Source of the DNA: Nitrospirales bacterium
GTDB taxonomy: Bacteria > Nitrospirota > Nitrospiria > Nitrospirales > UBA8639
DNA length: 37,532 nucleotides
Assembly: GCA_021604365.1 (NCBI GenBank)
Contig: BQIZ01000013.1
Location: 1 to 37,532 of the forward strand
Direction: 5' to 3'
The position numbers were made by a program, and so were the translations under genes. The notes under the pieces were generated by a model that made no database searches, was not told the origin of the DNA, and was given only the letters and a program-made list of their open reading frames with translations. This document shows, one piece after another, positions 1-37,532 of the stretch. Within the stretch, counting starts at the first letter, position 1. Every line of letters starts with the position of its first letter.

Positions 1-1107
1 TTCCGCTCCCTTTCGCCATTGTTCGAGGGCCAATCCCAATGGGATGGCCACCAGAATCCCAAGGAATAAACCAAAACCGGAGAGCCCAAGATGTTCTCCC
101 GTGCGCATGGCCAGATTAGAACGCTTGGCCCACATGTAGGACAGGATGGAATCGGATGAGTCCGCACTGGCGGTTGTTTGCGCGTGATTGCCGGCCACAA
201 GATTGAGGGCCAGTAAAGTGCTATGCGCGACTTGGGGAACCGGTTCTCCCTGTTCTTGAATCCGGAGATTTAATTCACGCATGTGTAGTGAATCCAATGC
301 ATTGGTGAGCAAGTTGATGATCTTTCCCAATTCCGGATGACGGTTGAGAATTTCTCCCCGAACGAGTGCTGCGGCCTCATAAGGGGGGAAAAAGTGATGA
401 TCATCTTTCAGGACGACAAAGTCATATACGGCCAAGCGTCCATCTGTGGTGTAGACATCTAGGATGTCTACCTCTCCCTTATCTGTGGCCTGATATTTCA
501 AGGTTTGTTGCATGCCGATCACTTCCTGAAACTGTAACCCGTAGGATTGATTCAACCCTACCAATCCGTCTTCCCGCTGGATAAATTCATACCCAAACCC
601 GGCTTTCATCTGTGGTGCGACCTGCGCGAGATCAGAGATTGTTCGTAGTCCTAAAGTTTGGGCTTGATCACGGCGAAGGGCAAGCGCATAAGAATTATCA
701 AATCCGAGCGGTGCCATCCACCAGATATCCCAACGGTGAAGGAACTCCGTGCGGACATGATTCAACACCGATACTCGATCGTTCATTGGGGGTTCACCGA
801 GAATGGTAACGAGCCCTGTTCCGGTGTATTCGGGATAAAGGTCAATCCCTCCGGTTTTTAATGCTTCAAAACAGACTTGAGTTCCGGCGAGTCCCAGGCG
901 ACGCGTGACGGTTAATTCCGTACGGGCCTCAATGAGTTGAGCAAACATTTCCGCCAGGAGACGGCTTTCCATAAAGTTCTTCGATCCCACCACAATGGTG
1001 TCAGAGGCCCAGCCCGGAAGGGAAAGAGAATAGAGCAGGCCAAGGAGTCCGACGACGAATCCTATAAGAATCTTTCCTCTGCGTTGTCTGATTCGATAGG
1101 TGTTCAT
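1..1107 (-). CDS. Osmoprotectant ABC transporter, fused substrate-binding/permease protein (partial)
   Basis: The reading frame begins at an ATG on the minus strand and runs off the window start, giving 369 codons without a stop. The N-terminus (MNTYRIRQRRGKILIGFVVG...) is a basic stretch followed by a hydrophobic signal/anchor. Next comes a glycine betaine/choline-type periplasmic binding domain (OpuAC/OsmF family): 'VGSKNFMESRLLAEMFAQ', 'GGIDLYPEYTGTGL' and 'DILDVYTTDGRL' are typical of it. The last visible residues enter hydrophobic permease segments (LGLSGFGLFLGILVAIPLG), so binding protein and permease appear to be fused in one chain, with the binding domain first. It starts 7 bp after the ATPase stop, so the two are one operon. 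Uptake of compatible solutes is known for the family; the exact substrate cannot be read from the sequence. Confidence 0.85.
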   Translation of the reverse strand, partial: MNTYRIRQRRGKILIGFVVGLLGLLYSLSLPGWASDTIVVGSKNFMESRLLAEMFAQLIEARTELTVTRRLGLAGTQVCFEALKTGGIDLYPEYTGTGLVTILGEPPMNDRVSVLNHVRTEFLHRWDIWWMAPLGFDNSYALALRRDQAQTLGLRTISDLAQVAPQMKAGFGYEFIQREDGLVGLNQSYGLQFQEVIGMQQTLKYQATDKGEVDILDVYTTDGRLAVYDFVVLKDDHHFFPPYEAAALVRGEILNRHPELGKIINLLTNALDSLHMRELNLRIQEQGEPVPQVAHSTLLALNLVAGNHAQTTASADSSDSILSYMWAKRSNLAMRTGEHLGLSGFGLFLGILVAIPLGLALEQWRKGAE

Positions 1108-1114
1108 CACCGGC

Positions 1115-1867
1115 CTATTCACCCCGATGAGCGTGATAATGCTGAACGAGCAAATGAACATAGGGTGTGGCCGGGGAATGGAGAATTTCGTGTGGAGTCC
1201 CGATTTGCTGAATGCGTCCTTCTTTGAGGATGGTAATCCGGTCGCCTAACCGGAAGGCTTCTGACATGTCATGGGTCACAAGGACCATCGTTTTTTGCAA
1301 CTTGGCTTGAAGCGAGAGAAACTGGTCCTGTAGGTCATGGCGGGTGAGCGGATCCAATGCTCCAAAAGGTTCATCGAGCAGGACGATGGGCGGATCGGCT
1401 GCCAGGGCACGCGCCACGGCCACGCGCTGCCGCTGTCCCCCTGAGAGTTGAATGGGGTAGCGTTCCGCAATTTGCGAAGGCTCCAGATTCACGAGAGATA
1501 AGAGCATGTCGACTCGTTTGAGTTGCTGTTCCGATGTCCACTCTAATAAGTGAGGGACGAGGCAGACATTTTGTTTGATAGTCCAGTGAGGGAAGAGCCC
1601 GCCATCTTGCGGGACATACCCCAGATGTCGACGAAGTTGAATGGGGTCCTGTAAGCGGGCAGGCTTACCTTGAATGACGACGGTCCCGGCTGTTGGTTCT
1701 ATGAGCCTATTCAGGAGCCGCAAAAAAGTGGTTTTGCCTGATCCGCTCTCACCAATCAGCGCCATGGTTTCCCCTTCCTTCACCTGCCATTCAATATTTT
1801 GAAGCGCATATGTGCCATCCGGGAATTGTTTGCTAACCTGCTGGATTTCCAGTGCCCCCGGCTTCAT
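1115..1867 (-). CDS. Osmoprotectant-type ABC transporter ATP-binding protein
   Basis: This 250-residue ATPase powers the fused permease that follows it 7 bp downstream. Visible motifs are Walker A (GESGSGKTT, residues 39-47), the Q-loop (VPQDGG), the signature LSGGQ (141-145), Walker B with catalytic Glu (IVLLDEP, 161-167) and the switch His in LVTHD (199). It resembles OpuCA/ProV-type glycine betaine importers but has no C-terminal CBS pair, so it is the short form. The frame is open up to an ATG at 1963, but the ATG at 1867 has a GGAAA ribosome site at suitable spacing and gives a normal family N-terminus (MKPGALEIQQVSKQF), so I chose it. The binding domain on the fused partner gives the likely substrate class. 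Confidence 0.9.
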   Translation of the reverse strand: MKPGALEIQQVSKQFPDGTYALQNIEWQVKEGETMALIGESGSGKTTFLRLLNRLIEPTAGTVVIQGKPARLQDPIQLRRHLGYVPQDGGLFPHWTIKQNVCLVPHLLEWTSEQQLKRVDMLLSLVNLEPSQIAERYPIQLSGGQRQRVAVARALAADPPIVLLDEPFGALDPLTRHDLQDQFLSLQAKLQKTMVLVTHDMSEAFRLGDRITILKEGRIQQIGTPHEILHSPATPYVHLLVQHYHAHRGE

Positions 1868-2211
1868 AAAGATAAGTTTCCTGGTGTGGGGTTTGACGGA
1901 GCACAAATGGTGTGGTGATGGATATGGATCATCGTCATGAGGAAGGTGCGGAGAGTTATCCATGGCCAGGATAACAGGGTTCGAGGGGAGAGACTAGCCA
2001 CGTTATCAACACCAGTTGCAATGCTGAGGTAGGCAATGCCCCGATAAGGTTGAGGACAAACAGGAAGAACAGGATGCAAGTGTGCCAATTCGCTCATGCT
2101 GCCCTATTCACCTTCGCACGGTTTTTTTACCGGAGTTTCTTCATCTACTGTCTCTGCAATCAAATGGGGAAATGTATGGGGAAATTTCTTGGCTTTTGGA
2201 TTATTTGAAAT

Positions 2212-2227
2212 AGGCACAGTGGTTGCA
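2212..2227 (+). promoter_or_regulatory. Sigma-54 promoter (-24/-12) for the zinc-ribbon/receiver operon
   Basis: The sequence AGGCACAGTGGTTGCA has GG and GC exactly 10 bases apart and matches consensus TGGCAC-N5-TTGCA at nearly every informative base. It lies 95 bp before the ATG at 2323. This is the best sigma-54 match in the window. Confidence 0.75.
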
Positions 2228-2322
2228 AAGAACCAAAGTTTGTAGGCTGAGAAAAAAGACGAAAATCTAATTGCAGAATAGCATAACCGGTTTCTGAATT
2301 TATTTTTTCCTAGGAGATCCGA

Positions 2323-2568
2323 ATGAACGCCCACCTAATTGGAAACTCTCATAGCGTTGAAAGTCCGACCTTGACCCATGAACCTGGAGGCTGTTGCCGA
2401 TGTGGTGGATTCATGTATAGGGAGCCTGTCGTTGATTCAGGTGAAAATGAAATGGAATTTATGGCCGCTCGCTGTCTGCAATGTGGAGATGTCGTGGATC
2501 CGGTTATTCTCATGAATCGATCAGGGAAACAAGTTTTGAGTAGTAGCTCTGGAAGGGCTCGGCATTGA
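2323..2568 (+). CDS. Small zinc-ribbon protein
   Basis: An 81-residue protein with two CxxC knuckles: CRCG near residue 27 (preceded by another Cys) and CLQCG near residue 56, about 28 residues apart. This is the layout of a zinc ribbon. The ATG is preceded by TAGGAGATCCGA, a good ribosome site. Nothing else identifies a function. Such small zinc ribbons often mediate nucleic-acid or protein contacts, but that is only family-level inference. It is the first gene after a strong sigma-54 promoter and is followed by two receiver-domain genes on the same strand, with gaps of 63 and 37 bp, so the three probably form one operon. Confidence 0.75.
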   Translation: MNAHLIGNSHSVESPTLTHEPGGCCRCGGFMYREPVVDSGENEMEFMAARCLQCGDVVDPVILMNRSGKQVLSSSSGRARH

Positions 2569-2631
2569 ATCTTCGCATGCTTTGTGTGGAGTTAGAATTG
2601 AGAAAGGCCACCGGCCGGAAAGCAAAATCCC

Positions 2632-3099
2632 ATGAATGTGAACACCTTGATGGGGCACGATGTCGAGAGTATCGATTTAAAGACAAAAAATCTTAATGGT
2701 CACCACCAAGGGTTTGCCCCTGGCCTCCCGGAAAGTGGTAGACGCATATTGGTTTTGGGTGTTGACCTTAAGACATGGACTGGGTTGAGCGACAGTCTGT
2801 GGGATTTAGGGTTTACGCTTAAAAGTCTTCCCTCTTCCTTGGACGAATTGGATCAACTGAAGGATACCATCCTCGATGGTATATTGTGGGACTTTGAATC
2901 GAGTTTCCTGAAGGGTTTAGCTGTCGTGTCTCAGCTTCGCGGAAGAACACCTGTCCTCCCAGTGATGGTTATCTCGAGGCCCTCAAACAAGCAGCTGCTG
3001 ATAAAGGCCATTGAAAATGGGGCGATGGATTTTATTATGAAACCCATAGACCACACAGAACTTCGAAACAATGTGTGCGGTTGTTTGGATAGAGGATGA
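2632..3099 (+). CDS. Degenerate response-regulator receiver protein
   Basis: A stand-alone receiver-like domain of 155 residues with no output domain. The core (residues 38-152) follows the CheY fold pattern: RILVLGVD, then ILWDFES carrying a possible phospho-acceptor Asp87, then VMVIS and FIMKPID with the conserved Lys137. The acidic pair normally found after the first strand is missing (LGVDLKT in place of xDDxxx), and Ser115 replaces the usual Ser/Thr region, so metal-dependent phosphorylation may be impaired. The first ~35 residues are unlike a receiver. The start at 2632 has only a weak GGAAAG ribosome site; the ATG at 2650 is possible. It probably acts as a binding partner in the same pathway as the next gene; this is inference. 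Confidence 0.75.
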   Translation: MNVNTLMGHDVESIDLKTKNLNGHHQGFAPGLPESGRRILVLGVDLKTWTGLSDSLWDLGFTLKSLPSSLDELDQLKDTILDGILWDFESSFLKGLAVVSQLRGRTPVLPVMVISRPSNKQLLIKAIENGAMDFIMKPIDHTELRNNVCGCLDRG

Positions 3100-3136
3100 G
3101 AACCATAAAGTAAGGCGATTTCAGGGAGGAACTATC

Positions 3137-3625
3137 ATGATACCTGTATGGGGTGACGACTCTCAGAAACTTTCACCGGAAAATCCATCTATTAGCGTAA
3201 AGTCGCAGGAGAAATTGGATGGGATAAATCCTGAATTTTTAAACCCTGTTTCTATTCTGGTTGTCGACGACAGCGTTGAATGTCGCATGATACTCCGCAT
3301 AGCAATAGAACGAGAGGGTTTTCGTTGCGTAGAAGCAGCAGATGGAGTAGCTGCGCTCAAGTTGTTTCAGGAAAAAACGGTTGATTTCATCATCACAGAT
3401 TTTGAAATGCCATATATGAATGGATGCGAATTTCTTGAAATATTATCGAGTGTGGCCATCAGTTGTCCTCCTGCGGTGATGATTACGGGGAACCTTGCGG
3501 ATTCTGTGCGAATCAGAGCGACGCACGCCGGGGCATTGGCCGTCCTCTCAAAGCCTTTTGAACAAAAGAGGATTCTGAAAATGGTTCGGGAAGTCGTGCA
3601 TCGGAAGGAGGAGGCCCTTCAATGA
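3137..3625 (+). CDS. Single-domain response regulator
   Basis: A 162-residue protein with a complete receiver domain (residues 38-158). It has the acidic pair in LVVDDSVE (Asp44/Asp45), the phospho-acceptor Asp88 in ITDFEMP, the Thr in VMITG, and the conserved Lys in LSKPFEQ. The first ~37 residues are a polar extension. There is no DNA-binding or enzymatic output domain, so it should work CheY-like or in a phosphorelay. The frame is open from 3071, but the ATG at 3137 follows a strong GGGAGGA ribosome site and removes the overlap with the previous gene. It is the third gene of the sigma-54-linked group. No cognate histidine kinase lies next to it. Confidence 0.85.
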   Translation: MIPVWGDDSQKLSPENPSISVKSQEKLDGINPEFLNPVSILVVDDSVECRMILRIAIEREGFRCVEAADGVAALKLFQEKTVDFIITDFEMPYMNGCEFLEILSSVAISCPPAVMITGNLADSVRIRATHAGALAVLSKPFEQKRILKMVREVVHRKEEALQ

Positions 3626-5241
3626 AAGGGTACCCATTTCATCCTGGAAAATGGGGTATAGGGGCCTTGATCCATTGCCATTGGGAATATGTGGAGTAAG
3701 GAGAACCGCATAATGACCTTTCTGGCCGAATAAACAACTCAATAAAAATGAAGTCTATGTAGTAAGTTCTGTCTGGGTTTCTCTCTTCTTAAAATCATTG
3801 CTCCCTCCTCTCCCACCCCCGTTGGCAATTTAAGTGGGAATGTATTCGCAATAAAAAGATATGGAGGTGAGGTGCGGCCGGAGAGGGGAAGGATGTGAGG
3901 CTCAGGAAATGGTTGCCTTCTCTGATCTCGGGGACTCGCACATGGTTGAAAATTCATATGAAACGAAAGAACAGGATTGTCTTTTTCCAAATTCCATGAA
4001 GGGTGTATTTGCCAGACCAAATTTATGTTCATCGCAATAGCTTTCGAGAATGCAACTCGTGGGTGCTTTGCATCGGATAGCTTGGAAGGGGACAATTGCC
4101 GTCGCCTCAGGGTTGTTTTGATCGACCGGGCAGAGAAACACCGAACCGGACAGGGAGATTGAGAGTGGGCCCGGCTCAGTGTAAAGACTAAAGACAATCC
4201 TTCTTTTTCTTGTCCGGCTGAGCGGTTTTCGCAAGAGTAGCACGTCAATTGTAAATAATGTGCCAGCGGGGGTGGTTGACCGATTGAGGCGCTGAGACTT
4301 CCAATTGATATCGGCAGATGAAATAATGACATATCTCGTGCACGAAGAGTCTAGTATTCCAAACATGCAAAATTGCGCTCCGTGTTTATGCCTCCCTAGA
4401 TATCGTGGGGGGACAGGCACAAAGAACACACCAATGACCTAAACTGCCTGAATTTTCCAAAGCACCGAACCTTCACGAATATTAATAGAGGAAAAGATTC
4501 CTCTAGTTCTGACTAGACTCAACCACTGTCCCAGAAAAATCTTTCGGTTCAACACCTCGAATCAAGTGGGTTTTGGGCTCGACTCTTCTGTTGCATTGTC
4601 GAGTCAAAACTACTGTAGAAACAACAAAGATCAATTGAAAAATGCCTCCAAGGAGTGTTGAATAATACTAATTTCCATGGGCATATTGACCCACAGGCAC
4701 GTGGCCGATCAGAGGCCTCGGGGCGGTTCAAAAAAGCATGCCCTGAGCCTTTCGAAGGGTTCGTTCAGCAAGGCCGCAGTCATTTTTGCGCGCAGAGCGT
4801 ACTTCCAGTACGTGAGCACGGAAAAATGGCGAGAACGCCGCTGGCGGCTTTTTTCAACTGCCCCCTCCAAGAACATTGAAACGCCTGGTCACTCCATCAT
4901 CTAGGTTAAGGTAGAATGGGTAATACGTTTTACAACAGGCTTTACCTAGTGGAGTTTTGGAGAGGGTTCATCATGAAATGGGTGACGGGTAACCCTGGGG
5001 AGTGAGAAGATCTCGATGGATACGGAGGTATAATGACAGGACATAGCCCATGTTCATGTGTTTGGATAATGAGAATGGGAAGAGCGGTGGTCCCGCATGA
5101 GATGGATTGGGCTGAAACCTTTGCAAAAGGTAGACTGGCCACATTCAGTGGTTTCATGCGAGAAATGCCCCAAACGCCCTAAAGCACCAAGTCAGGTATT
5201 TTGGGGACTTGTCTCATTTTTGAGTGCTACAGGAAGCAATC
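3626..5241 (+). other. Long gene-poor interval with a transposon-like repeat
   Basis: About 1.6 kb between the response regulator and the first EBP. Open frames up to 197 codons exist on the minus strand (3739-4332 and 3902-4429), but they overlap each other, lack ribosome sites and read as unstructured low-complexity residues, so I do not call them. The only clear element is the repeat at 4652-4864. Confidence 0.6.
4652..4864 (+). mobile_element. MITE-like repeat, copy 1 (213 bp)
   Basis: Starts GGAGTGTTGAATAATACTAA and ends TTTTTTCAACTGCCCC, giving imperfect terminal inverted repeats built around GTTGAA/TTCAAC. It is flanked on both sides by CTCCAA (4646-4651 and 4865-4870), a probable target-site duplication. 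Same family as 25951-26219 (same orientation) and 7240-7612 (inverted). It has no transposase frame. It includes an internal CCTTTCGAAGGG-like palindrome. Confidence 0.8.
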
Positions 5242-7164
5242 ATGGAAGACAAAGGGTTCTTATCATCTACCGATAGTCATTCATTGAAGAATTCCGACCA
5301 AGAATTGAAGCAAACCTTACACGATCTCCGGGAACGGGTGAAGGAACTGACCGCTCTTCATTCCACCACGCAATTGTTTCACAACGAAGACTTATCGACT
5401 CAGGAATTGCTTCAGCACATTGCTGATCTCATTCCGCCTTCCTGGCAATATTCTGAAGTCACAGCTGCCCGGATTCGTTTTGGACATCTGGAAATTACGA
5501 CGCCTCATTTTGTGTTATCCCCGTGGACTCAGCGGGAGGATTTTATTTGCCGGGATGGAACGACGGGTGAAATTGAGGTCGCGTATCTGGAGGAACGTCC
5601 GACGGAAGTTGAAGGCCCCTTCCTGCAAGAGGAGCGAAATTTATTGCACTCACTTGGAGAGATGGTCCGTCTGCAGTTGGATCGGAAGCGGACGCAAGCC
5701 GCTCTTCGTGAGGCGCATGATGTGCTTGAGCAGCGGGTGCTAGACAGAACATCCGAACTCACGACGGCCAATTTATTACTGTCGCGTGAAGTGGCACAAC
5801 GGAAAGAAGCTGAAGCGAAATTGGAGAAATTGATTGCGGAGATCCAGAGGAATCATGATGATCTCATTGCTATTTTGAATCAATTGCATATTGGAACTGC
5901 CTTGACCGACCAGGATGGAAAGGTGACCTTCCTGAGTCAGGCTGCACAACAGTTATGCGGAAAGGCGAATCTCCCTCATTCAGGCGAGCCGTGGCAAGCG
6001 TTGTTTGACGATCCCTCCTATCATGCTCAAATAGAGGACATGGTGAATCGGCCTACTGGAGAAAGGGAGAGAATCTTAGTGCGCATGCCCGCGGTTGGCG
6101 GAGAATGCACCCGTTGGATCAATGTGGATGTGAGGGATGATCCACGAGATCCGGAACGGAAAATGTTCTTCTTGTACGATGCTTCGGAGGTGCAAACCCT
6201 TCGGCAACTATTGGGAGAGACGGGGAAATTTCAGGATCTTATTGGCACCAGCCATTCCATGCAATTGGTCTTTCAGCAGATTCAGGATTTTTCCCGTGTA
6301 GATTCAACCATTCTTATTGAGGGGGAAACCGGGACAGGAAAGGAATTGGTCGCTCGTGCCATTCACCAAGCCAGCCACCGGAATACGTTTCCATTTATTG
6401 CGGTGAATTGTGCGGGGTTAACCGAATCACTGGTCGCCAGCCAATTATTTGGGCATAAGCGTGGGGCTTTTACAGGAGCGGTATCAGATCAACAGGGTTT
6501 GATCGAAGCCGCTGAAGGCGGAACCTTGTTTCTGGATGAGATTGGCGATATTCCCCTCACCGTCCAAACCAGTCTGCTTCGGGTTCTACAAGAATGGGAA
6601 ATTACCCGTCTTGGGGAGTCCCGGCTTCGGAAGGTGGATGTTCGTGTGCTTGCGGCCACACATCATAATCTTGCCAATGATGTCACTGCGGGGACTTTCC
6701 GGGCTGACCTGTTGTATCGGATCCGGGTCGGAAGAGTGTTGCTGCCAGCGCTACGGGAGCGACGGGAAGATATTCCATCATTAATCAGCCATTTTCTGAA
6801 TCAATATCGGGCGACAACAGGAAGGCCTGTTGAGGCCGTGAGTAATGAAGCTCTCCGGCTGTTGATGGCCTATGCATGGCCTGGAAACGTTCGCGAACTC
6901 AAACATGCGATTGAATTCGCCGTCATTCGATGTCCACAGACGATTATTCGACCTCAAGATTTACCGCCGGAGGTGTTTAATCAGGATGAAAGACTTCTCG
7001 TGATGCCTTCTGAAGAAAGGACTTCAATCCATGAGAAGGAGGAGATTCTCTCTGCATTGAAGCAGACGGGAGGGAACCGTTCAGCTGCCGCTAAGCTGCT
7101 TGGGATCGCCCGCCTCACTTTGTATCGTAGAATGTCACGCCTCGGAATTTCTGCTCGCCGTTAA
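5242..7164 (+). CDS. Sigma-54 enhancer-binding regulator (GAF-like/PAS/AAA+/Fis)
   Basis: A 640-residue sigma-54 activator. The N-terminal ~165 residues resemble a degenerate GAF or other sensory domain. A coiled coil follows (about 150-210: [26 protein letters not shown]), then a PAS domain (about 210-310: [21 protein letters not shown]). The AAA+ domain has Walker A GETGTGKE (about 361), the sigma-54 contact loop GAFTGA (about 408), Walker B LFLDEIGD and the arginine-rich [11 protein letters not shown] region. The C-terminus is a Fis helix-turn-helix ([22 protein letters not shown]). There is no receiver domain, so the signal enters through the PAS/GAF part. The ATG at 5242 follows AGGAAG; the upstream GTG at 5224 is less likely. 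It lies upstream of two sigma-54-type secreted-protein genes, separated from them by a transposon-like repeat, and is one of two local candidates to control them. Confidence 0.92.
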
Positions 7165-7239
7165 ACTACTCCCCTATTGAAAGCTTTCTTTGTCGGGGCT
7201 GTTGTATGTTCAGCCTCTATCCCTGACCACTTCGATTCA

Positions 7240-7612
7240 GGGGCTGTTGAAAAAAGCCGCCGTGCCTTCGCCGGAGCTACGGCAGGCAGGCCAGCGGTGT
7301 TCCCTGCCTTCGCCCGGCCTCCTTCGCCGAAGTAGCTGCGAAGGCTGAAAGCGGCTTCGCGTCTACGCGCTGAAGCAGGCTTCGACGCGCAAGTGCGCAG
7401 GCAGGTCGCCATTTTTCCGTGCTCACGTACTGGAAGTACGCTCTGCGCGCAAAAATGGCTGGGGCCTTCTCTTCGACATAACTCAGGGCAGGACTGGACG
7501 AACCCTTCAAAAGGCTCAGGGCATGCTTTTTTGAACCGCCCCGAGGCCTCTGATCGGCCACGTGCCTGTGGGTCAATATGCCCTTGGAAATTAGTATTAA
7601 TTCAACACTCCC
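7240..7612 (-). mobile_element. MITE-like repeat, copy 2 (373 bp, inverted)
   Basis: Read on the plus strand it starts GGGGCTGTTGAAAAAAGCC and ends TTCAACACTCCC, the mirror of copies 1 and 3. The termini match at 10 of 12 positions as inverted repeats. It is longer because extra GC-rich sequence is present on the GGGGCTG side (about 7260-7410). I see no clear target duplication at this copy. Its open frames are not genes. Confidence 0.8.
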
Positions 7613-7813
7613 ACTCTAAAACCTGAACCAAGCCAGAATGACGGGCGATAAAAAAGGGGAAAAGCCCGAGTTAGCGAAATCTTTCAACACTCTTTTGTGT
7701 TCAGTCACCTCTATGTAACGGATGATGGTTTTACGCTCCACATCGCCTGGTGGAGAAGTATCCTTCGGTTCCCAAGGAAAAATTCCAAGCGCATGATGAA
7801 TGAAATAATAAGG

Positions 7814-7864
7814 TGTAACTCAATGTAACTAGCTGTTACAGAAGTGCTTCAGAAGGATGTTACT
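7814..7864 (+). promoter_or_regulatory. TGTAAC half-site array (upstream activator sites), copy 1
   Basis: TGTAAC occurs at 7814 and 7824, and the reverse GTTACA at 7835 and GTTAC at 7859. The first two are one helical turn apart. The array begins 123 bp before the -24 element at 7937. Copy 2 at 9422-9472 shows the same offsets. Confidence 0.7.
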
Positions 7865-7936
7865 TTGTATCAAAAATTATTATTGATTTAATTATAAGTG
7901 TTTGTAGTTAAAAGAAAAGTAATGTTTTTGGCTTGA

Positions 7937-7952
7937 TGGCATATTAATTGGA
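7937..7952 (+). promoter_or_regulatory. Sigma-54-type promoter of the first small secreted protein
   Basis: TGGCATATTAATTGGA has the -24 GG and the TTG of the -12 box at correct spacing, but the final C of TTGC is G. It lies 85 bp before the ATG at 8037. It aligns with the element at 9545 upstream of the paralog (TGGCATATnAATTGnA). Confidence 0.6.
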
Positions 7953-8036
7953 TTGAAAGACAGTTGTGGGTAAAAAACATTGTTAATAATTAACTGCATA
8001 CGTTTTTCAGTATTACGGGTGTGGAAGGAGGAAATT

Positions 8037-8408
8037 ATGAATAAAACCATATTCATTCCATTTTTTCTGGTGGGGATGCTCCTATGCCTTCCGCAATTTG
8101 TCCTGGCTAGTGAGGGCAGTCAAGAACAGAATTCTTCCTGGAAACTTGAAATGCAAGGGTGGTCGATTCAGGAGCACATGGCTGCGGCAAAAGATAAAGA
8201 GGTTGAAGCCCAATCTCTACGGAGCCGTGTTCTCCATTTGGGGGAGCGCATAGCCCACTTTGAGAAAAAGCCATACTTCGATCCAAAGGGGATTCAGAGA
8301 AATTCCATGAATCTTATTGCCTCGACTTTGACGGGGGAATTGAATCGTTTAAATAAAGAGATTGCCTGGCATTTTCGGCAAGCCGACCATGCCAAGCTTA
8401 TAGAATAA
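8037..8408 (+). CDS. Small secreted coiled-coil protein, paralog 1
   Basis: A 123-residue protein with a clean Sec signal peptide (MNKTIFIPFFLVGMLLCLPQFVLAS, likely cut after VLA). The mature part is about 100 residues, rich in Lys/Glu/Gln and mostly helical: HMAAAKDKEVEAQSLRSRVLHLGERIAHFEKKPYFDPKGIQRNSMNLIASTLTGELNRLNKEIAWHFRQADHAKL. I do not recognise a named family. It is about two-thirds identical to the protein at 9649-10020, with the same length. The start follows AAGGAGGAAATT; the frame extends upstream to 7980 but that part is leader DNA. It has a TGTAAC array and sigma-54-type promoter upstream. An envelope or stress role is possible but not shown. Confidence 0.85.
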   Translation: MNKTIFIPFFLVGMLLCLPQFVLASEGSQEQNSSWKLEMQGWSIQEHMAAAKDKEVEAQSLRSRVLHLGERIAHFEKKPYFDPKGIQRNSMNLIASTLTGELNRLNKEIAWHFRQADHAKLIE

Positions 8409-9421
8409 TGGAAAATGCCTGTATGGGTAGGGAAATGAATGAGTATCTATTAGCGTTTCCAAGAATAAAGGAGGGCATGAAAGAGGATCCCTGTTGTGGG
8501 GATAGAGAGGGTATCCTGTTTCGGTTTTGGTTTTCTGCTTAACGAATTTGTCAGGTGTTTCTGCCCACCAGAGGCTGCTTGACCGCTAGGGTATACAATT
8601 TTTTTGATTGATAATGTTGGGAGCGTGGCATGAACGACGGCAGTTTGGGTTGATGAAGTTTTGACGGGTCTTTGGCGGCACAGGTTCCTCATCGTCCTTT
8701 TGAGAGTGGTGGGTCTGATGTCGGGCGTTACGCCAAAAGGTTCCTAACATTCTTCGAAGTAACTACCATCAGCCGCATTGTGCCTAATGGCTTTTTCCAG
8801 ATTTGTAGGCTTTGCCAATATTGGCTATCGAAAATTGACCCTCCGGGATCCACCTTAATAGGTTCAGACGTGAATTTCATGCTTGACGAATCAATCTAGT
8901 TTGACGAAATAAAACCGAGAAGCCCCAGAGTGATGGAGACTTTTGAAAGATCGGTCTGGCTAGAGGTATCTCCCGTTTGTGTCCAATCGGGCGCCCCAGT
9001 TGGTGAATGGTTTGCCAGAATATTGCCACTAGGACTTTAGAAAATCGACCCGCCGAACTAAAGCGTAATTTTAGTCTCGCTAGCTTTTGAGCCAACCTTT
9101 TTTATGGCGGAAGAAGCCGCCTTATACCCAGAGGTATTGGCCTATCCTCGCAAGAGTATGCTTGGCGAAGTCCTACTGTGCCCGTATGGGGCCGTCAAGC
9201 CCTAATCAGTATGGTCTAATGCCTTTTTGTTGGAAGAGCTTGGGTAAGTCGCCAGAGCGGAACCCAATGTTCTTCGCAGAAACGTCCTTCCCGAATGCCG
9301 ATCGTGGCTTGAAGGTTTCCAGGCTTGCTGGTCTTCATCTTCTATGGCAGGTTCCGGCTTACGTGAATAAGTATAAACACTGTAGAGTGCTAACAAGTAA
9401 GGTATCTGAGAAAGAAAAAAG
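8409..9421 (+). other. Gene-poor interval between the two secreted paralogs
   Basis: About 1 kb with no convincing gene. At 8461-8479 the sequence AAGAATAAAGGAGGG followed by ATG nearly repeats the leader of the gene at 9649, but its frame ends after 21 codons (8477-8542), suggesting a truncated extra paralog. Two similar stretches near 8833 (GAAAATTGACCCTCCGG) and 9040 (GAAAATCGACCCGCCG) may be decayed mobile-element ends. The 139-codon frame at 9087-9506 reads as non-protein. Confidence 0.5.
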
Positions 9422-9472
9422 TGTAACTATGTGTAACATATTGGAACGCTTTTGTTCCATTCATGCGTTACA
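9422..9472 (+). promoter_or_regulatory. TGTAAC half-site array (upstream activator sites), copy 2
   Basis: TGTAAC at 9422 and 9432 and the reverse GTTACA at 9467, that is offsets 0, +10 and +45, identical to copy 1. Between them is a GGAAC-N6-GTTCC inverted repeat (9443-9458) not present in copy 1. The array starts 123 bp before the -24 element at 9545, exactly as in copy 1. Confidence 0.7.
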
Positions 9473-9544
9473 TGTATTACATAATAATAATGTAAATAAA
9501 TATTAAGTTATTGATTATAAAATGAAATACTACATAAATATTGT

Positions 9545-9560
9545 TGGCATATGAATTGTA
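9545..9560 (+). promoter_or_regulatory. Sigma-54-type promoter of the second small secreted protein
   Basis: TGGCATATGAATTGTA matches the -24 box and TTG of the -12 box, with T in place of the final C. It lies 89 bp before the ATG at 9649. Confidence 0.6.
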
Positions 9561-9648
9561 TATTGAGATGGTGTTGATGGAAGTTTCGTCAACGTTAACT
9601 TGGCAAGTTCGCTGAACTCCGGTTCATTAAAGAATAAAGGAGGGGGAC

Positions 9649-10020
9649 ATGAATAAAAATATACTTTTTCCACTTTTCCTAATGGGGATGCTCTTCGGTC
9701 TTCCACAATTTGTCTTGGCAGCCGAGACCAGTCAAGAACAGAGTTCTGCCTGGAAATCTGAAACGCAGGGGTGGTCGATTCAAGATCATATGACTGCGGC
9801 CAAAGCTAAAGAAGGAGAAGTCCAGGATCTACAGAGCCGCGTTCAGCAACTGGAAGCGAGAATAACCCATTTTGAGAAAAAGCCACACTTCGATCCGAAA
9901 GGGATTCGGAGAAATTCCATGAAACTTATTGCCTCGACTTTGAAAGGGAATTCTGAAATTTTGAATGAGAGGATCGCCTGGCATTATAGGCAATCGGATC
10001 AAGCCAGTCTGAGGGAGTAG
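9649..10020 (+). CDS. Small secreted coiled-coil protein, paralog 2
   Basis: A 123-residue secreted protein, paralog of 8037-8408. The signal peptide MNKNILFPLFLMGMLFGLPQFVLAAE has a likely cut after VLA. The mature helical region includes a heptad-like stretch (AKAKEGEVQDLQSRVQQLEARITHFEKK) followed by the conserved block PHFDPKGIRRNSMKLIASTLKG and a C-terminal IAWHYRQSDQASLRE. The strongest conservation between paralogs is in FEKKPxFDPKGIxRNSM, so that is probably the functional core. The ribosome site AAGGAGGGGG is very strong. It is followed by two hairpins, the second a textbook terminator, so it is monocistronic. Function unknown. Confidence 0.87.
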   Translation: MNKNILFPLFLMGMLFGLPQFVLAAETSQEQSSAWKSETQGWSIQDHMTAAKAKEGEVQDLQSRVQQLEARITHFEKKPHFDPKGIRRNSMKLIASTLKGNSEILNERIAWHYRQSDQASLRE

Positions 10021-10075
10021 TGGTCTACGGAATGATGTAGTTGTAATTGTCAAAAAATGTCTAATGGCGTTCTTT

Positions 10076-10108
10076 GGAACGGGGAGGTTAATAGAGGATC
10101 CCCGTTCC
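10076..10108 (+). terminator. Stem-loop after the second secreted protein
   Basis: GGAACGGGG (10076-10084) pairs with CCCCGTTCC (10100-10108) around a 15-base loop. There is no T-run, so it may be an mRNA-stabilising hairpin rather than a terminator. Confidence 0.55.
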
Positions 10109-10145
10109 TTAAGAATGAATAAATTCTTCCATTATGTTGTTCTTG

Positions 10146-10176
10146 TGCCTGACCTAAGTGTCAGGCATTTTTTTTT
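10146..10176 (+). terminator. Rho-independent terminator
   Basis: TGCCTGAC (10146-10153) pairs perfectly with GTCAGGCA (10160-10167) around a 6-base loop and is followed by nine T residues. It ends the transcript of the gene at 9649. Confidence 0.9.
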
Positions 10177-10848
10177 CTGCTAAGTATTTTTGACCGCCAT
10201 GGGTTGGTTTTTCTATCACGCCATGATGACCCGAAAGTGACCAAGTTGTTTTATTTGGCGAATGAGATCGGCAGAGAACTTTCCGCGATACCTACCAAAG
10301 CAATGCCTAAGAAAAGATGAATAGATAAGAGGACAGAGTTTTGATAGATCCATACGATAGATGGATGTGCGATTAAGCACGGTATACCAGTGCGTTTCCG
10401 CTCAATTTTTTGGTAAGAACATGAAGTTTTTTTAATAAAATTTCCTTAATTAGAACAAGTCATTAGACTAGCTGGATGATATAATAAGCGACCTGGTCTT
10501 GTGAGTTATTAAGCTATTGAAAAATAAAATAAATTGGACTTTAACTTTATCTCTGGATGGGCGACCACTACGACAAGGGGAATAGGTCTTGGTATGCCAC
10601 AATAAACGGTTGATGGCTTGGTAATTGCGGTCTCTTTTTGAGAAGTAATGAAGCTCTATAAATTTTTCCCATGACTGAATATTTCCTTTCAAGATTATTC
10701 GATGCTTCATTCTTAACAAAGGGTTATAAATAGTGATGGCTTTCTTGTTAGCCGACAGTATTTCAGGAAATATAACCGTGTTGAGAAAATTTACCGTAAG
10801 GTCATGATTCTTCGCCCTTATGCTTGAGAATGCGTGAAGGGATTAGTG
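10177..10848 (+). other. Interval without a recognisable gene
   Basis: About 670 bp, AT-rich in its middle part, between the terminator and the second EBP. The only long frame (10468-10719, minus) lacks a ribosome site and reads as a shadow. No promoter matching GG-N10-GC was seen in front of the EBP. Confidence 0.45.
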
Positions 10849-12396
10849 ATGAAATTTGAAATGACTCACCGAACGGATCAAGTTGGCCGGCACTTTTATC
10901 AAACCTTGCTGGAAGTTACGAATGTCTTAAATTCCCAGAGGAATACGGAAGATCTGTGGAAAGCCATTACGGGACACATTAAAAAGGTGATTTCGTGGGA
11001 GCGCGCGGGTATTACGTTGTATCATCATGATATCGATGCCTTTCGGTTTTACGCGGTAGAAACGAGTATGCCTGTGGTGAAGTTGAAATGTGATGCCATT
11101 ATTCCTCGAGAAGGAAGTGCCATGGGTTGGGTGTATGGTCACCGACGTCTTCACATACGTCCCCATTTACAACGAAACCCGGTATTTTTAGAGGACGCAT
11201 TTTATCAGGAAGAGGGTTTAGGCAGGATGATCAATATTCCCTTAATTGTCGGGGATAATTGTTTTGGGTCTCTGAATATCGGCAGCGTGGAATCGGGGGA
11301 ACCTGATCCGGAAAATGTCTTGTTTTTGCGACAAGTTGCCACCCAAATTGCCTTTGCCGTTGATCTTGTGCGGGCCTATGAAGAGATCAATCATCTGAAA
11401 GAACAACTCACTCGTGAAAATGCCTACCTTCTGGAAGAAATCAAAGTTAGCCATGATTTCGGAGCGATGGTCGGCAACAGTCAGAAATTCAAGAACGTCC
11501 TGGACCTGGCCCAGGCTGTTGCACCCACCACGACTTCGGTGCTCATCATGGGTGAAACGGGAACAGGAAAAGAACTGTTAGCGCGGTTGCTTCATGAGTT
11601 GAGCCCCAGAAAAGATAAACCCTTTGTTCGAGTCAATTGTGCGGCGTTACCTTCAGGGCTGGTAGAGAGCGAACTTTTCGGCCACGAAAAAGGCGCGTTT
11701 ACCGGTGCAGAAAATGGAAGGCCCGGCAAATTTGAATTAGCGCATAATGGCACCTTGTTCCTAGATGAAATCGGGGAAATGCCAATTGAAGCCCAGGCCA
11801 AACTCCTGAGGGTTTTGCAAGATGGGATTGTGGAACGAGTGGGCAGTATCGAGGGGAAGGATGTTGATGTGCGAATCATCGCCGCGACCAATAGCGATTT
11901 AAGCAAGGCGATTGCGGAGGGGCGTTTTCGTTCAGACTTATATTATCGATTGCATGTCTTTCCGATTGTCGTGCCTCCTCTCCGTGAACGTCTGCACGAT
12001 ATTCCCCTGCTGGTGCGACATTTTATGGAAAAAAATCGGCTGCAATTTCGACGAAATTGTCAGGATATCGATGATCAGTCAATGGAGTTGCTCATTCAGT
12101 ATCCATGGCCGGGGAATGTACGGGAACTCAAAAACGTGATTGAACGAGCGATGATTCTTTCCCAATCGTCGCTCGTGCATGTGGAAGAATCATTGTTGCC
12201 CTCACCGGGACATGGCATGGATGCCCTGCCGCCTACTCAATTGAAAGACGTGGAGCGCACCCGGATTCTACAAGCCTTAACGGCTTGTGAATGGCGGATA
12301 GACGGTCCATTAGGGGCGGCCAAACACCTGGGATTGCATCCCAGTACACTGAGAAGTCGATTGAAAAAATTCGGAATCAAAAGACAATCTGAATAA
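10849..12396 (+). CDS. Sigma-54 enhancer-binding regulator (GAF/AAA+/Fis), FhlA-like
   Basis: A 515-residue activator. An N-terminal GAF domain (about 12-175: [28 protein letters not shown] ... [22 protein letters not shown]) should bind a small ligand or sense redox/gas. A short coiled linker ([22 protein letters not shown]) leads to the AAA+ core: Walker A GETGTGKE (about 234), GAFTGA loop (about 282) and Walker [10 protein letters not shown] Fis helix-turn-helix ends the protein ([25 protein letters not shown]). The layout matches FhlA-family regulators. The ATG at 10849 is preceded by AAGGG; a GTG at 10834 is also open. It is a close paralog of 13517-15052 and the nearest downstream EBP to the two secreted-protein genes. 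Confidence 0.93.
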
Positions 12397-12588
12397 TATA
12401 TTCAAGCGGGGACTGTGTCGTTGAGATGAAACGCCAGACGATCTGGAGTCAACGAATCAATATCGGCCGCGCTCTAGTTCTGCCCCTACCACCTTAGCCC
12501 CCTCTCAGCACCGTCAAGTTGTAGAGTCCGGAAAATTTCCCATTTTCATCAATTGCTTAACGAAGAAAAATGCATCTTCATGAGAAAT

Positions 12589-13329
12589 TTAATAGCCCAC
12601 AAATTCTTCAGAGCGAATATTGGTCTTTTGAATGCCTGCAGACTCCAGCATCTTTCGTAATCCATTAACCATTGCAGGGGGCCCTACAACATAATACAGA
12701 GCCTTCTCCGTTTCTTTGACATATTTTTTGAACAAGACTTGGTCTATCCGGCCGGTTTCCCCTTCCCAGATTTCGGTGCCTCCGTTCGGGCTTGTCATTG
12801 TTCCAATACATGTAAAATGCTCATTTTTCTTTTTGAGGGTTTGCAGTTCACCAAGGAAAGCCGCATCTTTCGGATGCCGATTCGAATATAAGAGAATGAG
12901 TCGATGTGAAAGTTTGTGGTGGGTTGCTTCAACCAGCATGCTTCGGAAAGGTATAATCCTGATTCCTCCCGCGAGAAAGACAATCGTTCGGGAATCGTCG
13001 GTGGGCAGAATGAATTGTCCGAATGGACCTTCAAAATCAATTGAAGCCCCAATAGGCATATCTGTCAACGTGCGTTTAAAGGCGGTGTCCCGAAGTCGTG
13101 TGGCGACCATGAGCTGTTGTTCGGAAGGAGAGCCGGCCAGGGTAAAAGCTCGTGTATGGCCCTCTGGATCGGCTTTTGAAAGATTCGGTAATGACAGATC
13201 GATAAACTGACCTGCTGTGAATGTGAATCCAGGCGGCCGGTCAAAATAGAATGCCATTGTTCCTGTAGCGATGGCCTGACCTTTCTTCAATGCCACGTGA
13301 TTTAAAGAAGGCTTGGTGAGTTGTTTCAT
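12589..13329 (-). CDS. FNR-type flavin oxidoreductase with altered NAD motif
   Basis: A 246-residue ferredoxin-reductase-type protein. The FAD half (residues 1-105) has AGQFIDLSL and the flavin motif RAFTLAGSPSE. The NAD(P) half begins VFLAGGIRIIPFRSM and ends VGPPAMVNGLRKML and EEFVGY. Its paralog at 19313-20086 has the normal GGIGITPFRSM; here Gly is Arg and Thr is Ile, which should weaken dinucleotide binding. There is no iron-sulfur domain, so the electron partner is separate. The ATG follows CTGGGAGC. A minus-strand sigma-54 promoter lies 40 bp upstream, and the gene is divergent from the EBP at 13517, the obvious candidate regulator. Confidence 0.88.
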   Translation of the reverse strand: MKQLTKPSLNHVALKKGQAIATGTMAFYFDRPPGFTFTAGQFIDLSLPNLSKADPEGHTRAFTLAGSPSEQQLMVATRLRDTAFKRTLTDMPIGASIDFEGPFGQFILPTDDSRTIVFLAGGIRIIPFRSMLVEATHHKLSHRLILLYSNRHPKDAAFLGELQTLKKKNEHFTCIGTMTSPNGGTEIWEGETGRIDQVLFKKYVKETEKALYYVVGPPAMVNGLRKMLESAGIQKTNIRSEEFVGY

Positions 13330-13368
13330 TAAGATTGCTCCCAGGTGATTATAAATGAGAGGAGGCGA

Positions 13369-13384
13369 GGCAAGGCTGTTACCA
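13369..13384 (-). promoter_or_regulatory. Sigma-54 promoter of the FNR-type oxidoreductase
   Basis: Read on the minus strand the sequence is TGGTAACAGCCTTGCC: GG-N10-GC with a full TTGC -12 box. It lies 40 bp before the ATG at 13329 in the divergent region shared with the EBP at 13517. Confidence 0.7.
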
Positions 13385-13516
13385 GCCTATCGTTTAAGTA
13401 AGGGGTTGAGTCAAACTTGGTATGTTTAATAGGCAAGTGGGCTTATGCTCCTTCGAGGACTGAGGGGAAAATCTGGTTCTATGGTTGTATCGGTTTCAAG
13501 AAAGGATTGAAGGACC

Positions 13517-15052
13517 GTGGAACGAATTGAGAGAAATTACCGGGCACTACTGAATGTCGCGATTGTGCTCAATTCTCAACGGGATACCAGTAGTCTCTGG
13601 CAAGCGATTATCGAGCAAATTGAACAGGTCATGCCTTGGGCACGGGCGAGTGTGACCTTATATGATCGTAAATCGGATGGGTTCCAGTTTTATGTTGTGA
13701 CGACTCATTTGGCCAGGGTCGTGGTTCAGGGTGATACGGTGATACCGCGTGTTGGGAGTGGAATGGGGTGGGTGTACGATCACAAAACGTTACATGTCCG
13801 TCCTGACCTTAACCAGCAACAGGTTTTTCTCGAGGACCGCTGGTATGTGGAGGAAGGGCTTGGACGCATGATTAACCTTCCGCTGTTGGTTAGAGGGAAG
13901 TGTGTGGGGGTCTTGAATCTTGGGAGCGTTGATGCGGGTGAGCCAGACCCAGATGCGATTGAGTTCTTATCACAAGTGGCCATGCAAATTGCCTATGCGA
14001 TTGATCATGTTCAGGCCTATGAGGAAATTAATCTGCTGCGTCAGCAGTTGGCACGAGAAAACATCTATCTGGTCGAGGAACTCAAACTGACAAAACATTT
14101 CGGGGCCATGGTCGGACGGAGTCAGGTTTTTCAGCATGTATTGGAACTTGCCCGCGAGGTCGCTCCTACGCCGGCGACGGTCCTGATCACGGGGGAGACG
14201 GGAACCGGAAAAGAACTCCTCGCCCAAGCCATTCATGATTGGAGCACGCGTTCGAACAAACCCTTCATTAGGGTCAATTGTGCGGCCCTCCCGGCAGGAT
14301 TAGTCGAAAGCGAATTATTTGGTCACGAAAAAGGAGCATTTACCGGAGCCGACTCGAGGCGTGAGGGGCGTTTTGAGTTAGCCCATGGCGGGACCTTGTT
14401 GTTAGACGAAATCGGGGAAGTTCCTTTGGAGACCCAGGCGAAATTATTGCGAGTGATTCAGGACGGGATGGTTGATCGTGTAGGGGGCAAACAGTCTATC
14501 CCGGTGGATATTCGGTTGATGGCCTCGACCAATGCCGATCTGCCATCAGCCATTGAACAAGGTCGTTTTCGTGCTGACCTTTTTTATCGACTTCATGTGT
14601 TTCCGATTACCATTCCTCCCCTCCGTGCCCGGCCGGAAGATATTCCGGAACTCGCACAGCATTTTCTGGAGTACTATGCTATGAAACTCAAGCGGCCCTG
14701 CGAAACGATTGAACCGGATTCTCTGCAGCGGCTTATCCGTTATTCCTGGCCGGGCAATATTCGAGAATTGGAAAATGTGATTGAACGGGCGGTGATTCTC
14801 TCCCACCAAAAGGTTCTGCGCATTGATGAACGGCTTTTGATTCTTCAGAATGCGACGCAGGAATCCAGAGCCCCGGCTGGGTTAGTCGATTTTGAACGGC
14901 AACATATTCTTCAGACCCTGGCCGCCTGCAATTGGCAGATCGAGGGGGAGAACGGAGCAGCGGAAAAACTCGGATTGGCACCGAGCACGCTCAGGAGCCG
15001 GATCAGAAAATTAGGTCTTCAACGACCGAGGAGCTCAACCTCTCCAAAATAG
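13517..15052 (+). CDS. Sigma-54 enhancer-binding regulator (GAF/AAA+/Fis), FhlA-like
   Basis: A 511-residue activator closely related to 10849-12396. The GAF domain covers about residues 8-165 ([22 protein letters not shown] ... [22 protein letters not shown]). The AAA+ core has Walker A GETGTGKE (about 225), GAFTGA (about 272) and LLLDEIGE Walker B. The Fis helix-turn-helix is at the end ([25 protein letters not shown]). The GTG start at 13517 follows GAAGGACC; no better in-frame start exists nearby. It sits between two sigma-54 promoters: the divergent one at 13369-13384 and the downstream one at 15238-15253. This is a typical arrangement for a local activator and its targets. Its 3' end is duplicated twice further on (27096-27345 and 30632-30765). 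Confidence 0.93.
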
Positions 15053-15113
15053 TCTGTGGTAATTCCTTTCTCTATAAAAATCCGATTTCACCCCTAGGGC
15101 TGTTCTCCACGAT

Positions 15114-15138
15114 GTGTCGTGGCTGTAGGCCACGACAC
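15114..15138 (+). terminator. CCACG/CGTGG hairpin after the EBP, copy A
   Basis: GTGTCGTGGC (15114-15123) pairs perfectly with GCCACGACAC (15129-15138). It has no following T-run. Comparable hairpins recur at 27423-27443 and 30903-30959, each after an EBP tail, so this is part of a repeated module. Confidence 0.65.
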
Positions 15139-15172
15139 TCCACCTAATTTTCGTGGATCAAAAAAGACCTTC

Positions 15173-15225
15173 TCTGTTTAACAGAATATAACAGGTTGGT
15201 TTTATTGATTAGTTTTTCCTAATCA
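15173..15225 (+). promoter_or_regulatory. Candidate operator/activator inverted repeats
   Basis: Two inverted repeats lie just upstream of the sigma-54 element: TCTGTT-T-AACAGA (15173-15185) and TGATTAG-N6-CTAATCA (15206-15225). The first is 53 bp before the -24 box, a plausible activator site; the second nearly touches the promoter and could be a repressor site. Neither is conserved base for base in the duplicate at 27.5 kb. Confidence 0.4.
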
Positions 15226-15237
15226 GATCTCGCACAA

Positions 15238-15253
15238 TGGCATAGAAGGTGCA
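15238..15253 (+). promoter_or_regulatory. Sigma-54 promoter of the secreted/CBS cassette, copy A
   Basis: TGGCATAGAAGGTGCA: GG and GC exactly 10 bases apart, 46 bp before the ATG at 15300. It aligns with TGGTCTAGAAGATGCA in the duplicate cassette at 27552. Confidence 0.72.
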
Positions 15254-15299
15254 CGGGTAAAATAGGTAAAGAAAATTTCAATAAAAAAAGGAGTTCCCA

Positions 15300-16124
15300 A
15301 TGACTATCTCAAGAACACAAAGTCAGGTGGTTTCTGAGCGTAGGGCATTACTGCCTGTGAGCGTTTTTGCGGCCTCCTTAATGTTCTTGATAGGTGTTGT
15401 GATTCCGGTCACTTCAAAAGCCGTTGAAACAAATGATGGACATCATGAATTGCTTTCCGGAGAACGGATTCTTCTTGCTACGGTCGAGGAAACCAGCAGC
15501 GCCGATGTCAGGGTCGATACCGGCGATTTGCAGACCCGTTATCTTCCTTTGAACGTACGGAAGGACAAGGGGTTGCCGGAACTCCAGGTGGGAGATCGCA
15601 TAGCCATTACCGTCAACGACCAGAATTTGATCGTCGATGTACATTTGCTCGGAGAAATTGATCACCATCGAATCATACGGGGTGTACTGGCCCGACCACT
15701 TATGGCCGGGCATGAACAGGCTGTGATTCGAACGGAAGATGGGGAGCAGGAGTCCTACGTTGTGAGGCCTCTCGCCAGGAGCAAGGTGGCATCCGTTCCA
15801 GTAGGTGCCCACGCGATCTTCCTCCTTGATGAACGGCACGGGATTGCCGATGCCACCTATGGGAGCGCCGAGGCGGCTGCGGAGGCTCAGGAGCTGAGGC
15901 AAAAAATGACGCCCCTCAAATCCAGTTTTAAGCGAGTGACAGGCGTCATCCTCAAAACCTTGGATCGCAATACGATCTCTTTTCAGGCTCATGAGGGTTC
16001 TGTTCAGCTGCTTGAGGTCAGTCCGCTTGTTCTGGATAAGCTGCCCCAAGGCCACTTGGTGGTGCTCTTTTTGGATGCCGACAATACGGTCATCGATGTG
16101 TCGGCCTATGATACGGAACATTAA
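15300..16124 (+). CDS. Secreted or anchored triple beta-repeat protein, copy A
   Basis: A 274-residue protein of unknown family. Residues 16-41 are a hydrophobic signal/anchor (ALLPVSVFAASLMFLIGVVIPVTS). The exported part shows three tandem units of about 60-65 residues: RILLATVEE...NVRKDKGLPELQVGDRIAITVNDQNLIVDV, then RIIRGVLAR...VRPLARSKVASVPVGAHAIFLLDERHGIADA, then KRVTGVILK...VSPLVLDKLPQGHLVVLFLDADNTVIDV. Each has an early strand, a PL/NV-x-K core and a final G-x-x-I/V...D-x-N-x-I-x-D-V, suggesting small beta barrels. The ribosome site is AAAGGAG. It has a sigma-54 promoter upstream and the CBS gene directly downstream. A paralog is at 27614-28459. Function unknown; envelope location is inferred from the N-terminus. 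Confidence 0.85.
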   Translation: MTISRTQSQVVSERRALLPVSVFAASLMFLIGVVIPVTSKAVETNDGHHELLSGERILLATVEETSSADVRVDTGDLQTRYLPLNVRKDKGLPELQVGDRIAITVNDQNLIVDVHLLGEIDHHRIIRGVLARPLMAGHEQAVIRTEDGEQESYVVRPLARSKVASVPVGAHAIFLLDERHGIADATYGSAEAAAEAQELRQKMTPLKSSFKRVTGVILKTLDRNTISFQAHEGSVQLLEVSPLVLDKLPQGHLVVLFLDADNTVIDVSAYDTEH

Positions 16125-16179
16125 CGGGAGACTCTTCGAGTTCGCTGTACAGAGAAACTTGAAGATGAAGGGGGAGACC

Positions 16180-16644
16180 ATGCTGACACAGGGCTTTCCG
16201 GTGGAAGGTTTAAACACGGTCGGACAAATCGTCGCGACCACCACCGTACGGTTTCATGCTCAACAGAACGGTTTGGACATCGCAGGAGCGCTACTTTCGA
16301 CACATATGGCCGGTTCGCCGGTGGTGGATGACCAGGGACGCTACGTCGGGTTTATTAATGAGTTCGATGCTATGCGAGCGCTGGCGGCAGGGAACGATCT
16401 CGGCAAGCTTGTCGCGAAGGACATCATGCGCAAAGAACAATTAGCCGTGATAACCTCAACTCCGATTGAGGAGGCCACCAAGCGGATGGAAGAGAATCAT
16501 GTTTTTAACCTACCAGTGATCGACCAATATGGGGCTGTGGCCTATTCAGTCTCGTGGCATGATCTTTTGCGGGCGTGGACCGGCCTGAGGTTTGAACCTG
16601 GAATCTCGGGCCTATCGTTTTCGGCTACGTATAGGGAGGAATAA
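16180..16644 (+). CDS. CBS-domain pair protein, copy A
   Basis: A 154-residue protein composed of two CBS motifs. The first (about 15-75) contains AGALLSTHMAGSPVVDDQGRYVGFINEFDAMRAL; the second (about 85-140) contains MRKEQLAVITSTPIEEATKRMEENHVFNLPVIDQYGAVAYSVSWHDLLRAW. CBS pairs bind adenine nucleotides or related ligands and usually report energy or redox state; no attached enzyme or channel is present here. The ATG follows GGGGGAG, 55 bp after the previous stop, so the two genes are cotranscribed. It has no export signal, so it should be cytoplasmic while its partner is exported. It is a close paralog of 28518-28952 with a longer C-terminal tail (EPGISGLSFSATYREE). Confidence 0.9.
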   Translation: MLTQGFPVEGLNTVGQIVATTTVRFHAQQNGLDIAGALLSTHMAGSPVVDDQGRYVGFINEFDAMRALAAGNDLGKLVAKDIMRKEQLAVITSTPIEEATKRMEENHVFNLPVIDQYGAVAYSVSWHDLLRAWTGLRFEPGISGLSFSATYREE

Positions 16645-16733
16645 CGGGCCGTGTCTCACTCGGTTCTCACGTAGGGCATGTTTTAAGATAAATCAGTACC
16701 CCGAAGCAATTGGATCGGAGAAAGGTCCTGTTT

Positions 16734-16793
16734 ATGGTGAGTCTTCAGAAACTTATACAGTACCAATTAAGCTAAGGCCTAACGGAATATGAG
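16734..16793 (+). pseudogene. 5' end of the repressor gene, separated by an in-frame TAA
   Basis: An ATG at 16734 after GGAGAAAGG encodes MVSLQKLIQYQLS and then meets TAA at 16773-16775. The same frame continues as GLTEYELAEDIGVSKS, the first helix of an XRE-type DNA-binding domain, directly into the frame at 16794. The duplicate at 29083 has the same start (MKSLENFIQYQLSE) with GAG where this copy has TAA, so a sense codon has probably been lost here. Confidence 0.65.
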
Positions 16794-17378
16794 TTGGCAG
16801 AAGACATCGGTGTGTCAAAGTCTACGATTCAGAGTATTCTGAGGGGCAGAGATCCGGAGAGTCTGGGTATCTGGAAAAAATTGGCACGCTACTTTCATGT
16901 GGATATGGAGCTTCTCCGTTTTGGTCATTTTGCTTTCATACATCCACCAATGAAAGACGAAGGTCGAGCTAATGGTCCTCAGCCGTATCGAAAGGTGCCG
17001 ATACTCTCATGGACTCAAGTTCGCCATGTCGTGGAAGGTCACGACTCAAAATTTTTCTTGGCTGCTGGGCAGGGGATGGTAGAAACTGAACTCACGGGAG
17101 CGCGGGTGTTTGCAATGCATGTTGAGGATGATTCCATGGAGCCTCTGTTCCATGTGAAGGAAATCATCTTTGTGAATCCTGACCTTCGACCCCAGTCTGG
17201 TGATTATGTAGTGGTCCTGGATCAAATGGCTGAGGCGGATCATGGTTGTCTTAGGCAGCTCAAACGGATTCAGAAGCAATATATTTTGCAGCCACTCAAC
17301 CTTCAATACCAGGATGTGAATCTCGCGAGTCATCAGAAAATCGTTGGACGGGTGGTCCGGCTTCGGATGAATCTTTAA
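16794..17378 (+). CDS. LexA/CI-like repressor (XRE helix-turn-helix + S24 peptidase), N-terminus interrupted
   Basis: The open part codes 194 residues from a TTG codon. Residues 1-40 are the rest of an XRE helix-turn-helix (AEDIGVSKSTIQSILRGRDPESLGIWKKLARYFHV). The C-terminal half is an S24 domain: catalytic Ser114 in MHVEDDSMEPLF and Lys157 in LRQLKRI, with the usual GDYVVVL strand. This pattern belongs to LexA/CI-type repressors that self-cleave on a stress signal, although an obvious Ala-Gly cleavage site at the normal distance is not seen. No ribosome site suits the TTG start; the natural ATG at 16734 is cut off by TAA. It is therefore either a pseudogene, a truncated protein or a sequencing error. 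It follows the CBS gene and precedes the transaldolase-like operon. Confidence 0.7.
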   Translation: MAEDIGVSKSTIQSILRGRDPESLGIWKKLARYFHVDMELLRFGHFAFIHPPMKDEGRANGPQPYRKVPILSWTQVRHVVEGHDSKFFLAAGQGMVETELTGARVFAMHVEDDSMEPLFHVKEIIFVNPDLRPQSGDYVVVLDQMAEADHGCLRQLKRIQKQYILQPLNLQYQDVNLASHQKIVGRVVRLRMNL

Positions 17379-17556
17379 TCGCATTGTTTGGATGGGATAG
17401 CTGCCAGTCGGGAGGCGCGGATGGTTCGGAATTGGGGCTGACCAGATGACATGATCGAACGGGGTGAAGGGGCAGTCGAAACGTGAAAGCAACTATCTGT
17501 GTTTCCTATCATGATCGGGGACAACAACTTGAGCACAACGACAGCAGAGGTGAACC

Positions 17557-18849
17557 ATGACTACCCGGGGTCCGTCTTTAACAGTTTATGACGTCCTCAT
17601 CGCCCTAGGGCAATTCCAGGGTTTGTCTGCGGACCCGAAGCTTATCAGTTCTCCTTTATTGGCCGCATTGAAAGACGCGGGAACGGCACATATATATGCC
17701 GATACGGCAAGCCGGGAAGAATTAATGAGGGTTTTGGCGGTTGATCAGGAGACCATACTTAAAGAAATTGATGGCAACACCGTCAACCAGCCCCTGCTGG
17801 CCAAGGTCATTCACCACTATCTCGAACGGAACGCCACGGCCGAATCGGCACAGCACTTTCGCGAACAAGAGCGGGGACTTTCGCAGGGGGACCTCCTCCC
17901 GTTGCTCTACAGCATTGTCTGCGGGAAGATCGGTACCGACATGGTGCGGGCCTTTGCGAGCGGTCGTTCGTGGGAAGTGAGCCTACAGCTCCCTATGGGA
18001 TTGGTGCACGATTCGGAAAAAGCGAAGCAGATAGGCCGTTCGTTGCGACGAATGGTCCCGAGTGCCTTCGTAAAAGTTCCGTTTGCGCCTCATGCGCCGA
18101 TGTGTTTTTTAATTGCGCGGGACCTGGAGAAGGAAGGCATCCCGGTAAATTTTACATCCACGTTTTCAGCGAGACAGGTCGTCGCCTCTGCGCTGTTGTC
18201 CAACGTCACGCGAACGAATATATTCATGGGACGGCTGGACCAGGGGCTGAAAGCCGAGCTGCTCGGCGCACACGTGTCTTTGGAAGCACAGCGGATACTC
18301 CTGCGGCTCAGGAAAAATTCCGGAATCAAAACTCAGCTAATCGTCGCGAGTTTGCGGGACTGGCGGAGTTTACTCGATACCGCGGGGTGCGATGTCTATA
18401 CGGTACCGTGCAAGGTTCTTCAGGAATTTCTCGAACAGGATGAAGTGGAAGACTGTTCCATTCAGAGTCGCCTCGGCACCTCGTACGAAGATCGCCTTGG
18501 AATTCCGGACAAGATTTTCGCGAAGTTGGGAGCTGATTGTATCGCCAGGCTATTCACGGTCGAACCCGAATTCGTGGATTTCCTTCTTGAGTACCGGATG
18601 ACCACCGAATATCAAGATCTGGATGATGGCGATTATTTGGTGCGACGGTTTGAACAAGCCGGATTCGGAGATCTGTTCTATGCCCCCGATCACCACGAAT
18701 GGACGGCATTGCGACGAGGAAAAGTTCCGGACCTGGAAGATCCAATCACGATGAAGCCGTCCTTGGACACCTTGTATAGCCTTCTCGCCGATGCGGACTT
18801 TGAGAAATATCAGGAGGACATGGATCGGGAAATGGTGCGGTATTTGTAG
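17557..18849 (+). CDS. Transaldolase-family protein
   Basis: A 430-residue protein. The first ~45 residues are an added segment; the (beta/alpha)8 transaldolase signature follows: Asp49 in HIYADTASREE, Asn77 in IDGNTVNQPLL, the Schiff-base candidate Lys173 in FVKVPFAPHAP, the strand EGIPVNFTSTFSARQ and Arg226 in IFMGRLDQG. These correspond in order to the catalytic and phosphate-binding residues of transaldolase and fructose-6-phosphate aldolase. The chain is longer than bacterial TalB (about 317) because of a ~130-residue C-terminal region without a recognised motif (FDFLLEYRMTTEYQDLDDGDYLVRRFEQAGFGDLFYAPDHHEWTA in part). The likely role is C3-unit transfer in the pentose-phosphate pathway, with the exact substrate uncertain. 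RBS AGAGGTGA. It heads a run with DUF488 and a flavin reductase. Confidence 0.8.
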   Translation: MTTRGPSLTVYDVLIALGQFQGLSADPKLISSPLLAALKDAGTAHIYADTASREELMRVLAVDQETILKEIDGNTVNQPLLAKVIHHYLERNATAESAQHFREQERGLSQGDLLPLLYSIVCGKIGTDMVRAFASGRSWEVSLQLPMGLVHDSEKAKQIGRSLRRMVPSAFVKVPFAPHAPMCFLIARDLEKEGIPVNFTSTFSARQVVASALLSNVTRTNIFMGRLDQGLKAELLGAHVSLEAQRILLRLRKNSGIKTQLIVASLRDWRSLLDTAGCDVYTVPCKVLQEFLEQDEVEDCSIQSRLGTSYEDRLGIPDKIFAKLGADCIARLFTVEPEFVDFLLEYRMTTEYQDLDDGDYLVRRFEQAGFGDLFYAPDHHEWTALRRGKVPDLEDPITMKPSLDTLYSLLADADFEKYQEDMDREMVRYL

Positions 18850-18887
18850 AGGACACAGTAGCATTCATTCCTTGAAAAGGTTAAGCC

Positions 18888-19241
18888 ATGATACGAATTA
18901 AACGTGTCTATCGGGAGCCGAGTTCGCGCGATGGGACCAGAATCCTGGTGGATCGGGTCTGGCCGCGTGGGATAAGCAAAGAACAGGCGAAACTTGCAGC
19001 ATGGCGGAAGGATTTAGCGCCGAGCAGTTCTCTCCGCAAATGGTTTGGACATGACCCGGACAAATGGGAAGCCTTCAAGGAGCGGTATCGAAAAGAGCTT
19101 TCCTCTGCCGAACCGAGGAAAGCGCTTAAAGAGTTTGCAGGGCTTTCCCGAAAAAAAACGATCACCCTCCTGTATGGTGCCGCTGACGAGAAACATAACC
19201 AGGCGGTGGTGTTGAAAGAAGTCCTGGAAGAGCCGGCTTAG
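18888..19241 (+). CDS. DUF488 family protein (YeaO-like)
   Basis: A 117-residue protein that matches the DUF488/YeaO pattern over its whole length: RIKRVYREPSSRDGTRILVDRVWPRGISKEQAKLAAWRKDLAPSSSLRKWFGHDPDKWEAFKERYRKEL, then the late strand KKTITLLYGAADEKHNQAVVLKEVL. The biochemical role of this family is not established. The start follows AAAAGG, 38 bp after the transaldolase-like stop, and the flavin reductase starts 71 bp later, so the three are probably one transcription unit. Confidence 0.9.
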   Translation: MIRIKRVYREPSSRDGTRILVDRVWPRGISKEQAKLAAWRKDLAPSSSLRKWFGHDPDKWEAFKERYRKELSSAEPRKALKEFAGLSRKKTITLLYGAADEKHNQAVVLKEVLEEPA

Positions 19242-19312
19242 GTGCGCCGGCCCAATGAATGGGGGGACCGTCGTGGCACTGCCTTGGACAGAAGAAGAAA
19301 GGAAATTACGTT

Positions 19313-20086
19313 ATGAATGACGTCGCGAGTGAGGATCAAGGATCGGGTCTGACCCCCATTAAAGCTTCAGGGTATCGGGTCAAATTGATAGCACGCGGTG
19401 AGGTGGCTCAAAGGACGGTGGCCTTGTATTTTGCACGACCAGCCGGCTTTTCTTTTAAAGCCGGCCAATTCATTGATCTCACACTTCTTGATCCACTCGA
19501 AACGGACTCAGAAGGCAACACCCGAGCCTTTACCCTCGCAGGGGCGCCGTCGGAGGAGCACCTCATGGTCGTGACCCGATTACGGGATACGGCCTTTAAG
19601 CGCGAGTTAAAAGAGATGCCTTTGGAAACCGTTGTCAACATTGAAGGTCCCTTTGGAAATTTGACGTTGCCTGACGCTGCAGTGAGACCGATGGTTTTTC
19701 TTGCCGGCGGAATCGGGATCACTCCTTTCCGGAGCATGTTGGTGCAAGCCGCTATGGAACACCTTCCCCATCGTCTCGTGCTTTTTTACTCCAACCGGCA
19801 TCCGGAAGATGCGCCGTTTCTTCATGAACTCCAGGATCTTCAGCGGAAGATCTCCAGCTACACCTTGGTGGCCACGATGACCCAAATGGAAGAGTCCGAC
19901 GGTTCCTGGACAGGGGAAACCGGGTATCTGGAACACGCCATGCTGACTAGACATCTACAAGGGATTGAATCTCCTCTCTATTATATTGTTGGCCCACCGG
20001 CCATGGTGAAAGACTTGCGAGCGATGCTCAAGAACGCCGGTGTTCGCCAAGCAGACATTCGTACGGAAGAGTTTGTCGGATACTGA
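19313..20086 (+). CDS. FNR-type flavin oxidoreductase
   Basis: A 257-residue FAD/NAD(P)-binding reductase. The FAD domain (about 18-125) includes AGQFIDLTL and RAFTLAGAPSE; the nucleotide domain starts with the intact VFLAGGIGITPFRSM and ends YYIVGPPAMVKDLRAML...EEFVGY. No ferredoxin or oxygenase domain is fused to it. It is a clear paralog of 12589-13329, which carries substitutions in the same nucleotide motif, so this copy is likely the functional one. An open frame begins at 19259, but the ATG at 19313 follows AAAGGAAA. It is the last gene of the transaldolase-like/DUF488 run. Its electron acceptor is unknown. Confidence 0.9.
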   Translation: MNDVASEDQGSGLTPIKASGYRVKLIARGEVAQRTVALYFARPAGFSFKAGQFIDLTLLDPLETDSEGNTRAFTLAGAPSEEHLMVVTRLRDTAFKRELKEMPLETVVNIEGPFGNLTLPDAAVRPMVFLAGGIGITPFRSMLVQAAMEHLPHRLVLFYSNRHPEDAPFLHELQDLQRKISSYTLVATMTQMEESDGSWTGETGYLEHAMLTRHLQGIESPLYYIVGPPAMVKDLRAMLKNAGVRQADIRTEEFVGY

Positions 20087-20236
20087 GCGAGCTGAAGCGT
20101 ATACCCCGGCAGATGGGAACCCTCCTGCCCGCAAAACCGGCTTTTGGAATCACGTGGTTAAAATTGGTGTTGATCATCGCCTAGAAAGCCTGTCCTCTGA
20201 CAGGAAAAGGAATGTGGAAATACCGACTCGAGTCGA

Positions 20237-20620
20237 TTACGCTACTCGAATGTTGTGCCATCGGGATCCTCTTTGTTCCTCAGACCCTTCTTTGAGTTTC
20301 TCCTGAGCCCCGTCATTCGACGATCGCGCGCGCTCAAACGATAAGTTCGGCGGGTTCGATGAGGTTGACTCTTTTCTTTTTTTTCTGAAGCTCAGAATTT
20401 CGTTAAGGTATTGGTCCCGCATACGGCGAATAACTCGCAACCGTATGGGTCGGTCTAGAGACCACCAAGTCAGAGAGTTCAAGTCATTCACGGTTGGAGG
20501 CGCCACCTTCTCCACAGGACCCTCTCCAAAATTATAACCTCTTGCATCTTGGCTGGCTTCGTAAAAATTGTGATATAAGCCTTCGTATGGTCCGTAGGGC
20601 TTCCAATTCGTTTTGTTCAT
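20237..20620 (-). CDS. Hypothetical protein, 127 residues
   Basis: I do not recognise this protein. The N-terminal half is aromatic and proline-rich (MNKTNWKPYGPYEGLYHNFYEASQDARGYNFGEGPVEKVAPPTVNDLNSLTWW), the centre is basic (RPIRLRVIRRMRDQYLNEILSFRKKRKE) and the tail is polar and low-complexity. No signal peptide or membrane segment is present. The ATG at 20620 has a very strong AAGGAGG ribosome site, which also separates it from a 30-codon upstream extension. It is a single gene pointing away from the small membrane-protein gene upstream at 20856-21020; they may be cotranscribed across a hairpin at 20783-20813. Confidence 0.7.
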   Translation of the reverse strand: MNKTNWKPYGPYEGLYHNFYEASQDARGYNFGEGPVEKVAPPTVNDLNSLTWWSLDRPIRLRVIRRMRDQYLNEILSFRKKRKESTSSNPPNLSFERARSSNDGAQEKLKEGSEEQRGSRWHNIRVA

Positions 20621-20782
20621 TGTTCTCTGCCTCCTTTCTTCAGGAAAGGGCGTAACCCGCGAATTCACCTGGTTCTGGATATGGACCCATCTATTTACCC
20701 GTAAGACCATAAATTTTTCCCTTTCCTTATCATTCCCTTCTGGTCTTTTCGTGGAAACTGGGACCTCGTTCCACTTGGGTTG

Positions 20783-20813
20783 TCTGTCATGCCCGTTTGT
20801 AGGGCATGACAGA
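20783..20813 (-). terminator. Perfect 12-bp stem-loop
   Basis: TCTGTCATGCCC pairs perfectly with GGGCATGACAGA around a 7-base loop. There is no T-run on either strand. It lies between two minus-strand genes and could be a terminator for 20856-21020, an mRNA-processing hairpin or a REP-like repeat. Confidence 0.5.
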
Positions 20814-20855
20814 CTCGCGGTGATGCATCTGGTTACGAAAATTATCCCTTAATAT

Positions 20856-21020
20856 TTAGGCACCTTTTTTATACCGATTGTTTGCGAGCGACCCATTTTC
20901 AACTGAGATAGTTCCTCGTTCACCAGGATCACCGGGATCTTCTCGATAAGATGCCCAAACGGCTGCTGCCCACAATATGAACAACACACTCAGCATGGTT
21001 ATCGTGGCTTCCATCAACAT
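20856..21020 (-). CDS. Small single-helix membrane protein, 54 residues
   Basis: A short gene with a strong AAAGGAGG ribosome site before the ATG at 21020 (another ATG two codons later). The product MLMEATITMLSVLFILWAAAVWASYREDPGDPGERGTIS... has one membrane helix at about residues 7-24 and a polar, Gly/Pro/charged tail. Such small proteins are often subunits of respiratory or transport complexes, but there is no direct partner here. Function unknown. Confidence 0.6.
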   Translation of the reverse strand: MLMEATITMLSVLFILWAAAVWASYREDPGDPGERGTISVENGSLANNRYKKGA

Positions 21021-21274
21021 GTTGCGTCCTCCTTTGAATGATGGTGAGTAATAGTGCCCGGTTTTTTATAATCGGATGAATTCTTTAAATGAAAAACATC
21101 AGAGGTTTATCTCCATCGATTTCACGCCGACAACAGGACCTATGCCTGTCTGTTTTTTTGCTTAGAAGGTTGCTTTAAATCTCACAATCATGATTCCCAT
21201 GTGCCGGTCAAGTATCCTGTCCCCAGCAATACAATATTCCGGCTATCGAGATCCTCCCTCGGTTGCTGTATAGC

Positions 21275-22219
21275 TTAAACCGAAGCCAGGGAGTCCATTG
21301 AAAAGGCCGGTTTCTTATCAAGCTTGGCCAAGGTCTTCTCAATTCGATCTGGTTGACCCCAATCACTCCAAAGAACCCCGTTTAACTCCAACGCCATCAT
21401 TCTTCGGGGGGCGTGTTGAAGGAAATCGAATGAAAAATCCTTGTTTGGCATAACTCCATAAATCGCATTCAACACCGTGCATTCTTCTGAAGTTCCGATG
21501 ACCTTTTCTAGTCGCTCGAATAACACCATCATCTCTGGAAAATATTTCCATCCCAGACTCCAGATTGTTTCGATCTTCGTCACCAAAACCAGCATGTTCC
21601 ACATCCCATTGGCCCCCACAGCTTGGCGTGCCTGAATCACATTCGGCTTCTCAAGGAATCTATCGACGGTAGATAGGCGATAGCCGTCCACCACCGAATG
21701 AACCTCGTCAGGTAGGATCCAGCCATATTCCACCTCCAATCGATCTGCAGGAGCTCCCAAAAGAATTGGGCGATGTGGCATTCTTTCAACTACCCATCCA
21801 GCCAGCTCAACTATCTCCAAAAAACGATCTTCCGGATAGATAAAATGATCAGATGGGTAGATCACCACCGTGCCGGTTTTCTCTTTCGCCCGGATATACG
21901 TCAGTGGTAAAAAAATCCCTGGTCCTGTGCCACAATTTTTGGGCTGCACCAGGACTTTTCCGCAGACTCTCCCATCCAACTGCGACCAGGCTTCCGGTTC
22001 ATGGCTTCTCGCAATGACGGTAACGGTTCGCTCCGGTTCTGTGAGTCTGAGCGCCCGATCGACTGTATGCTGAAACATGGATCTGGTCCCGACAAAGGTG
22101 CAGTATTGTTTTGGCTTGGGCTGACCTAACCACTGCTGAATCATGGGTTGCATCCGCACGCCGTCACCTCCCGCCAATATGACTGACCAAAGTTGAGATG
22201 ATCGTCCCAGTTTTTTCAT
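21275..22219 (-). CDS. Mannose-1-phosphate guanylyltransferase-like nucleotidyltransferase
   Basis: A 314-residue sugar-nucleotide pyrophosphorylase. The fold signature is present: LAGGDGVRM (about 15-23, in place of the common LAGGxGTR), PKPKQYC, the QPKNCGTGPGI stretch (family form QPxNrGTAPAI), YPSDHF (metal-binding Asp) and FLEKPN. This fits ManC/AlgA-type GDP-mannose synthesis but without the C-terminal isomerase domain; several motif residues are altered (DGVRM, CGTGPG), so the sugar or nucleotide may differ. The ATG at 22219 follows AAAGGAG; a GTG one codon earlier is also open. It is single on the minus strand, with a conspicuous palindrome upstream (22313-22330). Confidence 0.85.
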   Translation of the reverse strand: MKKLGRSSQLWSVILAGGDGVRMQPMIQQWLGQPKPKQYCTFVGTRSMFQHTVDRALRLTEPERTVTVIARSHEPEAWSQLDGRVCGKVLVQPKNCGTGPGIFLPLTYIRAKEKTGTVVIYPSDHFIYPEDRFLEIVELAGWVVERMPHRPILLGAPADRLEVEYGWILPDEVHSVVDGYRLSTVDRFLEKPNVIQARQAVGANGMWNMLVLVTKIETIWSLGWKYFPEMMVLFERLEKVIGTSEECTVLNAIYGVMPNKDFSFDFLQHAPRRMMALELNGVLWSDWGQPDRIEKTLAKLDKKPAFSMDSLASV

Positions 22220-22288
22220 CACCCACTCCTTTTCATGGAAGTTGTCGCAAAGTAGTTGGCTTCTTATTGTTTGGCACTATACCTAGAC

Positions 22289-22330
22289 AACATGAATGAA
22301 TCATGAATGAACCATGAAGAATTCTTCATG
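22289..22330 (-). promoter_or_regulatory. Palindromic operator-like array upstream of the nucleotidyltransferase
   Basis: An 18-bp perfect palindrome CATGAAGAATTCTTCATG (22313-22330) is preceded by two repeats of CATGAATGAA at about 22291-22310. The array lies 70-110 bp upstream of the minus-strand ATG at 22219, as expected for an operator. Confidence 0.45.
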
Positions 22331-22701
22331 AATCAATCAGACCATTTATGGGAATGCAAAATTTGGAGAAACTCGTTGAGGAGGCGGAAATATTGTGGAG
22401 CGAAACTCCCCGCCCATTGGGCAGGGAGCTTCACTTCCGGGGCAGGACTTTCGAGGATTCGAGTGCAAATAAAGGACTTAAATAAGTTGAATTAACCCAT
22501 CCCGTTCTGATTTTTCCAGCAGGCGATGTGAAAACGTGGTAATCCTGCGGGATTCTTTCTGGTGCAATCCTTACGCGTTTTGCGTAGGGCAGCCTTCTTT
22601 CTTATGGAAATTTTGAGGATCATCAGCCATTTGCCGGATTCCCAAACCCCGAACTATTTCGTGCTGTCGTAGATCCCACTCCAGCGGTCATCATTGAGCC
22701 T
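22331..22701 (-). other. Interval without a recognisable gene
   Basis: About 370 bp between the operator-like palindrome and the end of the next minus-strand gene. It holds a hairpin-like stretch near 22569-22590 (TTACGC...GCGTAG). No supported gene. Confidence 0.4.
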
Positions 22702-23040
22702 TCAAGTTGTAGCGAACTCCTCGAGAAACACTCTTTTTGGTGATCCATAGCCGAGGCCTGAGGCTCGCTCAGGTACCACATCCCATATAATTCTCTGTTC
22801 CTCCACATGAGGAAATTTTTTCTTTATGGTCTTTAAAGCGTTTCGCTTCGCTTCATTCGCAGCCGTTTCCATACTTTCAAATACCTGGCCGCAATAAAGG
22901 TGCTCGCCGGCACCGTCAACAATGACCCGGTTACCAATTCCGTAACCTATAAGAGTTTTATAGGGTACACAGTATTCTCCATTCTGACTTTCGTGAACAA
23001 AGATCTGAACCCTGACGTGATTTCTGCTTTTCATTGTCAT
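22702..23040 (-). CDS. Hypothetical protein, 112 residues
   Basis: Unrecognised. The sequence MTMKSRNHVRVQIFVHESQNGEYCVPYKTLIGYGIGNRVIVDGAGEHLYCGQVFESMETAANEAKRNALKTIKKKFPHVEE... alternates strands and helices like a small alpha/beta protein. It has no signal peptide or membrane helix. The frame extends up to 23091, but the ATG at 23040 follows AGAGGGAATC, a good ribosome site. It is a single minus-strand gene between the nucleotidyltransferase and the two-component pair. Confidence 0.6.
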   Translation of the reverse strand: MTMKSRNHVRVQIFVHESQNGEYCVPYKTLIGYGIGNRVIVDGAGEHLYCGQVFESMETAANEAKRNALKTIKKKFPHVEEQRIIWDVVPERASGLGYGSPKRVFLEEFATT

Positions 23041-23116
23041 AATCTGATTCCCTCTGTATCTCGTTGAATCGCTCACAGTAAACATTTCCATCCGTTTGTC
23101 TTTTGACCGAGGTTGA

Positions 23117-23392
23117 TTATTTTCGATCTACATTACCAATTTCCTGTTGGAAAATGACTGTAGTAAGGGCGGTATTGGACAAAGAAGGTTGTGCACAGAC
23201 CCGGGCATGAGTATGATTTCCACACTGACCTGAGTCATACCGCCATGTAGTTGTAAAGGTATTTCGGTCATCGTCAATGCCTCCTGTCTGAAATTGGTCC
23301 TTCGTGCCGGTCTTCTCTATTTCCTTTTGGATGATTTCCCTCAAGAAGGTAGACAGTACCGTATCTGTATGAACAAGCCATGAACCGAACAT
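23117..23392 (-). CDS. Possible small hypothetical protein, 91 residues
   Basis: An open frame (MFGSWLVHTDTVLSTFLREIIQKEIEKTGTKDQFQTGGIDDDRNTFTTTWRYDSGQCGNHTHARVC...) that looks moderately protein-like, with a helical N-terminus and a polar tail containing several Cys/His. The ribosome site is weak and no family is recognised. It may be a real small gene or chance. Confidence 0.3.
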   Translation of the reverse strand: MFGSWLVHTDTVLSTFLREIIQKEIEKTGTKDQFQTGGIDDDRNTFTTTWRYDSGQCGNHTHARVCAQPSLSNTALTTVIFQQEIGNVDRK

Positions 23393-23539
23393 GAAGAAAT
23401 TTTCATATAGGATTGTGATCCATTAACCTTCCACGAGGGTATTGGACCCGTGGTACAGGGAGGGATTCGAAGGTCAAGAACAACCGTTGGGGGTTATGCA
23501 GAGTTGTTGACGGCTGGAAGATAGGAAAAAAACAAATTC

Positions 23540-24982
23540 TTAGATAGTAACACCAGAAGATTGAGGAAGATCTTTGCATGGGGGAAGAAGCAAGGTGAAA
23601 ACGGAACCTTTTCCGATTTCGCTTTGGACGGTGACGGTACCCCTGTGAGCCTCGGCAATCTCTTTGACAATAGGCAATCCCAGACCGGTCCCCCCCGAGT
23701 TCTTTACTCGTGAGGTGTCAGTCCGGTAAAACCGATCGAAAAGGCGGGGAAGATGTTCTGGTTCAATTCCCACACCGGTGTCCTCCACAGCAATGGCGAC
23801 ATAATCTTCCTTCAAGCCCATACGCACAACGACGGTTCCTCCAGGAGTGGTATACCGAATGGCATTATCGAGTAAATTGATGAACAACTGTTTTAACCGT
23901 TCCCTATCCCCCAGCACGAGTGGTAATGGTTGAGATTCAAGTGTGAGAAGAATCTGTTGATCTTGAGCAAGTAACATCAATTCACTGGTCAGATCTTGAA
24001 CGAGGGGCTCAAGTTCAAGTGGCACCAGTTGAACGGCATAACGGTCGTCTGAAAATCTTGACAGGATCAACAGTGAACGGGTCAGTGTTCCTAATCGCTC
24101 AACCTGCTCCAAATTTGTGAGCAGCGCTTCTCGATACTCAATAACCGTTCGAGCCTTTTGGAGGGTCACTTCGATATTGGCCTGCAGAACGGTTAAGGGA
24201 GTCTGCATTTCATGAGCGGCGTGATCGACAAAGTGTCTTTGTCCTTCAAAGATTTTTTGAAGCCGGTCTAACATGGCATTGAACGCGTTGGTCAACCGGC
24301 TGAATTCCTGGTAAGGGGGATCGAGGAGCAATGGCTTTTGGAACGGTGGTCCGGTGACGTTTTCCGCAGCCGCACTGAGGGCCTTGATGGAGGACAGGGC
24401 TTTTCTGGCGACCCAATCACTTCCTAGCCACGCCATGGCAACCGTGATACTTGAAAATCCCGCAAGCAAGATGAAGAGACTACTCAGGGCTTCTTGTGAA
24501 AAGCGAAGAGAGGTTTCAGCCTGGATGATATATTGAGGCTCACTTTGCCCTGGCACGGGAACGGAAACTCGTCGGACTGGATTCGCGTTAACCAGGTGGA
24601 TGGTATCATGCACAATCTGACCGCTTTGGACTTGCGAGAGGAGAATGTCAGTGATCGGAGCTCGAACGATCGCGGCTGCGCCTTTCCAAATAATTTCCCC
24701 GTTAGGGGACAGCACTTGGATGGAATGCGATGCCTCCCGTAGCGAACGTTGTTCCTCATCAGAGGTCCCATCAAAATTTATTTCCTGTTTCGATTTCTGA
24801 AGAAGATGGGGTTGGTCATTGATGAGTTTCCCAAGGGTGGTTGCGAGAGTCACTAATCGGCTATCCACATACCGATTGAGGGCCGCCTCAAAACTCCAAT
24901 ACACCAGCACGGTAAACCCCGCGAGCAGGCCAATGACGAGCGAGAGAGCTGAATGTCGGATTTGGTTTCGAAATGATTTCAT
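23540..24982 (-). CDS. Two-component sensor histidine kinase
   Basis: A 480-residue membrane kinase. Helix one is at about 11-31 and helix two at about 167-188, enclosing a ~135-residue periplasmic sensor region. A HAMP linker follows, then the phospho-acceptor motif FVDHAAHEMQTPL with His257 (HE-M-Q in place of the common HE-L-R). The ATPase part shows the N box (NLLDNAIRYT), DTGVGI, the FDRFYRTDTSR stretch and GGTGLGLPIV. The ATG overlaps the stop of the response regulator by 4 bp, a tight operon. The regulator is the partner; the signal is not evident. Family members of this CusS/QseC-like type often sense metals or envelope state, which is only an analogy. Confidence 0.93.
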   Translation of the reverse strand: MKSFRNQIRHSALSLVIGLLAGFTVLVYWSFEAALNRYVDSRLVTLATTLGKLINDQPHLLQKSKQEINFDGTSDEEQRSLREASHSIQVLSPNGEIIWKGAAAIVRAPITDILLSQVQSGQIVHDTIHLVNANPVRRVSVPVPGQSEPQYIIQAETSLRFSQEALSSLFILLAGFSSITVAMAWLGSDWVARKALSSIKALSAAAENVTGPPFQKPLLLDPPYQEFSRLTNAFNAMLDRLQKIFEGQRHFVDHAAHEMQTPLTVLQANIEVTLQKARTVIEYREALLTNLEQVERLGTLTRSLLILSRFSDDRYAVQLVPLELEPLVQDLTSELMLLAQDQQILLTLESQPLPLVLGDRERLKQLFINLLDNAIRYTTPGGTVVVRMGLKEDYVAIAVEDTGVGIEPEHLPRLFDRFYRTDTSRVKNSGGTGLGLPIVKEIAEAHRGTVTVQSEIGKGSVFTLLLPPCKDLPQSSGVTI

Positions 24983-25662
24983 AAGGCTTCCTCCGGTGCC
25001 TCTAGCATATATCCTGCCCCGCGAACGGATTTAATGAGAGGAGGAGAGAAGTCCCTGTCCATTTTGGATCGTAATGCCCGAACGTGTGCGTCGACAATAT
25101 TCGTCATGGGATTGTAGTTGATGTCCCAGACATGCTCGATAATGGCGGTCCGTGTTAATACCCGATTCTTGTTCCGTATCAAATATTCCAGGAGCGAATA
25201 TTCTTTATTCGTTAATGCGATCTCGTTCCCTGCCCGCCAGACTTGTCGGGATGAAGGGTCAATCTCCAGATCGGCAGCCTTTAATCGTCTGAGTATGTGG
25301 GGGCCCACGCGTCGAATTAAGGCGCGTATCCGAGCAAGCAATTCTGCAAACGCAAACGGTTTTGTCAGATAATCATCGGCTCCGTTGTCGAACCCCGTCA
25401 CTTTGTCCTGAATGGAGTCGCGAGCCGAGAGAAAGAGCATCGGAGTCGTGTGTCCCTTGGTCCGAAGCCGGCGACACAATTCCATGCCGTCCAATTGCGG
25501 GAGCATGACATCCAGAATGAGAAGATCGTATGAATAGGTGCTGGCGAAAAGGAACCCGTCCTCACCATTTGTTGCCTGGTCGATTGCGTACCCCTCCTCC
25601 TGGAGACCCTTTCGAATGAATTGGGCCAGGTCGCTATCATCTTCGACTAGAAGTATTCGCAT
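24979..25662 (-). CDS. OmpR/PhoB-type response regulator
   Basis: A 227-residue regulator. The receiver has EDD at the first strand, Asp51 in LILDVMLP as phospho-acceptor, the Ser in LFLSARD and Lys101 in LTKPF. The C-terminal winged helix (about 125-225) shows LTNKEYSLLEYLIRNKNRVLTRTAIIEHVWD and the RGAGYML ending of the OmpR family. It is first in the operon, overlapping the kinase by ATGA. The start follows GGAGTCG. Targets are not evident from the window. Confidence 0.94.
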   Translation of the reverse strand: MRILLVEDDSDLAQFIRKGLQEEGYAIDQATNGEDGFLFASTYSYDLLILDVMLPQLDGMELCRRLRTKGHTTPMLFLSARDSIQDKVTGFDNGADDYLTKPFAFAELLARIRALIRRVGPHILRRLKAADLEIDPSSRQVWRAGNEIALTNKEYSLLEYLIRNKNRVLTRTAIIEHVWDINYNPMTNIVDAHVRALRSKMDRDFSPPLIKSVRGAGYMLEAPEEAL

Positions 25663-25950
25663 GGTACGACTCCGATTATGCCTCTTTTCCTACAAGGAGA
25701 TTCTTAAACCTTCTTTATCCTCGTTCCTGAGTAAATCATGCATGCGTCTGGCATGGCAGTGCTGCCTATACATAAGTTGGCTTGGAATAGTGATTCAGAC
25801 AAGATACAGGCCTACATAAGCCCAGACAACTGCTACCTGCTCGAATCACCACTCCGTTACGAGGATAGAGACTTTTCTTCTCATGTATGCCACGTGTTCT
25901 CGTTAATGAGACAGGAGCACTCGTCTACAGAAGGCTGATTTGTAAGGAAA
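25663..25950 (+). other. Promoter side of the two-component operon, no gene
   Basis: About 290 bp between the response regulator start and the repeat. Short frames on the plus strand lack ribosome sites. Nothing is called except the presumed promoter of the two-component operon, which has no obvious sigma-54 element. Confidence 0.4.
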
Positions 25951-26219
25951 GGGAGTGTTGAATAACACTAATTTCCAAGGGCATAGTGACCCACAGGCAC
26001 GTTGCCTATCAGCGGCCTCGGGGCGGTTCCAAAAAGCATGTCCTGAGCCTTTTGAAGGGTTCGTCCAGTCCTGCCCTGAGTTATGTCGAAGGGAAGGCCG
26101 CAGTCATTTTTGCGCGCAGAGCGTACTTCCAGTACGTGAGCACGGAAACATGGCGACCTGCCTGCGCGCTTGCGCGTCGAAGCCAGGGAACGCCGCTGGC
26201 GGCTTTTTTCAACAGCCCC
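25951..26219 (+). mobile_element. MITE-like repeat, copy 3 (269 bp)
   Basis: Starts GGGAGTGTTGAATAACACTAA and ends TTTTTTCAACAGCCCC. It is flanked by GGAAA on both sides (25946-25950 and 26220-26224), consistent with a 5-bp target duplication. Same orientation as copy 1 and longer by an internal segment. Confidence 0.8.
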
Positions 26220-26339
26220 GGAAAGGAAATTTCTCGAATTCCTAAAGCAGTCCGTTTTTCATGTTAGCTTAACCTTTTCAAGTCCTAGGTTTTTCTTCAA
26301 ATCTTATGATACTCTTCGTCAAAAAAGAGGAGCCACACG

Positions 26340-26762
26340 ATGGAGTATCGAGACATTTATATTACAGAATTCGATCTGAACAGAATTAGTGAACTACTGG
26401 ACGTTGGTCTGTCGTTCAGAGGCAGCAAGAGTGCAAGTGAACATCTGGATAGCTTAAAAGAAGAATTAGACCGGGCGCACATCGTCCTCCCAAAGGACAT
26501 TCCGCCGGATACCGTCACGATGAACTCTCGTGTCCGGTTATCAGACGTGAGCAAAGCAGGTGAACTGGTATACACGATAGTCTTTCCACGTGATGCCGAT
26601 GCAGCGACAGGCAGGATTTCCATTCTGGCACCAATAGGAACGGCCATTCTGGGTTGTCGGGTCGGGGACATGATTGAGTGGCAGGTGCCTGCAGGAAAAC
26701 GGAAGCTGAAAATTGAAGAGATTCTCTATCAACCTGAAGCCGCTGGAGATTACCATCTGTAA
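26340..26762 (+). CDS. rnk: Nucleoside diphosphate kinase regulator (Rnk-like)
   Basis: A 140-residue protein. The N-terminal ~50 residues form the helical Rnk segment (YITEFDLNRISELLDVG...LDSLKEELDRAHIV). The C-terminal ~85 residues are a GreA/GreB-type domain: VTMNSRVRLSDVSKAGELVYTIVFPRDADAATGRISILAPIGTAILGCRVGDMIEWQVPAGKRKLKIEEILYQP. Rnk proteins are transcription-related regulators that bind RNA polymerase without the GreA cleavage hairpin. Ribosome site GAGGAG. A single gene between the repeat element and the EBP remnant. Confidence 0.92.
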   Translation: MEYRDIYITEFDLNRISELLDVGLSFRGSKSASEHLDSLKEELDRAHIVLPKDIPPDTVTMNSRVRLSDVSKAGELVYTIVFPRDADAATGRISILAPIGTAILGCRVGDMIEWQVPAGKRKLKIEEILYQPEAAGDYHL

Positions 26763-27095
26763 TCCCCCTCTGGCTCTATCGCGTTATTAATATACACACC
26801 CTGGGAAAGTTATAGGATTAAGGACGATTTTCATCGAATTCAATAAATACATTGCCCTAATGGTTTGTCTGAAGACCACAATTTTTCTCCTATAGCGATG
26901 ATTGATCCGAGCCATCAATACTGACCTTATTTTGGGTTGCGGCCTCCTACCAATTGCATGAAAGCGGGGAGTGCCATTCAGATACTATCGATCGCATGAG
27001 AAGACAGGCTCAACATCATGTATGGGATAAGGACATTCATATGAGTTGATTTTGATGAGCCAACAAGGCGGAGTTATAATAGGCTGGTAAAATTC
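26763..27095 (+). other. Interval without a recognisable gene
   Basis: About 330 bp after rnk; no ribosome-site-backed frame and no clear promoter element is seen before the EBP remnant begins. Confidence 0.4.
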
Positions 27096-27345
27096 CGGTG
27101 GTTCTCACACATTAAAAAGGTTTGTGGGTCGATGAACGGCCCTTGGTTCCCCACAGCACGGCGCTTGCAGACAAGCCTCTGTCTGGATTAATCGATTTTG
27201 AATGGCAACATATTCTCCTAGTCTCTGCCTCCAGCAATTGAAAAATTGCAGGAGTGAGGGGAGCAGCAGAGCAGATCGAATCGGCCTCAAGCACGCTCTG
27301 GAACCGAATCAAAAGAGTTAGGCCTTCAATGGCCGAACAGGTCAA
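27096..27345 (+). pseudogene. Decayed EBP 3' end (Fis domain), copy B
   Basis: Nucleotide-level match to 14790-15050 of the EBP gene: for example GTCGATTTTGAACGGCAACATATTC there appears as AATCGATTTTGAATGGCAACATATTC here, and the Fis helix region and the shared AGCACGCTC stretch follow. The frame is broken by substitutions and small gaps, and nothing of the AAA+ domain is present. It is the left end of a segmental duplication that continues through the hairpin, sigma-54 promoter and both cassette genes. Confidence 0.8.
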
Positions 27346-27422
27346 CTTCCCAAAAGTAGTTTTTGAGGAAACTCCTTCCCTTCATAGTCCCCTTAAATCC
27401 TAAAATCTGCTGGCCACGATGC

Positions 27423-27443
27423 TTCGTGGCTGTAGCCCACGAA
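27423..27443 (+). terminator. CCACG/CGTGG hairpin, copy B
   Basis: TTCGTGG (27423-27429) pairs with CCACGAA (27437-27443). It sits in the same place relative to the EBP tail and the sigma-54 promoter as the hairpin at 15114. Confidence 0.5.
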
Positions 27444-27551
27444 CAATCATCGCCTTTCGTGGGTAAAAAATCTCATTCAGTTTTTCCTGAAAAAATAAAA
27501 ATAATATGTTGCTTTTATTGAATTTTCGACGATTAAAAAATCACGAAACAT

Positions 27552-27567
27552 TGGTCTAGAAGATGCA
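27552..27567 (+). promoter_or_regulatory. Sigma-54 promoter of the secreted/CBS cassette, copy B
   Basis: TGGTCTAGAAGATGCA: GG-N10-GC, 46 bp before the ATG at 27614, the same spacing as in copy A. Confidence 0.7.
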
Positions 27568-27613
27568 TGAGTTAGGGTAAAAAACAATTTTAAAAAAATA
27601 AAGGAGTTCCCTA

Positions 27614-28459
27614 ATGACAAGTTCAAGGCCACAGAGACTAACGACAATTGAACAGAGACCAATACTACCCGTGATAGTCTCCATGTTCTCTTTAATGATA
27701 TTGCCGATAGGTGTATTGATTTCCGCCCCTTCAATGTTGTTTGCAGCCACTGACTTAAACGAACGTTATCATGAACTGCTCTCTGGAGACCGCATCCTGC
27801 TTGCTACGGTTGAGGAAATCAGAGGCGGCGAAGCCAAGGCCGACACGGGGGAGCTACAACCCCGTTATCTGCCCATGAACGTTCGTAAGGACAAGGGTTT
27901 ACCGGCGCTCAAAAAAGGCGATCGTGTTGAGATTACCGTCAACGACCAAAATCTGATCGTGGATATTCATCTGGTAGGGGAGGAGAGTCACCATCGCATT
28001 CTGGTCGGGGAGCTTGCCCAGCCGCTTATCACCGGACAGGAAAAAGCTGTGATTCGAATCGAAGATGGGAAGGAAGAGTCTCACCTTGTGAGACCACTTG
28101 CGAGAAGCAAGGTGGCTTCCGTTCCAGTGGGTGCCCCAGCGGTGTTTCTCATCGATGAAATGGAGGGGATTGCCGATGTCACCTATGGGAGTGTGGAAGC
28201 CGTCAAAATTGCTCAACATCTGTGGAAAAAGAAATCGCCCCCCAAGGCGAGCTTTAGCAAAGTGACCGGCGTGATCCTAAAACCATTGGACAATAACACA
28301 ATCACTATTCAGACTGATGAGACTCAAGTTTACTCCTACGAGGTCCGTCCACTTGTTCTGCCCAAGGTCGCTACGCTGTCCAAAGGCAAGCTGATCGTGC
28401 TCTTTGTGGATGATGAAAATAAGGTGACCGATGTGGCGTCCTCGCATTTTGAAAAATGA
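27614..28459 (+). CDS. Secreted or anchored triple beta-repeat protein, copy B
   Basis: A 281-residue paralog of 15300-16124, with roughly 60 percent identity by eye. It has the same hydrophobic N-terminal segment (ILPVIVSMFSLMILPIGVLISAPSMLFA, a slightly better signal-peptide end) and the same three tandem units. Conserved blocks are HELLSGxRILLATVEE, the NVRKDKGLP and VxDxxxxxxHHRI regions, VRPLARSKVASVPVGA and the final VLFxDxxxxVxDV. Because the promoter, ribosome site (AAAGGAG) and spacing are kept, the copy is probably expressed. The C-terminal tail differs (SSHFEK). Confidence 0.86.
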   Translation: MTSSRPQRLTTIEQRPILPVIVSMFSLMILPIGVLISAPSMLFAATDLNERYHELLSGDRILLATVEEIRGGEAKADTGELQPRYLPMNVRKDKGLPALKKGDRVEITVNDQNLIVDIHLVGEESHHRILVGELAQPLITGQEKAVIRIEDGKEESHLVRPLARSKVASVPVGAPAVFLIDEMEGIADVTYGSVEAVKIAQHLWKKKSPPKASFSKVTGVILKPLDNNTITIQTDETQVYSYEVRPLVLPKVATLSKGKLIVLFVDDENKVTDVASSHFEK

Positions 28460-28517
28460 GGGAGGTCAGGTTTTTCTAACTATTAATAGAAATGATTAAC
28501 AAAAAAAGGAGAAAATT

Positions 28518-28952
28518 ATGCTGACGCAAGGCATTCCCGTAGGTGGTTTAAACACAATAGGACAAATCGTCGCGACCAACAATTTACAGTTTTATGCTCA
28601 TCAGAACGGCTTGGCCATCGCGGTAGCGCTGCTGTCGACACATACGGCCGGTTCCCCTGTGGTGGATGGTCAGGGACGCTATGTCGGATTTATTAATGAA
28701 TTCGATGTCATGCGAGCTCTGGCGGCGGGGAAAGATCTCGGTAAGTTGGCAGCCGAAGATATTATGCGTGAGGATCAGCTGGCCGTGACGCCCTCAACAA
28801 ATATCGCAGATGCTTCTGCGAAGATGGAAGAGCATCATGTCTTCAACTTGCCCGTGATTGACCAAAACGGCGTCGTGACTTACACGGTCTCACGGCATGA
28901 TCTCTTGCGGGCGTGGATCGGTCTGGGTGTTGGCATGGGCATTGACCCCTAA
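28518..28952 (+). CDS. CBS-domain pair protein, copy B
   Basis: A 144-residue paralog of the protein at 16180-16644. Both CBS motifs are intact: LLSTHTAGSPVVDGQGRYVGFINEFDVMRAL and IMREDQLAVTPSTNIADASAKMEEHHVFNLPVIDQNGVVTYTVSRHDLLRAW. It ends GLGVGMGIDP, shorter than copy A. Ribosome site AAAGGAG. It lies 58 bp after copy B of the secreted protein. Ligand unknown; adenylates are typical for the family. Confidence 0.9.
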   Translation: MLTQGIPVGGLNTIGQIVATNNLQFYAHQNGLAIAVALLSTHTAGSPVVDGQGRYVGFINEFDVMRALAAGKDLGKLAAEDIMREDQLAVTPSTNIADASAKMEEHHVFNLPVIDQNGVVTYTVSRHDLLRAWIGLGVGMGIDP

Positions 28953-29082
28953 GCCTCGGCCTGTCGTTTTCGGTGTCGGGCAAGGACCAATAAACTGCCA
29001 TGGGCCACCCTATTCTCAAGTGGTCGATGGCACAAGAGAGGAGAATGTCTAGAATCAACCGTCTAGGAAAAAGGTCCTGCCC

Positions 29083-29270
29083 ATGAAGAGCCTTGAGAAT
29101 TTCATTCAATACCAATTAAGCGAGAGCTCTGAAAGAGCACCAATTGGCAGAAGACATTGGCGTGCCCACACTCATGGATTCTGATCGCGACGTGATTATT
29201 GGTGGTGATAAAAATAGAATTATGAAACATCTCGAAACTTACTATGCTCGGAAATCCACATTGACCATGG
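29083..29270 (+). pseudogene. Decayed XRE repressor N-terminus, copy B
   Basis: ATG at 29083 encodes MKSLENFIQYQLSE, matching the interrupted start at 16734, then a one-base shift leads to ALKEHQLAEDIGVPTLMDSDRDV, matching GLTEYELAEDIGVSKST. After about 50 more codons the similarity fades and no S24 domain follows. This is the right-hand end of the duplicated segment. Confidence 0.75.
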
Positions 29271-29396
29271 GTATGGCCTGTTTTGTTCGTGGTCCTGTTA
29301 TGGCGCTATCGTAGTCTCTTAATGAAAAAGGGTATCGCCATCATTTTGATCAGGACATCCATTGGAAAAAAATCTGATGATGCAAGAGGGGCTATT

Positions 29397-29999
29397 ATGA
29401 AGGGGAATCAACAGTATACGGCCAAGGAATTTAACCTTTCAGGATTAAAAGGTATTTCAGATAAGACGCTTGAGATGCATTTCAAACTGTATGAAGGATA
29501 TGTCAAAGCTACGAATACGCTAAATAAACTCATTGGCAATATTTTAAAAGACGGGAAGGTGGATCAGGAGGAAGTGCCGGCTTATTCGGAGCTCACCCGG
29601 CGACTGGGATTTGAATATAACGGGATGGTCCTGCATGAGTTTTATTTTGAAAATATGACCTCCCAGGCATCAACAGGTTTCAAAGGTCAGGATTCCTTAG
29701 AGAAAGCCATAACAGAGAGTTTTGGAAGTTTTGATAGTTGGAAGACGGACTTTTCCAGCATAGGGAAAATGCGAGGAGTCGGCTGGGCCATTTGCTTTCA
29801 AAACCCTCATAACGGGCGATTATCAAATCATTGGGTGAGTCTCCATGAATTCGGTAATGTCGCAGGCTTTCGACCCCTGTTGGTGATGGATGTATGGGAA
29901 CATGCCTATCTGCTCGACTTTCAACCGTCCGAACGGGGGGAATATATCGAAAGCTTTCTTTCGAATGTCGATTGGGATGCTGTGGCTGCACGTCAATAG
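29397..29999 (+). CDS. Superoxide dismutase, Fe/Mn family
   Basis: A 200-residue superoxide dismutase. All four metal ligands are visible: His28 (LEMHFKLYEGYV), His80 (MVLHEFYFENM), Asp165 and His169 (MDVWEHAYLLDF). The order and the WEHAY signature are typical of the family, although the chain is shifted in that the N-terminal helices diverge from common SodA/SodB. Metal choice (Fe or Mn) cannot be decided by eye. No signal peptide, so cytoplasmic. An open frame runs back to 29283, but the ATG at 29397 follows AGAGGGG. It is followed after 26 bp by the hemerythrin-like gene, so the pair may handle oxygen species together. Confidence 0.93.
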   Translation: MKGNQQYTAKEFNLSGLKGISDKTLEMHFKLYEGYVKATNTLNKLIGNILKDGKVDQEEVPAYSELTRRLGFEYNGMVLHEFYFENMTSQASTGFKGQDSLEKAITESFGSFDSWKTDFSSIGKMRGVGWAICFQNPHNGRLSNHWVSLHEFGNVAGFRPLLVMDVWEHAYLLDFQPSERGEYIESFLSNVDWDAVAARQ

Positions 30000-30025
30000 A
30001 AATCTTTTAAAGGGAACATTCGGAA

Positions 30026-30553
30026 ATGGGACGAGTGCAACATGATCTCGCGGAGGACCACGCGTGGTTAGATAAACTCTTGCAGCGGGTCATTGGCAAA
30101 CAGGATAGAATTGACCACCAGGCCTATAGCGAATTCCGCAAGGGGCTTCTCCGGCACATTGCGATGGAGGAAAAGGTGCTGTTCCCAACCATTCAACGAC
30201 TGAGAGGCGGCACTCCACTTCCCTTGACCGACAAGCTACGGCTTGATCATGGCGCCCTTAGCACGTTGATCATGCCGACTCCCACGCGAGCCATCATCAA
30301 GTTGCTCCGTGCGATTCTTGATGCTCACAATGCGCTGGAGGAAGGCTCAAAGGGGTTATATGCGCAATGTGAAGAGGTTGCCGGTGTCGAGATCGAGGAT
30401 CTCTTCCGGCGTTTGCAGGCTGTTTCGCCGGTATCAGTAGCCGTCTGTTCCGATTCCCCCGCAATGTTTGCGACAATACGCCGTGTTTTAATGAGAGCAG
30501 GTTATCCCACAGAGTCTCTGTGGCCTCATCAGAGAGAACAACCACAGTCATGA
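30026..30553 (+). CDS. Hemerythrin-like (HHE domain) protein
   Basis: A 175-residue protein whose first ~130 residues are a four-helix HHE domain. Iron ligand candidates are His12 (EDHAWLDKLL), His44 and Glu48 (LRHIAMEEKVLFP), His75 (RLDHGAL) and His101/Glu105 (LDAHNALEE). Such proteins bind or sense oxygen or nitric oxide, or store iron. The last ~45 residues (VSPVSVAVCSDSPAMFATIRRVLMRAGYPTESLWPHQ) are outside the usual fold. The ribosome site is AAAGGG. It is in an operon with the dismutase. Confidence 0.9.
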   Translation: MGRVQHDLAEDHAWLDKLLQRVIGKQDRIDHQAYSEFRKGLLRHIAMEEKVLFPTIQRLRGGTPLPLTDKLRLDHGALSTLIMPTPTRAIIKLLRAILDAHNALEEGSKGLYAQCEEVAGVEIEDLFRRLQAVSPVSVAVCSDSPAMFATIRRVLMRAGYPTESLWPHQREQPQS

Positions 30554-30631
30554 TTCATTAAAGTAATCGATTCAGTCCCTGTGCTTTTTGATTGTCTGTA
30601 ACGCGACGTTCGTACCGAAGCCATGGCAAAG

Positions 30632-30765
30632 ATAGTCGATTTTGCATTTGGCAATCTATTGTTCCGACATTGGTCGCCAGCACTTGGCAGATCGCGTTGG
30701 GAGGGATCAGCGGCACAACTCGGATTGGCCCCAAACACGCTCCGGAAACTGATTAGATAGGTCTT
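30632..30765 (+). pseudogene. Decayed EBP 3' end (Fis domain), copy C
   Basis: A second remnant of the EBP tail. AGTCGATTTTG at 30634, the TTGGCAGATCG stretch, AACTCGGATTGG and ACGCTCCGGA follow the order of 14884-15020 in the intact gene, with a shifted end near the AGGTCTT motif. Most of the frame is lost. It is followed by a CCACG-rich hairpin and a sigma-54 element, as in copies A and B. Confidence 0.7.
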
Positions 30766-30902
30766 TTGCGTTCAACGCGAACCAACCATTCACCCCACGC
30801 TTTTTTATCTCTTCTTTCTCCTTTCTCTTCTTCTCCTTGTCTGGTTCTCCACTTTTTCGACTATCTCAAGGGAAGAACGGTCACGAAATTAAAAGGTGTA
30901 GA

Positions 30903-30959
30903 CCACGGGATCACCACGGTTTGTCGTGGCTATGCAATTTCATCTGCATCAACCCGTGG
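30903..30959 (+). repeat. CCACG/CGTGG hairpin, copy C
   Basis: The outer pair CCACGGG (from 30903) and CCCGTGG (30953-30959) encloses an inner CCACG...CGTGG pair near 30914-30930. It corresponds to the hairpins at 15114 and 27423. A related palindrome-rich stretch (GGTGGCCACC) lies near 31965-31975. Confidence 0.5.
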
Positions 30960-31022
30960 CCATTTCCGTTGAATAAACGTAAATATTATGAAATTTTACC
31001 TTATGGGTTCTCATCTGACCTA

Positions 31023-31038
31023 TGGCGTAATGTATGCA
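31023..31038 (+). promoter_or_regulatory. Sigma-54 promoter, copy C, upstream of the small transaldolase-like gene
   Basis: TGGCGTAATGTATGCA: GG-N10-GC. It lies 160 bp before the ATG at 31198, farther than in copies A and B, so it may drive that gene or be a relic of the duplicated module. Confidence 0.5.
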
Positions 31039-31197
31039 TAGCCACGCTAAGCCAGGAAATTGAGATTAGATGAGGAAAGTTGTCGTTATGAGACTTATTC
31101 TCTTTAATGAGCATGAGGTGAGTGTGGTACGACAGGATTGCGGCAGGGCTTGTAACGGCGAGGAAGGTCATTCCTGTTTTATGAGTACTGAACGTTC

Positions 31198-31791
31198 ATG
31201 AAATTTTTCCTCGACACGGTGAGCCTTACAGAGATTCAGGAAATTGCCAGGCTGGGTGTTCTGGATGGGATAGCCATGAACGCCAGGTTGGTCACTGAGC
31301 AGGGTCTGAATTTTTATCAAGGAATTCGGGAGATCTGTCGTTATGTGGACAGTCCAATCAGTGTGGGTGTGTTGAGTATTGAAGAAGAGGCCATCGTCAA
31401 GGAAGGCAAAGAATTAGCGAAAATACATAAAAATGTTCTCGTGAAATGTCCTTTGACACCTTCTGGTCTCAGGGCGACTAAGCGGTTGTCGGCCGAAGGT
31501 CTCCGGGTAAATGTGTCTCTGTGTTTTTCTCTTACGCAAGCGTTGATTGCCGCGAAAGCCGGTGCGTGGTGTGTGTCCATTTGTCCCGATCACACCGGCG
31601 ACAATCAATCCAAGGAAAACGATATCACTCGCAAAATTGTCACAGTTTTTCGAGACTATGGGCTTTCCACTCAGGTGCTTCTGGCCGGTATCCGTTCTCC
31701 TCATGAGGTGCTTGAGGCGGCGTTGGCGGGAGGGCATATCTGCACCATGCCATTCCCTATGTTTCGTCAACTTTTCGATCCTGCGGATTAA
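31198..31791 (+). CDS. Divergent transaldolase/fructose-6-phosphate aldolase-like protein
   Basis: A 197-residue TalC/FSA-type protein. Retained residues are Asp6 (MKFFLDT), the Asn in GIAMNARL (family TTNPSL) and the Schiff-base Lys in NVLVKCPLTPSG. The strand EGLRVNVSLCFSLTQALIAAKAGA is standard. The next loop is changed: the family SPYVGR, with catalytic Tyr and phosphate-binding Arg, reads SICPDH here. The chain ends after FPMFRQLFDPAD, about 20 residues short of the usual C-terminus that closes the active site. Activity is therefore doubtful or shifted. The ATG has only a weak ribosome site. A sigma-54-like element lies upstream, and the larger transaldolase-family protein at 17557 keeps all four residues. 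Confidence 0.8.
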   Translation: MKFFLDTVSLTEIQEIARLGVLDGIAMNARLVTEQGLNFYQGIREICRYVDSPISVGVLSIEEEAIVKEGKELAKIHKNVLVKCPLTPSGLRATKRLSAEGLRVNVSLCFSLTQALIAAKAGAWCVSICPDHTGDNQSKENDITRKIVTVFRDYGLSTQVLLAGIRSPHEVLEAALAGGHICTMPFPMFRQLFDPAD

Positions 31792-32219
31792 TCGCAATTT
31801 TCCGACCACCTCCTCAGAACTGAATCGCATTCTTCAGAGTTCTCACGCCATCTTGGGAATGCTCCGGTAGGAGCAGGTCTTATCCTTTCCGGTTGTGGTT
31901 CTGAATTTTTGTCACTTTGTACTCCCTCAGGTTTTTCTGAGTCCAGCCACGTAAAGCGGTGGGTGGCCACCACGGCCCACCACGCCTTTTCGTGGGCATA
32001 TGAACGACCTATAAATGAAATGCTCCCATAAATACGTGCCACGCTATGGTTTATAAGGGATTACCTGGGGCATTGTTTTATTTTTTTTCGGGCATGGCCC
32101 ATGCAATGCGTTCAATAACGAACAGAAAAGAGAGGAATGTAATTAGGTGGAGAAAAAAGATACGGCAACTTCAGAAAAGTTTCATGAATCAATTTCTCAA
32201 GGAGTAAATTTCGGCTTAC
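31792..32219 (+). other. Interval with palindromes before the bd-like gene
   Basis: About 430 bp. It contains GGTGGCCACC palindromes and a CCTTTTCGTGGG stretch resembling the hairpin region of copy B, and a possible very decayed EBP tail near 31824-31890 (ATTCTTCAGA shared). No gene. The promoter of the bd-like gene must lie here, but no GG-N10-GC element was found. Confidence 0.4.
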
Positions 32220-34253
32220 ATGCCTGATGAGCTCAATGATTTTTGGGGGAGAGGAATGAAAGGAGTGCGTAGAGAAATGAGTGGAAGGAAACTAAAAAGA
32301 AATGCTGCGGTCATCCTGATCAGCATGATTACGGTAATGCTGTTGCTCCCGATCGGTATTGCTTTTCCTATTCTGTTTGGAAATGGTGAAGCCATCGCAT
32401 CCGGGGGAGGAGGGCAAAGTGCTCAGTCTGCTCAAGAGGTGGTGGAAGGAGAGGAAGGCGAAGCGCCGGTGGAAATGGGTCGGGATATTTATTACAAGAC
32501 AGAGGGCGTGGTGTCGAGTGAAACGGCTCCACTCACCGCGGATAATACACATGATTATCCTCGTTACGGCAATTTTGAAAGTCGAGTGCTGATTTGGGTT
32601 GCGAACCAACAGCATTTGTATTACGGCAGTTTTGTTTTGGCGGTTCCCATCTTCTGCATGGTGATCGAGTTTATCGGCATGGTGACAAAGGATAAGGCCA
32701 TGGCGAAGAAATACGACCAACTGGCCTATGATTTCATCCGAATCAGTCTGACGGCATATTCGCTCACCGCGATCCTTGGGGGAATTCTTCTCTTTACCTT
32801 TCTCACTCTGTATCCCACATTTTTCAGCTATCTTTCGGGAATTTTCCGTCCGGTCATGCATATCTATGCTCTGCTCTTCGTGGCGGAAAGCGGGACTTTA
32901 TATATCTACTATTACGGATGGGACAGGATGAGGGAAGGAGTTCTGAAGTGGGTACATCTCAGTATCGCCGTGGTTTTAAATGTCATTGGAACGGTCCTGA
33001 TGTTTTTGGCGAATTCGTGGATTGCCTTCATGATGTCGCCGGCAGGGGTGGATGAACAAGGACGGTACCTTGGAAATATTTGGCATGCGATTCATAGCGC
33101 GTTGTGGAATCCACTGAATGTTCATCGAATTTTAGGAAATATGGCATTCGGAGGCAGCGTCGTTGCCGCTTACGCGGCCTATCGTTTTTTATCGGCGAAA
33201 TCCGATGAAGAGCGAGCCCATTATGATTGGATGGGATATGTCGCGATGTTTATCGCGGTCATTTTCCTCATTCCATTGCCGTTTGCGGGCTATTGGCTCA
33301 TGCGGGAGGTGTATGCCTATCGCCAACAAATGGGGATTACCCTGATGGGGGGACTTCTCGCCTGGTTATTTATTATTCAGGCCACAATGATCGGTGCACT
33401 CTTCCTGAGTACCAGTTACTACTTGTGGCAATGCTTTGGCCGGATGCCGGGTGCTGAACGATTTCAACGATATATTAAGTATCTGGTGTTCATCGCGGTC
33501 GTGGGATTACTGGTGTTCATTACGCCCCATACCATTGTCATGACCCCGGCTGAGTTGAAAGCCATGGGAGGTCAACAGCATCCGGTCTTAGGGAACTATG
33601 GGGTGATGTCTGCCAAAAATGGCGGGATCAATATGCTCATCATTGTGACAATTGTGAGTTTCATTTGGTATCAGCGCGGCAATTTAATTCCGGCCGTGTC
33701 ATGGAAAAAACTCGGCAATATTTTTATGACCTGCTTTTTCGTGGTCGGAAGTCTGAATATTATTTGGTTAGCGATCTATGGGTATTTCATTCCGGCGAAC
33801 GTTCGGATTGGGCTGTCGGTTCCTCAGGTCGCCACCACAATGTCGTGCCTCTTATTAATGATGCCCATGAATCTGGCCATGCTGAAAAATGCCAGAGTGG
33901 CGGGACCCATTCAATGGGGCAAAATGCCGGCGCGGTCGCAATATGCCCTGATTGCCCTGGCCACGGAATTTACCTGGATGATGGCCTTGATGGGATACAT
34001 CCGCTCATCAGTTCGCCTCTTCTGGCATGTGAACGAGGTCATGCGGGATAACTCGCCATGGGCTTATACCCATACCATCGGGTTTGCCGCGAATATGATT
34101 TCCTTCAATGTTCTGCTGTTCTGGTCGACCATTCTCTTTGTGTTCTGGCTGGCTGCTTTTGCCGGCAAAAAGCACACAGCGCCGGAGACGCCGAAGGTAC
34201 CAGAGTCACAGGCTGTGCCGCAGTTCACTCCTCAAGCGGCCAGTCGTTCCTGA
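32220..34253 (+). CDS. Cytochrome bd-like oxidase subunit (Nitrospira type)
   Basis: A 677-residue integral membrane protein with about 14 predicted helices, one near residues 29-53, then a ~90-residue charged loop (EGEEGEAPVEMGRDIYYKTEGV...), and thirteen more between about 135 and 655. It resembles CydA in its core (HLYYGSFVLAVPIFCMVIEF, FANSWIAFM, GYWLMREVYAYRQ), but is longer than the ~450-520-residue CydA because of added helices. Nitrospira genomes are known to encode such bd-like proteins, proposed as unusual terminal oxidases. Start choice is uncertain: ATG at 32220 (distant AAGGAG), 32256 (strong GGGGGAGAGG) and 32277 are all possible. No CydB follows; the next genes are a small membrane protein and nxrA. 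Confidence 0.82.
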   Translation: MPDELNDFWGRGMKGVRREMSGRKLKRNAAVILISMITVMLLLPIGIAFPILFGNGEAIASGGGGQSAQSAQEVVEGEEGEAPVEMGRDIYYKTEGVVSSETAPLTADNTHDYPRYGNFESRVLIWVANQQHLYYGSFVLAVPIFCMVIEFIGMVTKDKAMAKKYDQLAYDFIRISLTAYSLTAILGGILLFTFLTLYPTFFSYLSGIFRPVMHIYALLFVAESGTLYIYYYGWDRMREGVLKWVHLSIAVVLNVIGTVLMFLANSWIAFMMSPAGVDEQGRYLGNIWHAIHSALWNPLNVHRILGNMAFGGSVVAAYAAYRFLSAKSDEERAHYDWMGYVAMFIAVIFLIPLPFAGYWLMREVYAYRQQMGITLMGGLLAWLFIIQATMIGALFLSTSYYLWQCFGRMPGAERFQRYIKYLVFIAVVGLLVFITPHTIVMTPAELKAMGGQQHPVLGNYGVMSAKNGGINMLIIVTIVSFIWYQRGNLIPAVSWKKLGNIFMTCFFVVGSLNIIWLAIYGYFIPANVRIGLSVPQVATTMSCLLLMMPMNLAMLKNARVAGPIQWGKMPARSQYALIALATEFTWMMALMGYIRSSVRLFWHVNEVMRDNSPWAYTHTIGFAANMISFNVLLFWSTILFVFWLAAFAGKKHTAPETPKVPESQAVPQFTPQAASRS

Positions 34254-34396
34254 TGTGGTTCATGGCGAAATGATGGATGGCTTGGTGAAAAATCATGGGT
34301 TCATGAAACCAATGGTAGGACAGAGGGATGAAAGGCGCATTCACTCATTCAAGGTGAAGCGCATGATGAAGTGGTTGAATCGTGAAGGAGAGCAAG

Positions 34397-34594
34397 ATGA
34401 TGGAATTTTGGGTTTCGAATCCTCTGATTGAAATGATTTTCGGAATAGTTAGCTTCGTGGGAGTCCTCGTATTGGGTTGGGCAAATCTTATGGTCGAGCC
34501 ACCGAAAAACGCGGTGGCGATACCTGCTGACTTGAATGTCTGGGAAAGACATCGGTTACGGCAGTCTCAAAGAAGGGAGGGATATCAGAATTAA
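34397..34594 (+). CDS. Small single-helix membrane protein between the bd-like gene and nxrA
   Basis: A 65-residue protein MMEFWVSNPLIEMIFGIVSFVGVLVLGWANLMVEPPKNAVAIPADLNVWERHRLRQSQRREGYQN. One membrane helix (about 9-31) with a short N-terminal side and a basic, polar C-terminal tail. The ribosome site AAGGAG precedes two adjacent ATGs. It lies 143 bp after the bd-like stop and 43 bp before nxrA. I know no named family; position suggests an accessory subunit or assembly factor of the bd-like or NXR complex, which is inference. Confidence 0.7.
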   Translation: MMEFWVSNPLIEMIFGIVSFVGVLVLGWANLMVEPPKNAVAIPADLNVWERHRLRQSQRREGYQN

Positions 34595-34637
34595 TTGGGC
34601 AGTCAGGAATGTTAACCTTAATTTGGAGGAGCGTTTC

Positions 34638-37532
34638 ATGTTTGTTACAAAAAGGCAATTTTTGAAAATTACAGCAAGTACCGTAGCTGCTGTGGCGTTG
34701 GCGGATAAAGCGCTGGCGTTGACGGCGTTGCAGCCTGTTGTAGAAGTAGGTAACCCCTTGGGCGAATATCCGGATCGTTCCTGGGAACGGGTTTATCACG
34801 ATCAATATCGCTATGACAGTTCGTTTACCTGGTGTTGTTCCCCCAATGACACGCATGCCTGTCGGATCCGGGCGTTTGTCCGGAATGGGGTCGTCATGCG
34901 CGTGGAGCAGAATTATGATCATCAAACGTATGAAGATCTCTATGGCAATCGTGGGACCTTTGCGCATAACCCCCGGATGTGTTTGAAGGGGTTTACCTAC
35001 CATCGTCGGGTCTATGGCCCGTATCGTTTGAAGGGCCCTTTGATGCGGCGTGGCTGGAAGGCCTGGATGGATGAGGGAAGTCCGGAATTAACACCAACGG
35101 TTATGACCAAATATAAATTCAATGCCCGCTATTTGGATGATATGTTACGGGTCTCTTGGGATACCGCGTTTACGTATTTGGCCAAGGCCATGATCGTGAT
35201 CGCCAACCGGTATAGCGGCGAGGCAGGGGCGAGGAGATTGCGAGAGCAAGGGTATCCTCCGGAAATGATCGAGATGATGAAGGGCTCGGGAGTCCGGAGC
35301 ATGAAATTCCGTGCCGGCATGCCTGTGTTAGGTGTCATCGGAAAAATGGGAATCACCAGAATGAACGGGGGATGTGGAGCCCTGTTGGATAGTTGGGTGA
35401 GAAAAGTCGGACCGGACAGTGCTCAGGGGGGGCGGTATTTTAATAATTTAACCTGGCACGGTGATCAGGATCCTTCTCAGCCTTTCTGGTCAGGAGCGCA
35501 AGCCATCGATTGTGATCTTTCTGACATGCGGTTCACCAAGATGAACACGAGCTGGGGTAAAAACTTTGTTGAAAACAAAATGCCGGAAGCGCATTGGAAA
35601 CTCGAATCCATTGAACGGGGCGCCCGAGTGGTGGTCATTACCCCGGAATACAATCCGACTGCACAACGCGCTGATTATTGGATGCCGGTCCGTCCCGAGA
35701 CTGATGGCGCGTTATTCCTCGGGGCTTGCAAAATGATTTTAGACGAAGGCCTTCAGGACAGCGATTTCATTCGATCCAGTACGGATCTCCCCTTATTGAT
35801 TCGCACGGATACCTTGCAATATTTGGATCCACGGGATGTCATTCAGGATTTTGCGTTCCCGGATTTCTCTAAATCTTACTCTGGTCAAGTCCAAGGACTG
35901 TCGGCTTCGCAGATCGCTCGCCTTGGAGGGTGTATGGTGTGGGACCTCAACCAGGAGAAGGCGGTCCCGCTTCATCGTGAATTGGTGGGATGGCATTTTA
36001 AAAACAGCGGTATTGATCCGGCGTTAACGGGTACATTCAGGGTGAAATTACTGAGTGGGAGGGAGGCAGATGTGATGCCCCTTTTCCAGATGTACCAGGT
36101 TCATCTTCAGGATTATGATCTGGATACCGTTCATCAAATCAATCGATGTCCGAAGGACCTTATTGTGAGATGGGCCCGGGATAACGGGACCATCAAGCCT
36201 GCCGCCATTCATAATGGAGAAGGCGTCTGTCACTATTTTCATATGACGTCGATGGGACGTGCGGCCGCAATGGTGATGATACTGACCGGAAACATGGGGA
36301 AATTCGGAACCGGATGTCATACATGGTCAGGAAACTATAAAGTTGGTGTTTGGGCTGCCACGCCATGGTCAGGGGAGGGTATAGGTATACATACCGGGGA
36401 AAATCCGTTCAAAATCACGACGGACCCGAATGCCCATGGGAAAGAGATTAATTACCGTCCGTACTATTATGGCGAAGAGACGACTTACTGGAACCACGGC
36501 GATACGGCCTTGATTGTGAATACGCCGAAGTACGGTCGACGGGTGTTTACGGGCAAAACGCACATGCCGACACCGAGCAAGCTCCGATGGGTGGCGAATG
36601 TCAATATTCTCAATAATGCCAAGCACCATTATGACATGGTCAAGAATGTGGATCCCCACATTGAGGTGATTGTGACTCAGGACATTGAAATGACATCCGA
36701 TGTGAATCATGCCGATCTGTCATTCGCGGTGAATGGGTGGATGGAATTTACCTATCCGGAAATGACCGCCACCGTTTCGAATCCCTGGTTCCAGGTGTGG
36801 AAAGGCGGCATCCGGCCGTTATATGACACGCGGAATGATTTGGATACGGTTGCGGGCGTCGCGGCCAAACTCACCGAAATGACGGGGGATGGGCGATTTA
36901 AAGATTACTTTAAATTTGTTTATGACAATCGCGTGGATGTGTATGTGCAACGGTTGTTGGATGCCGGTAGCACGTCCTATGGCTATAACGCGGATACGAT
37001 GTTGAAGTCGGAAAAGGGCTGGATGGTGATGACCCGGACCTATCCTCGCGTCCCATTGTGGGAAGAGACCAACGAATCGAAGCCGCATTGGACGCGCAGC
37101 GGACGCCTGGAGACCTACCGGGTGGAGCCGGAAGCCATTGAATATGGGGAAAACTTCATCTCGCACAGGGAAGGAACGGAGGCAACCCCGTATTTACCGA
37201 ATGCGATCATGTCCTCCAATCCGTATATCCGGCCGGATGACTATGGGGTGCCGATCACGGCGCAACATCATGACGACAAAACCATCCGCAACATCAAATT
37301 GCCCTGGGCGGAAATTAAACGGTACGCCAATCCGCTCTGGGAGAAGGGGTATCAGTTCTATTGCGTCACTCCGAAGACCCGGCATCGGGTGCATAGCCAA
37401 TGGTCGGTGAATGACTGGGTGCAGATGTATGAATCCAACTTTGGTGATGCGTATCGGATGGATAAGCGGACGCCAGGGGTCGGCGAGCATCAAATCCATA
37501 TCAACCCGGCGGCGGCCAAGGATCGGGGTGTC
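34638..37532 (+). CDS. nxrA: Nitrite oxidoreductase alpha subunit (partial, 3' end outside window)
   Basis: The first 965 codons of a protein that in Nitrospira is about 1,147 residues, so roughly 180 are missing. It catalyses nitrite to nitrate oxidation with a bis-MGD molybdenum cofactor. The N-terminus (FVTKRQFLKITASTVAAVALADKALALTA) is a Tat-like signal with Lys-Arg in place of Arg-Arg, followed by a hydrophobic stretch, so export to the periplasmic side is expected. The iron-sulfur motif is Cys67-x3-Asp71-x3-Cys75 with Cys115, in register with NarG His50-Cys54-Cys58-Cys93. Also seen are the dimethylsulfoxide-reductase-family segments HGDQDPSQPFWSGAQAIDCD, PTAQRADYWMPVRPETDGAL and HTWSGNYK. 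The ribosome site TTTGGAGGAG is strong. nxrB presumably follows beyond the window. Confidence 0.95.
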   Translation, partial: MFVTKRQFLKITASTVAAVALADKALALTALQPVVEVGNPLGEYPDRSWERVYHDQYRYDSSFTWCCSPNDTHACRIRAFVRNGVVMRVEQNYDHQTYEDLYGNRGTFAHNPRMCLKGFTYHRRVYGPYRLKGPLMRRGWKAWMDEGSPELTPTVMTKYKFNARYLDDMLRVSWDTAFTYLAKAMIVIANRYSGEAGARRLREQGYPPEMIEMMKGSGVRSMKFRAGMPVLGVIGKMGITRMNGGCGALLDSWVRKVGPDSAQGGRYFNNLTWHGDQDPSQPFWSGAQAIDCDLSDMRFTKMNTSWGKNFVENKMPEAHWKLESIERGARVVVITPEYNPTAQRADYWMPVRPETDGALFLGACKMILDEGLQDSDFIRSSTDLPLLIRTDTLQYLDPRDVIQDFAFPDFSKSYSGQVQGLSASQIARLGGCMVWDLNQEKAVPLHRELVGWHFKNSGIDPALTGTFRVKLLSGREADVMPLFQMYQVHLQDYDLDTVHQINRCPKDLIVRWARDNGTIKPAAIHNGEGVCHYFHMTSMGRAAAMVMILTGNMGKFGTGCHTWSGNYKVGVWAATPWSGEGIGIHTGENPFKITTDPNAHGKEINYRPYYYGEETTYWNHGDTALIVNTPKYGRRVFTGKTHMPTPSKLRWVANVNILNNAKHHYDMVKNVDPHIEVIVTQDIEMTSDVNHADLSFAVNGWMEFTYPEMTATVSNPWFQVWKGGIRPLYDTRNDLDTVAGVAAKLTEMTGDGRFKDYFKFVYDNRVDVYVQRLLDAGSTSYGYNADTMLKSEKGWMVMTRTYPRVPLWEETNESKPHWTRSGRLETYRVEPEAIEYGENFISHREGTEATPYLPNAIMSSNPYIRPDDYGVPITAQHHDDKTIRNIKLPWAEIKRYANPLWEKGYQFYCVTPKTRHRVHSQWSVNDWVQMYESNFGDAYRMDKRTPGVGEHQIHINPAAAKDRGV

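Follow-up and report, generated by a model that had tools for sequence, protein, structure and literature searches.

How is a pair of genes for small, apparently secreted proteins controlled when it lies among activator genes on a Nitrospirales contig, and by which of these neighbours? The window, i.e., the whole stretch of 37,532 nucleotides analysed here, encodes three activators of the EBP type close to the pair, in the following setting:

2632-3625, forward strand: a pair of receiver-only response regulators, 5' of EBP1
5224-7164, forward strand: EBP1, with a predicted GAF-like/coiled-coil/PAS sensor region, an AAA+ domain with GAFTGA and a Fis-type HTH
8037-8408, forward strand: SP_a, a 123-amino-acid protein with an apparent signal peptide
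9649-10020, forward strand: SP_b, a paralogue 67% identical to SP_a, with an apparent signal peptide and a predicted helical hairpin
10834-12396, forward strand: EBP2, a GAF-AAA+-Fis activator
12589-13329, reverse strand: NAD/FAD-binding oxidoreductase gene, on the opposite strand between EBP2 and EBP3
13517-15052, forward strand: EBP3, a GAF-AAA+-Fis activator lying downstream in the window

The original prediction correctly placed EBP1 and EBP2 on either side of the pair, and missed EBP3. The order EBP1-SP_a-SP_b-EBP2-oxidoreductase-EBP3 is conserved in the genus as far as the contigs reach. The oxidoreductase gene is kept between EBP2 and EBP3 in the genus; in G028, a genome of another genus, none was seen between these two. 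Conservation of the receiver-only proteins is uneven among relatives. SP orthologues were traced across 60 relatives, close SP genes being present in G028 and in nine genus genomes, the source genome among them. They form a pair in eight of these nine (one pair being split across two contigs) and in G028, and G020 has one gene. We infer that each SP gene probably has its own sigma-54 promoter, at which transcription would start, with an upstream enhancer that EBP1 would bind and with looping assisted by IHF.

The putative enhancer is an array of short sites upstream of each gene:

7814-7872, forward strand: array of gene a, with TGTAACT at 7814, TGTAACT at 7824, TGTTACA at 7834, TGCTTCA at 7845, TGTTACT at 7858 and TGTATCA at 7866
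9422-9481, forward strand: array of gene b, with TGTAACT at 9422, TGTAACA at 9432, TGGAACG at 9442, TGTTCCA at 9453, CGTTACA at 9466 and TATTACA at 9475

As had been claimed, TGTAAC is found at 7814 and 7824 with GTTAC at 7859 (+45) before gene a, and at 9422 and 9432 with GTTAC at 9467 (+45) before gene b. These sites are real, but their list was incomplete, as GTTACA at 7835 and the degenerate sites in between were not mentioned. Similarly, the equal distance of 123 bp to the -24 element is correct, TGG being read directly at 7937 and 9545, but its exactness is partly luck, since the first site lies at -122 to -126 across the genus orthologues. The motif TGTAACN4TGTAAC has exactly two matches in the 4.02 Mb genome, both in these promoters and 123 bp before the -24 TGG, and its reversed control has none in the same 4.02 Mb. 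The full array consists of degenerate TGTWACA sites at offsets 0, 10, 20, 31, 44 and usually 52, that is at about -123, -113, -103, -92, -79 and -71 relative to TGG, the sixth site missing in five genus promoters (four of the a-type and the b promoter of G010). Scoring of this lattice, in which degenerate forms of the 7-mer are allowed, gave 36 for gene a (shuffles 24.3 ± 1.6) and 36 for gene b (shuffles 24.5 ± 1.6).

Orthologous upstream regions were examined for the sites, as originally suggested, and the array was present in 19 of 19 promoters (17 from the nine genus genomes and two from another genus), at the same distance to a GG-N9-TG promoter, a result that supports the proposed reading as an enhancer-bound EBP acting on a sigma-54 promoter. 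GTWAC cores number 63 in the 17 genus promoters, where 1000 shuffles gave 7.0 ± 2.6 (maximum 17). This control counts each promoter as independent although the genomes are related, an objection that is answered by the promoters of other genera and by the comparison of a with b. The mean lattice score reaches 35.6, compared to 27.4 ± 1.7 (maximum 33.9) for random spacings on the same DNA. Two EBP1-linked promoters that were left out when the lattice was defined, those of G032 (another genus) and of G009 (a genus member whose EBP1 and SP are divergent), fit it with p<0.001, and the more divergent EBP1-linked promoters of G024 and G034 match it weakly (p about 0.01-0.02). The array goes well beyond chance and is real and strongly conserved.

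Its positions are better kept than its surroundings. Aligned without gaps, the a and b promoters of the window are identical at 28 of 42 site columns, at 33 of 81 columns elsewhere in the 123 bp and at 14 of 16 columns of the -24/-12 element. Over the paralogous promoters, identity is 68% in site columns, 41% between sites, 49% in the spacer and 81% in the -24/-12 element, which bears out the claim that the DNA between sites had diverged strongly under maintained sites and spacing. Moreover, five genomes have the strict sites of their a-type promoter in reversed orientation at unchanged positions. As site columns outlast the between-site and spacer columns, position is kept while neighbouring DNA, and often orientation, turns over. 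A shared layout might also be a mere leftover of a recent tandem duplication, with unselected sites, given that SP_a and SP_b are paralogues (67% identical) and that both copies of G028 group together (support 87/84). This is hardly credible, however, because in the window pair the between-site DNA is down to the background level (15% identity) while sites are 74% identical, because orientations turned over at fixed positions, and because another genus shows the layout again, where a single SP gene stands beside EBP1.

Downstream of the arrays, each gene presents the two further elements of the predicted promoter:

7895-7907, forward strand: IHF-like element of gene a, TAAGTGTTTGTAG, matching weakly at the conserved position -42
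7937-7952, forward strand: sigma-54-type -24/-12 element of gene a, TGGCATATTAATTGGA
9504-9516, forward strand: IHF-like site of gene b, TAAGTTATTGATT, matching 9/9 positions of YAAN4TTGATW (the reverse strand of WATCAAN4TTR)
9545-9560, forward strand: sigma-54-type -24/-12 element of gene b, TGGCATATGAATTGTA

The GG at -24 and the TG of -12 are invariant in 22 of 22 promoters. Within the GC of the -12 element, G is in place in all 22, whereas C is found in 1 of 22 (G in 14, T in 4, A in 3), so that TTGG or TTGT replaces the consensus TTGC. Characterised sigma-54 promoters are known to show one-base departures in GG or GC (PMC7910581), and with this precedent the elements are filed as sigma-54-like rather than as consensus promoters. 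RpoN is encoded in a single copy (one match to TIGR02395, 436.8 bits, cut-off 277.35).

In both window promoters, the first two sites form a direct repeat, which is unusual for a Fis-type dimer, although TGTWACA is nearly its own reverse complement. Direct repeats of 10 bp are typical of winged-helix response regulators, and TGTAAC-N4-TGTAAC is such a repeat; together with the poorly conserved C at -12, this could point to another kind of binder, either an OmpR/PhoB-type regulator or a repressor, at a promoter that is perhaps not of the sigma-54 class. We regard this as improbable, since GG and TG are invariant at the sigma-54 spacing, their distance to the array is fixed, the array mixes sites of both orientations and the linked regulators are EBPs, while a DNA-binding domain was sought in the linked receiver-only proteins (2632-3625) and none was recognised.

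The order of putative enhancer and sigma-54-type promoter had been correctly described, but the IHF-like element between them was missed. This element (TAA-N4-TTGAAT) lies between array and promoter at about -41. Of the 22 promoters, 20 show the pattern T-N-A-N4-TTG between -39 and -42, compared to 3.4 in shuffles, and its T.A....TTG columns are invariant between array and promoter in a MAFFT alignment. The reversed IHF core WATCAAN4TTR, an AT-rich and degenerate consensus, is matched at 9/9 positions in two promoters and at 8/9 in most. Both IHF subunits, alpha and beta, are encoded according to NF001401 (120.6 bits, cut-off 111) and NF001222 (123.1 bits, cut-off 115), whereas two TIGR models for IHF subunits score below their own cut-offs.

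The array, its spacing and conservation, the IHF-like element, the RpoN and IHF genes, and the linkage and co-occurrence of EBP1 were all computed, and they suggest the following course of activation by EBP1. On receiving an inducing signal, EBP1 dimers would occupy neighbouring TGTWACA half-sites, which are near-palindromic and follow each other at roughly one helical turn. As five or six of them face almost the same side of the DNA, up to three dimers could be held and the AAA+ hexamer would assemble on this template; a spacing of 8-11 bp within half-site pairs fits dimers and three such pairs fit one hexamer, an argument already made for GcsR and NorR. IHF at about -41 would bend the DNA between array and promoter, so that the hexamer may reach the RNA polymerase-sigma-54 complex at -24/-12 and open it by ATP hydrolysis. 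In the textbook layout, the enhancer similarly lies 100-150 bp upstream and looping is helped by IHF (PMC7057263).

Which EBP would bind the array is best approached through gene neighbourhoods. EBP1 is a sigma-54 activator by its Pfam domains (Sigma54_activat 5.6e-66, HTH_8 4.2e-12), its HTH is almost unchanged across genera, and its sensor region gives a structure model with pLDDT 72 and pTM 0.39. In all linked loci, spread over four genera, the SP gene(s) come immediately after it: beyond the genus it stays directly 5' of SP in G028, G024, G034 and G032, and G009 has a divergent copy in this place. EBP1 is present in each of the nine genus genomes that have both close SP genes and the array, and among the remaining genus genomes a close EBP1 is found in G018 only, where the contig is cut at the locus, with divergent forms in G009 and G013.

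The same sigma-54 architecture might instead be served by EBP2 or EBP3. Wherever a genus member has the pair on one contig, EBP2 comes directly 3' of SP_b, and no array-bearing genome lacks it, so that co-occurrence alone does not exclude it; EBP3 adjoins SP in G034. On the contrary, in G028, G032, G009 and G024, EBP2 is distant from SP or on another contig while EBP1 stays beside it, and G004 and G005 have EBP2 without array or EBP1. The EBP2 loci away from SP were inspected and carry no such array. Binding by EBP2 or EBP3 thus seems unlikely. Linkage and co-occurrence favour EBP1 over EBP2 as the candidate activator, which falls short of proof as EBP2 co-occurs too; of the two flanking EBPs originally put forward, the upstream one is therefore favoured by linkage, the downstream one being unlinked in other genera. 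Elsewhere in the window (27182-27319, forward strand), a remnant broken by a stop resembles the HTH of EBP3 (SGLIDFEWQHILLVSASSN*KIAGVRGAAEQ...) and is probably a decayed EBP copy.

The targets of EBP1 may be restricted to the pair. A profile of the promoter searched against the 60 genomes gave strong matches to SP promoters only and recovered the unseen SP promoter of G032 at 6e-7. Weak matches in G021 (4.7e-4) and G027 (9e-4) were rejected on reading, as they have neither an array nor an SP-like gene. Over about 120 loci, at least three strict sites are clustered only before SP genes, with the exception of one locus that had been retrieved by the motif itself. No array precedes the distant SP paralogues on contigs 34 and 46 of the source genome, and a search with the consensus -24/-12 pattern for further such promoters met no array in the further readable loci. 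Hence the circuit looks private to the SP pair. The SP family itself has no match in Pfam, NCBIfam or PHROG; SP_b is modelled as a helical hairpin with a mean pLDDT of 84, and a fold search of the model against the PDB gave nothing below E 0.001, the matches being generic helical hairpins only.

Among known systems, CbrB is the nearest in layout, judging from its sigma-N promoters in Pseudomonas putida (crcZ, crcY and PP2810; PMC6296734). There too, GTWAC-core subsites (TGTTAC/GTAACA) of either orientation share one helix face and precede a sigma-54 promoter, an IHF site stands between subsites and promoter, and spacing is preserved above sequence (PMC6296734). However, CbrB promoters have three subsites 20-25 bp apart instead of five or six 8-13 bp apart, and CbrB is a two-component response regulator with a large regulon, whereas EBP1 has a GAF/PAS-type sensor region and a regulon of seemingly two genes. 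Upstream of gcs2 in Pseudomonas aeruginosa, GcsR has three tandem 18-bp sites (TGTAACG-N4-CGTTCCG), i.e., six half-sites for three dimers (PMC4894688). Sites 3 and 4 of promoter b (TGGAACG-N4-TGTTCCA) share this 18-bp geometry, but the lattice described here is tighter and mixes direct with inverted half-sites, and GcsR is a TyrR-like regulator of glycine cleavage while EBP1 is not TyrR-like. In E. coli, three enhancer sites at norVW scaffold a functional NorR hexamer at a sigma-54 promoter (PMC2941729). Such a scaffold is the mechanism proposed here for EBP1. Motif and sensor differ, NorR sites being of the GTCA-N3-TGAC type and NorR sensing NO via its GAF domain. All three EBPs score well below the cut-offs of the TyrR model PRK10820 (233-239 bits, far under 576) and of the NorR equivalog NF003451 (EBP1 312, EBP2 367 and EBP3 357 bits, cut-off 476), and membership in those systems is therefore not claimed. 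At NifA promoters, the enhancer is likewise followed by an IHF site and then by the sigma-54 promoter, but the sites have the TGT-N10-ACA spacing and the genes are those of nitrogen fixation.

The putative sigma-54 enhancer is thus ordinary in kind, its architecture being known from CbrB, GcsR and NorR, and what appears notable from sequence comparison is the clean lattice and the private target. A literature search on sigma-54 regulation in Nitrospira returned nothing specific, nor a sigma-54 enhancer described for the lineage, and the locus provides a strongly supported EBP operator prediction with a named candidate regulator and target pair in Nitrospirales, relatives of nitrite oxidisers, and gives an uncharacterised family of secreted proteins a candidate sensor. 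In its fullest form, the proposal would be a private one-component Nitrospirales circuit, where nothing but a lineage-specific pair of secreted helical hairpins is under the control of a cytoplasmic GAF/PAS-type EBP, via a rigid, hexamer-templating half-site lattice whose position, rather than sequence or orientation, is kept by evolution; we advance it tentatively, as more doubtful than the promoter reading. The persistence of the lattice while sequence and orientation turn over offers a natural test of how far half-site geometry by itself dictates the assembly of EBP hexamers.

Other sigma-54-like elements were met among the genomes compared. When the -12 habit of these genomes was surveyed, the TTGG-type pattern had 13 matches against 5 in the control and the TTGC-type 2 against 1, these counts being small. 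An element with TTGG at -12, TTGGCAYGYAATTTGGA, is found in four genus genomes (L175, L176, L181 and L177), some 77 bp ahead of where a conserved gene starts; this gene has a CxxCH motif (CAFCH/CAYCH). In two genomes (L168 and L169), TTGGCATTNRATTTGCT precedes an exported-looking protein (QETDI...NTPDSSLYIISRDPFRSIRRGRN) and is a candidate consensus sigma-54 promoter.
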